From assembly GCA_021805985.1 (NCBI GenBank), contig JAJZDN010000003.1, positions 1 through 64,000 on the forward strand: 64,000 nt of DNA, read 5' to 3'. This DNA is from Planctomycetota bacterium (GTDB taxonomy: Bacteria; Planctomycetota; Phycisphaerae; WQYP01). The first letter of the stretch is position 1. The number at the start of each line of letters is the position of its first letter. A model generated the notes under the pieces. That model was given only the letters and a program-made list of their open reading frames with translations. It had not been told where the DNA came from and searched no databases. A program made the position numbers and the translations under genes. Shown here piece after piece: positions 1-64,000 of this stretch.

Positions 1-1
1 C

Positions 2-1405
2 GACCAGCGCAACCACAACTACGTCAATGAAATCACCCAACAGACCGTCACAGGAAGCAGCCCGGTTGTATTCCAATATGATGGAACCAATGGATCCAGC
101 AATGGCAATCTGACCAACGACGGCACCCTGATTTATTCTTATGATGCGCTCAACCGCCCGATTCAGATCAATCGAGTATCCGATGGCCTCATCATCGCGA
201 CATATCTGTACGACGCCATGGGTCGGCGTGTCAGGAAAACAATCTTCAATGGCGGCTTGACCGGTAATATCCCCAATGGCACAACCGATTACATCTGGCA
301 GGGATGGCAGGTCATGGAAGAGAGAAACCCCTTCGGTGGAACGGGTTCCACGGATACGCCGGTAAGGCAGCACATCTGGGGAACATACATTGATGAACTG
401 ACTCAACTCACAACGTTAGTTCCCCTCGGCCCCCAGAACCTGTCACCTGGAACCTATTACCTCTTACAAGATTTGCTGTATCGTGCCGTGGCGTTGACCA
501 ATTCCACCGGCGGCATCGTGGAAGCGTACGACACGGACGCCTATGGCAATACGATCATTTTCACCGGACCGGGTGCGGATGGTGTCTGGTTTACCAACGA
601 TGACGGGCAATCAGATTATGGCGCGAACGAAATCATCTTCTGCGGGTACCGCTACGATCCGGAAACTGAACTATATTACGTCCGCAATCGCACCTACAGT
701 CCTGTGCTGGGCCGCTGGCTGCAACGCGACCCGATCGGCTACGCCGCTGGCGTGAATTTGTATGAATACGTCGGTGGAAATCCGACGGTGAGCCTCGACC
801 CCGAAGGCGAATGCCCGGCCGGCTATCGGGAATTCTCGGCGGCGGGGATCGCGGCTTGGGAGGCGGCCCACGGTGCCAAGGCGATAAGAGAGTGGATTGA
901 TCCATCCCTCAGGGCACAATATCCCGCATCAGCGTTAAACACTGACCCATTTCTGCAGGGGCTTCCGATTCCGCCAATGTGCCGACCGAGCTGCAAACAA
1001 GTAGGATATTGCGTGAGCATTGGTTCTCCCGAGGCTGTCGGGAAATGGCATATCATCTCCCACGGAAAGTGGCACTATCTTCGTACAACTTACAAAATAA
1101 TAAAAGTTGGTCAAAGTGTGACGGAGGTCCCATCGCAAAACATATGTCAGCGCTCGGTGAAATATTGGAGCCATGTTCAGCGCCGTGGCGACTTTCTGGT
1201 CGAATACGCCTGTACGGGCTATGGCGTCAGTAACTCAGGCGGACTTCGGTCTGGTGTTCCCTATACCGTGGATGTGTATTACGGATCGGTCGACTGGCTA
1301 ACGAGCGGAAAAAGCGGGGGTACCTACGAACAGAGGAAGGCGTTTGACATTAACCCGCTCCTCGGCGGAGGAGGAGGAGGAGGAGGAGGAGGTGCCTGTG
1401 GATGA
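2..1405 (+). CDS. Rhs/YD-repeat polymorphic toxin, 3' part
   Basis: The reading frame is open from the first bases of the window, so this is the C-terminal ~467 residues of a larger Rhs protein whose start lies upstream. YD-type repeats (YDALNRPIQ, YDAMGRRVRK) lead into the conserved Rhs core end (YYVRNRTYSPVLGRWLQRDPIGY, split here as YYVRNRTYSP then GRWLQRDPIGY) and the junction DPEGE. After this comes a ~200-residue variable C-terminus with several Cys, which I do not recognise; in this family that part is the toxin, released from the Rhs shell. It ends in ten glycines encoded by a (GGA)8 tract. The next gene starts inside or just before the stop, as expected for a toxin/immunity pair. The toxin activity is unknown. 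Confidence 0.9.
   Translation, partial: DQRNHNYVNEITQQTVTGSSPVVFQYDGTNGSSNGNLTNDGTLIYSYDALNRPIQINRVSDGLIIATYLYDAMGRRVRKTIFNGGLTGNIPNGTTDYIWQGWQVMEERNPFGGTGSTDTPVRQHIWGTYIDELTQLTTLVPLGPQNLSPGTYYLLQDLLYRAVALTNSTGGIVEAYDTDAYGNTIIFTGPGADGVWFTNDDGQSDYGANEIIFCGYRYDPETELYYVRNRTYSPVLGRWLQRDPIGYAAGVNLYEYVGGNPTVSLDPEGECPAGYREFSAAGIAAWEAAHGAKAIREWIDPSLRAQYPASALNTDPFLQGLPIPPMCRPSCKQVGYCVSIGSPEAVGKWHIISHGKWHYLRTTYKIIKVGQSVTEVPSQNICQRSVKYWSHVQRRGDFLVEYACTGYGVSNSGGLRSGVPYTVDVYYGSVDWLTSGKSGGTYEQRKAFDINPLLGGGGGGGGGGACG
1367..1392 (+). promoter_or_regulatory. (GGA)8 tract: poly-Gly codons and extended Shine-Dalgarno
   Basis: Eight perfect GGA triplets followed by GG. In the rhs frame they encode most of a ten-glycine tail. 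The same bases form a long anti-16S-complementary purine tract that ends five bases before the GTG at 1398, the best start for the downstream membrane protein. Seen directly; the ribosome-binding role is inferred. Confidence 0.6.
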
Positions 1406-2240
1406 GGGTACGCGATCCGCTGGAGCAGTAGCGACAGGCTTGGCGGCTTGGCTTCCCCGCCAACCGCGGAAAGAATTAGGGGCCAGCGCAATTTTCTGCG
1501 CCACTGCAGCCCTATTCGTGGCGGATGCGATGAGCCTATGGGTGATACATTCCAGTCCAAATCAACTGCTAGCTATCCCGCGTTTCTGGATAACATGGTG
1601 GGTGGCAGTATTTCCCTCGCTCGCACTTTTTAATTCGGTCGGACTCTGCGCAGGGGTGTGTCTCTGGGTTGCACCAGAGGCCGCTAGTCTGAGTTTCTGT
1701 GGGCGCGCGGGACCTGTGCTCAGTCGCGCGGCGCCAGCCGCCACCTTGTTCGCGGCGGCCGACGCGGCGCTCACGGGACTCCGCGTGTTTTTCCCGCCGG
1801 TGGCTCTCTGCGGTGGGCCGTTACCGCTATGGGGGACAGTATCCTTCAGGGTGCTCGGAGGGATTAGCGCCCTTCTCGGTGTACCGTTCGCCTGGTGGCT
1901 TTGGCGTACCATACACGCGGTGGTTCACGTTCGCCTGCCCGGTTGGCAGCAGGCAGCGGCGGCGCTCTCATGGCTGTGGCCCGCACAACTCGCTGGCTGG
2001 CTTGTGGTCGGGGCCCTCCAAGCTTTTCCCATGCCTCCCGCAGGGGCTGACTTAAGCTCACCAGCGATCCTGTTCCTCCGGGTATCGGCCGGCGTATCAA
2101 CCCTGCTTCAATTTACGGCCGTGCTGATTGATGTAGTCTCTCTGGCGCTATTGCTGTCGCTTCAAGCACCTTATTGGGCCAGTCGGTGGGGACGCGAAAA
2201 GGCGGCATCCACCCGTTCCACTAGACGGGCGCGGGAATAG
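1398..2240 (+). CDS. Multi-pass membrane protein, candidate immunity to the Rhs toxin
   Basis: A ~280-residue protein that overlaps the rhs stop codon in another frame. I place the start at GTG 1398, five bases after the GGAGG repeats; the frame is open further upstream but would then begin with a run of Glu from the repeat. It has about five or six strongly hydrophobic stretches (for example around FWITWWVAVFPSLALF and the segment ending LLLSLQ) and an Arg-rich tail. No family is recognised. Position directly behind a toxin-bearing Rhs C-terminus is the usual place for the immunity gene, and a membrane immunity would fit a toxin acting on or across the inner membrane. Immunity is inferred from context only. 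Confidence 0.6.
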   Translation: MDEGTRSAGAVATGLAAWLPRQPRKELGASAIFCATAALFVADAMSLWVIHSSPNQLLAIPRFWITWWVAVFPSLALFNSVGLCAGVCLWVAPEAASLSFCGRAGPVLSRAAPAATLFAAADAALTGLRVFFPPVALCGGPLPLWGTVSFRVLGGISALLGVPFAWWLWRTIHAVVHVRLPGWQQAAAALSWLWPAQLAGWLVVGALQAFPMPPAGADLSSPAILFLRVSAGVSTLLQFTAVLIDVVSLALLLSLQAPYWASRWGREKAASTRSTRRARE

Positions 2241-2551
2241 GCCGAGGCGAATCGCCCCTCGAAATGCTGACGAGCGTATTGTGCTTGGCACCCCGCAATT
2301 GAAGCGGTAGAATCTAACTACCAAAACAACGCGAATCTTTTTAGGCAGGTTATGGTTGCACTGAACGAACAATTTCACCACAACGGCACACTGTCGAGGT
2401 TACTGGGGACGGGTTACCGGTTCCCGCGGGACGGGGAATCTGTGGAGGTTTTCAGTGATCATGGACCACGGGCCACGGATCAGAAAACTGGAAGTTCCGA
2501 TGACTTGTTCATTGATCATTGCTCATTGATATTTGAGCGCAGCGCCGGTGC
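2214..2551 (+). repeat. Leader repeat L1 of the rhs cassette array
   Basis: This stretch matches 4208-4556 in order and spacing: a GGGCGCGG-AATA block, CTTGGCAC, GGTAGAAT/TGTAGAAT, AGG(C)GGGTTATGGT with a shared MVALNE reading frame, a CACGGATCA-rich part, and the identical end TTGATATTTGAGCGCAGCG. The match is imperfect, so the copies are old. Its minus strand can also encode a peptide like that of the second copy (shared FVQC, HN, FPRPS). Confidence 0.65.
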
Positions 2552-3077
2552 CAATGACCTCATCTATTGCGGCTACCGATTCGATCCGGAAACAGAATTG
2601 TATTACGTCCGCAACCGCACCTACAGTCCCGTGCTGGGGCGCTGGCTGCAACGCGACCCGATTGGCTACGCGGGCGGAATCAATCTGTATGAGTATGTGG
2701 GTGGCCGGGCGGTGGCGGCGGCGGACCCGGAGGGCACGCTTTGGGGTGTGGTTGCTTACCTGTGCGGCCACTTGGCCGATCAAGCTGCGAAGGCGCTCCA
2801 GGACGCGTTGAAGGCGGCGGGTAAAGCCGCGGATGACCGGAGGAAAATAGGCGCTTGTCCGCCGCCGCATGGGCTGAAACTAATGCGCCTGGAACTGGAA
2901 CAAGCAGCGGAAGTGGCGAAGTCGGCGGAAGATGCGGCAAAAGCCGGCGCCCTTTTCGCAGCGATGGGCGCGCTGGGGTGCCAGGGTGCCCCGGCTTGGC
3001 CCCCGATAATACCGGGCATACCACCGCCGGAATGGTGGCCGGAGGGTGTACCGTTCCCAAGACTCGTACCAGAATAA
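2352..3077 (+). CDS. Orphan Rhs core fragment with C-terminus 2
   Basis: Residues 1-70 or so are translated leader repeat with no family likeness. From about residue 74 the protein is Rhs core (YCGYRFDPETELYY, then GRWLQRDPIGY), almost identical to the first rhs gene, beginning exactly after FERSAG. The C-terminus (~110 residues after ADPEG) is new: Ala-rich helices, a proline-rich end, and no recognised toxin fold. It lacks the Rhs shell needed for delivery, so it is either a silent donor cassette or an independently expressed fragment. The start at 2352 is the first ATG, shared with the sister cassette as MVALNE, and may not be used. A Sel1-repeat gene follows. Confidence 0.7.
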   Translation: MVALNEQFHHNGTLSRLLGTGYRFPRDGESVEVFSDHGPRATDQKTGSSDDLFIDHCSLIFERSAGANDLIYCGYRFDPETELYYVRNRTYSPVLGRWLQRDPIGYAGGINLYEYVGGRAVAAADPEGTLWGVVAYLCGHLADQAAKALQDALKAAGKAADDRRKIGACPPPHGLKLMRLELEQAAEVAKSAEDAAKAGALFAAMGALGCQGAPAWPPIIPGIPPPEWWPEGVPFPRLVPE

Positions 3078-3143
3078 CAGGTCAGTTTTTGCATGCGAAT
3101 CGGCCGTAACGGTAGCGGAGGCTCGCCACCAAGAGGAGCTATT

Positions 3144-4157
3144 ATGGCCAGTGCTGGGGGCCTTTTAAAATGTGTCTTGATGTCCGCACTGCTTGGGATG
3201 GCTGCGGCCTCCTCGCCCACGGGCGCAACGCATCACCCTGCTCGATCTCGCCCGGTGCCGGCACCCCGATACTGTCGCCAGGGTTTTGCCGCATTCCAGC
3301 AGCACGATTATGCGCGGGCAATGGGATTCTGGAGGAAGGCGGCTGCATACGGCAATGCGAAGGCAATGTGCAGCATCGGCTCACTTTACTCAAGGGGATT
3401 GGGGGTTCCGCGGGATTACGGGAAGGCGATGGTTTGGCTGCGGAAAGGCGCGGCGGCGGGCAACGGCGGCGCGATGTATGGCGTTGGCCTGCTCTATGAG
3501 CAGGGGTGGGGTGTCCCACGGAGCTACGGGAGGGCGTTGGCCTGGTACAGGAAGGGCGCAAAAGCGGGCAGCGCCGTTGCGATGTACGGGGTCGGACTAA
3601 TCTACGTGCGGGGCCTGGGCGTGCGGCAGAATTACCCGAATGCTCTGACATGGTTCAGAAGGGCGGCGCTGGCTGGCAACGCCATGGCTATGGCTCAGGT
3701 CGGGAGGATTTACGCCAGTGGCTTAGCGGGCAAGGAGAGCTATGCGCGGGCGTTCTTATGGTTCCGGAAGGCGGTTGCTGCGGGCAGCGCCTACGGGATT
3801 TACGGAATGGGCAAGCTTTATTATGATGGTACCGGGGTCGAAAGGGATTACAAGAGGGCGGCGGCCTGGTGGAGGAAAGGGGCCGATGCCGGTAACCCGT
3901 GGTCGATGTATGCACTCGGTGAGCTTTACGCCTACGGTTTGGGCGTGCCGCAGAGCGGGCGGAAAGCCCGATCATGCTGGCGCAAGGCTGCCGCGGCAGG
4001 TAACCATTATGCTAAGAGAGCCTTGGCAAAGGAGGTGCCCCACCCTTGGCAGTGGCTCCTCGGCTCGCGGATTGCGCTTCCCGTAATGGTAACCGCGCTC
4101 TTGGCCCTCATCATTTTTTTTGCGTCTGTGATAAAAAGGAGAAGGGGCAACCGCTGA
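3144..4157 (+). CDS. Secreted/membrane-anchored Sel1-repeat protein, candidate immunity
   Basis: Start at ATG 3144 with AGAGGAG five bases upstream; an earlier in-frame ATG at 3093 has no such site. The protein has a signal-type N-terminus (KCVLMSALLGMAAASS), then about seven Sel1-like repeats of ~36 residues (pattern A-W/F-x-RKAA-x-GN-x-x-AM-x-x-x-G-x-x-Y-x-x-G-x-GV), and a C-terminal membrane helix (VMVTALLALIIFFASV) followed by KRRRGNR. Sel1 arrays are protein-binding solenoids. Its place right behind an Rhs C-terminus makes immunity plausible, with the solenoid in the periplasm, but this is inference. Confidence 0.85.
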   Translation: MASAGGLLKCVLMSALLGMAAASSPTGATHHPARSRPVPAPRYCRQGFAAFQQHDYARAMGFWRKAAAYGNAKAMCSIGSLYSRGLGVPRDYGKAMVWLRKGAAAGNGGAMYGVGLLYEQGWGVPRSYGRALAWYRKGAKAGSAVAMYGVGLIYVRGLGVRQNYPNALTWFRRAALAGNAMAMAQVGRIYASGLAGKESYARAFLWFRKAVAAGSAYGIYGMGKLYYDGTGVERDYKRAAAWWRKGADAGNPWSMYALGELYAYGLGVPQSGRKARSCWRKAAAAGNHYAKRALAKEVPHPWQWLLGSRIALPVMVTALLALIIFFASVIKRRRGNR

Positions 4158-4207
4158 ACCGCCCCTTCGAGCAACTGTTTGGAATACGAAACACTGACAT
4201 CCACCAA

Positions 4208-4556
4208 TTCAACGGATGGGCGCGGAAATAAGGTGAAGTGAATTGACGCATGATTGTTGGTCGGCGTGGGTTCGCTTGGCACACTCCGGTGGAAGATGTA
4301 GAATTCATGAGGGAGAACAACGTCGGCTTTTTCAGGCGGGTTATGGTCGCATTGAACGAAAAACTTCACCACAAAGACACAACGACACGAAGCAGTGGGC
4401 GTCGGAATGCCGAATTCGGGTGCCATGATAAATCTGTGGGCGCGGCGGCCTCTGTGGTGAACGCCAATCACCAAAGATCAATGATCACGGATCAAAACTT
4501 CGGAATCTCCGCTGGCTTGTTCATTGATCCGTGCTCGTTGATATTTGAGCGCAGCG
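4208..4556 (+). repeat. Leader repeat L2 of the rhs cassette array
   Basis: Second copy of the L1 leader (2214-2551). It again sits between an immunity-type gene and an rhs fragment and ends in the same TTGATATTTGAGCGCAGCG, here joined to a different point of the rhs sequence (GGLTGNIPN rather than AND-LIYCGY). Confidence 0.65.
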
Positions 4557-5029
4557 GCGGCCTTACGGGCAATATCCCCAATGAAACCATCGATTATTTG
4601 TGGCAAGGCTGGCAAACGGTGGAGGAACGCGACCCCTTCGGCGGAACCGGTTCCACGGATACGCCGGTAAGGCAGTACATCTGGGGAACATACATTGATG
4701 AATGTATACAGCTTACCACCTACACCATTCTCGGCTCGCAATTGCCGCCCGCCGGCGCGTATTATCTGTTACAGGATTTGCTGTTCAGAGCGGAGGCCAT
4801 CTTGGCAGCCATATTAGCAGCATATCTTCTACACTTGGCTCGCCAAGCGGCGAAAGAAAAGTGCGAAAATGAAAAGCCAAAATGCAATCCATGCATACCG
4901 CCCGTGGGAACGGTTGGATACCTCTGGCATATTGTACCGCCAGCTAAACCGCACTGGCCGTTCCCGGGGGATCACCTCAATCTATTCGATATGCAACAGA
5001 GCCCGTCGCCAATATGTAAATGTTTCTGA
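4250..5029 (+). CDS. Orphan Rhs fragment with C-terminus 3
   Basis: The first ~100 residues are leader translation (an alternative start, ATG 4343, gives MVALNE as in the sister cassette). Residues ~104-180 match the first rhs gene closely (GLTGNIPN, WQGWQ, DPFGGTGSTDTPVRQ, IWGTYIDE, YYLLQDLLFRA). The match then stops before the core: the whole YYVRNR...RDPIGY block is absent, so this cannot form a normal Rhs plug. The new C-terminus has a hydrophobic Ala/Leu segment, then a Cys/His-rich end (KCNPC, PPVGTVGY, PHWPF, DHLNL, CKCF) resembling ends seen in other Rhs proteins; I cannot name its activity. A small gene follows at 5141. Confidence 0.65.
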   Translation: MIVGRRGFAWHTPVEDVEFMRENNVGFFRRVMVALNEKLHHKDTTTRSSGRRNAEFGCHDKSVGAAASVVNANHQRSMITDQNFGISAGLFIDPCSLIFERSGGLTGNIPNETIDYLWQGWQTVEERDPFGGTGSTDTPVRQYIWGTYIDECIQLTTYTILGSQLPPAGAYYLLQDLLFRAEAILAAILAAYLLHLARQAAKEKCENEKPKCNPCIPPVGTVGYLWHIVPPAKPHWPFPGDHLNLFDMQQSPSPICKCF

Positions 5030-5140
5030 CACAGGGACGGGACGGTAGCGCCTCCGCCGAAGCCAGGGTGGGTTCCGCGAGTTCCGGCTCTGGGCGGAGG
5101 GCCGGCTTAGAAATTGAATAACGCAGATAAGGAGTCTTTC

Positions 5141-5434
5141 ATGGGTGCCGATGCAAAGTTTTATTACCGTGGTGCCGAAATCCAAATTAACGATATAGTA
5201 AGAACGCCCGCTGGCACCGAGGGCGTGGTCGAAAAAATTATTCATCCGGGTTCTGAGGCATCGGCTGCATATTCCTGTCCGGACGGCGGCGTCTTAATTC
5301 GCGATCCGGTTGGGATGGGATATTTTGTTATGGTAATGCCTTACGGAAGCGACTGGGAAGATACTGACTTTATCAGGCGTGAAGCAGTTGCGCCTATTAA
5401 AGGATTTTCGGAAGATTCACAGGCGGATGAGTGA
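5141..5434 (+). CDS. Small acidic protein, candidate immunity to C-terminus 3
   Basis: A 97-residue protein. ATG 5141 has AAGGAG six bases upstream, which favours it over the in-frame ATG at 5114. No signal peptide or membrane helix; the sequence looks like a compact beta fold (FYYRGAEIQINDIVRTPAGTEG, then GVLIRDPVG, FVMVMPYG) with an acidic tail. It resembles KOW/SH3-like small immunity proteins in general character only. The role rests on position behind the Rhs C-terminus. Confidence 0.7.
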   Translation: MGADAKFYYRGAEIQINDIVRTPAGTEGVVEKIIHPGSEASAAYSCPDGGVLIRDPVGMGYFVMVMPYGSDWEDTDFIRREAVAPIKGFSEDSQADE

Positions 5435-5902
5435 TATTGGGAATCGGGCTCAGAGGGCCAGTCGGCAATACCTGGAATCTTGAGTAAAGAAGTAGCTTGC
5501 AACGGGAAACCTCAGATGGGACGGTATGCCACTGGTCGCGGTGCATGATATGTCGCATTGTACAATAAGATTACCAAGAACCACGCATACGCCAACACGA
5601 ATCAACTGTTTGCGGAATCTGGGGGACCCGAAAAATTTGTGGTTCGCTTTCCCACTCCCCTTGGCCGCCCTCCTCCGCTTTCTACGTGGCGGATTCCGTT
5701 GTATCTTCGTGCAGTCGCGGTGAAGCCCGTATTCGCCTATCAGTCGTTGTTCTCTGTTCATCGGGTTCCGCGAGGACGCGTAAGGAAATACATTGATCTT
5801 CACCGTACCGCGCACGGTGTTGAGGTAGGAGCCGAGATACCGAAAAGTTTTGAGAGTGACCGAAGCGGGGCCTAACCATTTTCGTGGACCGGGTGTTCTA
5901 GG
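5435..5902. other. Intergenic stretch, no gene recognised
   Basis: Open frames exist on both strands (for example 5450-5815 minus) but none shows a ribosome site, family likeness or consistent codon use. It may be decayed mobile or rhs-related DNA. Confidence 0.4.
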
Positions 5903-6130
5903 CGTACGACCATTGCTGGCGGCCTCGACGGAATTACCATCTGGGCGTTTGACACACTGGATCGCAAGATCAGTGAAACCTATCAGGATGGATCAATCCG
6001 GGAATTTGTTTATCGCAATCCCGGCCATTACTCGGACAGGCCAGGAGAACGGTTCCTCTTGGGTACTCACATTCCAGTGGGCCGCCCGGATTTATTGCCG
6101 CGCCTTGCAGAATCTGCCGAAAACACTCAT
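5903..6130 (+). pseudogene. Decayed Rhs YD-repeat remnant
   Basis: Read in the frame starting at 5921, the sequence gives WAFDTLDRKISETYQDG then SIREFVYRNPG, a typical YD-repeat pattern (FD-LDR-S-YDGS-FVY). No start, no flanking repeats and no core follow; the frame runs on into the upstream part of the YceI gene. This is best seen as a relic of rhs recombination at the edge of the array. Confidence 0.5.
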
Positions 6131-6208
6131 TTGAATAAGTTTGTTCAATATTCGATAATAGGTTCAGCGGTGCTGTGTAGCGCAGCGCCGATCATGCGGG
6201 GACTTTTT

Positions 6209-6886
6209 ATGCGATCGCCTTATTTTCCAAAGAGTTTACAAATCACTTTGTCCGTTATGGCGCTGATTCTGGGGTTGGGCACTTTTTCCAGCCCACTAAC
6301 GGCAGCCGTTGCCGCAACTGCCATAATCTACCATTCGGCAGCGGGCAGTACGGTAGTGGTACGCGGTCATTCGACCTTGCACAACTGGTCGGTGAGAACT
6401 TCGACCCTTACGGGGAGGATGATCCTAAGCGGGCATTGGCCCATGGTCCCCGGACAGAGTACAACTCTTGACCTGCTGCACGTGGCCATTCCCGTCTCCA
6501 CGCTCAAAGGCAGCGATGGAAGTGGGATGACCCGTACCATCCTGCACGCTCTGCATCACCGGCAACACCCGAACATCACCTTTATTTTAACACATGCGAA
6601 ACTGCAAAATGTGAAGCCAACAAAGTCCGGCACCTATATTTTTCACACCTCGGGATTATTAAAAATTAACGGGATTATGCGAAAGGAATCTTTAACGTTG
6701 CGGATCACTCCACAGCGTAGCGGAAAAGTGACGGTGCAAACGCGGGTAAAGTTGAAGATGCGCGATTTTGCTGTTACGCCGCCCACGACCATGCTGGGTA
6801 TTATTCGTTCCTCCAACGCCATAAAGATCATCGCCAAGTGGCAGTTGACAAAGGCGGCAGGCGGCCGTAAATCGGGTTCCAAATAA
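6209..6886 (+). CDS. YceI-like periplasmic lipocalin-fold protein
   Basis: A ~225-residue exported protein. I choose ATG 6209 (GGGGA seven bases upstream); ATG 6194 is also possible, and the frame stays open further up because of the rhs remnant. The signal segment (LQITLSVMALILGLGTFSSPLTAA) is followed by the YceI pattern: VVVRGHSTLHNW, pairs of alternating beta strands, ITFILT, YIFHTSGLLKINGI, and the C-terminal MRDFAV and IRSSNAI blocks. YceI proteins bind isoprenoid-type lipids in a lipocalin barrel; the ligand here is unknown. Gene context gives no further clue; hisD follows after 78 bases. Confidence 0.8.
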   Translation: MRSPYFPKSLQITLSVMALILGLGTFSSPLTAAVAATAIIYHSAAGSTVVVRGHSTLHNWSVRTSTLTGRMILSGHWPMVPGQSTTLDLLHVAIPVSTLKGSDGSGMTRTILHALHHRQHPNITFILTHAKLQNVKPTKSGTYIFHTSGLLKINGIMRKESLTLRITPQRSGKVTVQTRVKLKMRDFAVTPPTTMLGIIRSSNAIKIIAKWQLTKAAGGRKSGSK

Positions 6887-6925
6887 GTCCGAGAATTCAG
6901 ACCTGCCGATTATTTGAAAAAACGC

Positions 6926-6931
6926 TATAAT
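6926..6931 (+). promoter_or_regulatory. Possible -10 box for hisD-lpxI
   Basis: A perfect TATAAT lies 33 bases before the hisD start. No convincing -35 hexamer sits at the usual distance, so the call is weak. Confidence 0.3.
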
Positions 6932-6964
6932 CAAACTCCTGGCTAAATTGGAGTGTAAAATCTC

Positions 6965-8329
6965 ATGCAGGTAATTCCGATTCTTCGGGCGGATCACCCG
7001 GACGGACAAGAACATATTTCCCAGATTAAGTCGCGATTATCGCTGGCCCCCCTGCTGTTGTCTGGCTTAGATGCGCAGGCCGAAAGCCTGACCGTGCAGG
7101 TGCAGCGGATTATCGCCGATGTGCGCCGCGCCGGGGACGACGCCGTGGTGCAATACACCCGCCGCTTTGACTATCCGGAATGTACCTTACAGCACCTCCG
7201 GGTACCGCAGGAGCAAATAGACGTTGCGGTAAAAAACGCCGATGCAAAATTTCTCGCGGCTTTAGATATTTCCATCGCCAATGTCCGACGGTATCAGCAG
7301 GCCATGCTGCCTCACGCACCGGCCCCCATCAGACCTCTGGGAACTGATAGTGACGCGGCCATGCTGGCGATGCGGTATGAGCCGCTGAAACGGGTAGGCG
7401 TTTATGTTCCGGGCGGTGCCGGGGCGTATCCCTCCACGGTGGTGATGACCGTGGTGCCGGCCCAGGTGGCGGGTGTGGAAAGCATTTGTATTGCCAGCCC
7501 CATGCGCGGCGGGCAAGTGGCACCGGCGGTCCTGGTGGCAGCGGCGCGGCTGGGCGTGCGCGAGGTCTACGCTATGGGCGGTCCGCAAGCGGTGGCGGCG
7601 ATGGCTTTTGGCACCCAAACCATTCCGGCTGTGGATAAAATTGTTGGACCGGGCAACAGCTACGTCCAACTGGCTAAAAAGGAACTTTTTGGCATTGTGG
7701 ATATTGACAGCTTTGCCGGCCCCAGTGAAGTCATCGTTCTGGCGGATGATTCTGCAGACGCACGCGTAGTGGCGGCTGAGTTACTGGCCCAGGCGGAACA
7801 CGCACCGGGCAGTTGCCTGCTGATTACGCCGAACCTGAGTCTGGCCCAGAGCGTGGAACTGGAACTGCAATCGCAATTGGCGTTACTGCCCCGCCGGGAG
7901 TTGACCACCAAGGCCCTGCAATATGCCAGTGCGTTGATTGTGACAACAGATATGGAATCAGCTATTAAACTCGTCAATGATTTCGCCCCGGAACATTTGC
8001 AGATCACCACGCGACAGTCGCGCTGTGATGCGGCCAAAATTCACCACGCCGGCGCGATATTTATCGGAGCCTATACCCCGGTGGCCGCCGGGGATTATCT
8101 GGCTGGCCCATCGCATGTATTGCCGACTTCGGGCACCGGGCGGTTTTTCAGCGGCCTGTCGGCCGAAAGTTTCCGCAAACGCATCAGCATCGTGGAGTTG
8201 GATGCCGGTGCGTTGCAGGCGCTGGGCGGAGCTATTTGCGATTTTGCCCGGACGGAAGGCTTTGACGCCCACGCCCGGTCCGTAGAAGCACGACTCAAGC
8301 AGAAGGGGCCGGACCATGGCGTTGGCTGA
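6965..8329 (+). CDS. hisD: Histidinol dehydrogenase
   Basis: Zn- and NAD-dependent enzyme of the last two steps of histidine synthesis, oxidising L-histidinol to L-histidine in the cytoplasm. Length (454 residues) is slightly above the usual ~430. Clear family blocks: VPGGAGAYPSTVVMT, GPGNSYVQLAKKE, DSFAGPSE, EHAPGSCLL, APEHLQI with the catalytic His, and GDYLAGPSHVLPTSG. A GGAG lies eleven bases before ATG 6965. The last 14 bases overlap lpxI, so the two genes are cotranscribed although their pathways differ. No other his gene is in the window. Confidence 0.97.
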   Translation: MQVIPILRADHPDGQEHISQIKSRLSLAPLLLSGLDAQAESLTVQVQRIIADVRRAGDDAVVQYTRRFDYPECTLQHLRVPQEQIDVAVKNADAKFLAALDISIANVRRYQQAMLPHAPAPIRPLGTDSDAAMLAMRYEPLKRVGVYVPGGAGAYPSTVVMTVVPAQVAGVESICIASPMRGGQVAPAVLVAAARLGVREVYAMGGPQAVAAMAFGTQTIPAVDKIVGPGNSYVQLAKKELFGIVDIDSFAGPSEVIVLADDSADARVVAAELLAQAEHAPGSCLLITPNLSLAQSVELELQSQLALLPRRELTTKALQYASALIVTTDMESAIKLVNDFAPEHLQITTRQSRCDAAKIHHAGAIFIGAYTPVAAGDYLAGPSHVLPTSGTGRFFSGLSAESFRKRISIVELDAGALQALGGAICDFARTEGFDAHARSVEARLKQKGPDHGVG

Positions 8330-9173
8330 TGCAGAACCCATCGGCCTGATCGCGGGACAGGGCACGTTGCCACTGGCGGTAGCCCGCGGGCTTAAAGCAG
8401 CAGGTCACCCGGTAATTTGCCTGGGTCTATCCGGCCAAAGCCGCGAGGAGGAACTGTCTGCACAGTGTGACGTTTTTCATCGGGTTGGATTAATTCGCCT
8501 GAATCAATGGATTCGCGTGTTGCGGCGACACAGCGCCCGGCGGACGGTAATGGTTGGCAGAGTCGCCAAGGAAAGAATGTATGATCGGTTTCACATGTTG
8601 CGGTATATGCCCGACTGGCGTACGGCCCGGCTTTGGCTGGTGCGGCTGCGGCATGACAAGCGCAGCGACCGATTGCTGCGTGCTGTGGCCGATGAACTGG
8701 CCAGCGGTGGAGTAGAAATAATGGACGCACTGCCCTATATCCCGGAACTGTTGGCGGCCAGCGGAGTTATGACGCGCTGCCAGCCCAGCGCGGGCATGAT
8801 GGCCGATATCGACTTTGCCTGGCCGTTACTGCGGCAAGTCAATATGCTTTTGATCGGTCAGAGTCTGGCCTGCAAGGACCGGGAAATCATCGCGGTAGAG
8901 GCCGTCGAAGGTACGGATCGCATGATTGAGCGCACGGGGACGTTGTGCAAACGCGGCGGATGGGTCCTCTGCAAGGCCAGTAACCCGAATCAGGATATTC
9001 GATTTGACGTACCCACCATCGGGCCTGCTACTATTGAACGCCTGAAGAAATTCGGTGCTGCGGCGGTGGTGGTGGAAACTGGGAGAACTATTATGCTTGA
9101 GAAGGCGGAACTGTTGAAATTGGCCGATGAGTTGGGCGTTGCGGTCATCGGAAGGCCAACGGGCGGGACTTAG
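8316..9173 (+). CDS. lpxI: UDP-2,3-diacylglucosamine pyrophosphatase LpxI
   Basis: A 285-residue LpxI/DUF1009 protein, which hydrolyses UDP-2,3-diacylglucosamine to lipid X in lipid A synthesis at the inner face of the membrane. Diagnostic parts are the N-terminal IGLIAGQGTLPL, VGRVAKERMYD, the DALPYIPELLA hinge region, and the C-terminal catalytic domain with KDREIIAVEAVEGTDRMIER, and TIGPATIERL. ATG 8316 lies within the end of hisD with AAGGGG eight bases upstream. LpxI replaces LpxH in many non-enterobacterial Gram-negatives, so this gene is good evidence for an outer membrane with lipid A. Confidence 0.93.
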   Translation: MALADAEPIGLIAGQGTLPLAVARGLKAAGHPVICLGLSGQSREEELSAQCDVFHRVGLIRLNQWIRVLRRHSARRTVMVGRVAKERMYDRFHMLRYMPDWRTARLWLVRLRHDKRSDRLLRAVADELASGGVEIMDALPYIPELLAASGVMTRCQPSAGMMADIDFAWPLLRQVNMLLIGQSLACKDREIIAVEAVEGTDRMIERTGTLCKRGGWVLCKASNPNQDIRFDVPTIGPATIERLKKFGAAAVVVETGRTIMLEKAELLKLADELGVAVIGRPTGGT

Positions 9174-9208
9174 TGGGGAAAATTCACTAATCCGGCAAAT
9201 AGCAGGAA

Positions 9209-9246
9209 CTGAAATCCGTTAGCACGGCTTTTCAGCGGTTTTTTAT
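9209..9246 (+). terminator. Intrinsic terminator after lpxI
   Basis: CTGAAA pairs with TTTCAG around an inner CCG/CGG pair, and is followed by CGG and a run of six T. It closes the hisD-lpxI unit. Confidence 0.6.
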
Positions 9247-9324
9247 AGGCCTTCATTTGACATATAGACAGCCATGACTAGTATCATTATAGAGAAACCG
9301 CGCTTTATTTTTGCGATGTAATTC

Positions 9325-10365
9325 ATGAGCGAACGAGAAAAATTTGGAATTGAAGAACTCGCCGTAGTGCTAAGCCACTACGATATTGGCGTTATTAGTA
9401 CCCTGAAAGAGTACGCGCGTGGGTCTCGTAAAGCTCCGAAATTGCTCATTCGGTCGGAAAAGGGGGATTATCTGCTCAAACGCCGGGCGCGCGGCAAAGA
9501 TGATCCGTTTAAGGTTGCATTTTGTCATGCGATTCAGTTGTATCTGGCGGAAAAGCAATTCCCGTTGCCGCATCTGATCGGCACGAAACGTGATAATAAT
9601 TCGATGTTGCAGCTTTCCGGCACAATATATGAACTTTTTGAATATATTCGCGGAACTGGATATGACAATTCGCCGGAGGCCACCCAGGATTCCGGGCGCA
9701 TTCTGGCACTTTATCACAAGCTTCTACGCGACTACCGCCCCGAATATGAACCCCCTACGGGAAGTTATCACGATTCAAAGCATATCGGCAGCAGTATTGA
9801 TCAGATTCCCGACACCATGAGCCGCAACAAGCAATCGTATGGCAGCACAGCGGTGGTAACCGATACCCTGGAAATATTGCATAAGGCGTATGTGGAGGCG
9901 GCAGCCAGGGTCAATGAAATAGGGCTGATGGACTGGCCGCTGCAAATTGTGCATTGTGACTGGCACCCGGGAAATATGCTCTTTAGAAATCAAAAGGTGG
10001 TGGCGGTCATTGATTATGATTCCTCCCGGATGCAGCAGCGGATTGTAGATCTTGCCAACGGCGTGCTGCAATTTTCAATTATTGGCGGCGGCGATGACCC
10101 TGCAACCTGGCCAGATCACCTGGATGAGGCCCGTTTTGAAAAATTTATGTACGGGTATGATTCGGTGGATATGATTAGCGTGGCCGAATTACAGGCGGTG
10201 CCATGGCTGATGGTAGAGGCGATGGTCGCCGAGAGCGCGTTCCATATTGCGGCTACGGGATCATTTGGCCGTATTGAGGGGGTCGGGTTCTTGAAGATGA
10301 TTGAGAGGAAAGTAAAATGGGTGCAGGAACATGCGGATCGACTGATGAAGTTAGTTCACGTTTAG
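9325..10365 (+). CDS. APH/CotS-type phosphotransferase
   Basis: A 346-residue member of the aminoglycoside-phosphotransferase/choline-kinase fold. The catalytic loop HCDWHPGNMLF and the metal-binding IDYDSS motif are intact; an N-terminal lobe with DYLLKRR supplies the likely ATP-contacting Lys. Many chromosomal relatives phosphorylate small metabolites (homoserine, choline, sugars, spore or cell-wall compounds) rather than antibiotics, and nothing near this gene suggests resistance. The ATG at 9325 has no clear Shine-Dalgarno. It stands alone between a terminator and a 250-base gap. Confidence 0.8.
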   Translation: MSEREKFGIEELAVVLSHYDIGVISTLKEYARGSRKAPKLLIRSEKGDYLLKRRARGKDDPFKVAFCHAIQLYLAEKQFPLPHLIGTKRDNNSMLQLSGTIYELFEYIRGTGYDNSPEATQDSGRILALYHKLLRDYRPEYEPPTGSYHDSKHIGSSIDQIPDTMSRNKQSYGSTAVVTDTLEILHKAYVEAAARVNEIGLMDWPLQIVHCDWHPGNMLFRNQKVVAVIDYDSSRMQQRIVDLANGVLQFSIIGGGDDPATWPDHLDEARFEKFMYGYDSVDMISVAELQAVPWLMVEAMVAESAFHIAATGSFGRIEGVGFLKMIERKVKWVQEHADRLMKLVHV

Positions 10366-10618
10366 TGCTAAAATTCAGTCGGCATCCAAACGAGGGGAAC
10401 AGTTCTCGCTTCGGCATTCGGCCGAAAAGTTCCGCGTTCACGGAAGAACTTGGGATAACAACGACGGGCGAGGGGGCTGGTCGCCCCAGAGCCACGGGTA
10501 CAGATGGGAAAAGTGCCTATGTGTTTGAACCATCTGGCCAGCTCCGGCAGTTGCCGGGATTGCGGTCGGGACAAAGTTATTCCGCGCGGTAAAAGCGGAC
10601 GAAAGAAAGGAGTTAGCC

Positions 10619-10948
10619 ATGAATGTGCTGATGCCTCAAACAGGTCTAAGTGGAAATTATGCGTTAATTTGTGAACGACTCAAACAGGTTCGCACGCAGG
10701 TATGCGGCCGGCGCGGACAGTCGCGCTTTGCATTTTTGCTGGGGCTTTCCCCATCCACCTACAACTATTATGAGAAGGGTCGCGTACCGCCGGTGGAGGT
10801 TCTGGATTTGGCCGCCAAAATATCAGGCGCGCCGCTCATGTGGCTGATTCGCGGTGAGCCGGCGGACTTCACTATTACGACGCTGAGTTTTATCGTAGGT
10901 GAAATGCCGGAAAAATCAAAGGGCGAAGCAAAAGTCGATCCTGTTTAA
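10619..10948 (+). CDS. XRE-type helix-turn-helix regulator
   Basis: A 109-residue protein with one Cro/C1-like HTH: the part FAFLLGLSPSTYNYYEKGRVPPVEVLDLAAKISG shows the scaffold helix, turn and recognition helix (written in two pieces: FAFLLGLSPSTYNYYEKG and RVPPVEVLDLAAKISG). The remaining tail is short and polar. AAAGGAG lies six bases before the start. It ends 10 bases before dsbD and is probably cotranscribed with it; it may regulate that unit. The 250-base upstream region holds two small inverted repeats (TTCGGC/GCCGAA and TTCCG/CGGAA) that could be operators. Confidence 0.8.
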   Translation: MNVLMPQTGLSGNYALICERLKQVRTQVCGRRGQSRFAFLLGLSPSTYNYYEKGRVPPVEVLDLAAKISGAPLMWLIRGEPADFTITTLSFIVGEMPEKSKGEAKVDPV

Positions 10949-10958
10949 AAGGTATAGA

Positions 10959-12920
10959 ATGCGCTATTCTTCCGGGAAATCGGTTCCCCCGCCAGTGGCT
11001 CTGGCGTTAGCAATCATTGCGGCACTGGCTTTTGTAGTCATGGTTACCTCCGCGCGGGCGCAGGTGGCGGAGTTGGGCTTTCTATCCCCGCACGTTGTCA
11101 AGGCAGAAATTAGCGCAACACCCGGCAAGCTGCCGGTGCCAGGAAAAGGCATTCTGAACCTTACCTGCACGGTTACTCCAGGCTATCACCTGCAGAGTCA
11201 CCACCCCTTGGATAAATTTCTTGTGCCGGCGGAAGTTACCCTTTCTCCGGTTCATGGATTTCACTTTGGCAAAGTTACGTTTCCCAAAGCCAGGATAATT
11301 GCCGCGTCGACTCAAATAACCAGCTTCGGCAAACTAGCGGTATATGAGGGGAAATTTGTCATTCATATTCCCTTCACGGTTTCTGCCAAGGCGCGAAATG
11401 GACGCCAAGTTATCAATGCAGCATTTACATTTCAGGCGTGCAATGCCCAGTCCTGCCTGCCCCCGCAAACACTGAAACTTTCAACTGCCGTTACGATATC
11501 TGGTGGACAGCTCCCAGCAGGCAGCGTGGGCGGTTCCGTTAAATCTCATCATGCTGGCCCAAGCCATAATCCACCGGCCCCGGCGAAATCTGTCGCACCG
11601 TCGCAATCCAGTTCGCAGTCCACCCTTGCGGCTATCAAATCATTGCATTATCAAATTAAAACCATCCATGAGCCATTGTGGCGATTAATGTTATTCGCCC
11701 TGCTTGGCGGCTTAATTCTTAATGTCATGCCGTGCGTGCTTCCGGTAATCCCGTTGAAGGTTCTGGCCATGGTGCAACAGGCGCATGGTTCAAGGAAAAT
11801 GGCGATCATTCATGCGCTGGTTTTTTCCGCGGGGATTATTTGTCTGTTTTTAATTCTTGCCCTCGTCATGGGGGCGTATCGGGCGGCCAGCGGGCAGACA
11901 CTGACGTATGGAATGCAGTATCAGCACCCCGTGTTTTTAATTGCCATAGCGTTAATCGTTCTGGCCCTGGCATTATCCATGCTGGGCGTATGGACCATTC
12001 AAGCACCCAACGCGTTATACGCCGTTGAAAGTAACCGGGGCGGATTAGCCGGAGCCTTTGGCATGGGCCTGTTAGCCACGCTCTTGGCGACACCCTGCAG
12101 CGCTCCATTTCTGGGGGTGATGCTGACATGGGCCTTGGTGCAGCCGACGGCCATCATCGTACTATTTTTTGTGCTCATCGGGGTAGGCATGGCGTGGCCG
12201 TATGTTCTGCTGGCCGCATTTCCATCCTGGCTTAGCCATGTACCGCGTGCCGGGCGCTGGTCGGAAATTGTAAAAGAAGCGTTGGGGCTGGTGATGGTGG
12301 CGGTGGCAGTTTATCTGCTATTAAGCACGGAAAACCGTTCGCAAATTACCGCGGGATTTATGCTGGCGATGATTCTGGCGATTGTCTGCTGGGGGTGGGG
12401 AAAATTACCGGATATTAATATGTCGGCGGTAAAAATCTGGGGTATTCGTCTGGGTTTTGTAGTCGGCGGGATATTGGCCGGTGGATCGTACCTGGTTTGG
12501 GCGGGTGGAATTCATGCCACCAGAAGCCCGGGGACCACACAGGTCCAACCAGGCCACACGGAAACGTTTGCGGTAAATCATTGGCAGGAATTCAACTGGA
12601 ACGCAATGAATGCCGCACTAAAATCAGGTCATCCGGTGGTGGTTGATTTCACCGCGCCCTGGTGCATTAACTGCCGCTTTGTTAAAGCGACGGTACTGGA
12701 TGCACAAGTAGTGCGCCAGAAATTCAAACAGGCCCACGCGGTATTATTCAGTGCAGATATTGACCAACCCATTCCCAAAGCGTTCTGGCTGAAGCTTGGC
12801 GGTCGGGCGATACCGTATCTGGCCATCTTATCGCCAAAGCATCCGGCAATGCCGGAAATTTTGCGTGATATTTACACCCAGCAGGATGTCATGGATGACA
12901 TTGCAGCAGCGGTCCGATAA
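10959..12920 (+). CDS. dsbD: Thiol:disulfide interchange protein DsbD
   Basis: A 653-residue inner-membrane reductant carrier passing electrons from cytoplasmic thioredoxin to periplasmic disulfide partners. All three modules and six working Cys are visible: signal peptide, N-terminal Ig-like domain with QACNAQSCLPP; eight-helix core with NVMPCVLPVIP and LATPCSAPFLG; and C-terminal thioredoxin domain with APWCINC. I start at ATG 10959, with AAAAGG upstream, rather than the earlier in-frame ATG within the preceding gene. Such a full-length DsbD supports cytochrome maturation or repair of exported Cys proteins. A large secreted protein follows after about 120 bases. Confidence 0.95.
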   Translation: MRYSSGKSVPPPVALALAIIAALAFVVMVTSARAQVAELGFLSPHVVKAEISATPGKLPVPGKGILNLTCTVTPGYHLQSHHPLDKFLVPAEVTLSPVHGFHFGKVTFPKARIIAASTQITSFGKLAVYEGKFVIHIPFTVSAKARNGRQVINAAFTFQACNAQSCLPPQTLKLSTAVTISGGQLPAGSVGGSVKSHHAGPSHNPPAPAKSVAPSQSSSQSTLAAIKSLHYQIKTIHEPLWRLMLFALLGGLILNVMPCVLPVIPLKVLAMVQQAHGSRKMAIIHALVFSAGIICLFLILALVMGAYRAASGQTLTYGMQYQHPVFLIAIALIVLALALSMLGVWTIQAPNALYAVESNRGGLAGAFGMGLLATLLATPCSAPFLGVMLTWALVQPTAIIVLFFVLIGVGMAWPYVLLAAFPSWLSHVPRAGRWSEIVKEALGLVMVAVAVYLLLSTENRSQITAGFMLAMILAIVCWGWGKLPDINMSAVKIWGIRLGFVVGGILAGGSYLVWAGGIHATRSPGTTQVQPGHTETFAVNHWQEFNWNAMNAALKSGHPVVVDFTAPWCINCRFVKATVLDAQVVRQKFKQAHAVLFSADIDQPIPKAFWLKLGGRAIPYLAILSPKHPAMPEILRDIYTQQDVMDDIAAAVR

Positions 12921-13037
12921 GCTAGACGACGCAGGACTGAATCATTTGCCCCCCTGATTCGTTTGGCATCAAGGAAGTCGCCGATAATTAAAGGCGATGA
13001 AATTTCCGCGCTGGTAACAGAAAGGCAGGGCCTGAAT

Positions 13038-15065
13038 TTGAACTATAAGCAAATCGGGATGGCTCTTATCGTGGCATTATGTATCACCCCGGCAATCTCA
13101 CGCGGTGCTACGCTGGGTTCGGGATGGGCCTACCGGCGTTCATTACGCGCTAATTTATTTCCAACCTCAGCGCCGGGCAAAAATCTGGCGTGGGCGCAAT
13201 TTTACACCAATAGTGCACGACTGCCCGACGGACGAGATTTACGCGTAACATCCGCCACCGGTACGATATTGCCCATGCGCTTGCTGCGCGTATCCAAGAA
13301 AGATGATCTGGTGCGCTTGGCTTTTCAGGAGCCGGCGGCCGGGGAATATTTTGTCTGGTGGGGCAACAAGCATCCCGGAGCAGCACCCCCGGTACTGAAA
13401 ATTGACCGTGGCATATTTTTACAGGTATTTCCCCTGGTGCAAGGCCCGCGGCGAAACTGGCAACAAATGCGGCAGCTTTTCAATCGCACCACGTATTTTG
13501 CCTCTATGTTTGTGCCCGAAATGTTCATGGGTTATGACCCCACCGGGTGGAATCGGCAGGATATGATGCTGTACCGCGCAAACCTGCATATCACCAGTGC
13601 GGGACGCTATACGTTTGCCTTTGATGTTTCGGATGTGGGGTTTTTGAATCTTGATGGAAAAAATCTGCTGACCAAAACCCGGCCGGGCGGCATGATGGGC
13701 AGCGTCCGGTTCAAACGCACCATTTATCTTAAGCCGGGCTGGTATCCTATGACCGTAGGAGAACTGCACCTGTGGTGGCTGGCGGGAATATCCGTGGATT
13801 GGAAACCACCCGGATCGGCGCAATACGCACCGATTCCGGCGGCGGCGTTCGCACCGGCGAATCAGGCGGCGGTCGGGCCGCTGGAAAAAGTCGGCGGCGG
13901 TTATGCGGCTGATTTTTCAGTTAAACCCCAGTCACAATTGTTTGTTCCCCCCGATAATTATCTTCAGCGTTACACATTTTCCGCACGGGTGCCTGCGACA
14001 TTTTCTCCCCGGGTGAACTGGACGTTTTCCGACGGGCAAACCGCACATGGCCTGCAGGTGGATCATGAGTTCTTAGCACCCGGTGTTTATACAGTTTCCA
14101 TGACCGTTGCGCAGGCCGGCAACACATTTGTCACAAAGCGGCGGATATTGGTACGCACTGAGATGTTTTCCAAATTTCCCTATCCGCCGGTGGATCCATC
14201 AGGCGTGGTGGCGGATATTATTGATAACTACAATCTGAAAACACTTTCCGGCCGACAACTTTACCGCGGCATCATGTTTTATCGCCATTACAAGAATTTG
14301 CGAGGCTTGCGCGCATGGGGGCTGGCCTGGGCGATTTCAACCGATGCGCAAAATCCGCAATCCGTGGTAAATACCGCAGATATGCTGGTTCGCCGAGAAC
14401 TGCAGAAAGGCAACTTCCAGCAGGCGGCAAAGATCTATCTGCTGGCGTCGCGCAAGCATATAGACGCCATGACGCAGGCCCATCTGCTGCTGCATTACGC
14501 GGTAACGGCCTGTAATTATTCCAGCACGGCCCCCCAGGTGCTCCAGAGCCTGCAAAACTGGCAGGCCGATCACGCCCATTTAGCCAAGCCGGCCGCACAC
14601 GATATTGCTACGGCCTTGGCGTATGCCTCAATTGCCAACGGCAAGGGTGCGGCAGCCGCCAAATATGTAAAGCAGGCCGGTGATGTGACAACTATGGCCT
14701 ATAGCGCCCAGGAGATCCGGCAGGGCGTGTTGGCGCGTAATGTGGAAAGTTATATTGGCAGTCATCATTACCGTACGGCCGATCATTTGCTGAACCAATG
14801 GGAACTGCAATTCCCGCGCGCGATTATCAAAGGCTATACGCGGTTGTTGCGCGTCAAGCTGATGATGGCGCAAGATCGTTTTCTTAGCGCCGCGCAGATT
14901 GCCGTGCAGTATGTCAATAGTGAGCCGAAATCATTTTATGCCGCGAAGTTGCTGTACCGTGCCAGTGAGGCATACCAGAGCGCAGGGAAGACCAATCGCT
15001 CCGAACTTCTTCTGGCGCGATTGAAAAGGGATTATCCGGAATCCTCGTACGCTTATAAACACTAA
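13038..15065 (+). CDS. Large secreted PA14/PKD-like protein with TPR-like C-terminus
   Basis: The likely start is TTG 13038 (AGGCAGGG upstream) or ATG 13059; either leaves a signal peptide ending near ISRGA. Regions seen in order: a DUF2341-like part (GWAYRRSL, PLPDGRDLR-type strands, YFVWWGNK), a PA14-like beta part (GRYTFAFDVSDVGFLNLDGK, KPGWYPM), a PKD-like Ig domain (NWTFSDG, HEFLAPGVYTVSMTV), and ~300 residues of helical hairpins like TPRs. Function is unknown; the make-up suggests a surface or periplasmic carbohydrate-binding scaffold. It sits behind dsbD in the same direction and ends six bases from the convergent CHAT-like gene. Confidence 0.7.
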   Translation: MNYKQIGMALIVALCITPAISRGATLGSGWAYRRSLRANLFPTSAPGKNLAWAQFYTNSARLPDGRDLRVTSATGTILPMRLLRVSKKDDLVRLAFQEPAAGEYFVWWGNKHPGAAPPVLKIDRGIFLQVFPLVQGPRRNWQQMRQLFNRTTYFASMFVPEMFMGYDPTGWNRQDMMLYRANLHITSAGRYTFAFDVSDVGFLNLDGKNLLTKTRPGGMMGSVRFKRTIYLKPGWYPMTVGELHLWWLAGISVDWKPPGSAQYAPIPAAAFAPANQAAVGPLEKVGGGYAADFSVKPQSQLFVPPDNYLQRYTFSARVPATFSPRVNWTFSDGQTAHGLQVDHEFLAPGVYTVSMTVAQAGNTFVTKRRILVRTEMFSKFPYPPVDPSGVVADIIDNYNLKTLSGRQLYRGIMFYRHYKNLRGLRAWGLAWAISTDAQNPQSVVNTADMLVRRELQKGNFQQAAKIYLLASRKHIDAMTQAHLLLHYAVTACNYSSTAPQVLQSLQNWQADHAHLAKPAAHDIATALAYASIANGKGAAAAKYVKQAGDVTTMAYSAQEIRQGVLARNVESYIGSHHYRTADHLLNQWELQFPRAIIKGYTRLLRVKLMMAQDRFLSAAQIAVQYVNSEPKSFYAAKLLYRASEAYQSAGKTNRSELLLARLKRDYPESSYAYKH

Positions 15066-15070
15066 AAGGC

Positions 15071-15757
15071 TTATTGTCCCTTGAAGAATTGAAGATCGGC
15101 ATGGCGCGGGTACATTTTGCGGACAAACCGGAATGCCACATACGGGCTTACACCATCGCAGAGCATTTTTTTATAAAACAATTGGCTCACCAGAGCGGCA
15201 TCAGCCCAGCGTATTTCGCGGCGCGGACTGATAAAAGCTGCCGCGCCCGTACCGCGCACGAAAGCTTCGCCAAAAGTCTCATTTCCTGTCAGGCAACTGG
15301 AAGAAAAGACAATTTTTCCCGTCAGATCGCCGGCTAAGGTTATAAGCTCATCAATGTCCACGTCTTCCAACTGCAAAACCAGCTTGCGTTTTAGCCCGTG
15401 CATGGAAAAATGAATGTGCCGGCTGCTGGACATGCGTGCCAGCTTTAAAAAATGGCCAAGCTCCAACTTGGTGCGAATGAACGAATATAAAGGCTTGGCA
15501 CCGATCATGCGAAGAAATTCCCCCAACAGCCGCCCTTCCGACCAATGCTTCTCGGTTGGTTTTCGTGAAACCGATTCAATGACCACGATTTTATTTGAGG
15601 GTTGCAGCTGCCGCGCGGGCATTCGGCCGGTCTCACCATCCACATACGTGAAATAGGCGGTGCCGTTGGAAAGGAAGGTGACGCGTGCAGGAAACAGCCG
15701 TTCGTTCTGCCAGGGGGCGTAGACGCGGTCGCCAATATGGTAGGGATTTGCGGTCAC
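15071..15757 (-). CDS. Caspase/CHAT-like protein with Tudor-like N-terminal domain
   Basis: A 228-residue protein starting at GTG 15757, set by GGAGGT five bases upstream. Residues 5-55 (YHIGDRVYAPW, RLFPARVTF, YFTYVDGETG) look like a Tudor/agenet-type barrel. Residues ~75-228 fit the CHAT/caspase-like fold: HIHFSMHG with His120, then KIVFSSSCLTG with Cys155, spaced as the catalytic dyad, followed by FVRGTGAAAFISP and a helical end (ADAALVSQLFYKKML). No signal peptide, so it is cytoplasmic. Known CHAT proteases are often part of defence or cell-death systems with effector partners; none is next to it here. The CHAT call is by motif only. Confidence 0.6.
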   Translation of the reverse strand: MTANPYHIGDRVYAPWQNERLFPARVTFLSNGTAYFTYVDGETGRMPARQLQPSNKIVVIESVSRKPTEKHWSEGRLLGEFLRMIGAKPLYSFIRTKLELGHFLKLARMSSSRHIHFSMHGLKRKLVLQLEDVDIDELITLAGDLTGKIVFSSSCLTGNETFGEAFVRGTGAAAFISPRREIRWADAALVSQLFYKKMLCDGVSPYVAFRFVRKMYPRHADLQFFKGQ

Positions 15758-15917
15758 TCGAAACCTCCAGTCACAGAGGTTGATTATAACCGATGCGCCC
15801 TGCCGTACCGGAACAGCTCAATGTGGAATTGAAACAAAATAGTTATAGGACGTCCTATTGGCGTATTTGTCAGATACACCAGCAGATATTACGTTAACTA
15901 AAACACATTATTCGTTT

Positions 15918-16796
15918 TTACGATGAACTAGGCCGGTGGGGCTTAACCACTTTCCATGCCAAGCCGCAAGCCCGCATCAGCAGAATCGTGACATAGGTGA
16001 CATCAAGTTCATACCAACGCATCCCATGGGCCGCAGAGCGCTGCTGGGCGTGGTGGTTGTTGTGCCAGCCTTCTCCAAAGGACATCAAAGCCACCCACCA
16101 GTTGTTGCGCGAGTCATCGGTTGTCTCAAAATTGCGGTAGCCCCAGGTATGAGCTGCGGAATTAACAAACCAGGTTGCGTGATACATCACCACCACTCGC
16201 ACGCATACTCCCCACAGGAACCAGGAGACGCCTCCCATGGGGTTGCCCAGCCACATCCAGCCGAGAGCAAATAAGATAGCGGCAAGAAAAAACTGCGGTA
16301 CGTACCAATAGCGATCCAGAAAGCATAAGACTGGATCGCGCTGAATATCCTTGGTAAGTTTCACGGGATCATCCCCGATCCGTGAAGAATGGATAATCCA
16401 CAACATGTGAGACCAGGAAAAACCGTCACGTGGAGAATGCGGATCACCAGGTTCGTCCGATTCCTTATGATGCAGGCGATGCGTGCCAACCCATTGAATT
16501 GGCCCCCCCTGCCAGGAAAGGCAGGCAAAGACCGTGAGAATATATTCAATGGGTTTATAAGTTACAAAGCTGCGGTGAGTCAAGAGACGGTGGTACCCCA
16601 GCGTGACACCTAATCCGCCGGCAATCCACGCCATAATAAAAAACACAACGATGGATGACACATGGATAAACATCGGCACAAATGCCACCAGCGTCAGCAC
16701 GTGGAGAATCGCAAAAACCGTAGAGTAATACCATTGGAAATGAACTGTTCGGCCATCGCGCAATTCGCGTCGGAGAAGCTTCGTGTTTGCTGCCAT
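15918..16796 (-). CDS. Membrane fatty-acid (delta-9 type) desaturase
   Basis: A ~292-residue di-iron desaturase that inserts a cis double bond into acyl chains. The three His boxes are present: HRLLTH, HRLHH (in WVGTHRLHHKESD) and HNNHH, and there are about four membrane helices. ATG 16796 has GAGGCA upstream; ATG 16808 is close and also possible, while the long open frame before it looks non-coding. It is divergent from the GH35 gene. The length and box spacing match acyl-CoA/acyl-lipid desaturases of the SCD/OLE1 group found in many bacteria. Confidence 0.92.
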   Translation of the reverse strand: MAANTKLLRRELRDGRTVHFQWYYSTVFAILHVLTLVAFVPMFIHVSSIVVFFIMAWIAGGLGVTLGYHRLLTHRSFVTYKPIEYILTVFACLSWQGGPIQWVGTHRLHHKESDEPGDPHSPRDGFSWSHMLWIIHSSRIGDDPVKLTKDIQRDPVLCFLDRYWYVPQFFLAAILFALGWMWLGNPMGGVSWFLWGVCVRVVVMYHATWFVNSAAHTWGYRNFETTDDSRNNWWVALMSFGEGWHNNHHAQQRSAAHGMRWYELDVTYVTILLMRACGLAWKVVKPHRPSSS

Positions 16797-16879
16797 GTAC
16801 TGCCTCATGCTATCTGCTTGCTGCAACTTGGTAAAAACAACTTTATTACCAAAGCCGCAAGTCCGGGAACTTAATGGAT

Positions 16880-16888
16880 AGTATAGCA
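16880..16888 (-). promoter_or_regulatory. Possible extended -10 for the desaturase gene
   Basis: Read on the minus strand this is TGCTATACT, matching an extended -10 (TGN-TATAAT with one change), about 85 bases before the start. No clear -35 was found. Confidence 0.3.
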
Positions 16889-17031
16889 TACCACAGGGCA
16901 AAAAGTGAAACATATTATTGGCAAGCGTCATTGCCAAATCAATATCCGCTTGTATAGTAACGGTCCGTGAGGCACGCAAAGAGAATCCGCCGCCACACGA
17001 GAAGAACCGACATACTGAAAGGCATCGCGTT

Positions 17032-19833
17032 ATGGAAAAAAAATTACCACAACTGGATCGTCGCGACTTTGTCAAATTGGGAGCGGTGGTCTCTGCGACC
17101 GCAGCCTTAAACGCGGGAGGCCTGACCGCGTCAGCCGCTTCCGAGAAGTTCCCGCCGCGACCGTTTTTTCAGCCCCATCGCATTCGCTATGACCGGCACA
17201 CTCTGATTTTGGACGACAAACCATTTTTTATGTATAGCGGGTGCTTCCATTATTACCGCTGCGCCAAACCCTTATGGCGTGAGCGATTCGCAAAAATCAA
17301 AGAAGCTGGATTTAATACCGTGCAGACCTACGTCGCGTGGAATATGCACGAAGCCCAAATGCCCTCCGGCCTGGATGATTATTCCAAAATTGATCTCACC
17401 GAGCTAGATGACTGGTTGACCATGGCCACGCAGGAATTCGGACTGTATGTCAGCATTCGCCCAGGACCCTATATTTGCGCCGAATGGGATACCGGGGGCT
17501 TCCCGCAATGGTTGATGACCAAAAAGCCACGGGATTATCAAGGCGAATGGTTGCGCAGCGATGATCCGATTTTTATGGCTTGGAGCCGCCACTGGTACAA
17601 TGCCGTTTGCCCGGTCATTGCCAAACATCAGATTACCCGCAAAGGCCCGGGTGAACCGGGCGTGATGATTTTTCAAGTCGAAAATGAATACGACTACGCG
17701 CCTTTCTCGAATTGGATTAAACGGATCTACGTTGAATCTCTGGTCACGGGCGCTTTGAAAAATGGGATCGAAGTTCCCCTGTTTATCAACTGGGGCCAGT
17801 GTGTGGTGGGTTCTAAAAATCCACTGCTCCGGCGGGTCTTTGATGCCATGGATTTCTATCCAGGATGGGGTGTCGACAGCGTTCTTGGCTCCATCGAATG
17901 GATGCGAAAAAATCAATCGCGTGCACCGCTTATGACCGCGGAACTGCAAGGCGGCTGGTTTAGTGGCGTGGGAGATGTTCCGCCGTTACGCACGCACGTG
18001 GACCATTATCGCTCTGATCTTATTCCACCACAAATCAACAACCTCACACTTTTCTGCATTCAGAATGGTGTGACAATGGTTAATTATTACATGCTCTTCG
18101 GTGGCACCAATTTTGGTGGAAGACCCGCCGCTGGTATTGCCACATCCTACGATTATAGTGCCCCCATCAGAGAAAACGGCGGTGTGGGAACCAAGTACCT
18201 GCGCGTTAAAGCTCTCGCGGCCATGCTTAAGGAGCACGGCGCGGCGCTGGCACAATCGGAAGCTTTGACGGTAAAGGGCAAAACCGGATTTTCTGATGTT
18301 TATCTGGCAGCGCGCAAAGCGCCGGACGGCAGCATCTATTTATTTATTCGCACCGACCAGCATGGGCACAGCCGCAACGGCAAAGCACATGTGGCCATTG
18401 CGGGTGTGGGCACGGTTGAACTTCACTATGAACTGGAACCTTTCGGATCCAAGATTCTCTTTCTGCCGGCGGGCGTCACCTCAGCTGACAGCGGGAAATG
18501 GCTACCGGAACCGCAGCAAGATCAGAAACGTCCAACGGATCTGCCGTCGGGTGTAACCATTGGTTCCGTAAAATCGGCCGTTGATCCGGAACCATCTCAT
18601 TGGCGAGCAATCAAGCCGAATCAATCATTGGCGGAGTTGGGCGTATATGTCTCGGGTTTCAGCTATTACCGCGCAAAGTTAAATCTCCATGCCCTGCCGC
18701 CGAAGATTTCGGCCGTTGCGCTGGCCGCCACGTTGAATAACTCCGACGGCGCTACCGCCAATGTCGATGGGGAAATACTTTATTCCAAGCCCAATTCCGG
18801 CGCGGCGGCGATGTACGAATCAGCGAAGCCTCTGGAAACAGGCCAGCACACTGCCACGCTGGTATACGAAAATCGTGGTCATCCCAATGGCGGAATGGGT
18901 ATGGAAGCGGTATACGGAATCTATGATATTTCCCTGGTGCCCAACAACCTTGCCGGAAAGCTCATAAATCCCTGGCGAATGAAAGAGGTGCAGCAGCCAG
19001 GCAATCCTTCGCATGCACCTTTTATTGGCACCAATGTCTCAGTCCACGGATGGAAAGAACTTACAACAAAAGACGCATTAAGCGCCGCGCAGCTTAAGCT
19101 GCCAAACTCCAGCGCTATATTTCGCACCACGCTGCATATAACCCAGGAAGATCTGACAGAACATAAAACCGTGCTGCATATGAGCCGAATAGATGACAAT
19201 GGCTGGGTATTTGTCAATGGCAAACTTCTCGGCACGACCAACAACTGGGACCAGGCCTGGAGCTTTAACGCCGAAAAACTCCTGCATGTTGGAAACAATA
19301 CCCTGGCGGTGCTGGTGCAAAATACTAACGGTTCCGGAGGGCTTGGCGGCGTAAAACTTACTTCAACGCCGGCTTTAGCGGCGTTATCCACCACGGTCGG
19401 ATCATTGGAATTTGCGCCGCATCCAACCGGGGTTGAAGCAGGCTGGCATAAGCCTCATTTTGATGATTCGGCTTGGCAACAGCGGGACCTGACAGGACGC
19501 CCGCATGACGACGCCAAAGCGGCACTGCTTTCCTGGCACCGCATGGAATTTATTTTACCCCCGGTGAAGGCAGGCATCTGGCTACCTTGGTGCCTGAAAA
19601 TTCAGGCTACCGGCACGGGCTTTATTTATGTTAATGGACATGAATATGGCCGATTCTGGCAAGGTGGCGGACAGCGGGAATATTACCTTCCGGAATGCTG
19701 GCTTGACACCCGGCCCGGCCAAAAAAACGTCATCGCATTGTGCCTGCGGGCGGTTGATAAACCAGCACAAATTCTAGCTGCGTCCGTGGAGCCATATGTG
19801 GTTTATGCGGAATATCGATCCAAACCGGCCTGA
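17032..19833 (+). CDS. Exported GH35 beta-galactosidase
   Basis: A 933-residue glycoside hydrolase family 35 enzyme removing terminal beta-galactose from glycans. The N-terminus carries a Tat-like signal (LDRRDFVKLGA, Ala-rich core). The barrel shows FHYYRC, GFNTVQTYVAWNMHE, RPGPYICAEWDTGGFPQWL (family signature), the acid/base in QVENEYDY and the likely nucleophile in TAELQGGW. The C-terminal half holds galactose-binding-like beta-jelly-roll parts (GWVFVNGKLLG, FIYVNGHEYGRFWQGG). ATG 17032 follows an upstream frame that lacks a start signal. It is a single gene divergent from the desaturase, so a stand-alone polysaccharide-degrading enzyme. Confidence 0.93.
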   Translation: MEKKLPQLDRRDFVKLGAVVSATAALNAGGLTASAASEKFPPRPFFQPHRIRYDRHTLILDDKPFFMYSGCFHYYRCAKPLWRERFAKIKEAGFNTVQTYVAWNMHEAQMPSGLDDYSKIDLTELDDWLTMATQEFGLYVSIRPGPYICAEWDTGGFPQWLMTKKPRDYQGEWLRSDDPIFMAWSRHWYNAVCPVIAKHQITRKGPGEPGVMIFQVENEYDYAPFSNWIKRIYVESLVTGALKNGIEVPLFINWGQCVVGSKNPLLRRVFDAMDFYPGWGVDSVLGSIEWMRKNQSRAPLMTAELQGGWFSGVGDVPPLRTHVDHYRSDLIPPQINNLTLFCIQNGVTMVNYYMLFGGTNFGGRPAAGIATSYDYSAPIRENGGVGTKYLRVKALAAMLKEHGAALAQSEALTVKGKTGFSDVYLAARKAPDGSIYLFIRTDQHGHSRNGKAHVAIAGVGTVELHYELEPFGSKILFLPAGVTSADSGKWLPEPQQDQKRPTDLPSGVTIGSVKSAVDPEPSHWRAIKPNQSLAELGVYVSGFSYYRAKLNLHALPPKISAVALAATLNNSDGATANVDGEILYSKPNSGAAAMYESAKPLETGQHTATLVYENRGHPNGGMGMEAVYGIYDISLVPNNLAGKLINPWRMKEVQQPGNPSHAPFIGTNVSVHGWKELTTKDALSAAQLKLPNSSAIFRTTLHITQEDLTEHKTVLHMSRIDDNGWVFVNGKLLGTTNNWDQAWSFNAEKLLHVGNNTLAVLVQNTNGSGGLGGVKLTSTPALAALSTTVGSLEFAPHPTGVEAGWHKPHFDDSAWQQRDLTGRPHDDAKAALLSWHRMEFILPPVKAGIWLPWCLKIQATGTGFIYVNGHEYGRFWQGGGQREYYLPECWLDTRPGQKNVIALCLRAVDKPAQILAASVEPYVVYAEYRSKPA

Positions 19834-19895
19834 TCATGAAATTGTGGCAACTGCCAAGCGTATGATCTGCCGCCGTGAAACTTGTGCTACTACGG

Positions 19896-21104
19896 TCAAG
19901 GTAAAATCAGCATGGCGTCGCCGTAGCTATAGAATCGGTAACGGCGTTCGATAGCCTGTTGATAAATTTCTTTTAGCCGATTCATCCCTGTTAACGCCCC
20001 GACCAAGGCCAGAAGCGTGCTCCGGGGCAAATGAAAATTAGTAATTAGCGCATCGGTGAGTTGAAAAGTGTATCCGGGTTCAATAAGCAGACTTGTTGAC
20101 CCGGAAAAATCCTCCGGAGGCTTTGACGTATCAAGAATGGCGCAGGCCATGGTTTCCAACGTCCGGACGGTGGTCGTGCCGACCAGCACCATTCGTCCTG
20201 ATCGCGATTTTTGCTGACGGATGTGTTCCACCGTGGCGCGGGGAATCATAAATGTTTCCTGGTGCATCGGATGTTGATCCAGGCTTGCGGCTTTCACCGG
20301 TAAAAAAGTTCCTAAGCCGACATGCAGGGTGATAAATGCACGCTGAATCTGCCGCTGCTGTAAGTTTACAAAAACTTCGGGGGTAAAATGCAGACCGGCA
20401 GTGGGAGCCGCCAGAGCGCCGGCGGCGCTGGCGTATATGGTCTGGTAGTTTTGTGCATCGGCAGAATTATCGCCATCCGGGACGCTTGTGGTGCAGGCAT
20501 GTTGCTTGCCGCTGTTTTGCGAATCGGCAACATTTCCCACCGGCGGCTGGCGCGGCGGAGGTACCGCCGATGCGGTGGATTGGTGGCGGTTGGCGACAGT
20601 TTGCGGGTTGATCCCCCGTGCTTTTTCAATATAAGGCGGCAACGGGATATCGCCGAAATCGGCCAAAACCTCCGGAGCTGGTCTGGCATCACTGACTTCT
20701 ACAATCCATTGGCCTTTTTCGGCTTCGCGCTCCAGCAGTTTTAGGTGAAGGACATCGGCACCGTTTTCAGACCGGGCAGTAAGCTGCACGCCTGCCTGAG
20801 CCCGGCCCCGGGTCCGTAACAGAACGCGCCAGATACCGGGCGATATTTCGGCAATAAATAAGCCAGTAATTTGCCCGCCGGATTGCTTTGTCAGGGAGAG
20901 TTTCGCCGGCAGCACACGCGTGTCGTTGGCGATTAAAAGGTCCCCGGGAGAGAGCAGATGCGGAAGATCCGAAAAAAGGCAATGGTCGATCGAATCAGCA
21001 CTGCGATGATAGACCAGCAGCCGACTGTGGTCACGCGGATAGACCGGATTGCGAGCAATTAATTCCGGTGGAAGCGTATAATCGAGTTCATCCGTATACA
21101 ACAT
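19896..21104 (-). CDS. queA: S-adenosylmethionine:tRNA ribosyltransferase-isomerase
   Basis: Transfers and isomerises the ribosyl part of SAM onto preQ1 at tRNA wobble position 34, giving epoxyqueuosine. Family blocks are clear: LPPELIARNPVYPRDHSRLL, NDTRVLPAK, GDIPLPPYI, GALAAPTAGLHFT, HVGLGTFLPV, GTTTVRTLE, ITNFHLPRSTLL. The protein is ~402 residues against a usual ~345; the excess is a low-complexity Pro/Ser/Asn/Asp-rich insert of about 55 residues (DNA ~20450-20615) just before the conserved YQT-Y-A block. The start ATG 21104 overlaps no codon of the preceding glycosyltransferase but lies within ten bases of its stop, so they are coupled. Confidence 0.95.
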   Translation of the reverse strand: MLYTDELDYTLPPELIARNPVYPRDHSRLLVYHRSADSIDHCLFSDLPHLLSPGDLLIANDTRVLPAKLSLTKQSGGQITGLFIAEISPGIWRVLLRTRGRAQAGVQLTARSENGADVLHLKLLEREAEKGQWIVEVSDARPAPEVLADFGDIPLPPYIEKARGINPQTVANRHQSTASAVPPPRQPPVGNVADSQNSGKQHACTTSVPDGDNSADAQNYQTIYASAAGALAAPTAGLHFTPEVFVNLQQRQIQRAFITLHVGLGTFLPVKAASLDQHPMHQETFMIPRATVEHIRQQKSRSGRMVLVGTTTVRTLETMACAILDTSKPPEDFSGSTSLLIEPGYTFQLTDALITNFHLPRSTLLALVGALTGMNRLKEIYQQAIERRYRFYSYGDAMLILP

Positions 21105-21113
21105 CAAGCCCAA

Positions 21114-22370
21114 TCAGGAAGCACTGGCGGCATCGAGTCTGCTGATACGACGCTTACGTAACATGCGCGATCTGGCCACGCGGCCCGATAAAAAGAGTCC
21201 GCGCCCTGGCCGGTCCTCCACATCCAGCGGTAAATTCATAACAGTGTCGACGATGCTTTGGGCGGCTTGCGGACGCGCCAAGTGTCGCGTGTTTGCCCGC
21301 ATAAGCTCCAGGCGCTGTGGATCTTCCATAAGTTTTTGAATTTTCCAGGCCAGCGTCGGCAAGTTGTTACTGCGAATGGCCACACCGCATTCCAGAAGAT
21401 GAGCCGAGTTGCGTTCCTCCTGGCCAGGAATAGGATTCACAATGCACAGCGGCAAGTTCCGCGCCATGGCCTCGCTGGTGGTCAGGCCACCGGGTTTGCC
21501 CAGCAGCAGATCAGCCGCAGCCATGTATTCATCCATCAAAGGCGTAAAGCCAACCGGGATTACCCGTGCCGACGAACTACGATTTTGTCGGCCAGCGATT
21601 TGATCCAGGTGACGTTTTAATTCCTCACTTCTTCCGGCGATCACGACCAACTGAACGGGGCGTTTAATTTTAAGCAGCTCCGCCAGCAGCGCCTCTACGG
21701 GGCCGACACCATAACCGCCGGCGGAAACCAGGATGGCAAACATATTATCGGCCAGGTTAAGTTTGCGGCAGGCTGTCGCGCGGGATTTGGGTTCCATGAA
21801 TACCGGATCAATGGGAATCCCGGACATACTGATGCGGTGGGGATCAATGCCCATTTGCACCAGAAATTCCCGCGTTTCGTCCAGGAGAACAAAGTACTGC
21901 TGGTAGGTGCGATTCAGCCACATGGCATGGCAGTCATAGTCGGTTACAACAATAGCGGGCTTAACCGGGCTTCTACCTGTTTCATACAACCAGCCCAAAA
22001 GGCTCGCGGGCGTAAAATGTGTGCAAATAATATGGTCGGGCTGAAAGGCCATGGTCGCTTTGAGAAAAGGGCGAGCATTAAACTTCTCAAACGCCAGTCG
22101 CATTTTTTCATTTCGCCACGGCGTGTCAAACGTATCGTAGATCCATCCTAACATGCGCGGCGCTTTGTTAATCAGATCAAGATATGTTTGCGAGTAAATG
22201 TGCCGAAACAGCCGCGTGGTATATTTAAGCATATCCCAGTGCTGCACTTCTCCCACACCGGGATGCTGCTGACATATTCGCAGCAATGCATCGGCGGCCC
22301 GCACATGGCCGGTACCGGCCGACGCGGAAAGAAGCAGTACTTTCCGTTTTTTTACGGGTCCTTCTGGCAT
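21114..22370 (-). CDS. MGDG-synthase/UgtP-like GT-B glycosyltransferase
   Basis: A ~418-residue GT28-type enzyme of the diacylglycerol glycosyltransferase group, which transfers sugar from UDP- or GDP-sugar to a membrane lipid. N-terminal SASAGTGHVRAADAL is the acceptor-side loop; the C-terminal donor domain has SAGGYGVGPVEALL, IPVGFTPLMDEYMAAADLLLGKPGG and TSEAMARNLP then PIPGQEERN. ATG 22370 has AAGGAAG just upstream and is preferred to GTG 22391. The Arg/Lys-rich C-terminus could aid membrane binding. It lies between a pterin carbinolamine dehydratase gene and queA, with short gaps. Product (glyco- or galactolipid) cannot be told from sequence. Confidence 0.85.
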   Translation of the reverse strand: MPEGPVKKRKVLLLSASAGTGHVRAADALLRICQQHPGVGEVQHWDMLKYTTRLFRHIYSQTYLDLINKAPRMLGWIYDTFDTPWRNEKMRLAFEKFNARPFLKATMAFQPDHIICTHFTPASLLGWLYETGRSPVKPAIVVTDYDCHAMWLNRTYQQYFVLLDETREFLVQMGIDPHRISMSGIPIDPVFMEPKSRATACRKLNLADNMFAILVSAGGYGVGPVEALLAELLKIKRPVQLVVIAGRSEELKRHLDQIAGRQNRSSSARVIPVGFTPLMDEYMAAADLLLGKPGGLTTSEAMARNLPLCIVNPIPGQEERNSAHLLECGVAIRSNNLPTLAWKIQKLMEDPQRLELMRANTRHLARPQAAQSIVDTVMNLPLDVEDRPGRGLFLSGRVARSRMLRKRRISRLDAASAS

Positions 22371-22395
22371 AACTTCCTTCCCATGAGCCACTAAT

Positions 22396-22743
22396 TTACA
22401 GCACCAGCATCGCGTTTATTTTCGCGGCACAGATAAAATCATTTTCCGAAATTCCGCCTATGGCATGCGTGTTATACCGTATCACACATCGGCTGTACCC
22501 AACTTCCATATCCGGATGATGGTTCTCCAGATTCGCCAACCAGGCCACCGTATTAACAAACGCCATGGTCTGGTAGAAGTTCATAAATTCAAACGCTCGA
22601 ACCAGCGAACCGTTGCGGAATTCCCAATCCGGCAGCGATTTAAGCAGTTTATTGATCTGGGACTCGGTGTACGGCTTAACCCCGCCTTCGCAGGCTTTGC
22701 ACTTGCGGCGCGTGAAATCCGTTGGTTTGGTCTTTTTAGCCAT
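22396..22743 (-). CDS. Pterin-4a-carbinolamine dehydratase
   Basis: A 115-residue PCD/DCoH-fold protein. The active-site pattern is present: LENHHPDMEVGYSRCVIRYNTH with the paired His, and the C-terminal GISENDFICAAKI. The N-terminus (KKTKPTDFTRRKCKACEGG) has the CxxC-type cysteine pair common in bacterial members. Known members regenerate oxidised pterin cofactor for aromatic hydroxylases or act in molybdopterin-linked or regulatory roles; no hydroxylase is nearby. AAGGAAGG precedes ATG 22743. The gene is followed after 25 bases by the glycosyltransferase. Confidence 0.92.
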   Translation of the reverse strand: MAKKTKPTDFTRRKCKACEGGVKPYTESQINKLLKSLPDWEFRNGSLVRAFEFMNFYQTMAFVNTVAWLANLENHHPDMEVGYSRCVIRYNTHAIGGISENDFICAAKINAMLVL

Positions 22744-22843
22744 ATACTGCCTTCCTTATTCTGCCTGCAGTATTATACCCAACGACTATCGATACCGTCG
22801 ATTGCACTGCAAAAAATGAAGAGGGGTCGCTCAATAAGGCACG

Positions 22844-23515
22844 CTACAAAAACAAATCACCCTGTGCCTTTGGAGGCGGGCAATACGGTTGGATGCAGGC
22901 GACAGTATCATTTTCCACTCTGTTTACCAGAGTGTTCACGCGGTGTGACTGCATCTGTTCCGATGCAAAAGGCTGAAAAAAACGGCGGGTTTCCAAAGCC
23001 TCCGGCGGTGCGGATATATAAGCCATGGCCTCTGAGACAGGAAGCAGAACCGGCATACGTGCATGCACCGGCTTGACCAGCGCATTGGCCGAGGTGGTAA
23101 GAATGACAAACTTCAATTCATCGCCAAAACGGTCATATAAGCCGGCCAGACAAAATGGCGCACCGGATGTCAGTTGAAACAGGTGCGGGATCGAAGCGTT
23201 TGCAGTTTTTCGCCACTCATAAAATCCGTCAGCAGGGATTACACAGCGTCGTTGCCGAAAGGACTCGGAAAAACTGGGCGTTTCCAGTACCTTTTCCGAA
23301 CGGGCGTTAATCAGTAGGTCCGCGGTTGCACCACCGCGCTTTCGGGTAAATCCCCAGTGCGCTAAGCGAACCATTGGCCCGGAATGATCACAAATTATCA
23401 GCGCCCCCTGTCCGGGGGCAATGTTGTACCGCGGATGACTTTTTGGCACGTCTATTAGCCATGGCATTGCATTAAATGCAGCCGCCGGATTAGCCAGGGT
23501 AAAGCGTCCGCACAT
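22844..23515 (-). CDS. SRAP (HMCES/YedK) abasic-site response protein
   Basis: A 223-residue SRAP domain protein. The start is fixed by Cys2: MCGRFTL at ATG 23515, since the catalytic Cys must follow the removed Met. Other blocks are PRYNIAPGQ, INARSEKV, RRCVIPADGFYEW (with the Glu), PVHARMPVLL. Family members form a thiazolidine cross-link with abasic DNA sites through Cys2, shielding single-stranded DNA. The gene starts only 11 bases after the end of the transglutaminase gene, so it is in the same operon, which is unusual for a DNA-repair protein and is discussed among the findings. Confidence 0.93.
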   Translation of the reverse strand: MCGRFTLANPAAAFNAMPWLIDVPKSHPRYNIAPGQGALIICDHSGPMVRLAHWGFTRKRGGATADLLINARSEKVLETPSFSESFRQRRCVIPADGFYEWRKTANASIPHLFQLTSGAPFCLAGLYDRFGDELKFVILTTSANALVKPVHARMPVLLPVSEAMAYISAPPEALETRRFFQPFASEQMQSHRVNTLVNRVENDTVACIQPYCPPPKAQGDLFL

Positions 23516-23525
23516 TGTCCGGTCC

Positions 23526-24398
23526 TTAAGCTGGGGACACATCAACCGACACATACATCGTATGCTTGCCCCCTCCGAGAATCATTCCACGCAGAGGTGA
23601 CACATCAGAAAAATCACGCCCATACGCAATGGTGATGTGACGATCCGCGGGGATCATATCATTGGTCGGATCAAAATCCAGCCAACCCAGTTCAGGCACA
23701 TAAACGCTAAACCAGGCGTGGGAGGCGTCCACACCAATCAGGCGCGGCCTGCCGGGCGGAGGCAGCGTCAGCAGATACCCCGACACATACCGTGCCGCAA
23801 ATCCCATAGATCGCAGACACGCGATACCAAGATGGGCAAAATCCTGGCATACCCCTCGGCGGTGGCGGAAGATATCCGCGACGCTCGTGCTGACGGTCGT
23901 GGCCGTAGAATCAAACTGAAAATCCTGATAAATGCGGTGCATCAGGTCTTCCAATGCTTCAACAATTGGCCGATTGGGCAGAAAAGATTCGGCCGCATAC
24001 GGTGCCGCTTCGCTGGTGGGCGTGATTTTTGTGGATTCAAACGTAAATTGCACCACCCGCCCAAAGTCCACAATAGGGTTGGTAAATAAACTATCTCGGG
24101 CCTGCTCCCAAGGCTGATTGGAAAACAGCAGTCCGGTTGACGGGGAAGTTATTTCAACTTCCCCGCGGGAAGTCACCAGAAGTTCGCGGTGCGGCTCCTG
24201 GATGCTGAAAAAGGTCTGCCGATTACCGAAATAGTCCAGACGGTCCGTACGCACAGCCGCGGGGAAAATTTCCAGGTCGGAAAAATTCCAGATATGGTGC
24301 GGTGCCTCGCGGGGCAGCAGGTGGGCAATGTGATGACAAATGGTCACCGGCTGCTGATAACGGTAGCGCGTGATATGTTTTACTCGATATACAGGCAT
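23526..24398 (-). CDS. Transglutaminase-like cysteine peptidase family protein B
   Basis: A 290-residue protein with the bacterial transglutaminase N-terminal beta domain (VKHITRYRYQQPVTICHH) and the catalytic domain: Cys in RRGVCQDFAHL, His in DASHAWFSVY, Asp in DFDPTND. No signal peptide, so cytoplasmic. Such proteins regularly accompany permuted ATP-grasp and alpha-E genes and are thought to hydrolyse or transfer amide bonds of a peptide; the substrate is unknown. It is the sixth gene of the cluster running from 34142 down to 22844. Confidence 0.93.
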   Translation of the reverse strand: MPVYRVKHITRYRYQQPVTICHHIAHLLPREAPHHIWNFSDLEIFPAAVRTDRLDYFGNRQTFFSIQEPHRELLVTSRGEVEITSPSTGLLFSNQPWEQARDSLFTNPIVDFGRVVQFTFESTKITPTSEAAPYAAESFLPNRPIVEALEDLMHRIYQDFQFDSTATTVSTSVADIFRHRRGVCQDFAHLGIACLRSMGFAARYVSGYLLTLPPPGRPRLIGVDASHAWFSVYVPELGWLDFDPTNDMIPADRHITIAYGRDFSDVSPLRGMILGGGKHTMYVSVDVSPA

Positions 24399-24445
24399 AA
24401 GTCATTTTCCGCACATACGGTGCATGGTCCAACTACGGGCAAATA

Positions 24446-27013
24446 CTAAGACGCCGCGTCCGGCATCGGCGCTGAAAGTTGAAACCCCAGTTGCCGGGAC
24501 TCTGAAACATGCACCAGATACGCCCGGCTGATGACATCTGAAAGCATTCGTATTTCGTCCATCCATATTTTCAACAGGCGATCCAGTGGATCCCGCCGAC
24601 GATGATCATCCGCATTATCACTGCGTCCCAGGGCATTAAGATCGGCGAGTCGCATATCGGTAAGTAATCGCAGGATAATGCGTTCCGCAGTAGATAACCC
24701 GGTCCCGCCACCCTCAGGATTCAAGCTTGCCAGATGTTCCTGCAAGCGCATGAGTTGAAACACCGCAGAGCGTGGATTGCTTTCATCCGCTAAAAGCATA
24801 TCCAGCACCGGTGGAACCTGGAGGTTGGTCGTATAGCGACGACGATACGTAATAATGGAATCGGCAATTTCCAGAACCGATTCCAACAGCGGCCCTTCAC
24901 GGTCTACTACGGGTACCAGCGCTTCGGAAAGCAGCGTCAGCGTAGCCAGCACGCGCTCAAGACGCCGGCCGATATCTAAAAACCGCCAGGCATAACTGCG
25001 GGTCATGGATTCCATGGTCAAGCCGTCAAAGGCCGCAAAGGTGATAATCAACCGATCCATAGCCGGCAAAATGTCCAACAGCGCCGGCTCGAAGGTGTCG
25101 GCCCGTGGAAAATCCTCGTCCAGCCGATTGATGATCCGCCATATGTCCAGTGACATGCGATCCCGCACCAGGGCGGCGATACGATAAATGGATTGCAGCG
25201 TGGCCGGAAAGCCATTGGGATGCTTATTACGCATAAGGATATCAACGAGTCGGGCTTCCGCGGAAAATTCCTGCCCGTCCGGCTGGGTATACATGGTCTG
25301 CTTTGCCAGGGCGGAAATCAGGACAGGCAGTTCGGCGGATGCGTCAAAAGTCTGATCCATCAGGCGCATTGCAATTCCGCGCGCCAGCCGGGCGTTGGCC
25401 TGCGCCCGTTCCTCATAGCGCCCCAGCCAAAACAGATTATCCGCTACGCGGCTGGGCAAATCGCCCAGGGCACGGGAAAACGCCACTGGCTGACCCGCCG
25501 GCTGCAGAAAGCTGAAAGAATCAACCGGACCATCCGAGAGAACCCACGCATCTTTTGATCCACCCCCCCGCTGCATGGACACAATCATGGAATCGGCTGA
25601 TCCGGAAAATCTCGCCAGTCCCCCCGGCATAACACAATACCCGTCATCGACGCACGTTGCGTGGAGTCGCAAAACCACATGGCGCGGCTGGACCTGGTTT
25701 TCCACCAGCGACGGTGCTGTGGATAATGCAACGTAATGTTCGCCGACGAAAAGCGTGGGCGCTGCGATGATCTTGTTACGCAGTGTTTCAAGCTCACTGT
25801 AGCTTAATTTCCCCGCAAAAACCGGCTTATCCTGCATGGAGCTAAAAGCGCGCTTGACCACCATTTGCGGAAGATTATCCAGCACATACTTCCGTGCCTC
25901 CGCATTGCCGCACCAGAACGACTCCACCGAAGGCAACCGTAAATCCTCGCTGAACAAGCGACGGCAAATCGCCGGCAGAAACATCATCAATGCGGGGTTC
26001 TCCGCTAATCCTGATCCCAAGGCATTGGCCACGGCTACATTTCCGCAATACAGCGCCTGCACCAGGCCGGAAACTCCCAGGGCGGAATCGGCACGCAATT
26101 CAAGAGGATCACAAAAATCATCATCTTGCCGTCGAAAAATCACGTCCACGCGTTTCAAGCCACCGAGCATTTTCAAATAAACGTAATTATCGCGTACCAC
26201 CAGATCCGCACCTTCCACCAGGGTGTAACCCAGATATCGAGCCAGATACGCATGTTCAAAATACGTTTCGTTATAAGGCCCCGGCGTCAACAGCACGATG
26301 CGCGGATCCTCGCGATTCGAGAGAGATTGAAGCGTTTCGCGTAGGCGGCGAAAAAAAGTAGCCAGACGACTGACCCGGCAATCTCGAAACACATCCGGCA
26401 GCGCCCGGGAAATTACCATGCGGTTTTCCAAGGCGTAACCTGCACCGGAGGGTGCCTGGGTTCGGTCAGTCAGTACGACAAACCGTCCGTCGGCACCGCG
26501 TCCCACATCGGCAGCGTAGGTATGCAAACGCCGTGCGCCGGGAACCATCACACCGTGCAGCGGCCGGAGGAATGAATCTTGGCCAAAGACTAACTCAGGT
26601 GGAATAATTTTTTCAGTAAGCAAATACTGTGGGCCGTAAAGATCATCCAGTATGGCGTCAAGCAGGCGGGCACGCTGGGCGATTCCCGCCTCCAACTCCG
26701 CCCAGTGCGCAGCGGAAAACACGACGGGAAGTGAATCCAGATGCCAGGGGCGGTCCATGCCGGCCGGATCGCCGTAGACGTTGTAGGTCACGCCATTGTC
26801 ATGAATGAGCTGCCGGGCGGTTTCCCAGCGATGGTGCAGCTTTTCCGGCCCCAGATCATCGAGGAGATTCAAAAACATCTGCCAATGGGGCCGCACGGCC
26901 CCATGCGCATCAAGCATTTCATCATAGTGGCCCGGCGAAGGACCATACGAGGTATACAATCCGGTATTTACGAAATGCCGGGGCAGCACAGCCTGTTGTT
27001 CTTGAAGCGTCAT
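24446..27013 (-). CDS. Fused circularly permuted ATP-grasp + alpha-E protein
   Basis: An 855-residue fusion. Residues ~1-510 are a permuted ATP-grasp ligase domain: YGDPAGMDRPWHLD, VLTDRTQAPSGAGYALENR, VLTPGPYNETYFEHAYLAR, RVDVIFRRQDDDFCDPLELR, ALGVSGLVQAL, VVKRAFSS, VMPGGLARF, GGGSKDAWVL. After a short linker, residues ~525-850 are an alpha-E helical domain (SRVADNLFWLGRYEERAQANARL, RLLTDMRLADL). The permuted ATP-grasp enzymes are expected to form carboxylate-amine bonds; alpha-E may be a partner or peptide carrier. The same two modules occur as separate genes at 34142-31630. The product is unknown. Confidence 0.93.
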   Translation of the reverse strand: MTLQEQQAVLPRHFVNTGLYTSYGPSPGHYDEMLDAHGAVRPHWQMFLNLLDDLGPEKLHHRWETARQLIHDNGVTYNVYGDPAGMDRPWHLDSLPVVFSAAHWAELEAGIAQRARLLDAILDDLYGPQYLLTEKIIPPELVFGQDSFLRPLHGVMVPGARRLHTYAADVGRGADGRFVVLTDRTQAPSGAGYALENRMVISRALPDVFRDCRVSRLATFFRRLRETLQSLSNREDPRIVLLTPGPYNETYFEHAYLARYLGYTLVEGADLVVRDNYVYLKMLGGLKRVDVIFRRQDDDFCDPLELRADSALGVSGLVQALYCGNVAVANALGSGLAENPALMMFLPAICRRLFSEDLRLPSVESFWCGNAEARKYVLDNLPQMVVKRAFSSMQDKPVFAGKLSYSELETLRNKIIAAPTLFVGEHYVALSTAPSLVENQVQPRHVVLRLHATCVDDGYCVMPGGLARFSGSADSMIVSMQRGGGSKDAWVLSDGPVDSFSFLQPAGQPVAFSRALGDLPSRVADNLFWLGRYEERAQANARLARGIAMRLMDQTFDASAELPVLISALAKQTMYTQPDGQEFSAEARLVDILMRNKHPNGFPATLQSIYRIAALVRDRMSLDIWRIINRLDEDFPRADTFEPALLDILPAMDRLIITFAAFDGLTMESMTRSYAWRFLDIGRRLERVLATLTLLSEALVPVVDREGPLLESVLEIADSIITYRRRYTTNLQVPPVLDMLLADESNPRSAVFQLMRLQEHLASLNPEGGGTGLSTAERIILRLLTDMRLADLNALGRSDNADDHRRRDPLDRLLKIWMDEIRMLSDVISRAYLVHVSESRQLGFQLSAPMPDAAS

Positions 27014-27053
27014 ACACCTTTCAACTATACATGATTGTTCCGATTGTTGTATA

Positions 27054-30000
27054 TCATTTTTGCTGCGGGCATCGCCGCAGGTCCAGGGTCAAGGGAAACT
27101 CCCGCGAGTGGTCAACCTTACGCGGCCGAAGCACACCCGGCGTGTGACCGAACTTGACAAAACGCGCCATCCGCCGCGATTCAGCTTCAAAAGCATTGAC
27201 CGGAAATTGATCAAACGATCGTCCTCCGGGGTGCGATACATAATAAGTACAGCCTGCAACCGCCTGGTCATTCCAAGTATCCACCACATCGAAAACCAGC
27301 GGGGTGTGAACTCCGATTGTCGGATGCAGGCACGCTCCGGGCTGCCAGGCCCGGTAGCGCACTGCCGCAATAAATTCTCCGTTTCGACCCGTCGCATTCA
27401 GCGGCAACACCACGCCATTAACCGCAAGTATATGCCGCGAGCTGATCAAACCCGAGGCTTTTACCTGCAGGCGTTGCAGCGATGAATCCACATAGCGCAC
27501 CGTGCCGCCCGCGCCAGGCTCTTCACCCAGAACATTCCAGGGTTCGATCGCCTGCCGGAATTCCAACGTCATACCGCCGGCGGCAACGGATTCTATTTCC
27601 CCCAGCAAAGGAAAGCGGAACTCAAAATGCGGGGTAAACCAATCCGTATTCAGCGCAAAGCCCGAAGCGGCAGTATCCCCTAGTACGTCATTAAAATCAT
27701 CGGCGAGATAATGCGGCAGCATGAACCGATCATGAAGTTCCGTGCCCCATCGCACCAGCGGTGTGTCGTAGGGCGTTTCCCAGAATCGGGCAATCAGCGT
27801 ACGCAAAAGCAGTTGCTGCGCCAGAGACATCCGCGGGTGCGGCGGCATTTCGAATCCACGGAATTCTACCAGCCCCAGCCGTCCGCTGGAGGAATCTGGC
27901 GAATAAAGCTTGTCAATACAGAATTCCGCCCGGTGCGTATTGCCCGTTAAATCAATTAATAAATTCCTGAAAATTCGATCCACCAGCCACGGCGCAGCAT
28001 TCACGCCCTGCTGGCGCGCCATTTCGTTCAAAGCAATTTCCAGTTCATACACCATTTCCGGGCGGCCCTCATCCGCACGGGGAGCCTGACTTGTCGGACC
28101 GACACACAGCCCGGAGAACAAATACGACAGCGACGGATGATTGTGCCAATACGCCACCAGACTCTTCAGCAAATCTGGCCGACGTAAAAACGGTGAATCG
28201 CCAGGCGTGGCACCGCCGATGACAATATGATTCCCGCCGCCGGTACCGATGTGCCGGCCATCAAGCATAAACTTCTCTGTGCCCAGGCGGGAAAAATGGG
28301 CGTCTTCATATAGCCCCGTCGTAACACTGACCGCCTCCTGCCAAGTTTTCACTGCGTGCACATTGACTTCAATAACCCCGGGGTCAGGGGTTACTTTCAT
28401 GTGGGCCACGCGCGGATCATCCGGCGGCGTATAGCCTTCAATAATCACGGGAGTTTTGAGCTCCGCAGCAGTATCTTCGATTCGCGCCAGCAGTTCAAGA
28501 TAATCTTCGATATAGTGCATGGGGGGCATAAACACGTGAAGCGTACCATTTCGCGGCTCCACACAAATGGCCGTGCGCACCACATACGGTGCCGACTGCC
28601 CGAGTTCCGGCTTCTGCGAGGGATTTTCTGATAAGCGCGCTCGGTATTGTGCCAAGGCCAGGGAACTGCCTTCTTCCGCATCCTTCCATTGCTGTTCACG
28701 CAAATTTGCCTGACGTTCCGGTTCGGGCGTTCCAGGTCGATATTGCTGACCGTCATGCACATCAGGTAATTCTGGCAAGTCCTGCATGGGGTCACGCGGA
28801 TAACACTGCGGATACTGGCTCTCGGCAACCCAGGGAAGCGAATCCAACGCAAGGCGCAATCCCATGGGGGAATCACCGGGAATTAAATACAGCCGCTCCG
28901 GCCGCAGGAACCAGGCCCCGGTTTGCCAGATTCCCTCACCTGGAGCGCCAATGGGCCTTACCGGAAGAACGTAGCCAACAATCTTATCCAGACCCTGTTC
29001 AAATATTTTCGCCATGCGCAAGCGGTCTTCGGGGTTTTTGAGATTATTGTTAAGCGGATCAACATTGACTGGCAACCGTCTTTCTTTCCCCAGGTAATGC
29101 CAGACATCTTCATAACCCGCCAGGGCATGAGAAAACGTGACATCGCCTTGCAGCCGATCCGTCAACTTCTGTAAAAACGTCCGCGCGGTAACATCGGTAT
29201 GATGATGTTGATCGACACCATCGGCGATCAGCGTTGGATCATTCCAGATCGGCCGGCCATCTTTACGCCAGTAACACGCCAAGGCCCATCGTGGCAACGA
29301 TTCTCCCGGATACCACTTGCCTATGCCATAGTGCAACAGGCCGCCCTGACCAAAGCGGTGGTGCAGCCGCTTGATTAACTCCCCGGCCAACTGCCGCTTG
29401 TGCGTCCCTTGCGCGGTGGTGTTCCATTCCGGAGCATCGACGTGATCAATCGCTACAAACGTCGGTTCTCCCCCCATCGTCAAACGCACATCGTGCTTTA
29501 CCAGGAAGGCGTCCACCGTATGCCCCATTGATTCAATGCTTTCCCATTGTTCTTCCGTATAGGGTTTGGTCACGCGCGGATCTTCCCGCACGCGCCGGAC
29601 CGACATACTGAACTCAAACTCTGCCTCACATTCATCCACCGCTCCGGAAATGGGTGCTGCAGATGATGGCTCGGCCGTGCAAGCCAGCGGGATATGACCC
29701 TCACCAGTAAATAAGCCGCTGGTGGCATCCAGGCCAACCCAGCCTGCGCCGGGCAGAAATACTTCCACCCACGCATGGAGATCTGTGAAATCCGTTTCCG
29801 TACCAGAGGGCCCATCCAGTGATTTAACATCGGCTGTTAATTGGATCAGATATCCGGAAACAAAGCGGGCCGCCAGGCCGCAATGCCGAAATAAATTCAC
29901 CAGCAGCCACGCGAAATCTCTGCATGATCCGGTCCGCAGCGCCAGCGTCTCTTCCACGCTTTGTATGCCGGGTTCTAATCGGATGAGATATTTGAGCAGG

Positions 30001-30461
30001 TGATTGATTTTTGTATTTATTTCCACCAGAAAGTCCTGGGATCGCACATCTTTGCGTTGGCAGGATTTCAGCAGCTCTTTTAACAACGGGCCAGGCTCTG
30101 TAGTTTCCAGGTAGGGCACCAGCTCGCGTTCCAAAACCGGGTCGTACGTGAAGGGATACATTTCTGCATCCGGTTCAAGGAAAAAATCAAAGGGGTTAAT
30201 CACCGTCATTTCCGCGACCAGGTCCACTTCCACACGGAATTCTCTGGTAAGTTCCGGAAAAACCAGCCGAGCCTGATAGTTGGCATACGGGTCCTGCTGC
30301 CAATTGACAAAATGTTTCGCCGGCAACACGCGTAGCGAATAACTTCGAATCGGAGTGCGTGTGTGCGGTGCCGGGCGCAGACGCACCACTTGGGGCGATA
30401 AGGTAACGGGTCGATCATAGCGATAGTGTGTGACATGGTTCAGGGCGACAAGAATGGCCAT
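27054..30461 (-). CDS. Transglutaminase fused to DUF2126
   Basis: A 1135-residue cytoplasmic protein. Residues ~1-290 are a transglutaminase unit with N-terminal beta domain (NHVTHYRYDRPVTLSPQ) and catalytic Cys in RTGSCRDFAWL, His in TDLHAWVEVFL and Asp in GLDATSG. Residues ~300-1120 are DUF2126: VRLTMGGEPTFVAIDH, KWYPGESLPRWALACYWRKDG, GYVLPVRPIG, then GTGGGNHIVIGGATPGDSPFLRRPDLLKSL (seen as GTGGGNHIVIGG and SPFLRRPDLLKSL), and an FEMPPHPRMSLAQQLLLR block. DUF2126 may itself be a ligase- or peptidase-like catalytic unit; its function is unproven. It starts 111 bases after the transglutaminase A gene. Confidence 0.93.
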   Translation of the reverse strand: MAILVALNHVTHYRYDRPVTLSPQVVRLRPAPHTRTPIRSYSLRVLPAKHFVNWQQDPYANYQARLVFPELTREFRVEVDLVAEMTVINPFDFFLEPDAEMYPFTYDPVLERELVPYLETTEPGPLLKELLKSCQRKDVRSQDFLVEINTKINHLLKYLIRLEPGIQSVEETLALRTGSCRDFAWLLVNLFRHCGLAARFVSGYLIQLTADVKSLDGPSGTETDFTDLHAWVEVFLPGAGWVGLDATSGLFTGEGHIPLACTAEPSSAAPISGAVDECEAEFEFSMSVRRVREDPRVTKPYTEEQWESIESMGHTVDAFLVKHDVRLTMGGEPTFVAIDHVDAPEWNTTAQGTHKRQLAGELIKRLHHRFGQGGLLHYGIGKWYPGESLPRWALACYWRKDGRPIWNDPTLIADGVDQHHHTDVTARTFLQKLTDRLQGDVTFSHALAGYEDVWHYLGKERRLPVNVDPLNNNLKNPEDRLRMAKIFEQGLDKIVGYVLPVRPIGAPGEGIWQTGAWFLRPERLYLIPGDSPMGLRLALDSLPWVAESQYPQCYPRDPMQDLPELPDVHDGQQYRPGTPEPERQANLREQQWKDAEEGSSLALAQYRARLSENPSQKPELGQSAPYVVRTAICVEPRNGTLHVFMPPMHYIEDYLELLARIEDTAAELKTPVIIEGYTPPDDPRVAHMKVTPDPGVIEVNVHAVKTWQEAVSVTTGLYEDAHFSRLGTEKFMLDGRHIGTGGGNHIVIGGATPGDSPFLRRPDLLKSLVAYWHNHPSLSYLFSGLCVGPTSQAPRADEGRPEMVYELEIALNEMARQQGVNAAPWLVDRIFRNLLIDLTGNTHRAEFCIDKLYSPDSSSGRLGLVEFRGFEMPPHPRMSLAQQLLLRTLIARFWETPYDTPLVRWGTELHDRFMLPHYLADDFNDVLGDTAASGFALNTDWFTPHFEFRFPLLGEIESVAAGGMTLEFRQAIEPWNVLGEEPGAGGTVRYVDSSLQRLQVKASGLISSRHILAVNGVVLPLNATGRNGEFIAAVRYRAWQPGACLHPTIGVHTPLVFDVVDTWNDQAVAGCTYYVSHPGGRSFDQFPVNAFEAESRRMARFVKFGHTPGVLRPRKVDHSREFPLTLDLRRCPQQK

Positions 30462-30572
30462 AAGTTTGAAACTCCGAGACTGCTGGTTTTATTGACATTT
30501 GTTTTGCCCGCCGCGCATCAACAGTTTTTGATAGTAAAGTTCTGTTGGGGCCGCAGGTCTCTGGTGATGCAG

Positions 30573-31544
30573 CTATTGCTGTTGCTGCTGTTGTTGTTGA
30601 ACCTGCTCTTCCAAGATCCAGGGCACGACGCCCCCGCGGCCGGTGCTGCCGAAAATCGGGACGTTCAACGAAGAAGTTCGCTCGCCCACAAGGTTACCGG
30701 CAATCTCGGGTAAATCCATGGTATGCACCTCAACTTTCATGGTTTCCGTTGCGTTACCACGGTAGACGCCTTTATGGGGCGGAACGTCGTTGTAGTGCCG
30801 CCCCACCGCCATTTTTACAAAATTATCTTTTACTTCACAGTTGTTGGTCGGGTCGTAGCCCATCCAGCCGCTGCTGGGAAAATAAAGTTCACACCAGGCA
30901 TGAGTTTCCGCGGCTCCCCGGAATTGCTGATTTCCGGCATGAATAAAACCACTGACATACCGCGCTGGAATGTGCAGCTTACGGGCCAGACCGATCATCA
31001 GGTGGGTAAAATCCTGGCAAACGCCGCGCCGGTGCTCCAGCACTTCTGCGATGGTACTTGATGCACTGGTGATACCTTTTTCGTATACAAATTCCGCATG
31101 GATCTTATCCATGATATTTAAGGCAACCCGGGCCAACGATTCCCGGCCGGTGGGCTTAATTTGCTGGGCAAGTTCCGTTAACGCCGGACAATCCACTACC
31201 GGCGCGTCGAGTCGCAGCATATCAAAAAGACTGTGGTCCGTGGGCACGCTCGGCGGCCACATATCCGCAGAATGCAGAGTCTCGCGGGAACGACCATAGG
31301 TTTGCACCACACTAACCGCCGAGATTTTAACACTGCGGTGCAGTTTGTTAATGGCAAAGGTATGAACCGTATTGCCCAGCCAGTCAAAATAGCTGTGTAC
31401 TTCCGAAGCCGGCCCGATGCCCAGTACAAATGACAAACGATGCTGCAATCTTTCCTGCCGCGGGGCCATGCGCAACTCCATGACCGTTTCACTGATCAAA
31501 GCGGAATAATCCAGTTCGGTAATATGCGTAACCTGAACGAGCAT
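30573..31544 (-). CDS. Transglutaminase-like protein A with polyglutamine tail
   Basis: A 323-residue protein of the same type as transglutaminase B, with N-terminal beta domain and the triad Cys in RRGVCQDFTHL, His in AETHAWCELYFP, Asp in GYDPTNN. It is followed by a C-terminal tail QVQQQQQQQQ made of mixed CAA/CAG codons, not part of the family. Cytoplasmic; no signal peptide. It sits between the alpha-E gene (86 bases upstream) and the DUF2126 fusion. The two transglutaminases A and B are only moderately alike, so they are old paralogues with probably different roles. Confidence 0.92.
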   Translation of the reverse strand: MLVQVTHITELDYSALISETVMELRMAPRQERLQHRLSFVLGIGPASEVHSYFDWLGNTVHTFAINKLHRSVKISAVSVVQTYGRSRETLHSADMWPPSVPTDHSLFDMLRLDAPVVDCPALTELAQQIKPTGRESLARVALNIMDKIHAEFVYEKGITSASSTIAEVLEHRRGVCQDFTHLMIGLARKLHIPARYVSGFIHAGNQQFRGAAETHAWCELYFPSSGWMGYDPTNNCEVKDNFVKMAVGRHYNDVPPHKGVYRGNATETMKVEVHTMDLPEIAGNLVGERTSSLNVPIFGSTGRGGVVPWILEEQVQQQQQQQQ

Positions 31545-31629
31545 TCAATAAAACTCCAAAACACCACTTCTGTCGCGCCGCAGGCGTTGGTTCGATTTCA
31601 GCAACCCGCCGGCCTGGGCACCCATCAAC

Positions 31630-32703
31630 TTATCCCCTGACCAATTCCATACGCGACGCTTCCTCGCCGGAACGCATCAGCCATTGCTCCTGCACCGCGA
31701 TAGAAGCATCGGCGGCAGAGTTGCGTATCTGTTCTAGAAACGCCAGCAGCCCTTTATCCTGGGTGGCTGCGGCGCGGGAATATTGAAGTTCCGCAAACAA
31801 TCGTCCCAGCCGGCGTTGCGCGTCGCGTCCGGCGTCCGCCGCCAGAACGGATCGAATCCGATCCACTGCTTCAAGGGCATGTTGAACACAGAAATGAACA
31901 CTGCGCGGGAATGTTGGCTCAAAAAGTATAAATCCCGCCACCAGACCAGGATCAATTTCACCCACATTGGCGCGGCGAAATGCTTCAATGGAACAGCAGG
32001 ATCGCAAAATCGCCATCCATTGAATCACGCGCGCCGCCGGATCCAGTGAGACTACAGTATCCAGACGTTGCAATCCCTGATACTTCGCCAGCAGGATACG
32101 ACAGGTCATATCCGCGCGTTCGAGATATTTAGAAAGCTGAATAAACAGCCACACTTGTCCGTGGTCAATGGTTTGATCCGCCAGCCCCTGCAGGAGCAGA
32201 GAACCCGTGAGCATCTGTCGGAAAAATTCTTGCGGCGAGTCATCAAAACGCGCCACAGCGTCATCGGCTTTCAGCGACCAGTACAGCGTATTAAGCTGTT
32301 CCCACATTTCGTTGGAAATACTTTCGCGGATGGATCGGGCATTCTCCCGCGCCTTGGTCAGACAACTCATCAGACTGATGGGGTTGGACGCATCCAGGGC
32401 CATGTATTTTGCTACACCCATCAGGGCCTGAATGGGCGTCTGCTCCGGCTTTACCAGCTCGGGCAACATATGTTCCTGCCATGTGATTTTCAGCACATCC
32501 ACCACAGCCTGATGTGAAAGATCCGGCTCCAATTCCTCCGCACCGGTTAAGGAATCCACACTGACCATCAGAATCCGCGCAATATGTTCAGCGCGTTCCA
32601 TGTACCGGCTCATCCAATAACTGGCGTCCGCAACGCGTGCCAGAAGAGCTCGCGGTAAACGCGGAGCCGACTCCGAAGAAGGTAATAATGCCGCACGACT
32701 CAT
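31630..32703 (-). CDS. Alpha-E domain protein
   Basis: A 357-residue all-alpha protein (DUF403 family). Blocks: [67 protein letters not shown] and [20 protein letters not shown] (cited in parts). The ATG lies in the ATGA overlap with the ATP-grasp stop codon, so the two are translationally coupled and probably form a complex. No enzyme activity is known. The alpha-E part of the 855-residue fusion is its paralogue. Confidence 0.92.
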
Positions 32704-34142
32704 CGCTTATTCTCCGATTCAAGGACCCATGTATCTTTGCTGCCCCCACCTTGTGAACTGTTCACCACCAGTGAACCTTCCCGCAACGCCACGCGCGTCA
32801 GGCCACCAGGCATAACGGCGATTTTTTCCCCATAAAGAATGTAAGGCCTAAGATCAATCCGCCGGCCCCGCAGGGCACCATCCACCAAACTTGGCTGCTG
32901 ACTTAACTGCACTACCGGCTGCGCAATAAAATTTCTCGGGTTATCCCGAATCTTGCACGCAAATTCTTCGCGCTCGGCCGGGGCGGCCTGATGGCCCATT
33001 AACATGCCATACCCGCCGGCCTCATTGGTGGCTTTGACCACCAGTTGATCCAGGTGTTCCAGTACATATTTGCGATCATCCGGGCGGCTGCAAATGTAGG
33101 TCGGCACACTTTCCAAAATAGGCTCTTCCGCCAGATAAAAGCGGATCATATCCGGGACAAATGGATAAATAGCTTTGTCGTCGGCCACCCCCGTTCCCAC
33201 GGAATTCGCCAGTGCCACATGCCCCAGTCGGTACACATTCATCAGCCCTGCCACCCCCAGCATGGAATCAGGTCGAAAGCACAGCGGATCAAGAAAGTCA
33301 TCATCCACTCGGCGGTAGATAACATCCACCCGCCGCAGGCCTGCTGTGGTGCGCATGTAAATGTAATTATCTTCCACCAGCAGATCTCTGCCCTCTACGA
33401 GTTCCACACCCATTTGCCGCGCCAGAAAACTGTGCTCAAAATACGCGGAATTAAATACGCCGGGCGTGAGCACAACAATGCAGGGATCATCCACTTCCGG
33501 CGGGGCCAGGTGCTTAAGACACCGCAATAAATTATGCGGGTAATCTTCAATCGGACGTACCCGCGCCGTTTGAAACAACGCCGGGAAAACCCGTTTCATG
33601 ACCGCCCGGTTTTCCAGCACATAACTTACACCGCTGGGCGTGCGGCAGTTATCTTCCAAGACCAGATAATTGCCCTTTTCATCGCGGATTAAATCCGTCC
33701 CGCAGATCGTGATATAAATATCCCGCGGGATATTCACACCGATCATTTCGCGCCGGAACATCTTGGCACCGTAAATTAATTCGGCGTCAATGATCTTTTC
33801 ACGCAGAATATCCTGCTTGTGGTAAATATCGTGGCAGAAGAGGTTTAACGCCGTGATGCGCTGAATAAGGCCGCGTTCCAGATGCGCCCATTCTCGGCCG
33901 GGGATAATGCGGGGAATTAAATCAAACGGAAATATTTTTTCCACGCCCAGGGTATCTTTATACACCGTAAAGGTGATACCCTGATTGCGAAAACACGTAT
34001 CCGCCATGCGGCTACGGTACTGCAAAGCCGTCATTCCCAGGTCATGGACCCGGGAATACAACGCGTCATAGTGTGGCCTTGGACAATCAGGCTTCTCGAA
34101 CATTTCGTCGAAAAGCCCGCCAATCTCATAACCCTGAAACAT
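32700..34142 (-). CDS. Circularly permuted type 2 ATP-grasp protein
   Basis: A 480-residue stand-alone ligase domain and the first gene of the seven-gene cluster. Blocks: [61 protein letters not shown] (in parts), [71 protein letters not shown] 34142 with AAAGGG nine bases upstream is preferred to the longer TTG frame from 34160. Substrates are unknown; the family is predicted to join a carboxylate to an amine using ATP. It shares the ATGA overlap with the alpha-E gene. Confidence 0.93.
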
Positions 34143-34536
34143 AGAAGCCAGCCCTTTCAACCTCGGACCAGCCCCCGCCGGAATTCATTATGCGCCATAT
34201 CCCCCCTAAAAATCAACCTCCCCCAAGCACTCCCCCGCAGCTGCAGGCGAGAAGTTGCCTGCCTGTTAGTATTCTGTGCGGCGCAGGTTTGCTGGAGGAA
34301 TGAAAAAAAGCCCTGAATAATAGACTTAAACAGCACCTCAACGTCCGCATATATCTCACACTTTTGCTTATTGCCATGGCACGCGACTGATAACAATCGA
34401 ACCGGGAAACCTGACGCTTTTTTCTTACCCATGACCTATCGGTGATCCGATTCAAAAGATGTTGTTACTCGCCGGCGACCATGCCTTTGGTCGCCAGAGT
34501 TATCCGGGCCCTTGCGCCCCCTTACGGAGCCTGCCG
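34143..34536. other. Divergent intergenic region between ATP-grasp cluster and PEP-CTERM protease
   Basis: About 390 bases between two divergent genes must hold promoters for both. The middle is AT-richer than the flanks. I see no unambiguous -35/-10 pair and no small gene with a ribosome site. Confidence 0.4.
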
Positions 34537-36192
34537 ATGATCACGAAACCTGCCTTAACGGAATTACGTCCGAAAACACATAGTAGTATAGATGACAATA
34601 CATCTATATTTAAAAGTCACGCTGCGCGGTGCGCTGGCGCGGGGGTGGCATTGGCGGCTGCACTGGCCGCCGCCAATACGGTTCATGCCGTTACCACATT
34701 TGATCAAATCGGCCTGACGCAACTGCAAAGCATCGCCCCGACTATCAATGGATCTGGCGTAAATGTTGCACAGGTGGAAGCTTCGGTCAGCAGCACCACG
34801 CTTAACGCCTTTGAACCCAACCCGGCCAATCTCAGCACCAATGCCCAGTTTACATTCATTGATGCATCCGGAAATTCCTCCGGATCGTACAACAGTGCCG
34901 ACGCTTCATGGCATGCGGGGTATGTTGCATCGCTGTTTTACGGCGGTGCCGGTGCGGGCGTGGCACCGGACGTTTCCCATGTGTATGTCTATGCAGAAAG
35001 CGATTATTACAACACCCTTTATGCCGGCGTGGCTCCGATCAACAGTTCCCTCGGCGAAGCTCCATCCGTGGTGAATCAGAGCTTTGTTTACCCCGGCGTG
35101 ACATCGTCCACAAGCCAATATCTCGATCAGGTATGGGATAATTACGCCGCTGAATATAACACGCTGTTTGTTACCGCCATTGGTGACGGCCAAACCACCA
35201 GCACGGCGACGCCCAGCTATGTCAATGCCCCGGCGGATATGTACAACGGTATTGCGGTGGGCGCCTATACCGGAATTGGCGGCACCCCGTCCACCTGGGT
35301 TGGGCCGACATGGGACGGCCGATCGGCGCCGGATCTTATCGCTCCCGGCAGCTATACCAGTTATAGCGCCCCGCTGGTTTCGGGATCGGCGGCGCTGCTT
35401 ATTCAGGCCGGAAATGAACAGATCGGCGGTGCCGGTACTGCAACAGCTGCCACGGATATTCGCACAGTCAAAGCGTTGCTGTTGAATGGTGCCACCAAGA
35501 TTCAAGGCTGGACCAACTCCTACACGGCCAACAGCGGCACTTACACCTACAACGCCACAACTGCCAACGCCACCACGCCGCTGGATCCACGTTATGGAGC
35601 GGGCATGGTCAATGTTTATAATTCCTACGAGAATCTCGCTGGCGGTGAACATAATTATTCGGCGGCCACCAGCGCGTCGATCAGCAGTCTTTCAAGCGCT
35701 GTCACCGCCGCCCCGGCGGCCAGCTTCGCAGGCCCAGTTGTAGCGGCGACAAGCGGGTGGAATCTGGCTTCTATTACTGCGTCTTCCAGTAAAAATGCGG
35801 TAGAAAATTATGACTTTAGCCTGCCGGGAACATCCATCAACAGTTGGGATTTAACCGCTACGCTGACGTGGAACAAAGATTATCAGGCCAGCGGAATAAA
35901 TCACCTGCTATTGTTTCTGCTGAATTCATCCGGGCAGAAGGTCGCCAGCAGCACCAGCATGCTGGATAATCTGCAACAGATCAACATTGATTCCGCACTG
36001 GGCATGACCACGCTGGCCCCGGGACAGTATGATCTGGCGGTGGAAATGCTGGGCGGAAGCAATCTGATATCCAATTCAGAAACCTATGCATTGGCCTGGA
36101 ATTTTGTCGATCCGGTCAGCGTGCCAGAGCCGGGTGCTATCGCCATTTTGCTAGCCGGGTCCATGTTTGCAATGCTGAAACGAAAGAGTTGA
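34537..36192 (+). CDS. Exported subtilase-like protein with PEP-CTERM tail
   Basis: A 551-residue protein from ATG 34537 (CGGAG seven bases upstream). An N-terminal signal-like segment (AGAGVALAAALAAANTVHA) leads into an S8-like domain: the Asp position reads GVNVAQVEAS (Glu instead of Asp), His in ASWHAGYVAS, the oxyanion-type block reads TAIGDG (Asp instead of Asn), and the Ser block is SYTSYSAPLVSGSAALL with TSYSAP intact. A C-terminal beta domain is followed by VPEPGAIAILLAGSMFAMLKRKS in two parts, a PEP-CTERM sorting tail for exosortase-type processing. It may be inactive or altered in activity. It is convergent with the GH28 gene. Confidence 0.8.
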   Translation: MITKPALTELRPKTHSSIDDNTSIFKSHAARCAGAGVALAAALAAANTVHAVTTFDQIGLTQLQSIAPTINGSGVNVAQVEASVSSTTLNAFEPNPANLSTNAQFTFIDASGNSSGSYNSADASWHAGYVASLFYGGAGAGVAPDVSHVYVYAESDYYNTLYAGVAPINSSLGEAPSVVNQSFVYPGVTSSTSQYLDQVWDNYAAEYNTLFVTAIGDGQTTSTATPSYVNAPADMYNGIAVGAYTGIGGTPSTWVGPTWDGRSAPDLIAPGSYTSYSAPLVSGSAALLIQAGNEQIGGAGTATAATDIRTVKALLLNGATKIQGWTNSYTANSGTYTYNATTANATTPLDPRYGAGMVNVYNSYENLAGGEHNYSAATSASISSLSSAVTAAPAASFAGPVVAATSGWNLASITASSSKNAVENYDFSLPGTSINSWDLTATLTWNKDYQASGINHLLLFLLNSSGQKVASSTSMLDNLQQINIDSALGMTTLAPGQYDLAVEMLGGSNLISNSETYALAWNFVDPVSVPEPGAIAILLAGSMFAMLKRKS

Positions 36193-36341
36193 GCGGCGGG
36201 TGGTTTACCGCATTCGCTTAACACATCGCACCCTTAAGATGAATCGCGCGTGGTCGGAAAGCCTGGCCCAGTCATGACGATGCATTCCCAGCGTATTGCT
36301 GCCCCCCCCGGCCGGCAGTTAGCGGTTAAGCAATTCTTCCC

Positions 36342-36369
36342 AAAAAAAAGGTACCCGACACCTTTTTTT
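36342..36369. terminator. Bidirectional terminator between convergent genes
   Basis: Eight A, then GGT, a seven-base loop, ACC and seven T form a perfect stem with a U-run in either direction. It lies between the stops of the PEP-CTERM protease gene (36192) and the GH28 gene (36392). Confidence 0.75.
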
Positions 36370-36391
36370 AGGCACCCTTTTTTCAGGTGCG

Positions 36392-37825
36392 TCAGGGTTG
36401 AGTCATCGCGGGTAGGCTCTGCATCACCGGAGGGGGCGCATTGGTCCAATGAATGTGTTTGACGTTCTGACAAAGTATGGCAGGCCGGGCATCGGGATTT
36501 TCGAGTTGAAACCGGACGTTGTTTAATACCAAGTCATCGGCATGTCTGGCGTACATGCCGTACGCGGGCAGATATAAGCCGAACAGAAAAAAGTCCGGGA
36601 AGGCGGTGATTTTTTCCGGTACCTGGATTTTGGCGGCACCAGCCGGAGCACCGCCCGAAAGCGTAATGGAAATATTTTCCAGCAGAACGTGGCCGACATC
36701 ATGATGGGGAATACCGGTAATAAATATGCCGGTAGGAAACAGCAATCGGCCCTGATTGGAGGCTTGCGCGGTGACATTGCGAATGACGATGTTGTTGATG
36801 CTGCCCACGCTGCGTGGGGTTTGCCCCGGATGAAACGTGGAAAGCCGACCGCCCAGGCGGATAAATATAGGCATGTCCACATTTTTCATTTTAATATTAT
36901 CGAATCGCACATTGCTGATATGGGCACCATCAACAGATAAAATTTTTATTCCGCCCAGACGGGTGTCATATTCGTAGCAGTCCTTGATGTGAATATCGCG
37001 CATGGTGCCCATGGTTTCGCTGCCGAATTTTATCGCCGCACACTGGCTGCTCAGGCGGCAATGATCTACTCGAATGTGCGAACAACTGGTGGGCGTGGTG
37101 GTTTTAAGACAAATACAGTCATCCTCGGAATTAATATTGCAATGCGTGATATGCACCAGTTCACTGGAATCGACATCAATGCCGTCATTGTTGTAATTGG
37201 CATGGTTCCAGATATGCACTGAATCCACCAGAATCTGCCGGCACCGGTACAAATTCAAGCCCCATGCGGCCGACTGTTCAAGCGTCACATCCCGCACGGT
37301 TATTCCGTTGCAATGCGCCAGGCGGATTAAAAAAGGCCGGTCTCCGCGGAAGCCCACGCCGTCCCCGTTGATGGCACCCGTACCTTCAATTCCAATGTTA
37401 TTGGCGTGATCTGCACCAATTAAGCAGTAGCCAAAGGCCTGCCCGTCGCCGTCAATAAAGGGATCAACGGTATGGTAGTTTTTAATATCTGGAGAACCGA
37501 ATATCTCCGAGCCGCTTTGCAGGTCCAGCGTCACATTACTTTTTAATTCCAGTGTGCCGCATAAATACTTTCCTGCCGGAAACACCACTTTTCCGCCGCC
37601 GTAGCGACTACAGGTGTCAATGGCCCGCTGAATCGCAGCCGTATCCAAGGCGACGGCGTTGCCCGTAGCACCGAAGTTTTTGACGTTGTATTGCCCGTCA
37701 GCAGAACGGGAATCGGGATTGCGGTCAAAATGGCGAATTAGGCCAATCACCGCAAACAACACGGCCGCACCAAGTAAAACTCGAATACTCCAGTTCAAAA
37801 TGCGGTCGAGCCTGGTGTTTAGCAT
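36392..37825 (-). CDS. GH28-like polygalacturonase-family protein
   Basis: A 477-residue right-handed beta-helix protein anchored by an N-terminal hydrophobic helix (IRVLLGAAVLFAVIGLI). GH28 marks: NVKNFGATGN, GGGKVVFPAGKYLCGTL, NYNNDGIDVDSS (the NTD/ND site), NSEDDCICLKT (DD) and RLGGIKILSVDG (RIK-like). The position of the usual catalytic His reads QCAAIKFGSE, so a standard GHG is not evident and substrate or mechanism may differ from pectinase. It begins 25 bases after a small secreted protein gene; both are minus-strand partners behind accC. Confidence 0.85.
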   Translation of the reverse strand: MLNTRLDRILNWSIRVLLGAAVLFAVIGLIRHFDRNPDSRSADGQYNVKNFGATGNAVALDTAAIQRAIDTCSRYGGGKVVFPAGKYLCGTLELKSNVTLDLQSGSEIFGSPDIKNYHTVDPFIDGDGQAFGYCLIGADHANNIGIEGTGAINGDGVGFRGDRPFLIRLAHCNGITVRDVTLEQSAAWGLNLYRCRQILVDSVHIWNHANYNNDGIDVDSSELVHITHCNINSEDDCICLKTTTPTSCSHIRVDHCRLSSQCAAIKFGSETMGTMRDIHIKDCYEYDTRLGGIKILSVDGAHISNVRFDNIKMKNVDMPIFIRLGGRLSTFHPGQTPRSVGSINNIVIRNVTAQASNQGRLLFPTGIFITGIPHHDVGHVLLENISITLSGGAPAGAAKIQVPEKITAFPDFFLFGLYLPAYGMYARHADDLVLNNVRFQLENPDARPAILCQNVKHIHWTNAPPPVMQSLPAMTQP

Positions 37826-37850
37826 GGTGCAAAATACCTTTGATAGAACA

Positions 37851-38603
37851 TTATTTCCCCGTGGGAATTACCCCATCCAAGCCATGATGCGGGCTGGGCT
37901 TGGGCAGCGTGACATCAATGGGCTTGAAAGTGCCGGCACTTGAAACGGCAATATCTCCCAGTGCCGGAAGATATTGCCACGGATTGGGAATTTGCTGTGC
38001 CGGGCCCCGCCAACGCGTCATCACCTTGCCGAGATTACTGACTTTCTGCCAACCGGCGTAATAGCGTTCAAAATACCAGACCGCTACGCGAAAAATAATC
38101 GAGCCTTGGTGGCCGGAATAAAATTGGTGGTTGCGAATCTGTTCTACCACCAGCGTGGCATGATTATGATCACCCGCAATCCAAAGCGGGCGGTTGTAAT
38201 TGGTGAAGCGTGGAATTTTTTCAATGAAATTGACAATTTGTTTTAAATCGCTGGGCGTCATCGGAGGGCCGGGCTGAACCGGGCGGTAATAATTCATATT
38301 TACGCCCTCCCATCGGGCCTTGGCGGTAAAAACAATCAGATCATAGCGGTGACCGGGAATCAGGCCCGGAATTTGGAAGGTTCCTGCGGAATTAACTTTT
38401 CCTGGAAAAACCCAGGCGGTGGGCTTATTTGTGCTTAGGGCCAGCACATTAGCCCGATTGCGCTCCACGGCCTCAATGCGTGTAATGCCCTGGGATGATG
38501 TCACGCGGCCCGTCAGCGTAACGGTAGATTTCGCCTTACCGGCAAAGGCATACATCGGTAAAAACAGGATACACGCACAAGCAAAGGCGGAGGATTTCGG
38601 CAT
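37851..38603 (-). CDS. Exported protein of unknown function with Ig-like N-terminal region
   Basis: About 250 residues. ATG 38603 (GTG 38615 is also possible) gives a signal peptide with core FACACILFLPMYAFAG. The mature N-terminus looks like a carboxypeptidase-regulatory-type beta-sandwich (VTLTGRVTSS, GTFQIPGLIPGHRYDLIVFT). The remaining ~130 residues have many aromatic residues and the conserved-looking stretches GDHNHATLVVEQIRNHQFY and WYFERYYAGWQ; I do not recognise them. It is next to the GH28 gene (25 bases), so a role in handling or binding the same glycan is possible but unproven. Confidence 0.65.
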   Translation of the reverse strand: MPKSSAFACACILFLPMYAFAGKAKSTVTLTGRVTSSQGITRIEAVERNRANVLALSTNKPTAWVFPGKVNSAGTFQIPGLIPGHRYDLIVFTAKARWEGVNMNYYRPVQPGPPMTPSDLKQIVNFIEKIPRFTNYNRPLWIAGDHNHATLVVEQIRNHQFYSGHQGSIIFRVAVWYFERYYAGWQKVSNLGKVMTRWRGPAQQIPNPWQYLPALGDIAVSSAGTFKPIDVTLPKPSPHHGLDGVIPTGK

Positions 38604-38650
38604 TCGCAAAGCCACGGTTCACCCAAATGTTTACTACGCGGATTTAGATT

Positions 38651-39997
38651 TTACGGAGCGCGGCGCGTTCGCTCAATCCAGCCGGTATCCACACGGGACT
38701 CCCGGAAATCCCGGGAATTCATGATGAAGCGGTGCAGCGGGATGGTCGTCTTAACGGGTCCGGCACGGAATTCATCCAGTGCCCGGCGCATGGTGGCGAT
38801 GGCCTGATCACGTGTGGGCCGATGCACGATCAATTTGCCGATCATACTGTCATAGTTCGGTCCGATGCGATACCCCTGATACGCGTGGGTATCCAAGCGC
38901 ACCCCAGGTCCGCCCGGCGGGGCGAATTCCTCCAGCAACCCCGGAGAGGGTGCGAAGTTGCGATCCGGGTCTTCGGCGTTAATCCGGCATTCAATGGACG
39001 CCCCGTTGAGGCGAATATCTTTTTGGGAAATATCGAGTTTTTCTCCCGCGGCAATGCGCAGTTGCCACTGGATTAAATCCTGCCCGGTCACGGATTCCGT
39101 CACCGGGTGCTCCACCTGAATGCGGGTGTTCACTTCCAGAAAATAAAACTTTTTCTGCTTGTCCATGACAAATTCAACCGTTGCGGCTGAATAATAGCCG
39201 GCGGCTTTGGCCAAACGCACGGCACTTTCGCAAAGTTCCTGGCGAGTGGCTTCATCAATGATCGGACAGGGTGATTCTTCAACGAGTTTCTGATGCCGCC
39301 GTTGAATGGAGCAATCACGCTCAAAGAGATGCACGACGTTGCCATGTTTATCGCCCAGTATCTGCACTTCCACATGACGCGGTTCTTCATGGTATTTTTC
39401 AATAAAGACCGTGGCATCCTTAAATGCGGCTTCAGCTTCAGCGCGGGCCGCATTGAGCGAGCTTTTAAGGGTAATTTCATTGTGCGCCACGCGCATGCCG
39501 CGGCCGCCCCCGCCGGCAGAGGCTTTAATGATGACCGGATACCCGATTTTCTTGGCCACATCTACCGCTTCTTTTTCCGTTTGAATCGGGCCGTCGCTGC
39601 CGGGGGTCAGGGGGACTTTGCATTGCTTGGCTAAATCTTTAGAGGCCAACTTGGAACCCAGCATTTTCATGGACTCAACAGAGGGGCCGATGAATTCAAT
39701 TTTGCAACTGCGGCAAACATCCGCAAAGTGGGCATTTTCCGATAAAAAGCCAAAGCCCGGGTGAATGGCTTGAACATCAGCAACTTCCGCAGCGGAAATG
39801 ATGCGGGGAATATTGAGGTAGCTTTCAGCCGCCGCCGCCGGTCCGATGCAGATAGCCTGGTCCGCAAGTTTCAGGTAGGCAGCATCGCGATCGGCTTCGG
39901 AGTAAACCGCTACGACCTCAACACCTAATTCCCGGCAGGCCCGGATAATGCGCAAAGCAATTTCGCCGCGATTGGCAACAAGAATTCTGGAAAACAT
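38651..39997 (-). CDS. accC: Biotin carboxylase, acetyl-CoA carboxylase subunit
   Basis: A 448-residue ATP-grasp enzyme that carboxylates biotin on BCCP, the first half of malonyl-CoA formation. All blocks are present: [101 protein letters not shown]. It starts 30 bases behind accB, as usual for this pair. A small exported protein gene follows within 50 bases on the same strand. Confidence 0.97.
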
Positions 39998-40027
39998 ATC
40001 TTCCTCTACGACGCCCAGTCAGAGATT

Positions 40028-40513
40028 TTACCGGCTTTTTACCATGAACAGCGGTTGGTTGAATTCCACCACCTGACCATTCTGCACCAGCATTTTAGTT
40101 ACAACGCCGCTGACTTCGGAGCGGATTTCATTAAATACCTTCATGGCTTCAATGATGCAGACAACGGTTTCTTTCCCCACCGTTGACCCGATTTTTATAA
40201 ACGGTTCCGAATCCGGATTGGCGGCAGTATAAAAAGTGCCCACCATCGGGGATTTAATGGCAACAAGCCCTTCATCCACCGCCGGCTCGGCGGCAGGGGC
40301 AGCGGCGGCATTGGCCGATTGCGGCACCATCATGGGCTGCTGGGCCATCATCGGTGCGCCGGTCATGGGCACGCCGACAGGAGCAAAATCACGCTTCAAG
40401 CGGATTTTAGATTTATCTTCCACAAGCTCAATTTCCGTCAGGCCGTGATCAGACATGAGTTTAATCAGGTCTTTGACCCGCTTATTGTCTGTGAACGTTT
40501 CCTTGGTCGCCAT
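40028..40513 (-). CDS. accB: Biotin carboxyl carrier protein
   Basis: A 161-residue BCCP. The start is ATG 40513 (MATKETFTDN) with CGGAGA upstream. An N-terminal dimerisation part (VKDLIKLMSDHGLTEIELVE) is followed by a Met/Pro/Ala-rich flexible linker and the biotinyl domain, with the biotin Lys in CIIEAMKVFNEI and closing QPLFMVK. It carries CO2 from biotin carboxylase to carboxyltransferase; the transferase genes accA and accD are not in this window. It lies between pepP and accC with short gaps. Confidence 0.97.
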   Translation of the reverse strand: MATKETFTDNKRVKDLIKLMSDHGLTEIELVEDKSKIRLKRDFAPVGVPMTGAPMMAQQPMMVPQSANAAAAPAAEPAVDEGLVAIKSPMVGTFYTAANPDSEPFIKIGSTVGKETVVCIIEAMKVFNEIRSEVSGVVTKMLVQNGQVVEFNQPLFMVKSR

Positions 40514-40556
40514 AATTATTGATTCTCCGAAAGCCACCCGCCGCACAACACGTGGG

Positions 40557-41669
40557 TTATAGCCAAGCCGAATTTAAAGTTTTAGGAAGGCTGCTTAACA
40601 CGCGGCAGCCTGTTTGGGTTACCAGTATATCGTCCTCAATCCGAACACCGCCAACGCCGGGAAGATAAATTCCCGGCTCAACGGTGACAATCATACCCGG
40701 TTTCAGGATAACATCACCGCGTTGGGAAAGCGAGACCTGCTCATGAATATCCCGCCCCACCCCATGGCCCAAGCTGTGGCCGAAGGATTTTCCGTAACCC
40801 GCTTTAGCAATAATGTCACGCGCTATTTTATCAATTTTCTTGCCCGCAACATCCGGTTTAATGGCGGCAATCGCGGCTTGCTGAGCTTCCAGAACAACCT
40901 GATAAATTTCCCGAATTTTCCGCGGCGGATCGCCCATGAAAATCATGCGGGTGAGGTCCGAGCGGTAGCCGTTGTATAAAGCACCCCAGTCCACCAGCAA
41001 AGCCGAGTTGTTCTGCATTTTTACCGCACCCGGGCGATAATGGGGAAGACTTCCGTTGGCTGCGGCAGCAACGATAGGATCAAAACTGGCGTTGGAGGCC
41101 CCGCGCCGGCGCATTTCATAAACCAGCAGCCCGGCAATTTCATTTTCCGTCTGCCCCGCCTTCAGATGCGCTTTCAGGGCTTCAAAACTGTGTTCGGCAA
41201 TGGTAACGGCCTGTTCGATCAGGGCGATTTCATGGCTATCTTTAATGTTGCGCAGCTTGACCAGTATTTCCAACACCGCCTTCAGGCGAATACCCGCGGG
41301 TACGGTGAATTCCTTAATGGCCGCCTGTTGCCGCAAAGACACGCTTTCTTCCTGTACCGCCAAAGTGCGAATTTTACATTTTTTGCATATTTTAATTAGT
41401 TCTTCCGACAGCCGCTTTTTTCGCATTACCGTGTGAACCCACGGACATTCCCGGGCGATCTGTTCGGCATATCGGAAATCGCTGATCAGCCACACCTGAT
41501 CCGGTGTCAGCAACGCCCAGGAATCATCACCTTCAAAACCGGTCAGCCAGCTTACATCGGGGAAATACGTTGCAAGCAGCGCGTCAACCTTTTGCTTTTT
41601 CATTTCAGCACGGGCCGCCTGCCAGCGTTGTAAAATATAATCCGGAGGTTGCGAACCAGCTTCAGACAT
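40557..41669 (-). CDS. Xaa-Pro aminopeptidase (M24B)
   Basis: A ~370-residue di-metal aminopeptidase removing N-terminal residues before Pro. The start is ATG 41669 (GGAG eight bases upstream). N-terminal creatinase-like domain followed by the pita-bread fold with metal ligands: Asp in LVDWGALYNGYRSDLTRM, His in GKSFGHSLGHGVGRDIH, Glu in VTVEPGIYLPG and Glu in GVRIEDDILV. pepP-accB-accC is a well known arrangement in bacteria, often with efp in between; efp is absent here. It is the first gene of this minus-strand unit. Confidence 0.94.
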   Translation of the reverse strand: MSEAGSQPPDYILQRWQAARAEMKKQKVDALLATYFPDVSWLTGFEGDDSWALLTPDQVWLISDFRYAEQIARECPWVHTVMRKKRLSEELIKICKKCKIRTLAVQEESVSLRQQAAIKEFTVPAGIRLKAVLEILVKLRNIKDSHEIALIEQAVTIAEHSFEALKAHLKAGQTENEIAGLLVYEMRRRGASNASFDPIVAAAANGSLPHYRPGAVKMQNNSALLVDWGALYNGYRSDLTRMIFMGDPPRKIREIYQVVLEAQQAAIAAIKPDVAGKKIDKIARDIIAKAGYGKSFGHSLGHGVGRDIHEQVSLSQRGDVILKPGMIVTVEPGIYLPGVGGVRIEDDILVTQTGCRVLSSLPKTLNSAWL

Positions 41670-41728
41670 CGAGTCTACTCCATAAGCAAAGCGTTGAGTA
41701 TAACCGCAGATCGGAATCGGCACATCCT

Positions 41729-41977
41729 GCTGAATCGGGCTAAGGCCCGATTAGAGCAGGTGAGAGTTGAGCAGGTGAGCAGTAGAGCAACTCCCGCCGA
41801 GACAATCCAGCGCCACCTGCGGTCTACTGCTCTACTTACTACTCTCAAGCTGAATCGGGCTGCGGCCCGATTAGAGCAGGTGAGAGTTGAGCAGGTGAAC
41901 AGTAGAGCAAATTCGGCTGGCGCAAAAGGGTGGCAGTCGCCGAGACAATCTAGCGCCACCTGCGGTCTACTTTCACC
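41729..41977. repeat. Tandem direct repeat of ~120 bases with internal palindromes
   Basis: Two copies, about 41729-41848 and 41849-41977, share the order AATCGGGC-loop-GCCCGATT (41733-41752 and 41853-41872), AGAGCAGGTGAGAGTTGAGCAGG, AGTAGAGCAA, CGCCGAGACAATC, AGCGCCACCTGCGGTCTACT. The second copy has about 15 extra bases before CGCCGAGA. No coding sense; it lies upstream of pepP and could hold its promoter or a mobile remnant. Confidence 0.8.
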
Positions 41978-42319
41978 TTCTACTCGCAGGCGTCAATAGT
42001 GTCGATTGGTTAAGGGTCATCGCGGTATCGGCAGAGGAAAGCAGTCCTGGTTGCCATGACCTTTCCCACTATCGCTACGAATACTGCGTATGGGTTGCTC
42101 GGACTTTGTAAGCCCAATACTTATCCGCGCAATCCGCGTAATCCGCGGTCTATTTTTTGCAGCCTGTTTTTTATCCCCTACCGAATGCCGCGATATGAGC
42201 GTGCATGTCACTCAAATCATGCAGTTCCCTTGCCCCGTCAACCCACTGCGTACCCAAATTCTGGCTACGTCCCCGTTTCGTTCTCATCGGACGCTTGCGC
42301 ATTCTGGCAGGCCAATATA
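41978..42319. other. Intergenic stretch, no gene recognised
   Basis: Contains a reiterated ATCCGCG pattern (ATCCGCGTAATCCGCGG near 42130), typical of intergenic repeats. No open frame has a ribosome site or family likeness. Confidence 0.4.
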
Positions 42320-42967
42320 TTATTCCTCCGGATCGGGAAGATAAGGGCTTGTTGCTAAAAGGATGGAACGCCGCGCCAACTCCCGCGTTACCTGGCTCAG
42401 CAATGGACGATCACTGGATACCCAGTAGACGTCCAGGTCAGAATCTAATCCGAGCATCAGTGGCAGATTCTGGCAAACCATTTCCGGCGGCCCGCGATGA
42501 AATAGGTGCGCGTAGTCGAGAAACTGCTCAATAAATGGCAGCGGGTTTCCCTCTAACAGAAAACCGCCGATCCACGTTGTCAGGTCAACGTCCACCCCGT
42601 GCTGGCTCAAGAAGGCTATTTTCGCGGTGGCTCGGCCGTCAGCAATATGCTCCGGAGGAAACCAGCGCGTGGGGTTGCCTTTGTGTTTGACCACGAATCC
42701 GCTTGCGCCCAAGATGCCAAGCACCTCGGCTACGCCTACCGCTGTATGCCTCAAATTGGCTGAATTCCATATTGTCCGCCCCAACTGATTCCATTGTTCA
42801 TAGGGACGCTCATCAATGACACCGCCAGTCACATAAAGGTACTCTGGCTCAGGAAGAAGCTCTTCTTCCGTCGCCCGTCCGCTTTCATCCCAAAACCGGC
42901 GGTACATAAACGGTGAGCTTTTAAGAGCCCTCGCAAGCATTTCGGGATCGACTGGGGAGATTCTCAT
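42320..42967 (-). CDS. Hypothetical soluble protein
   Basis: A 215-residue protein with GGAGCG seven bases before ATG 42967, so likely real. No signal peptide or membrane helix. It contains a Pro/Glu-rich N-terminal half and a C-terminal half with LDSDLDVYWVSSDRPLLSQV. I do not recognise a family. It lies behind a CdiI-like gene on the same strand; this placement and its size would fit a second immunity-type protein, but that is a guess. Confidence 0.6.
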   Translation of the reverse strand: MRISPVDPEMLARALKSSPFMYRRFWDESGRATEEELLPEPEYLYVTGGVIDERPYEQWNQLGRTIWNSANLRHTAVGVAEVLGILGASGFVVKHKGNPTRWFPPEHIADGRATAKIAFLSQHGVDVDLTTWIGGFLLEGNPLPFIEQFLDYAHLFHRGPPEMVCQNLPLMLGLDSDLDVYWVSSDRPLLSQVTRELARRSILLATSPYLPDPEE

Positions 42968-42999
42968 GTTATACGCTCCATATTACCTTCGCATCAAAA

Positions 43000-43011
43000 C
43001 CCCGGCCGGGG
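43000..43011. other. Perfect 12-base palindrome
   Basis: CCCCGGCCGGGG lies in the ~210-base GC-rich gap between the two small genes at 42967 and 43178. No T-run follows, so a terminator is not supported. Confidence 0.5.
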
Positions 43012-43177
43012 CACCCCTCTGCACCCTTCGGGCCTTCGGCCGCCTGGCGCATCCCCGACTCCGGCGACTTCATTGCCTCGACCGCCGGTGAGACAACTTC
43101 GGGGCTCGAACGGTAATGAGCGGGGAGCGATGTGCGCTCGCTGGAAAACTTCGGCTTTGCACAGCGCACTCGAGCAG

Positions 43178-43615
43178 CTATACCGGCCGGTTGCGAAATT
43201 TCACCAGATCGGCCAAGCCGAACGACCACTCCGAGATTCGACGGCCTTCGCTGAATTCCCTTCTGGTTCCGACAAATTCTGTAGCCCTCGAGGCGTCGAA
43301 TTTCTCAGAGAGGTGCGCGAAAATTAGAACTTGCGATTGGATGTAAATCGTCTGGCGTTCCCGGAAAATTGGCCACCAGTCCAGTGCCCCAGAGCCGCTT
43401 GGCCTCTCAAACGAGGTTATTAACGCCGCCTTTTGGCCGCCTCCAATTATTACATCGACGGCGGCAATCCACTGCCGACGGTAGTCTTCCGCTGACCAGT
43501 ATCCAATTGCCGACATAAACCTCTCGTTCAGGTCGCCAGCAACTATCCGCCCCGGCAGCAATTCGCCGGCATCAGCAAGGCCGGAATCTCCGACAAATCC
43601 AATTGAGAACACCAT
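43178..43615 (-). CDS. CdiI-like contact-dependent inhibition immunity protein
   Basis: About 145 residues from ATG 43615; an upstream TTG at 43642 is possible. The pattern VFSIGFVGDSG, GRIVAGDLNERF, GYWSAEDYRRQW, ALITSFERP, WWPIFRERQTIYIQSQVLIF and ISEW resembles small immunity proteins of CDI/Rhs-type toxin systems that I know by their WW-P and ALITS marks. No toxin gene lies beside it, so it would be an orphan immunity, as often collected in bacterial genomes. Family name is not certain. Confidence 0.55.
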   Translation of the reverse strand: MVFSIGFVGDSGLADAGELLPGRIVAGDLNERFMSAIGYWSAEDYRRQWIAAVDVIIGGGQKAALITSFERPSGSGALDWWPIFRERQTIYIQSQVLIFAHLSEKFDASRATEFVGTRREFSEGRRISEWSFGLADLVKFRNRPV

Positions 43616-43869
43616 CACTGCCCGATCATTTTGTGTCAGCAACTTGAAAATTTAATTTGGATTCCAATATTACTTCAATAACGGCGGCCGTAGCTTCTTC
43701 TGCAAACTGCCAATTCGCACACGCGGAGCGCGAATTTTAACCCGCGAAAGAGCGAACGCAAAGCGAAAACAGACCGGACAGTAACTGCCGACAAGGTTGG
43801 GATTATGATATAAAATACTGCCGCCGTCGGCGTTGATGGAATCCGCGATGCCAATTGTCCGGGAGAATT

Positions 43870-45855
43870 ATGGCGACACTCGGCCCTGTTGATATGTTGG
43901 TAATCGGTGGTTACTTCGCGCTGGTCGTAATTACCGGGCTGTTGATGAGCCGCCGGGCGGCGCAGGGGATGGAGAGTTATTTTCTTGCGGGGCGATCATT
44001 GTCATGGGTGCTGCTGGGCATTTCCGGTATGGCCCTCTGGTTTGATCTGACCGGCACGATGCTGATCACATCTTTTTTGTACTTACTGGGGCCGCGCGGG
44101 TTGTTTATTGAATTTCGCGGCGGTGCGGTGCTGGTTCTGGCGTTTATGCTGGCGTTTACCGGCAAGTGGCATCGGAGATCGCAATGCCTGACGGCGGCGC
44201 AATGGTACACCTTCCGCTTTGGCCAGGGGCGAGCGGCGGAACTGGTACGATTTTTGACAGCCGTGATGGGCATTGTTCTGGCCGTTGGAATGCTGGCTTA
44301 TCTTGTGCGCGGGGCTAGTCTTTTTCTAGGCATGTTTTCGCCATTTTCACCGCTGCTCACTACCGGGGTGGTTATCGCCGTGGCAACGCTCTATACCATG
44401 TTTGCCGGTTATTACGGTGTCGTGGTAACCAATATGATTCATGGTGTGGTGCTGATTGCGGCATGTGTTACAGTGGCGGTAATCGCATGGCACAGCTTTG
44501 CCACGGTTGCTGTGCTTTCACAGATCGCGCATGGGGTAACCGGCAATGCGCAATGGACCAGTTCCGCGCCGGCCTGGCAGGTGCACACGCCACCGGGATA
44601 TGGGCCGTACCATGATCTGATTTTTATTGTATCTTTTTATCTGTTACGCAATGTTATTGGTGGACTGGGCAGCGGGGCCGAACAACGTTACTTTGCCGCC
44701 CGCAGTGATCGCGATTGCGGCTTACTATCTTTGCTGCAGGCCCTCACGCTGATGTTTCGCTGGCCGATGATGATCGGATATGCCATTTTAGGAATCCTGT
44801 TGGTCCATCACATGTATCCGGAACCGGCCGTGTTACAGAACGCCTCCATGCTGATTCATCACTATTACCCACACACCGCGCCGGCGTTCTGGCAGGATCT
44901 GCTGGGGCGCATCGGGCATGATCCGCAACGCTACCCCGCCGGGCTGATTGCCGGACTGCAACATATTCTGGGAAATCATTGGCAGGCTCGCTTGCCACTG
45001 GTTGGCTATGCCGGCACAGTTGACCCGGAATTAATTCTACCAGCGGTGCTCAAGTCCATTATGACTCCCGGAATCCGGGATTTGCTGCTTATCGCCATGT
45101 TGGCAACCATGATGACTTCTCTGACGGGACAGGTAAATACCGCCACCGCCTTGCTGGTCAATGACATTTACAAAAATTTTCTGCGGCGAAACGCGAAAAA
45201 CCGGGAGCTGATTTTAACATCCTACGCAGGGACGCTGATCATTGTTGCAATTGGCTTTTTCCTGGGGGTTGAGGCCGAAAGTATTAACAACCTGTGGGGT
45301 TGGATCATCATGGGACTCACGGCTGGGACCCTGGGTCCGATGGTGCTGCGGCTTTACTGGTGGCGCTGTAATGCGTGGGGTGTGGCGGCGGGAACATTTG
45401 CGGGCGGATCGGCTGCGATTATACAGAGGGTGGCCGCACCCAATCTGCTGGAATGGAAGCAGTTTGTCATCATGACGAGCATATCTTTCCTTGCGACCAT
45501 TGTGGTATCGCTGCTGACCGCTCCGACATCCAGTGCGGTAACGGAACACTTTTGCCGTGTTACCCGGCCATTCGGATTATGGGGGCCGGTGCGGCGAATA
45601 TTTTCCATCGAAGAACAGAAAGCTCTGGCGACCGAGCACCGCAATGATATACTCACAGTACCCTTCGCACTGTTGTGGCAGGTCACACTGTTTCTGCTGC
45701 CGATGCAGTTGGTGATGAAGGCTTACCATTCCTTCTGGCTCACGCTGCCGCTATTTATCCTGGGCGTTGCGGGCATGTATATATTCTGGTGGCGGAAACT
45801 ACCGGGGGCAAAGGGCGACACGGAATTGGATCGCCGGGGAGGCAGTCCGAGGTAG
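43870..45855 (+). CDS. Sodium:solute symporter (SSS family)
   Basis: A 661-residue inner-membrane transporter with about 14 helices. N-terminal MLVIGGYFALVVITGL and SYFLAGRSLSWVLLGIS, WFDLTGT, and the sodium-site region AMLATMMTSLTGQVNTAT mark the SSS fold (sodium-coupled sugar, amino acid or vitamin uptake). GGGAGA lies just before ATG 43870; a TATAAA sits about 60 bases upstream. The C-terminal part extends with an Arg/Lys-rich tail. Substrate is not evident; it is alone on the plus strand, convergent with the HEAT lipoprotein gene. Confidence 0.93.
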   Translation: MATLGPVDMLVIGGYFALVVITGLLMSRRAAQGMESYFLAGRSLSWVLLGISGMALWFDLTGTMLITSFLYLLGPRGLFIEFRGGAVLVLAFMLAFTGKWHRRSQCLTAAQWYTFRFGQGRAAELVRFLTAVMGIVLAVGMLAYLVRGASLFLGMFSPFSPLLTTGVVIAVATLYTMFAGYYGVVVTNMIHGVVLIAACVTVAVIAWHSFATVAVLSQIAHGVTGNAQWTSSAPAWQVHTPPGYGPYHDLIFIVSFYLLRNVIGGLGSGAEQRYFAARSDRDCGLLSLLQALTLMFRWPMMIGYAILGILLVHHMYPEPAVLQNASMLIHHYYPHTAPAFWQDLLGRIGHDPQRYPAGLIAGLQHILGNHWQARLPLVGYAGTVDPELILPAVLKSIMTPGIRDLLLIAMLATMMTSLTGQVNTATALLVNDIYKNFLRRNAKNRELILTSYAGTLIIVAIGFFLGVEAESINNLWGWIIMGLTAGTLGPMVLRLYWWRCNAWGVAAGTFAGGSAAIIQRVAAPNLLEWKQFVIMTSISFLATIVVSLLTAPTSSAVTEHFCRVTRPFGLWGPVRRIFSIEEQKALATEHRNDILTVPFALLWQVTLFLLPMQLVMKAYHSFWLTLPLFILGVAGMYIFWWRKLPGAKGDTELDRRGGSPR

Positions 45856-45945
45856 AGTGCAGGGGTGAGAAGTTAGGAGTTGGGAGTTAGAAGACATTTC
45901 TTGATCGCAGCATGTGACATAATGGTGAGCCATTTAGCGCGGCAA

Positions 45946-46677
45946 TTACCCAGTGGCTCGAAATTCTTGCCGGTGGGCTTGTAGCCATAATTGCCAGGGG
46001 CCGGAGTGTTGGGGGAATTTCTGGCCGGTTTGGAAGGTTAGATCATCCCAGGCGGCTTGAACGATTGCGACGTTGCGGTCGTCAAGCGCGTTAATGAGGG
46101 TCTCAATTACCAATCGCGTTTTATAGGGCTTGAGGGCTTCAGCGGCGTAAATGCGTATTTGCGCGTTGGAATCATGATGTAAACGGGTAATCAAATCTGG
46201 GATCAAAATCGGATTGTGTACATACGTTGTGGCCATGGCCGCGCACAAACGCACAAACTGCGAAGGATCAGTCAAACCGCGTTGCAAATCAGGGGCTACA
46301 TACGCCTGCCCGGAAGTGCCCAACGCCAGCATAGCCTGACCACGCACCAGCGGGGAAGGGGAATTTTCCGCCAGGCGATAGGCATCCATATATGGTTTTT
46401 CGTGGCCCCATTTTTGGCGGGCCATCCAGGCAATTGCCGCACGCTGGGTGTCGGGATTATCGGTGGCAAAAAGATTCCGGGCCTGCGTAACTACAGAATG
46501 CCCCCCCTGCATATGCTTGATCCAGTTTTGCACCACAGAATTAAAATTCTGCGAATCATTGTCGCCCGACGAGCACCCAGCCAGCAGCATCGGCACCGCC
46601 ATGCAGGCCGCAACAATGCTGCCGACAACACACAGGCGACGCGATACCTGAACGATTCTTTGATAAGGACTCATCAT
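45946..46677 (-). CDS. HEAT-repeat lipoprotein
   Basis: A 243-residue exported lipoprotein: hydrophobic stretch then LLAGC lipobox at Cys ~35. The mature part has three or four HEAT-type helical repeats (LVRGQAMLALGTSG, FVRLCAAMATTY, QIRIYAAEALKPY, NVAIVQAAWDDLTF), a protein-binding solenoid. The ATG overlaps the murI stop as ATGA, so translation is coupled. No known family name; outer-membrane or periplasmic location is expected. Confidence 0.85.
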   Translation of the reverse strand: MMSPYQRIVQVSRRLCVVGSIVAACMAVPMLLAGCSSGDNDSQNFNSVVQNWIKHMQGGHSVVTQARNLFATDNPDTQRAAIAWMARQKWGHEKPYMDAYRLAENSPSPLVRGQAMLALGTSGQAYVAPDLQRGLTDPSQFVRLCAAMATTYVHNPILIPDLITRLHHDSNAQIRIYAAEALKPYKTRLVIETLINALDDRNVAIVQAAWDDLTFQTGQKFPQHSGPWQLWLQAHRQEFRATG

Positions 46678-47567
46678 TTTTCCGTAACCGCCGCTTCCAA
46701 CATTTCAGGGTCCACCCAAACCGGCTGGGAAATCGACCTGCCGAGAAAGCGATTTGCCAGGCTTTCAAATCTTTGGCCCTGATCTGTCACATAACAGCTC
46801 AGGGTGCCGCCATCGGGCGCGCCGGGATTCAGCGCCCCCATTGTATGAAGCTTTTCACGAACGACCAAGGCCGTCTGATCCGCTGAATCAACCAAAGTTG
46901 TCAAAGGCCCAATCAGACGGCTGATGGTTTTGGCATAAATCGGGTAATGCGTACAACCCAGAATCAAAGCCGGGGGATTTAAAGATTTTAGAGGTGCCAG
47001 ATATTCCGCCAACACTGCCTGCACCACCGGACTGTCTTCGGCACGGCCCTCCTCAATCATAGGTACCAGCAACGGGCAGGCCCGGCCGACCAGATGCACA
47101 GCCGAATCCCTTCGATTAACCGCCAGCACATACGCTCTGCTGGCGATGGTGGCTTCCGTGGCCAGCAGGCCTATCGCACAATCACCATCGGGCCGCTGCC
47201 TGCGTGCCAATCGCACGGCGGCATCGGCACCGGGTTCCAGCACGCCGATAACCGGTACGGGAAATTCATTTTCCAGCTCCTGCAGCGCTGTAGCGCTGAC
47301 GGTATTACAAGCCACCACCAGGAGCTTGGGATTCATCTGCATGAGAAACCGCAGGCATTGGCGGGCAAACTGCAGCACGGTGCGCGGAGATTTTGTGCCA
47401 TAAGGCAACCGGGCCGAATCACCAAAATAAATCAATGATTCAGATGGTAAATGGCGGTGCAATGCCTGCACAACAGTTAGGCCGCCAAGCCCGGAATCGA
47501 AAACGCCGATGGGGCTGGTGGCGCCGCCGATGCCGCCCGGTTGTTTTTCCATTTTTTCCAAGACCAT
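46674..47567 (-). CDS. murI: Glutamate racemase
   Basis: A ~297-residue cofactor-independent racemase giving D-glutamate for peptidoglycan. Blocks: PIGVFDSGLGGLTV, YFGDSARLPYGTKS, first catalytic Cys in VVACNTVSATAL, second in ILGCTHYPI. ATG 47567 is chosen; ATG 47552 is almost as good, and the frame before 47567 is not family-like. The gene is coupled to the HEAT lipoprotein. Presence of murI points to a cell wall with peptidoglycan. Confidence 0.95.
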   Translation of the reverse strand: MVLEKMEKQPGGIGGATSPIGVFDSGLGGLTVVQALHRHLPSESLIYFGDSARLPYGTKSPRTVLQFARQCLRFLMQMNPKLLVVACNTVSATALQELENEFPVPVIGVLEPGADAAVRLARRQRPDGDCAIGLLATEATIASRAYVLAVNRRDSAVHLVGRACPLLVPMIEEGRAEDSPVVQAVLAEYLAPLKSLNPPALILGCTHYPIYAKTISRLIGPLTTLVDSADQTALVVREKLHTMGALNPGAPDGGTLSCYVTDQGQRFESLANRFLGRSISQPVWVDPEMLEAAVTEK

Positions 47568-47972
47568 AAATTCCCATGAGTACCAGATCCAGCCCCAGTC
47601 CCGCCTGTCAGTGTGGCATTGCCAGAGCACCGGGTGCCGGAATATTTCTGCGTTTAGTTTACCGCAGGCAGGGACGGATGCCCAGAGAAAGAATGAAGTT
47701 TATCCCCTTCCGCCCGGTTCTCACAAAGTGCTCCAATACCTAATACCAGCAGCTCAGGTCTGGGGCTTTCCGCAGCCAACGCCAATGCGCCTATGGCATC
47801 GGGGCAACTGTACTCAATCTATTTATCAACGGCACTACAGATTTAGCCCAATTTAACAATTCCACTGTGCATCCAGCGCCTCCCGCACCGATGGGAAAAT
47901 ACATCTTACAATTAAGCCGTATTCCGCCTTCAACTCAACGCTTCCGCATTGAGCTAAGGTGCGGGATGTCGG
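47568..47972. other. Intergenic stretch, no gene recognised
   Basis: Lies between murI (upstream side) and the end of the GH125 gene. I see no coding frame, strong hairpin or T-run; a weak CTCAA/TTGAG inverted repeat is present near 47940-47955. Confidence 0.4.
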
Positions 47973-49394
47973 TTATACCTTCCGGGCCAGAACATGCGGA
48001 TAGCGCTTGGCGGTTTGCACAATTAACTCGCCGAACATGACGTTGGCCATGGCAAACCAGGGGCGTGTGAACTTTTCGGGATTATTTTTGTCAAATGATT
48101 CATGCATGAATCCAGTGCCCGCGCTGCTGTGCTTGAGTTGATTTATTGCCCAGGCAACTTCTTCCGGCTTATTTGCCGTCAGGCCGAACATAATCAGACT
48201 CATGGGCCACACATTTCCGTCCGCGGTGTGAATGCTGCCGATACCTTCAAATTTACCGTGATAGAAATACGGATTTCCCGGCCCCCAGGCAAACGCCCGT
48301 GATGCCGCATACACCGGATCATCCGCAGGGCACAAACCCAGAAAAGGCAACGAAATAATACTGGGCCAATTCGCGTCATCCATAAATGCTGCGTTCCCAA
48401 AACCATCGACCTCATAGGCAAAAATTCGCCCGTGTTCCCCATGGGTTTTTATGCCGTAAGCCGCGATGGCCTGCTGCAGAGTTTTGGCAAATTGCGTACA
48501 GGCGCTGATGCGCTGATCATCGACCCCTAAAGCGTGATACATTGCCGCCAGGCGTTGCAGGGATACCGCAGCAAACAGATTATCCGGAATATGCAGCGGA
48601 TAGGCGACCGCATCATCCGAAGGCCGAAACATGGTGCATATAAGCCCTACCGGCTTGGCCGGAAAGCCCACGCCGCCGCGCGGCAATGTATCAGTGCTGT
48701 TCCAAGCCGCCCGCTGGAAACTGTACGGCCCCGGTCCATCCAGGCGCTGCTGCGCATGAAACGTTTCCACAATGCGATCCATGGCTTTGCGCCAAGCAGC
48801 ATCAAACGGCGTGGTATCGCCGGTGGCCTGCCAGTATCCGTGCGAAAGGTGCACCACCGCACACAGCGAATCAATTTCCCACTTGTGCTCCCATACCCCT
48901 GGTGCCATGTGCGTATGATCGCTGCGCCACGGAGAGGGATCAGCAACGGATTTAACAAATGATTCGGCATACGGCGAAATCAGCACACAACGCGCCATGC
49001 GGCCAATCACTCCCTGAATCATGCTGCGCAAATGCACATCATGTCGGGCCAGAGACAGATACGGCCACATCTGATACATGGTATCACGCAACCACATGGC
49101 CGGAATATCGCCGGTTATCACAAACGTGTCCGGCTTCCCGCCGGCCATACTGAATTCCACCGTCGTATCCAGCGGGTTTGGAAAGCAATTCTGAAACATC
49201 CACGCGACTTCCGGATCGGCTATCTGTGCGGATATTTCATGAATCTGCTTTTCCACCGCAGCCGATACAAACCGCCGCTGCCCCACCGGAGGGCGGCGCG
49301 ATGGCCGCATCGGAGCGGAACGCGCACTCGAAGCGGCCGCATACAGGCCCGTGGCCGCCACCGCCGCCGAGGTTAAAAATTCACGTCGCTTCAT
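47973..49394 (-). CDS. GH125 exo-alpha-1,6-mannosidase, Tat-exported
   Basis: A 473-residue glycoside hydrolase family 125 (former DUF1237) protein, which removes alpha-1,6-linked mannose from chain ends. The N-terminus MKRREFLTSAAVAATG is a Tat signal. The barrel shows TFVITGDIPAMWLRDTMYQMWPYL (in parts), HKWEIDSLC, TMFRPSDDA, FMDDANWPSIISLP and HTADGNVWPMSL, all family marks. It is the last gene of a three-gene unit: two GH76 genes lie directly upstream, the previous one ending 13 bases before. Together these fit an alpha-1,6-mannan degradation route. Confidence 0.93.
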   Translation of the reverse strand: MKRREFLTSAAVAATGLYAAASSARSAPMRPSRRPPVGQRRFVSAAVEKQIHEISAQIADPEVAWMFQNCFPNPLDTTVEFSMAGGKPDTFVITGDIPAMWLRDTMYQMWPYLSLARHDVHLRSMIQGVIGRMARCVLISPYAESFVKSVADPSPWRSDHTHMAPGVWEHKWEIDSLCAVVHLSHGYWQATGDTTPFDAAWRKAMDRIVETFHAQQRLDGPGPYSFQRAAWNSTDTLPRGGVGFPAKPVGLICTMFRPSDDAVAYPLHIPDNLFAAVSLQRLAAMYHALGVDDQRISACTQFAKTLQQAIAAYGIKTHGEHGRIFAYEVDGFGNAAFMDDANWPSIISLPFLGLCPADDPVYAASRAFAWGPGNPYFYHGKFEGIGSIHTADGNVWPMSLIMFGLTANKPEEVAWAINQLKHSSAGTGFMHESFDKNNPEKFTRPWFAMANVMFGELIVQTAKRYPHVLARKV

Positions 49395-49407
49395 AATTCT
49401 TGCACTC

Positions 49408-50628
49408 CTACTGCGTTAGCACATGGGCCAAAAGAAAGTAACTGCCTCCGATCGAGGCTTGATTAATAAGCTTCAAGGTATGGCCCGGTTTCGGCCGAGC
49501 GTTCCACGCCCCAGTGTAAAACCCGCCGGGCATACAACAATGACTATGGGCATACACCAAAGCGCGTTGGGCCAGAGTCAGGAATTTTTTGTCACCGCTG
49601 ATCTTATATAATTGGATGTAGCCATCTAGTAGCACCCATGCGAATACTCCCGGCCCGCTGACGGAGCCATTCGTATCGCTGATCCACCGAAGCTGTGCAG
49701 CCGTGGCCAGTCGGGTGGCTCTTCGCCAATACTTTTTTTCATGGGTGATGCGGTAGAACAGGCAATTGGCGATGAGCATGGTGCCGGTGTTATACGTCCA
49801 TTTGGTTCGGACAATACCACCGTTCAGGGCGATGTTATCAAAATAGAGATAATCTCGGTGATCCAATAAATGCTTGTTGACCCACACATATAGTTTTCGG
49901 GCCGTTTGCAGATAGGCGTGCTGCCCCGTGATGGAATAGAGTTTAAGGGCGTCAATAATCGCCGGGCCGTTGGAGCATGTGTTTTTGGATGTTTTCGCCT
50001 GTTCATGCCAGAATATCCCGCCGCCTAAGGCGGAAGATTCTCCGCTTAAAATAAACTGAAAATCATGACGGGCAATCGCCAGATATTGGTGGTTGTGAGT
50101 GGCGGCGTAGGCACGCAAAAATCCCCATGTCATCCAGCCATTGTCATCATAATATCGATCCAGCGCGCCTTTTCCCGGCAGCACGTCAAAACCGCCAACG
50201 CCATTGGCTACCCGCCAATATGCCCCCAAAGTCCCGACAAATTTATGCAATATCACTGCGTTAACCGCATGGCACTTCACCGCCTCGGCAAGCATTAGTA
50301 GCTCCATGGACTGCGACCAGGCGAACGCCGGGTGCCCGGCGGCCTTATACCGATCTCCATGCCCCGCCTTCGCGGCGGTCTCGGCCAAGACTTTTTGTTT
50401 CGGCAGATAAAAGATGCTTAAGGTATTTCGCAGCACTGTTCGCCCCCACGATCGCACGATCGCCGGCCCCGGTGTTCTTGCCGGTTGACGGGTGGTAGTG
50501 ACCACACGCGCACTGCAAGTGGCAGTTGCCAGCAGCAACAAACCCACCGCGCAAAGAGTCATCCGTTGGCCAACGGCTGGGGCTGAAGAGGGCCCTTTGA
50601 AAATTACAAGATTTAGTCGTTGTCGCAT
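49408..50628 (-). CDS. GH76 endo-alpha-1,6-mannanase-like protein
   Basis: About 406 residues. The start is uncertain: ATG 50628 or ATG 50562, with a signal segment TLCAVGLLLLATATCSA in both. The (alpha/alpha)6 barrel shows FAWSQSMELLML, the Asp-Asp catalytic pair in LDRYYDDNGWMTWG, SGESSALGGGIFWHEQ, TCSNGPAIIDALKLY and YNTGTMLIANCLFY. Family members cut inner alpha-1,6-mannose bonds. Its paralogue lies immediately upstream with a PEP-CTERM tail; this copy has none and would be freely secreted or periplasmic. Confidence 0.93.
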   Translation of the reverse strand: MRQRLNLVIFKGPSSAPAVGQRMTLCAVGLLLLATATCSARVVTTTRQPARTPGPAIVRSWGRTVLRNTLSIFYLPKQKVLAETAAKAGHGDRYKAAGHPAFAWSQSMELLMLAEAVKCHAVNAVILHKFVGTLGAYWRVANGVGGFDVLPGKGALDRYYDDNGWMTWGFLRAYAATHNHQYLAIARHDFQFILSGESSALGGGIFWHEQAKTSKNTCSNGPAIIDALKLYSITGQHAYLQTARKLYVWVNKHLLDHRDYLYFDNIALNGGIVRTKWTYNTGTMLIANCLFYRITHEKKYWRRATRLATAAQLRWISDTNGSVSGPGVFAWVLLDGYIQLYKISGDKKFLTLAQRALVYAHSHCCMPGGFYTGAWNARPKPGHTLKLINQASIGGSYFLLAHVLTQ

Positions 50629-50741
50629 TTTCGGCACATAAAATATATCAAAGTCATCTTGCCGCAGGCGTTCGCGCAAGGCAGTGTTACGCTTCACAAG
50701 CGGCGCTGTCTTGCCGCCTGCCCCCAACTTAGACCACATTT

Positions 50742-52685
50742 TCAACCCATCATTTCCTTTCGTCGCCGCCCTATCAAGGATAGAGCAAGAACACCGGCGG
50801 CAAGTATACCAAAGGTTGCCGGTTCTGGCGTGGACGTTTCCCCGCTCACCGCAAAAATTGTCGTCGCACCGGTGCCCCCGGCCTGACTGAATGTCAGGCT
50901 GACCAGGGGATCTGCGGAATAGTTGCCGATGAATGTACCATTGGACAGGGATTGCAAATTCAATATAGTTTCATAAACATCAGGATTGCCCGGCGTGCCA
51001 CTGACGGTCAACGTTCCCGGGGTTATGCGACCAATTCCATTCATGGCCACGCCAAAGCTGTTGCCGTCTGCGGTAGTGCCGGCTGAATTGGCAAACCAAT
51101 CCGGCGCGGCATAATCCGTTGTTACGGACTGGCCGTCTGCAAAATGGAGGGTAACAGTTCCAGTGCTTTGAGCATTTCCCAGCAGCGATGTCGCCAGAAT
51201 TGCCAGTTCGGTATATTTTTGTGCCTTGGAAAGTGCCAAAGTTCCGACGGATCCGGCGGCGGAATTCAGGTCCAGAACATTATTTCCGTGCGTGTAGCTT
51301 TGCAGTTGGAATGTTGTAAAGGCCACCGCGCTGTTCCCGACATACTGGCTGATAATCTGCCCGGACTGCGGCAGGCCGCTGCCGGGCGGTGCACCTGCCA
51401 AGCCGCTTTCATAAAAGACATTGTTCCCACCTGGCCGCAGCACGGTTATGACGCTCCCCGACGCTCCGCCACTGGCTGCACTGATAATCGAATTTTGATT
51501 AAACCCCGTCACGTTCACCGCGGATAGCACGGGCAAGCCGGATGCCGGTGGTTGGCTGACCAGAAAATAAGAGATTCCCACAGCAGCCTGATCAATGAGA
51601 TTAACACTCTGTCCGGTGGTCATCGGTTGATTCCAACTCGTGCCGTACACGCCGCCGTAGTTGTGATTCGCCAGATATGCCATGGTGCTCTGCGCGGTGC
51701 CCAGCCATTTTGCCTGATGGTCCAACTGATAAAGCTGAGTGTAGGCGTTAATCAGAACCCATGCCATATCACCAGGATTGCCAATCGCACCATCCGCTGA
51801 TGCGGGGTTCCAATAGTTTTGCGCCGCGGCCGCAAGCGACTCATCCGTTTGGAGATACGTCTGTTTTTTTGTGATCTGGTAGAATAGGCCGTTGGCAATC
51901 ATCATCGCGCCGGTGTTATACGACCACTCGGTGGTTTGAATAGTTCCATCAAGATTAATGTGATCATAATAAAGCCCGTTGGCCGGGTTTTGCAAATTCG
52001 CATTAACCCATTTATATAAGTTTGTTGCTGTGGCAAGATAAGAGGATTGTCCGGTCGCATTGTAAAGATTCAGTGCATCGATAATAGCCGGTGCATTGGA
52101 AACGGTATTTTTGGATGTTTGAGCCTGTTCATGCCAAAATATACCACCGCCAAGCTGGCTATTTTCTCCACTTAAAATAAAGTTAAAAGTCTGTTGCGCC
52201 TGCGTAAGATCGGCCCCATTGCCGGTGGCCTGATACGCTTGGATAAGGCCCCAGTCCAACCATTCGTTATCGTCATAATACCGATCCAGCGGATCGTTAC
52301 CCGGCAGCACGTCGTAGCCGCCGATTCCATTGTCCGTCCGCCAGTATGGGGCCAACCCGGTTACGAAAGTGTTAAGCGTTGAAGCCGGAGTGGTTCCCGC
52401 ACTTACAGATTCTCCAAGTAGCAGCAATTCAAGCGATTGCGTCCAGGCATACCCGGCGGAGCCGCTGCTCTGGTAGCCGCCACCGGCAGTTGGATTGGCA
52501 CTTTGCGCCAAATAATTCTCCCCGGTAATTTGAAAATCGGATAACGTGACGTTTACCACGTTTTGTCCAAGGGATTGGAACACTGCCGATGGTGTACCGA
52601 CTGGTGTGCTGCCGGATGCCCCGGCGGCAAATGCCGGTACAAAAAGCCCGGCGACTGCGAACAAACCCGTTAGGCTTGGCGACAT
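50742..52685 (-). CDS. GH76 mannanase with PEP-CTERM surface tail
   Basis: A 647-residue modular enzyme from ATG 52685 (AAGAGGT upstream). Signal peptide, then GH76 domain (~60-375) with LDRYYDDNEWLDWG, GGIFWHEQAQTSKN, SNAPAIIDALNLY, YNTGAMMIANGLFY; then the beta-rich domain shared with two other proteins here (~385-615: VTGFNQNSII, FQLQSYTHGNNVLDL, TTDYAAPDWF); and TPEPATFGILAAGVLALSLIGRRRK in two parts, a PEP-CTERM tail. It is probably displayed on the cell surface to open mannan, with the GH76 and GH125 partners finishing the job. Confidence 0.93.
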   Translation of the reverse strand: MSPSLTGLFAVAGLFVPAFAAGASGSTPVGTPSAVFQSLGQNVVNVTLSDFQITGENYLAQSANPTAGGGYQSSGSAGYAWTQSLELLLLGESVSAGTTPASTLNTFVTGLAPYWRTDNGIGGYDVLPGNDPLDRYYDDNEWLDWGLIQAYQATGNGADLTQAQQTFNFILSGENSQLGGGIFWHEQAQTSKNTVSNAPAIIDALNLYNATGQSSYLATATNLYKWVNANLQNPANGLYYDHINLDGTIQTTEWSYNTGAMMIANGLFYQITKKQTYLQTDESLAAAAQNYWNPASADGAIGNPGDMAWVLINAYTQLYQLDHQAKWLGTAQSTMAYLANHNYGGVYGTSWNQPMTTGQSVNLIDQAAVGISYFLVSQPPASGLPVLSAVNVTGFNQNSIISAASGGASGSVITVLRPGGNNVFYESGLAGAPPGSGLPQSGQIISQYVGNSAVAFTTFQLQSYTHGNNVLDLNSAAGSVGTLALSKAQKYTELAILATSLLGNAQSTGTVTLHFADGQSVTTDYAAPDWFANSAGTTADGNSFGVAMNGIGRITPGTLTVSGTPGNPDVYETILNLQSLSNGTFIGNYSADPLVSLTFSQAGGTGATTIFAVSGETSTPEPATFGILAAGVLALSLIGRRRKEMMG

Positions 52686-52878
52686 GCGATACCTCTTAAT
52701 AGTTCTTATGCTCCTGCTTTTTCTAACCCTCGCAGCAAGCGCCCGGCATGGCTTAAGGCCGCCAACTCGGCGGTAGCACTATGCCAGTAAATCCCCGGTA
52801 AGGCCCCTCCACCGCGACAAAGCCAGTGCCTCACTGCGACAGCCCCTGGCGGCATATGCACGGTGAGGGATAACAAAG

Positions 52879-52915
52879 AGGCCGGCCCCGATTTTCCTGA
52901 TCTCAGAGCCGGCCT
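52879..52915. terminator. GC-rich hairpin between PEP-CTERM gene and GH76 operon
   Basis: AGGCCGGC pairs with GCCGGCCT over a 21-base loop. On the plus strand it is followed by TTTT; on the minus strand it is next to CTTTGTT. It lies just beyond the stop of the 52924-54609 gene, and so separates it from the GH76 genes. Confidence 0.5.
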
Positions 52916-52923
52916 TTTAGCTG

Positions 52924-54609
52924 TTACGCTTTTACCTTGCGGCGCAGAAGCACCAATGCGGCACCGGCACATGCCAGCAAACCGAGCGTCGCCGGTTCCG
53001 GCACCGCGGTACCGCTGATGGCGAGAATATCGGTAGCACCACTGGTTGAGGAATCCGCGAACGTCATGGAAACAAGCGTTTCACCGCTGTAGTTGGCAAA
53101 CGTGGTTCCATTGGAAGAAAGGTTCGCCAGATTCAATGTGGTCTGATACAGGTCCACGCCGCCGTTCCCACCGGAGTTGGTCGTGCTGATTCGGCCGACC
53201 CCCGCATCCGCAATACCATAGTTGTTGCCATCGGTTGTAATGCCGGACCCGGGACCATACCAGTCAAGCGCTTCGAAATCAGTGGTGATCTTCGAGCCAT
53301 TGGCAAAATTCAAAGTCACCGATTCGGTGGCTCCGCCATTATCTCGGACGGCCAAAATTGCCAGTTTGCTGAATTTTCCCGGTGTGGACAATGTCAGTGT
53401 GCCCGTGCCTGTGCCGGCACTGTTATTCAAATTCAACACGGTATTCCCGGTATAAGGCTGCAACTGAAATGTTGTTTGCCCCGATACACTGCCCGTGCCG
53501 GCAAACGTGCTGGCGATCTGTCCATTGGTCGGCAGGCCTCCACCGTTGGTTGTGGTGAACAGTGCATAGTTATCGCCGCCGGGACCATTAAGTGGTTGCG
53601 CGATATTTGAAGGGATTGCCGCGCCGCTGGTGACAACATAGGAATTAGGCACAATACCATTCTGGTTGAACCCCGTCACCGCAACCGGTGCCAAAGGCCC
53701 GGAGCCCGGCAGCGCCTGCGTAAACCCGCTGACAGCAAAGATATTAGATGACTCACTGGCGGATGCTTGAGTAAAGGTCAAACTCGCCAACTTTTTACCC
53801 GCGTAGTCACCGGTGACCGTTCCGTTTGAAAGGCTGGCCAAATTCAAGATTGTCTCATCAAGACTGTTGCCGCCGCTGAATCCGGAATTTGCCGTGGCGA
53901 TCCGTCCGACATTGGTGGCTCCGTAAGCGTATGGGTTACCATCGGGCGTGAACATATTTGTATTGCTGGAATACCAGTCCTGCGCGGCATAGTCTGTGGT
54001 GACCGACGTGCCATCAGTAAAATTCAAGGTGACCTGACCGGCTCCGCCGCCCCGTGCTCCCATGGCTAGAATTGCCAAGCCCTGATAACTCCCGGCGGAA
54101 GCAAGTGTCAGAGTACCTGTTGCACCATTGGTAACACCAAGCTCATTGGCGGTGGCGGTGAGATTCAAGACATTATTGGTATTCGCGTAGTTTTGTAGCT
54201 GAAACGTTACGTTAAATTCAGAATTAAACGCCGCCCCTGTCAGGAGATTATTCGAGGGTAATCCTGTGGGCTGCCCCGATCCGCTGGGCGCACCGCCAAG
54301 CCCGCTTTCGTATAATACATTTCCCGCAAATCCACTGCCACTGTCAAATGGAATAGCAATATTGCTGGGGATGTAACCCCCATTGGCGGTCGAAATAGTG
54401 TAGCTGTTTTCCACAATGGAATCTTGATTAAACCCCGTCAGCGAAATGGGAGTTGCCGTATAGCTTCCCGCAGCCTGCACTGCCGCGGATGAACCGACGG
54501 TTACAAAAGCCGCAGCACAAATTGCCGCAACAGAGCCTATAGACCCAATGCGCCCGCAAGCGTTGCCCATGCGAATAGGCGCGGAAAATGAACTGTAAAT
54601 ACTACTCAT
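52924..54609 (-). CDS. Exported PEP-CTERM protein with two copies of a shared beta-rich domain
   Basis: A 561-residue protein (AGGGAG eight bases before ATG 54609) with an N-terminal signal segment, two copies of the domain (residues ~55-295 and ~309-533) and the sorting tail VPEPATLGLLACAGAALVLLRR. Each copy has LTGFNQDSIV, a FQLQ-Y-NNVLNL line, GTLTL, LAILA, VTLNFxxGTSVTTDYxxxDWY, GRI, a LDETILNLASLSNGT line and LASLTF, IFAVSG. I do not recognise the domain. It may be a carbohydrate- or matrix-binding part, since one copy is attached to a mannanase. Confidence 0.85.
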   Translation of the reverse strand: MSSIYSSFSAPIRMGNACGRIGSIGSVAAICAAAFVTVGSSAAVQAAGSYTATPISLTGFNQDSIVENSYTISTANGGYIPSNIAIPFDSGSGFAGNVLYESGLGGAPSGSGQPTGLPSNNLLTGAAFNSEFNVTFQLQNYANTNNVLNLTATANELGVTNGATGTLTLASAGSYQGLAILAMGARGGGAGQVTLNFTDGTSVTTDYAAQDWYSSNTNMFTPDGNPYAYGATNVGRIATANSGFSGGNSLDETILNLASLSNGTVTGDYAGKKLASLTFTQASASESSNIFAVSGFTQALPGSGPLAPVAVTGFNQNGIVPNSYVVTSGAAIPSNIAQPLNGPGGDNYALFTTTNGGGLPTNGQIASTFAGTGSVSGQTTFQLQPYTGNTVLNLNNSAGTGTGTLTLSTPGKFSKLAILAVRDNGGATESVTLNFANGSKITTDFEALDWYGPGSGITTDGNNYGIADAGVGRISTTNSGGNGGVDLYQTTLNLANLSSNGTTFANYSGETLVSMTFADSSTSGATDILAISGTAVPEPATLGLLACAGAALVLLRRKVKA

Positions 54610-54769
54610 AAAAAAACTCCCTTATAAAGTGGGCCTGATTATTTGCATCTCCAGACGCCATGCGATCTGTGACACATCGCCACAATAAAATCGCTGCACG
54701 TCTGAATCGCGTTGCCCCGTTAATATTATTATTCCTTAATGATATTCCGTTCCTGCAATTTTTTTTCAA

Positions 54770-55687
54770 TTAATTGGCAGTCTCAACATTCCGTTCATGT
54801 AGACTCCCCTGTGCCAAAGTTTCAACATGGCCGTCACAAAATACGACGTTTGCCTGGCCGAGGCCCGCTGCCGTAAGCATGTGGCGGTAGCGCAGGCCGG
54901 TCCCAATTTGATTGGTAAACCCAGGATTATCCGTATTTCCGTAAACGGTGGCTGCCGCACCAAAATAACCGGATACTCCATAATTAGAACTACCAATGAA
55001 TGTTCCCGGAATGCTCGTATTGACATTATTTGTATACGGGATTCGGTCCAGTCGTTCCCAACTGAATGCGTACCAGGCACCCCACGGGCCATTCACCTGA
55101 TTGGCGTCACCGTACAACACGACTTCGCCAGGCCGTTGGATCGAAGTGGTACGCTTATCCTGACAATAAACGCTGTTCTCTTCGGGCTCGCTCCACGCAA
55201 TCACATTCGGGTTCGGAGCATAATCGGAACAGAACAACTGCGGCGGCACGATCAGGGCGGATGGACATTGAAAAAGCGGCTCGCCACGATTCCACATCGC
55301 CAGCCCTTGCGGTGTTGAGTTGTCCCACCACGTACCGCTGTTGCTGACACCTGGTGCGGTCGACTGATCAAACTCGTAGCCCATAAGCACCGATTCCCAA
55401 GGATTCAAGTAGCTGCCGTCCCCAATATTTGTAGGCCAGAAATTTGCCGGATAAAATCCGCGATAGGTCGTAGAATACTCGGCCGTAAGCTGTCCAAGTG
55501 AGCGCAGCTTGGCTGCACACACGATGCTGTTCGCCTCCTGTTTGGCCATGGCCAGAGCGGGCAGCAGGAGCGCAATCAATAACGCGATAATGGATATTAC
55601 AACCAGCAATTCAATGAGCGTAAAACCATCGTGGCGGCGCAATATTCTGACGGAAGAGCATTGCCTGCGAAACATTTCTTTTTCCAT
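54770..55687 (-). CDS. Prepilin-like type II secretion/H-X9-DG protein
   Basis: A 305-residue pseudopilin-like protein. Prepilin peptidase site [25 protein letters not shown] at residues ~21-45 with the Glu at +5, a helical stem (AMAKQEANSIVCAAKLRSLGQL), then a Trp/Tyr-rich globular part ending in NVVFCDGHVETL, the motif common in planctomycete prepilin-like proteins. CAGGAG lies upstream of ATG 55687. Such proteins are numerous in that phylum; their function is unknown. It is upstream of the PEP-CTERM and mannan genes on the same strand. Confidence 0.9.
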   Translation of the reverse strand: MEKEMFRRQCSSVRILRRHDGFTLIELLVVISIIALLIALLLPALAMAKQEANSIVCAAKLRSLGQLTAEYSTTYRGFYPANFWPTNIGDGSYLNPWESVLMGYEFDQSTAPGVSNSGTWWDNSTPQGLAMWNRGEPLFQCPSALIVPPQLFCSDYAPNPNVIAWSEPEENSVYCQDKRTTSIQRPGEVVLYGDANQVNGPWGAWYAFSWERLDRIPYTNNVNTSIPGTFIGSSNYGVSGYFGAAATVYGNTDNPGFTNQIGTGLRYRHMLTAAGLGQANVVFCDGHVETLAQGSLHERNVETAN

Positions 55688-56521
55688 GGCGTAACTCCTG
55701 AACGGAACCGAATTCTAGTGTCCACTCACGCAAGCTTCCGCGGCTAACAATGCGCGCACCGGAATTGGCGAAGGCAATTCCAAGTTGCTTGAGGGAACCG
55801 AGTTTTCTATATCACACGATGTAACGATGCTGACCGCAGGCGGTCCAGTTTTATCGTTTCATCCATTATGGCATTTGATTTACGTCGCCTTGCAGGGCGA
55901 CGGCCAATCCGAACATTTCTTACTTATGGAGTATAGAATGTGACTTCGGCGGACGCAAGACCTTTTGCTGGTATTTATCCGCAACTTTACCATAAACGCG
56001 AGTTGAGCCTATGCCGCGCAGCCTGAAAATCACCATGAAACGCACGCGGATCATGCCCTAAAACAGGCACACATAACCCACAAAATATAGTTAATATCCG
56101 TTCTATGACGCACAATAAGTTACTGCAAAACCTACCGGATGTTCACTGAAATAAACCGCATCTTGCTTTACCATAACATGACTCACGCGCAGGGTTATAG
56201 CCGCCTCTTGCGGTGGAAAAGTCGATGGAATCAACGGCCATCGCCGCTTCAAAAGTGCAAAGCCACGGCAGCGGGCCTCGAAACCAATGGAATTACGGCG
56301 ATTTGGTGTCCCGGAAGACCACTTAGCTTCCGAATGCTGCTTTTTTTCAGGACAATACTTGGCGAACTTGAAAGAGAATCAAGGGTACGGCAACGTTAGC
56401 TGTGTCGTGGAAGCGTTTATGATCTGCAATTTGAATTGGCATACTTCGCCTGGCGATCTATTCCGAAATTAACAATGTGCGATCTTGTCGGTGCATGGCC
56501 TTAAAAGGAGATTTTTAAATT
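55688..56521. other. Intergenic region, no gene recognised
   Basis: About 830 bases between divergent genes. It contains a CGTCGCC/GGCGACG hairpin at 55884-55903. Short open frames (for example 56139-56399 plus) lack a ribosome site and family likeness. Confidence 0.45.
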
Positions 56522-57748
56522 ATGGTTTTCAGAAAACTTTTTTTCATCCTGTGCCTTTTGGCTTTCTATATGCTGCTTGCGGCACCCGCCGCGTCGCGGG
56601 CCCAAGCAGCGGCATCAGTCAACGCCGCACGAAGAAGTGAAACCCCAACCGGGCCATCCCGGACCGGCGAGGTGCAGGACTTATCGGCGACATTTAGAAC
56701 AATCCACCGGCGAATCCGCAATGCACTGGTGGAAATTAAAGCTGTCGGTATCACCAAGAGAGTCCGCAAAATCACCACCACCACGACCCGCGAACTCCCC
56801 CACCACGCTCCCCCCAGGAGCACAATCAAGAGTAAGACCGTTACAACCATGGTCACCACTACCAACATAGGCAGCGGGGTTATTTGCAGCACCCGTGGAT
56901 ATATCGTCACCAACGATCATGTGGTTTTCCATGCGAAAACCATTTCCGTGATTCTCGCGGATCGCAGAATATATCCCGCCCAGTTGATCGGTGCTGACCC
57001 GCAGGCGGATATTGCGGTGCTGAAAATTACCGCACCATTTCTTACCCGCGCCCGGTTCGGCCATTCCAGCGCGCTGCACGTGGGGCAACGAATATTGGAT
57101 TTTGGCGCACCATTTCAACTGGCTCAGAGTATGACCCAGGGAATTATCTCCGCGTTGCATCGGCGAAACAATCACGTTACCTCCGCCGAGGACCCCCAGA
57201 TCAAATTATTGTCCCACGAGGATTTTATCCAGGTGGATAGTCCTTCGGATCCTGGAAGCTCCGGCGGCCCGCTGGTAAACCTGCGCGGTCATGTTGTGGG
57301 CATCAATGAATCCATCAAATCGGGAGGAGGGGGATCTTTCAGCGGTGTCGGGTTTGCCATCCCTGCTCGCGAGGTGGTTTATGTGCTCCACCAAATTATT
57401 AAAACCGGCAGCGTTCAACATGGCCACCTGGGCGTTCATGTTACAGAAAAAACGATCGTCACCCGATCCGCAGGTAAAAAAATACTGGTTACCGGGTTGC
57501 ACGTTGACGCAATAAGCGCGCATTCCCCAGCCGTCCTAGCCGGCTTAAAAATTGGAGATTTGATTGTCGCTATCAATGGCCGAAGTGTTTACCGCATAGC
57601 TCAACTGCGCAACCGCGTGGCCTTCAGCGCGCCGGACACACTGCTGAATCTGACGGTTTGGCGCGACAATAAACGTATGGTGATCCACGTGCGTACCATC
57701 GCGCAAAATGGCCCGAAATCAACGGCTCACCCCACATTGCAAAAGTAG
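56522..57748 (+). CDS. HtrA/DegP-like periplasmic serine protease with one PDZ domain
   Basis: A 408-residue S1C protease with signal peptide (LFFILCLLAFYMLLAAPAASRA). Triad: His in VTNDHVVF, Asp in QADIAVLKI, Ser in SDPGSSGGPLVN; the site motif reads GSSGGP. One PDZ domain follows (LGVHVTEKTI, VLAGLKIGDLIVAINGRSV). A stretch rich in Thr/Lys before the protease domain (TKRVRKITTTTTRELPHH) is unusual. AAAAGGAG lies upstream of ATG 56522. It degrades or chaperones misfolded exported proteins; the neighbours give no special link. Confidence 0.93.
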   Translation: MVFRKLFFILCLLAFYMLLAAPAASRAQAAASVNAARRSETPTGPSRTGEVQDLSATFRTIHRRIRNALVEIKAVGITKRVRKITTTTTRELPHHAPPRSTIKSKTVTTMVTTTNIGSGVICSTRGYIVTNDHVVFHAKTISVILADRRIYPAQLIGADPQADIAVLKITAPFLTRARFGHSSALHVGQRILDFGAPFQLAQSMTQGIISALHRRNNHVTSAEDPQIKLLSHEDFIQVDSPSDPGSSGGPLVNLRGHVVGINESIKSGGGGSFSGVGFAIPAREVVYVLHQIIKTGSVQHGHLGVHVTEKTIVTRSAGKKILVTGLHVDAISAHSPAVLAGLKIGDLIVAINGRSVYRIAQLRNRVAFSAPDTLLNLTVWRDNKRMVIHVRTIAQNGPKSTAHPTLQK

Positions 57749-57898
57749 GACCCTGCGGTGTGTAAAAGTGCCGCCCCGAAAGAAAAGGCAGGGCACAGAG
57801 GTTGCTCCGGTTGCAGGAACATCAGCTTTCATCTGGATTCCCGCTGCGGCTTGGACTCTGCACCTCGTTTTACACCTAACGCCAGTGCGACAATCGGA

Positions 57899-59074
57899 TT
57901 ATGCCATATCGTCGCGTGCCAGCACAAAGGCATTTGCCGCCCGCTGCAAGTCGTCGCGACTATGCGATGCCGATACCTGCGTCCGAATGCGGGCCTTCCC
58001 CAGCGGCACGACCGGATACGTAAAAGCAACCACAAAAACACCTCGTTCTGTTATCCTCTGGGCCATTTCCGCCGCTTTTATGGCGTCGCCAAACATCACG
58101 GGCACAATGGGGTGGTTGCCCGAGACAACGTCAAACCCCGCGGCGGTTAATTGCTGGCGAAAAAACTCAGTGTTATCCCATAACCGCTGGCGAAGTGCGC
58201 CCGAGTTCTGTACCAGAAGCAGTGCGGCAAGGTTTGCCGCAGCCACAGCCGGTATCAGCGAGTTACTGAATAAATACGGCCTCGAACGCTGCCGTAGCAG
58301 ATCAATAATCTCTTTTCTCCCGCTGACGTAGCCTCCGCCTGCCCCGCCCAAGGCTTTACCAAAGGTACCCGTGATAATGTCCACGCGTCCCATTACACCG
58401 TGGTGCTCGTGAGTCCCGCGGCCGTTGGCTCCCATGAAACCGACCGCATGGGAATCATCAACCATCACCAGGGCGTTGTACCGCTTAGCCAACTCGCAAA
58501 TCGTAGGAAGATTGGCCACTTTGCCATCCATGGAAAACACGCCATCTGTGGCAACTACGATAGTCCCGGCGCGGCCTTTTTTTGCCTCCTGTAAACGCAA
58601 CTCCAACTCTCCCATGTCAGAGTTGTGGTATCGGTAACGTTGGGCTTTGCAAAGCCGAATTCCGTCAATAACGGAAGCATGGTTCAACTCGTCGCTGACG
58701 ACTGCATCCTCTGGTCCCAAGACGGTCTCAAAGAACCCTGTATTGGCGTCGAAACACGATGAATGAAGAATGGTCTCGTCCGTGCCCAGGAATCGGCTGA
58801 CCGCAGCTTCCAATTCCTTATGTATTTTCTGGGTACCACAAATAAACCTCACTGATGCCGTGCCGAATCCCCACCGTGCAAGCCCTTGCGTGGCTGCGGC
58901 AATCAAATCAGGATGATCGGCCAACCCGAGATAATTGTTGGCGCACATGTTGAGCATGGAGCCATACCCTTCGACTTCTAATATCGCACGCTGCGGTGAA
59001 TTGATGATCATTTCGTGCTTTTCTAAACCCGCATCGCCTATTTCGTCGAGTTCTCGTTTAAATTGCTCCAGCAT
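57899..59074 (-). CDS. kbl: Glycine C-acetyltransferase (2-amino-3-ketobutyrate CoA ligase)
   Basis: A 391-residue PLP enzyme (alpha-oxoamine synthase family) cleaving 2-amino-3-ketobutyrate with CoA to glycine and acetyl-CoA. Blocks: [60 protein letters not shown] and the PLP Lys in [17 protein letters not shown] 59074 is set by AAAGGAGC upstream; the longer frame before it is not family-like. tdh lies directly upstream, so the two form the threonine-to-glycine operon. Confidence 0.96.
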
Positions 59075-59248
59075 GAATAATCTAAGCTCCTTTGCTTGAC
59101 GACACATCCGACTAATCCATTTGGGCACCTCGGTTTCCATGGGTGTGAAACAAAGGTGTGGTAAAATAGCGTTCCGCACGGTCGCATAGCTACGTCACCA
59201 TCGTTGCACCAGTGGCCTCGTTGCTCATTGAGTTATTTAAGAACGTAT

Positions 59249-60274
59249 TTATTTCCAATTTAATATGACTTTCCCGCACTTTCCCCCCCGCATCTCCGCG
59301 AAACCCTGCGCAAAGTCGGTGTAGGGCAGACGGTGCGTAATAACTGGACTTATTTGAAGTCCGCTTTGCAGCATAACGGTCATTTTATACCAGGTTTCGT
59401 ACATTTCGCGTCCGTAAACTCCTTTAATGGTGAGCATTGAAAATACGACTCGGTCCCAGTCAATGGCCATTTCTTTGGTAGGAATTCCCAACATCGCAAT
59501 TTTTCCGCCGTGGCACATGTTTGCCAGCATACTACGAAAGGCCGAGGCATTTCCCGACATTTCCAAACCCACATCGAATCCCTCCATCATGCCCAAGTCC
59601 TTTTGTACGTCCATTAGGCTAGTTTTGTCGACGTTGACGGCTAGCGTTACCCCAACTTTGCGGGCTAGATCTAGACGGTATTCATTCACGTCTGTGATCA
59701 CGATATGCCGCGCGCCAGCGTGCCGCGCAACCGCTGCTGCCATGATTCCGATAGGCCCGGCACCGGTTATCACCACATCCTCACCCAGGACCGGAAAGGA
59801 GGTGGCCGTGTGTACGGCATTGCCGAAGGGATCAAAAATTGCCGCTACGTCCAGATCGATCTCCTTGGAGTGTACCCACACATTTGACATGGGCAGTGCA
59901 AGATATTCCGCGAACGCTCCGGGCCGGTTCACACCTACGCCCTTGGTCTCCGAGCAAAGATGCCTCCGACCCGCCAAGCAGTTTCGGCAATGCCCACAAA
60001 CCACATGCCCTTCACCACTGACGATCTGGCCGGGAAAAAAATCGTGTACATCCTGGCCTACCTGAACGATCTCACCGACAAATTCATGGCCGACCATCAT
60101 CGGAACGGGAATAGTTGCCGCTGCCCACGCGTCCCAGTTGTAGATATGCAAATCAGTTCCACAGATACCCGTGCGTAAAATTTTTATTAATACGTCGTGA
60201 ATCCCCACCTCTGGCATCGGCACCTCGTCAAGCCACAGCCCCGGCTTGCTATGCAACTTCACGAGTGCTTTCAT
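59249..60274 (-). CDS. tdh: L-threonine 3-dehydrogenase
   Basis: A 341-residue zinc alcohol dehydrogenase family enzyme oxidising threonine at C3 with NAD. Catalytic Zn region [13 protein letters not shown] and [10 protein letters not shown]; structural Zn cysteines in [15 protein letters not shown]; Rossmann part [20 protein letters not shown]; [14 protein letters not shown] block reads [15 protein letters not shown]. Length is that of the E. coli enzyme. GGAG lies eight bases before ATG 60274. It precedes kbl by about 170 bases. Confidence 0.97.
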
Positions 60275-60810
60275 AGTGTTATCTCCAAAAGGCCACGGCG
60301 TAAGGCCGCTGCGTTCTGCTAAAAGGCGAAGCCCGGGCCATTTTTCGTCGTAAATGCTGGATACTTCTTGGCTCCATTCTGTAATCGCACAAGGTGTCCT
60401 CTTGCTTACTTTGCAGCTGCGCCATTATATCCGGTATTCGCGGTGGCGTTGGAAGACGCGATCCCCAACCTTTTCGCCACTATTTGGGGGGGGGCGGTAT
60501 GGTGCCCGATATAGCCGTCGGAGCCGGTGCTTCTGATGTAATGGTGACACTATATTGATGTTGGCCATCGGGCTGCTCACGACCGGCACGCTCATCAGCG
60601 CCCAAGAAGACATTTCAGAGCAATCATCGTTGCCGGGAATGCCATTGACGCCTGACATCCGGGTACATGCGTTAACTTAAAGTTCCGCCGGAGAAGGCTG
60701 CGTTTGGAAACCGGCGTAAAATATAGACTTCATCACGCCCTCCGCCCACGGTTGCCGCTGCTTCCAAGGGTTTTAATGCTTAAGCTAACGCCTACGTAAC
60801 ATCGGGGCAG
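60275..60810. other. Intergenic region, no gene recognised
   Basis: About 540 bases upstream of tdh and downstream of a prepilin-like gene. A run of nine G lies at 60486-60494. No open frame with ribosome site or family likeness is seen. Confidence 0.45.
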
Positions 60811-61947
60811 CTAGTGCTCCGCCGGCCAGTAAAAATACGGCCCCGTACCGGATACATGGGCGAGTCCGAAGTTGGATTTGACATGCCCGGATGGAAACGT
60901 AAACAGCGACGTATACGGGTGGCTATACCCGGTAACATGCCCATCAGCGTAAAGCACATTCTGAAATGCCGGCAAACTCGGACTTGTGGGGTCCAAGTGA
61001 TTAAACCAGTATTGGTTCACCGAGCCGATCATAAACTGTTGGGCGACCGTGTCAGCGGCCAGCACATCATGCGGATTCCCATTGTTGCTCGTGGCCGGTT
61101 TCGGAAGAAGCGGATTAAAGCTGGTCGGATTGACCGTATTACCCATCCAGTTTTCAGCACTGTAAAAGCCATTCGCACGGGTGAGATATGGATTATTCCC
61201 ATAACCCCCGAGATACATGTATCCTAAAGCAATAAACGGTGCCCAATTATCGCTGGTTCTTACGGGATCGTAGGAGAGTTGGGGAATGCCAGGCACCTGC
61301 TGTATTTCGTGGATGCTTGGTGCTGGCGTCGGATAACTGGCAGGTAATACGAACTGCCACGCGTGAAAGGGGCCTTGGTTGAGGGTGCTTGGGCAGATGA
61401 ATAACTTCGCCAGGCTATTACCGGTCGCACTCTGGGCGGCGTATTTCTCCAGTACTTGAAAGGGCGTGCCGTCGCTCCGCCATCCGTTGGCGCTGTAATC
61501 GTTCTCATACTCGCTCAGGCTCTGGTCCGCGCTCCACGGAAAGGCCCCGTATTGAATGGGCGGGCCGTCGTTGTATATTGGTGCATAACGGAAATAACAA
61601 GGTTGCGCGGTCCGATACTCGTTGTTCACGAAACCCTGCGGGAAATAACCGCGATGGCTGACCGCAAACTCCGACGCCAACTGACCTATACCACGCAAAT
61701 TCGACGCGCAGACAACACGGTTCGCATCCTCCTTTGCTGCAGCCAGAGCTGGCAGCAGCAGTGATATCAACAGGGCGATAATCGAGATCACCACCAAAAG
61801 CTCCACCAGGGTAAAACCGTGCGGGGGCTGGCGAAGGCGGTTAAACTTCTCCAGTGTGTGTAACTTTTTACAACCCCTGGAACGCAGTATGTTAGTAGGC
61901 CCGAAACTTCTACAACTTTCTCGTCGTCCATCAGCATCGACTTTCAT
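60811..61947 (-). CDS. Prepilin-like protein
   Basis: A 378-residue protein like the one at 54770-55687, with an unusually long leader (~42 residues) before [31 protein letters not shown]. The rest is a Pro/Tyr/Trp-rich globular part with [11 protein letters not shown] near the end (DGH motif). An upstream GGATGAG precedes ATG 61947; a later start is possible but none with a good site is seen. Processing by prepilin peptidase would leave a membrane-anchored exported protein. Function unknown. Confidence 0.85.
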
Positions 61948-62011
61948 AAACTCATCCTTTTCGCTTGACTACACAGTTCTTCATGACTTGTCGTTCCGTC
62001 ATGCAGGCCCC

Positions 62012-62040
62012 GCCCTCCACCCCAAAGCCGGGTGGAGGGC
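62012..62040. terminator. Perfect 11-base stem-loop downstream of PEP-CTERM gene
   Basis: GCCCTCCACCC pairs with GGGTGGAGGGC over a seven-base loop (62023-62029), 20 bases past the stop of the 62060-63823 gene. There is no T-run, so it may be a 3'-end stabiliser or a factor-dependent terminator. Confidence 0.5.
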
Positions 62041-62059
62041 TTGCCGCGAGAATGCCACG

Positions 62060-63823
62060 TCAACATTTTCCGGAATACTTTAATTTACGGCGACGAAGGA
62101 ACAATATCCCCACGGTACCACTCGCCAGTACCACCAATGGAGCCGGTTCGGGGACCGCAGACCCGCTGACAGAAAAAATATCGGTGCTAAATGTAGAGGG
62201 GTTGAGGTTAAAAGTCAGCGAATCAAGCACATGGCCCGACATATTGACCGTGCCACCACCGTTAACACCAAGGTCAGCGAGATTGAGAACTGTTTCGTAT
62301 AAATCGGGCTCGTTGGGTAGTCCTGACACACTCGAATTTGTCACCGCGATGCGACCGATTCCGGCAAGAGCTATAGCAAAGCGGTTACCATCCGGCGTAG
62401 TGCCGGAGGTGTTGCTAAACCAGTCTGGGGCACCGTAATCGGTGGTCACCGTTTGGCCGTTGGCGAAATTAAGCGTCACAGTTCCCCCCGTATTGCTGCC
62501 AGCGTTCGTTGATACAGCCAAGATTGCCAAGGTTGTAAACGCGGTCGGAGTGCTCAGTGTCATGGTGCCAGAAGTTATACCGCCGCTGTTCAAATGCAAT
62601 ACGTTATTTGTATTTGTGTAGTGCTGCAGTTGGAAGGTGGTTACACCATCAGCTTGACTCACAAACTGATGGGACGTTGGCAAACCACCACTCTGTACCG
62701 TGCCACCCACTGACAAGCCTGCCTCGTAGAAGGTGTTGAAAGAACCGACCGGGGTTGCAACGTTACTCGGGATTGCTGAGGATGTCAGCGACACCGTATT
62801 TTCCACCACATTATCCGCATTAAAACTGCCTGCGGTCAACGCCACTGGCGACCGGGCAGTCAAAATATACGCTGGCGTTGAAGGGGGCGGTGCTATTGTG
62901 GGCGCGCTGTTGGCAAAACTGAAATTAGTAAAGTCTTGCTCCATATTGAAGCCACCAGTCGCACCAGTGAACCCCACATATGCCGAATTGGAACCCAGGG
63001 TGTTGGCGACATTGATCCCGGGCGGTCCCAGCAGGCCAAGGGATGAAGTAGGCCCGTATGTGGTGTATGTAAGTGAATCGGCTGAATTGGTCGAATCGAC
63101 AGCTGACACGCTTATGGCATGCGCCGGTGCATAGTAACTTATTGTGAAATTGATCGGATTCGCGTCGGTCTGTAAATTGAGTGTGCTGGCAGCGGGAAGC
63201 CCCACATCGGAAGCGAATTGCCCATTGATACCGAGGTCCAATCCTCCACCGGACGGCGTGCCGAAGAGTTCGACACCCATTCCCACACTCGGTGATACGT
63301 CGGTGAATCCGGTAGGCGCTGGATTCTCGTAACCCTTGGATCCTCCGCCACCTCCTAGAGCGCTGGTGCCGGCTCCCTGTACCACAAACATGAAACCATC
63401 GGCAGGAGGATTGCTTGGGACGGAGACCTGCCACGTAAAATTGGCCGTCCACGAAGCGCCCACATCCTGCTGGGTCGTGTACCAGGCGCTCGTATTCTCG
63501 CCGTTTTGCCCCGTTGTCAGCGTCAGGTCGCCACCGCTGATGAACGGCACAAAGGTCGAGTTCCCATTGAGCACCCAATTGCCGGAATTTGAAAAACCTC
63601 CACTAATCGTGGCTTTGCTGGTGCCAGCCCACCCGCAGCCCAGGGCTACCGCCGCCATCGCTGCAACTATCAATGCGGACCTGCGAGAAACCGATGAGGG
63701 AATGGAACACATCAACGGCTCCCGCGCGTACCTGTTGGAGCCAGGCGAATTGCCCGCTGGCCGAATCGGCTGCGGTTGTCCGCAACTGTTGGCGGATGTA
63801 ACGATACTTGTTTTACTACTCAT
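62060..63823 (-). CDS. PEP-CTERM protein with legume-type lectin domain and shared beta-rich domain
   Basis: A ~587-residue exported protein. The start is ATG 63823 (GGGAGG eight bases upstream) although the signal peptide core lies later (SRRSALIVAAMAAVALGCG). The N-terminal half is a bacterial legume-lectin-like sandwich (GFSNSGNWVLNGNSTFV, ADGFMFVVQG, YVGFTGATGG). The C-terminal half (residues ~330-555) is a fourth copy of the domain at 52924-54609 (FYEAGLSVGG, FQLQHYTNTNNVLHL, VTTDYGAPDWF, LYETVLNLADLG). It ends with VPEPAPLVVLASGTVGILFLRRRK in two parts, the PEP-CTERM tail. A surface carbohydrate-binding role is plausible. Confidence 0.85.
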   Translation of the reverse strand: MSSKTSIVTSANSCGQPQPIRPAGNSPGSNRYAREPLMCSIPSSVSRRSALIVAAMAAVALGCGWAGTSKATISGGFSNSGNWVLNGNSTFVPFISGGDLTLTTGQNGENTSAWYTTQQDVGASWTANFTWQVSVPSNPPADGFMFVVQGAGTSALGGGGGSKGYENPAPTGFTDVSPSVGMGVELFGTPSGGGLDLGINGQFASDVGLPAASTLNLQTDANPINFTISYYAPAHAISVSAVDSTNSADSLTYTTYGPTSSLGLLGPPGINVANTLGSNSAYVGFTGATGGFNMEQDFTNFSFANSAPTIAPPPSTPAYILTARSPVALTAGSFNADNVVENTVSLTSSAIPSNVATPVGSFNTFYEAGLSVGGTVQSGGLPTSHQFVSQADGVTTFQLQHYTNTNNVLHLNSGGITSGTMTLSTPTAFTTLAILAVSTNAGSNTGGTVTLNFANGQTVTTDYGAPDWFSNTSGTTPDGNRFAIALAGIGRIAVTNSSVSGLPNEPDLYETVLNLADLGVNGGGTVNMSGHVLDSLTFNLNPSTFSTDIFSVSGSAVPEPAPLVVLASGTVGILFLRRRKLKYSGKC

Positions 63824-64000
63824 GTTGGTGGCCTCCCAAAAAAAAATTGCTTTGTTCTCCCACTCCACGCCAACCGCACGGTCGGCAAATATAGAGTTGA
63901 GAACTCCATGAAGAACTCAAGTCAGCCTGCCTTGGCCAACTCACCAGCAAAGCCGTTTCCCTCCATAAACCCCCTTCCCTATTGCAAATTCCATGGGTGC

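Follow-up and report, generated by a model that had tools for sequence, protein, structure and literature searches.

It is debated whether the orphan modules of polymorphic toxins serve as silent reserves, as immunity banks or as functional toxin–antitoxin genes, and the known orphans mostly lack start signals. The question is raised again by a planctomycete rhs locus at the start of the window (the whole 64-kb stretch of DNA analyzed here), in which the 3′ end of a full rhs gene and an overlapping membrane protein ORF are followed by two cassettes, each in the order leader, rhs piece, new C-terminus and small gene. We read the locus as a Rhs polymorphic-toxin locus whose displaced modules would each bear an expression leader. 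The orphan modules would accordingly be independently expressed toxin/immunity (or immunity-only) genes, with modules still moving between long and orphan contexts, a reading to which we assign a probability of roughly 0.6.

Layout of the rhs array

The arrangement of rhs 3′ end, membrane protein ORF and two cassettes, as given in a preliminary description, was confirmed by ORFs, profile matches and core alignment (Table 1). The main rhs gene is truncated by the contig start, and its remaining 1818 codons were located on contig C167, the end of which shares 127 nt with the window start. The TIGR03696 profile (Rhs_assc_core) matches the main gene (E 5e-20) and cassette 2 (E 2e-19), with no match in cassette 3; the two cassettes retain different parts of the core. 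Their rhs pieces had been called near-identical to the main gene in DNA, a claim that does not hold, as nucleotide identity is 83% for cassette 2 (158 nt) and 79% for cassette 3 (164 nt). A repeated leader had also been assigned to each cassette. Both copies do match one model, but the first ~80 nt of what had been taken as leader 2 are the 3′ end of the first cassette: the stretch at 2214–2295 follows the same immunity gene in a congener that lacks cassette 2, so it belongs to the first module, and leader 2 proper starts at ~2283.

Table 1. Features of the rhs array and its downstream flank (window coordinates)
Feature	Position	Strand	Remarks
Main rhs gene, 3′ part	1..1405	+	Rhs core 2–811, C-terminus 1 812–1405
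Membrane protein ORF, immunity candidate for C-terminus 1	1344..2240	+	overlaps rhs end; true start uncertain
Leader 2, conserved 5′ module (promoter, ribosome-binding stretch, start codon)	2283..2375	+	model R1 match, E 7e-20 in window
Leader 2, sigma-70-like promoter TTGGCA-17-TAGAAT	2285..2313	+	10/12
Leader 2 peptide, MVALNEQFHH...	2352..2546	+	in frame with rhs piece
Leader 2, 3′ segment GATCA...GAGCGCAGC	2474..2548	+	dispersed repeat; directly abuts rhs piece
Cassette 2 rhs core piece	2547..2735	+	core residues 207–269 of 270
C-terminus 2, predicted toxin	2736..3077	+	no Pfam match
Sel1-repeat protein, immunity candidate 2	3144..4157	+	Pfam Sel1, E 8.8e-46; ORF open from 3093
Leader 3, conserved 5′ module	4272..4366	+	leader model match
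Leader 3, sigma-70-like promoter TTGGCA-17-TAGAAT	4276..4304	+	10/12
Leader 3 peptide, MVALNEKLHHKDTTTR...	4343..4552	+	in frame with rhs piece
Leader 3, 3′ segment	4486..4560	+	dispersed repeat
Cassette 3 rhs core piece	4553..4789	+	core residues 83–161 of 270; without conserved core end
C-terminus 3, predicted toxin	4790..5029	+	no Pfam match
97-residue soluble protein, immunity candidate 3	5141..5434	+
Fourth rhs fragment, decayed, beyond the cassettes	5879..6055	+	mid-rhs origin; 47% identity over 62 aa, E 2e-10
Conserved chromosomal flank (YceI-like, hisD, lpxI-like)	6110..8640	+
Predicted leader–core junction peptide (example)			...CSLIFERSAGANDLIYCGYR...

C-termini 2 and 3 differ from that of the main gene, and only pre-toxin segments are common with other rhs genes: the first ~45 residues of C-terminus 2 are 78% like a leader-orphan in congener G006, and the first ~70 nt of C-terminus 3 are 83–84% identical to rhs C-termini on contigs C54 and C98. 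Searches of PDB with C-terminus 1 and of plasmids with C-terminus 3 gave no match, and none of the three C-termini in the window matched a known toxin family; a curated toxin match was found in only one tested leader-orphan C-terminus (Ntox24, E 4e-9). The Sel1-repeat protein has an N-terminal hydrophobic segment and a C-terminal membrane segment. Its ATG is preceded by AAGAGGAG, which reads as a Shine-Dalgarno-like sequence of its own, and AAGGAG stands 7 nt upstream of the ATG of the 97-residue ORF. The earlier proposal that these units are predicted toxin/immunity cassettes is supported at the sequence level.

The downstream flank is present in five congeners without adjacent rhs in the flank stretch compared, and an array position near hisD common to the congeners was rejected on that basis. 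A repeat at the cassette end (4190–4290) was likewise rejected as a general seam, since four genomes yielded just one further good copy.

Signals and distribution of the leader

Each leader contains a sigma-70-like promoter, identical in hexamers and spacing in both window copies, followed by a Shine-Dalgarno-like stretch and ATGGTYGCA. The two promoters are the joint best of five promoter matches in 6 kb, and the two conserved modules are the only matches of the leader model in the window; leaders 2 and 3 are 64% identical to each other over 358 aligned columns. Leader types vary in promoter spacer and filler and have the ATG region in common, and the filler is made of repeat segments that also occur elsewhere without the leader start (C125, C161, C194 and C175).

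For the distribution of the leader, a model built partly from leaders that it later found gave 118 matches in 8/8 congeneric genomes; the leaders are related by descent, so that these counts are not independent events, and the sequences are mostly metagenome-assembled genomes, in which rhs repeats are prone to misassembly. Of the 118, 54 have a rhs core end downstream in the same orientation, no more than 1.8 kb away, against ~0.5 expected from hit densities. Short rhs ORFs (up to 700 aa) have a leader upstream in 51 of 106 cases, longer ones in 1 of 25. Where the rhs piece lies no more than 900 nt downstream, leader and piece share one open frame in 53/54 (22 sequence clusters at 80% identity), whereas the two alternative frames stay open across these gaps in just 10% of cases. 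The frame is kept although the rhs pieces begin at core residues ranging from 1 to 238. With the −10 hexamer required to end 30–45 nt upstream of the leader ATG, at least 8/12 sigma-70 hexamer positions match in 88/110 leaders, compared with 4% of shuffles.

About half of the leaders precede genes without rhs sequence, among them immunity-like, Sel1 and RelE genes and some that are ordinary or unclear (clpB, a transposase). Based on offsets, the leader ORF at G007:C74 and G000:C160 terminates 9 nt upstream of the next ATG, that of an immunity-like gene, and at G000:C44 and G004:C171 it ends near the in-frame start of such a gene. Because a promoter and a ribosome-binding stretch recur, the ATG is in frame in 53/54 and leaders also stand before non-rhs genes, a role in driving expression and starting translation appears to explain the leader better than one as a seam for recombination.

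Other identities for the leader fared poorly. It is unlikely to encode a functional conserved peptide, as its codons are nearly neutral (pooled Ka/Ks ~0.75, against ~0.45 for the more constrained rest of the ORF; six pairs) and the aligned DNA of two leader types is read in shifted frames. A structured RNA or riboswitch was rejected, with no Rfam match and compensatory changes in 0/18 predicted pairs of the 3′ segment. A variable-gap pattern search for that segment gave no matches, the pattern probably being poorly designed. A MITE-like element would have terminal inverted repeats, and none of at least 25 nt was found in positions 1–8000. Nor do full-length rhs genes begin with the leader, which would make the orphans internal deletions: the long rhs genes inspected have Pro/His/Cys-rich N-termini.

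Module exchange and the fate of displaced tips

For exchange of modules, one case is a leader-orphan in G005 that matches a long rhs gene in G007 at 94.5% over 2007 nt, the shared stretch beginning inside the core and continuing through toxin and immunity gene, which maps one exchange point. One species thus carries this module on a long rhs gene and another carries it behind the start module. Additional long-gene/orphan pairs share modules among the congeners, and in other species the same toxin/immunity modules are attached to longer rhs genes. Among the window modules, the tip of the main gene is found again in G006, where C-terminus 1 and the membrane gene are kept behind a 2163-aa rhs gene (89.8% over 2024 nt), whereas the C-termini of cassettes 2 and 3 match others only in part. 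The preliminary description had named exchanged C-termini in related genomes as its own test, and such exchanged contexts were found.

We propose that the leader supplies promoter, ribosome-binding stretch, start codon and open dispersed-repeat DNA reading into whatever rhs core piece remains. A displaced tip would thereby become a small independent gene for leader peptide, core remnant and toxin, followed by the immunity gene. If the leader is transcribed and translated, the product toxic and the neighbor able to neutralize it, toxin and immunity protein would be made together in the cell, resembling a toxin–antitoxin pair. As it is also found upstream of lone immunity-like genes and of a RelE-type toxin–antitoxin pair, the leader may serve such islands as a start module in general. 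Modules would shift between long rhs genes, as weapons, and leader contexts, as orphans, taking the immunity gene along, probably through recombination in the conserved terminal part of the rhs core. A wider version, in which the lineage regularly provides displaced toxin or immunity fragments with a standard in-frame promoter and start, built in part from dispersed repeats, we regard as rather improbable; if true, nearly any broken-off rhs fragment could become a working gene.

Leaders directly before immunity-like genes without a toxin piece would also suit an immunity bank, in which the leader is retained mainly for immunity gene expression and the intervening toxin piece is translated but harmless or decaying; E. 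coli EC93 expresses orphan immunity with a silent toxin (PMC3150448). However, the frame kept through leader and core piece, together with constraint on the toxin part, suggests that the toxin ORF itself is used, and immunity candidates 2 and 3 have Shine-Dalgarno-like sequences of their own, so we think this explanation unlikely.

A silent reservoir of spare tips, untranslated until recombination places a C-terminus on the main rhs gene and with the leader as extra homology, would account for C-termini in both contexts and for the exchange point inside the core. Spare-tip use is documented in Salmonella, with 95% homology over 522 bp (PMC3967940). The window pieces, at 79–83% over ~160 nt, are too diverged by that measure for the near-identity once claimed, and cassette 3 could not act simply as a spare tip, since a crossover in its homologous part (core residues 83–161) would cost the gene its conserved core end. 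The earlier interpretation is on balance partly supported. A promoter, a start codon or a conserved frame would also be superfluous in untranslated stores, yet 53/54 are in frame, and we consider a reservoir quite unlikely. Least probable is a promoter-bearing dispersed or mobile repeat of the lineage with a chance promoter and ATG, its rhs fusions being by-products of repeat-driven rearrangement, for although the filler found elsewhere and the variation among leader types would fit, inverted-repeat ends were not found (1–8000), RNA structure in the 3′ segment lacks covariation support, and the kept frame and strong enrichment at short over long rhs ORFs speak against it.

Comparison with known orphan modules

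The cassettes resemble the orphan rhs-CT/rhsI and cdiA-CT/cdiI modules of E. coli EC93, Salmonella LT2 and Dickeya (PMC3150448, PMC3967940) in having a core fragment, a new C-terminus and an adjacent immunity candidate, in being arrayed behind a full gene and in exchanging modules between full-length and orphan contexts. As expected of orphan Rhs-CT/immunity modules, the partial core is homologous to the full gene, the C-terminus is not that of the main gene and, for the group, the same module is found on longer rhs genes elsewhere. Known orphan fragments are usually, if not always, without translation initiation signals; here a promoter, ribosome-binding stretch and in-frame ATG recur, which makes the window cassettes a variant and not the standard form. 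Any part of the core can be retained here, unlike in the known modules. No description of a leader of this type was found in the open-access literature, in line with the earlier view that the leader carried by each cassette is the unusual part of the array.

The orphan rhs of Salmonella Typhimurium works as a type II toxin–antitoxin pair, its toxin being expressed in the cell together with the immunity protein (PMC7043789); the same is proposed here from gene order and start signals. In that system both promoter P2 and a CTG start codon are located within the conserved rhs core, common to main and orphan gene, whereas here promoter and ATG belong to a separate non-rhs leader absent from the long rhs genes inspected. 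The standalone toxin cassettes of Zhang et al. 2012 (PMC3482391) are alike in toxin–immunity order, arrays and recombination with a constant 5′ gene body; the available sections of that article describe no recurring expression leader, whereas here the leader is lineage-wide. Dozens of orphans share a promoter and start module and keep the frame at many core break points, which argues for expression, and the leader-bearing orphans of the lineage form a large natural test set. Set beside the known systems, these planctomycete cassettes look like working small genes, judging from their sequence, and not like the usual silent leftovers.

Leaders and the reading frame into rhs

For detection of the leader, the recurring 5′ module with predicted promoter, ribosome-binding stretch and ATG, a sequence model (R1) built partly from leaders that it later matches gave 118 matches across eight congeneric genomes, in which about 130 rhs core ends were located. 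A leader and an rhs core end on the same strand within 1.8 kb were observed 54 times, against about 0.5 expected. An upstream leader was present for 51 of 106 short rhs ORFs (≤700 amino acids) and 1 of 25 longer ones, the short ORFs scored as leaderless including contig-cut ones, those with sub-threshold leaders and 3′ parts of long genes, such as the window's own main gene. An rhs piece lies within 900 nt downstream of 54 of the 113 unique leaders, and in 53 of these 54 a single open frame runs from the ATG into the piece, whose start ranges over core residues 1 to 238; the remaining two frames are open in just 10% of the same gaps. In the sole exception (locus L107), another leader-like start lies in frame and closer to the piece. 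Because the 53 in-frame leaders form 22 clusters at 80% identity, the frame has been kept in many separate cases, among copies that are related by descent.

Leader copies align with a −35 box (TTGGCA/TTTGCA/TTGCGA), a spacer of 16–17 bp and a −10 box (TAGAAT/TATGAT/TACAAT); after the −10 box, the genome's aligned copies have about 38 nt and then an AGG-rich stretch ahead of ATGGTYGCA. Both promoters in the window read TTGGCA-17-TAGAAT and are the top two among five promoter-like hits in 6 kb. At least 8 of 12 hexamer matches, with the −10 box ending 30–45 nt before the ATG, were found in 88 of 110 leaders and in 4% of shuffles, a count that is one of consistency and not of independent discovery because these leaders were themselves found by similarity. 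The DNA between ATG and rhs is a filler of dispersed repeats, some of which recur elsewhere without a leader start; the best-conserved filler finishes in GAGCGCAGCGCC at the rhs junction, and no covariation support was found for this filler as an RNA. Leader-type repeat segments (GATCACGGATCA..., TTGTTCATTGATC...) were also seen outside leaders, at loci L083, L084, L085 and L080, the last on contig C125 of genome G000, a contig that holds several copies.

In the leader, Ka/Ks pooled over six related pairs came to about 0.75, compared with 0.45 in the core piece plus C-terminus. This small sample fits a leader whose function lies in its start and its openness, not in its peptide. In the two main types of leader, aligned DNA is read in shifted frames, yet each type stays in frame with the rhs piece that follows it. 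Leader matches, often with an in-frame rhs piece, occurred in 8 of 20 genomes from other genera of the same family and in 0 of 7 from other families of the class, which, in data that are mostly metagenome assemblies, makes the leader a family-level feature.

The array and its genome setting

All main elements of the preliminary description (rhs end, membrane protein ORF, cassettes 2 and 3) are present. The rhs pieces had been called near-identical to the main gene, which is wrong: they match its DNA at 83% and 79% identity across about 160 nt. The cassette 3 piece stops well short of the conserved core end, and a profile search gave no TIGR03696 match in it. C-terminus 1 and the membrane gene share 89.8% identity over 2024 nt with congener G006, where the copy stands behind an rhs gene of 2163 residues, on a different contig from hisD. 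Leader 2 is present, but as first drawn (from 2214) it takes in the first module's 3′ end, since the G006 match ends at position 2295, slightly beyond the leader's −35 box. No match to a known family was found for the window's C-termini. The GGA-repeat run could permit slippage between the toxin and its immunity candidate.

Features of the array and its surroundings
Feature	Window position	Content
Main gene		rhs core end with C-terminus 1, overlapped by membrane protein ORF
GGA-repeat run	1369–1396	poly-Gly at C-terminus 1 end, poly-Glu in overlapping frame
Cassette 2		core residues 207–269, new C-terminus, Sel1-repeat protein
Cassette 3		core residues 83–161, new C-terminus, 97-residue protein
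Decayed rhs piece	5879–6055	mid-gene part of another rhs gene; abuts restart of synteny with congeners
yceI/hisD/lpxI flank	from about 6110 or further in	kept in five congeners

The window covers the first 64 kb of contig C33, one of the 197 contigs of a 4.68 Mb planctomycete genome; the relatives that share its rhs core are Planctomycetota/Phycisphaerae metagenome-assembled genomes. C33 begins within the main rhs gene, and the end of contig C167 has the same 127 bases and the preceding 1818 codons; from this overlap we infer a C167–C33 join and a full-length gene of about 2240 codons. In the five congeners that keep the flank, no rhs was found beside it within the stretch compared, which makes the array a local insertion or replacement in the window's genome.

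Module exchange and other genes behind leaders

Exchanged C-termini in related genomes, a test set beforehand for the proposed swapping of tips, were found. Clustering of C-termini from 119 rhs ORFs gave several groups that combine long and leader-borne contexts, the clearest pair being a leader orphan in congener G005 (C19) and a long rhs gene in congener G007 (C76, 992–1013 codons). These share 94.5% identity over 2007 nt spanning toxin and immunity gene; the shared stretch opens at GCTGCAACGCGACCC within the core, 90 nt ahead of the core end, and the loci differ upstream and downstream of it. The alignment establishes transfer of a module and is silent on direction and rate. By eye, a transposase-like remnant and a four-helix-bundle gene (23S intervening-sequence type) follow the toxin module at L106, a congener locus, where they lie behind the main rhs and its membrane gene.

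About half of the leaders stand before non-rhs content: immunity-like genes, Sel1-repeat ones among them, genes for membrane proteins, and a small number of ordinary or unclear genes. Also found behind a leader is a gene of the RelE family (Pfam E 6e-8) with a short HTH gene (weak match) after it. At L066 (G000, C160) and L207 (G007, C74) the leader ORF stops 9 nt ahead of the RelE gene, a distance that suggests translational coupling.

Leader-borne modules as probable standalone genes

On the simplest reading of these sequences, a position behind a leader turns a displaced toxin/immunity module into a standalone gene. Transcription would run from the leader promoter. Translation would begin at the leader ATG, cross the filler and the core remnant and continue into the toxin, downstream of which lies the immunity gene. 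A role within the cell would be most likely, as a toxin–antitoxin-like pair or a way to keep immunity expressed, because an orphan toxin without the remainder of the Rhs protein would probably not be delivered. Among the leader-orphan C-termini tested, only one gave a curated toxin match (Ntox24). The array as first observed mostly held and proved larger than noted, whereas its cassettes would be expressed orphan genes instead of spare tips. Orphan modules elsewhere are usually without start signals (PMC3150448, PMC3967940). The orphan rhs of Salmonella is a tested precedent; it differs from the leader-borne genes in that its promoter and CTG start lie within the rhs core (PMC7043789).
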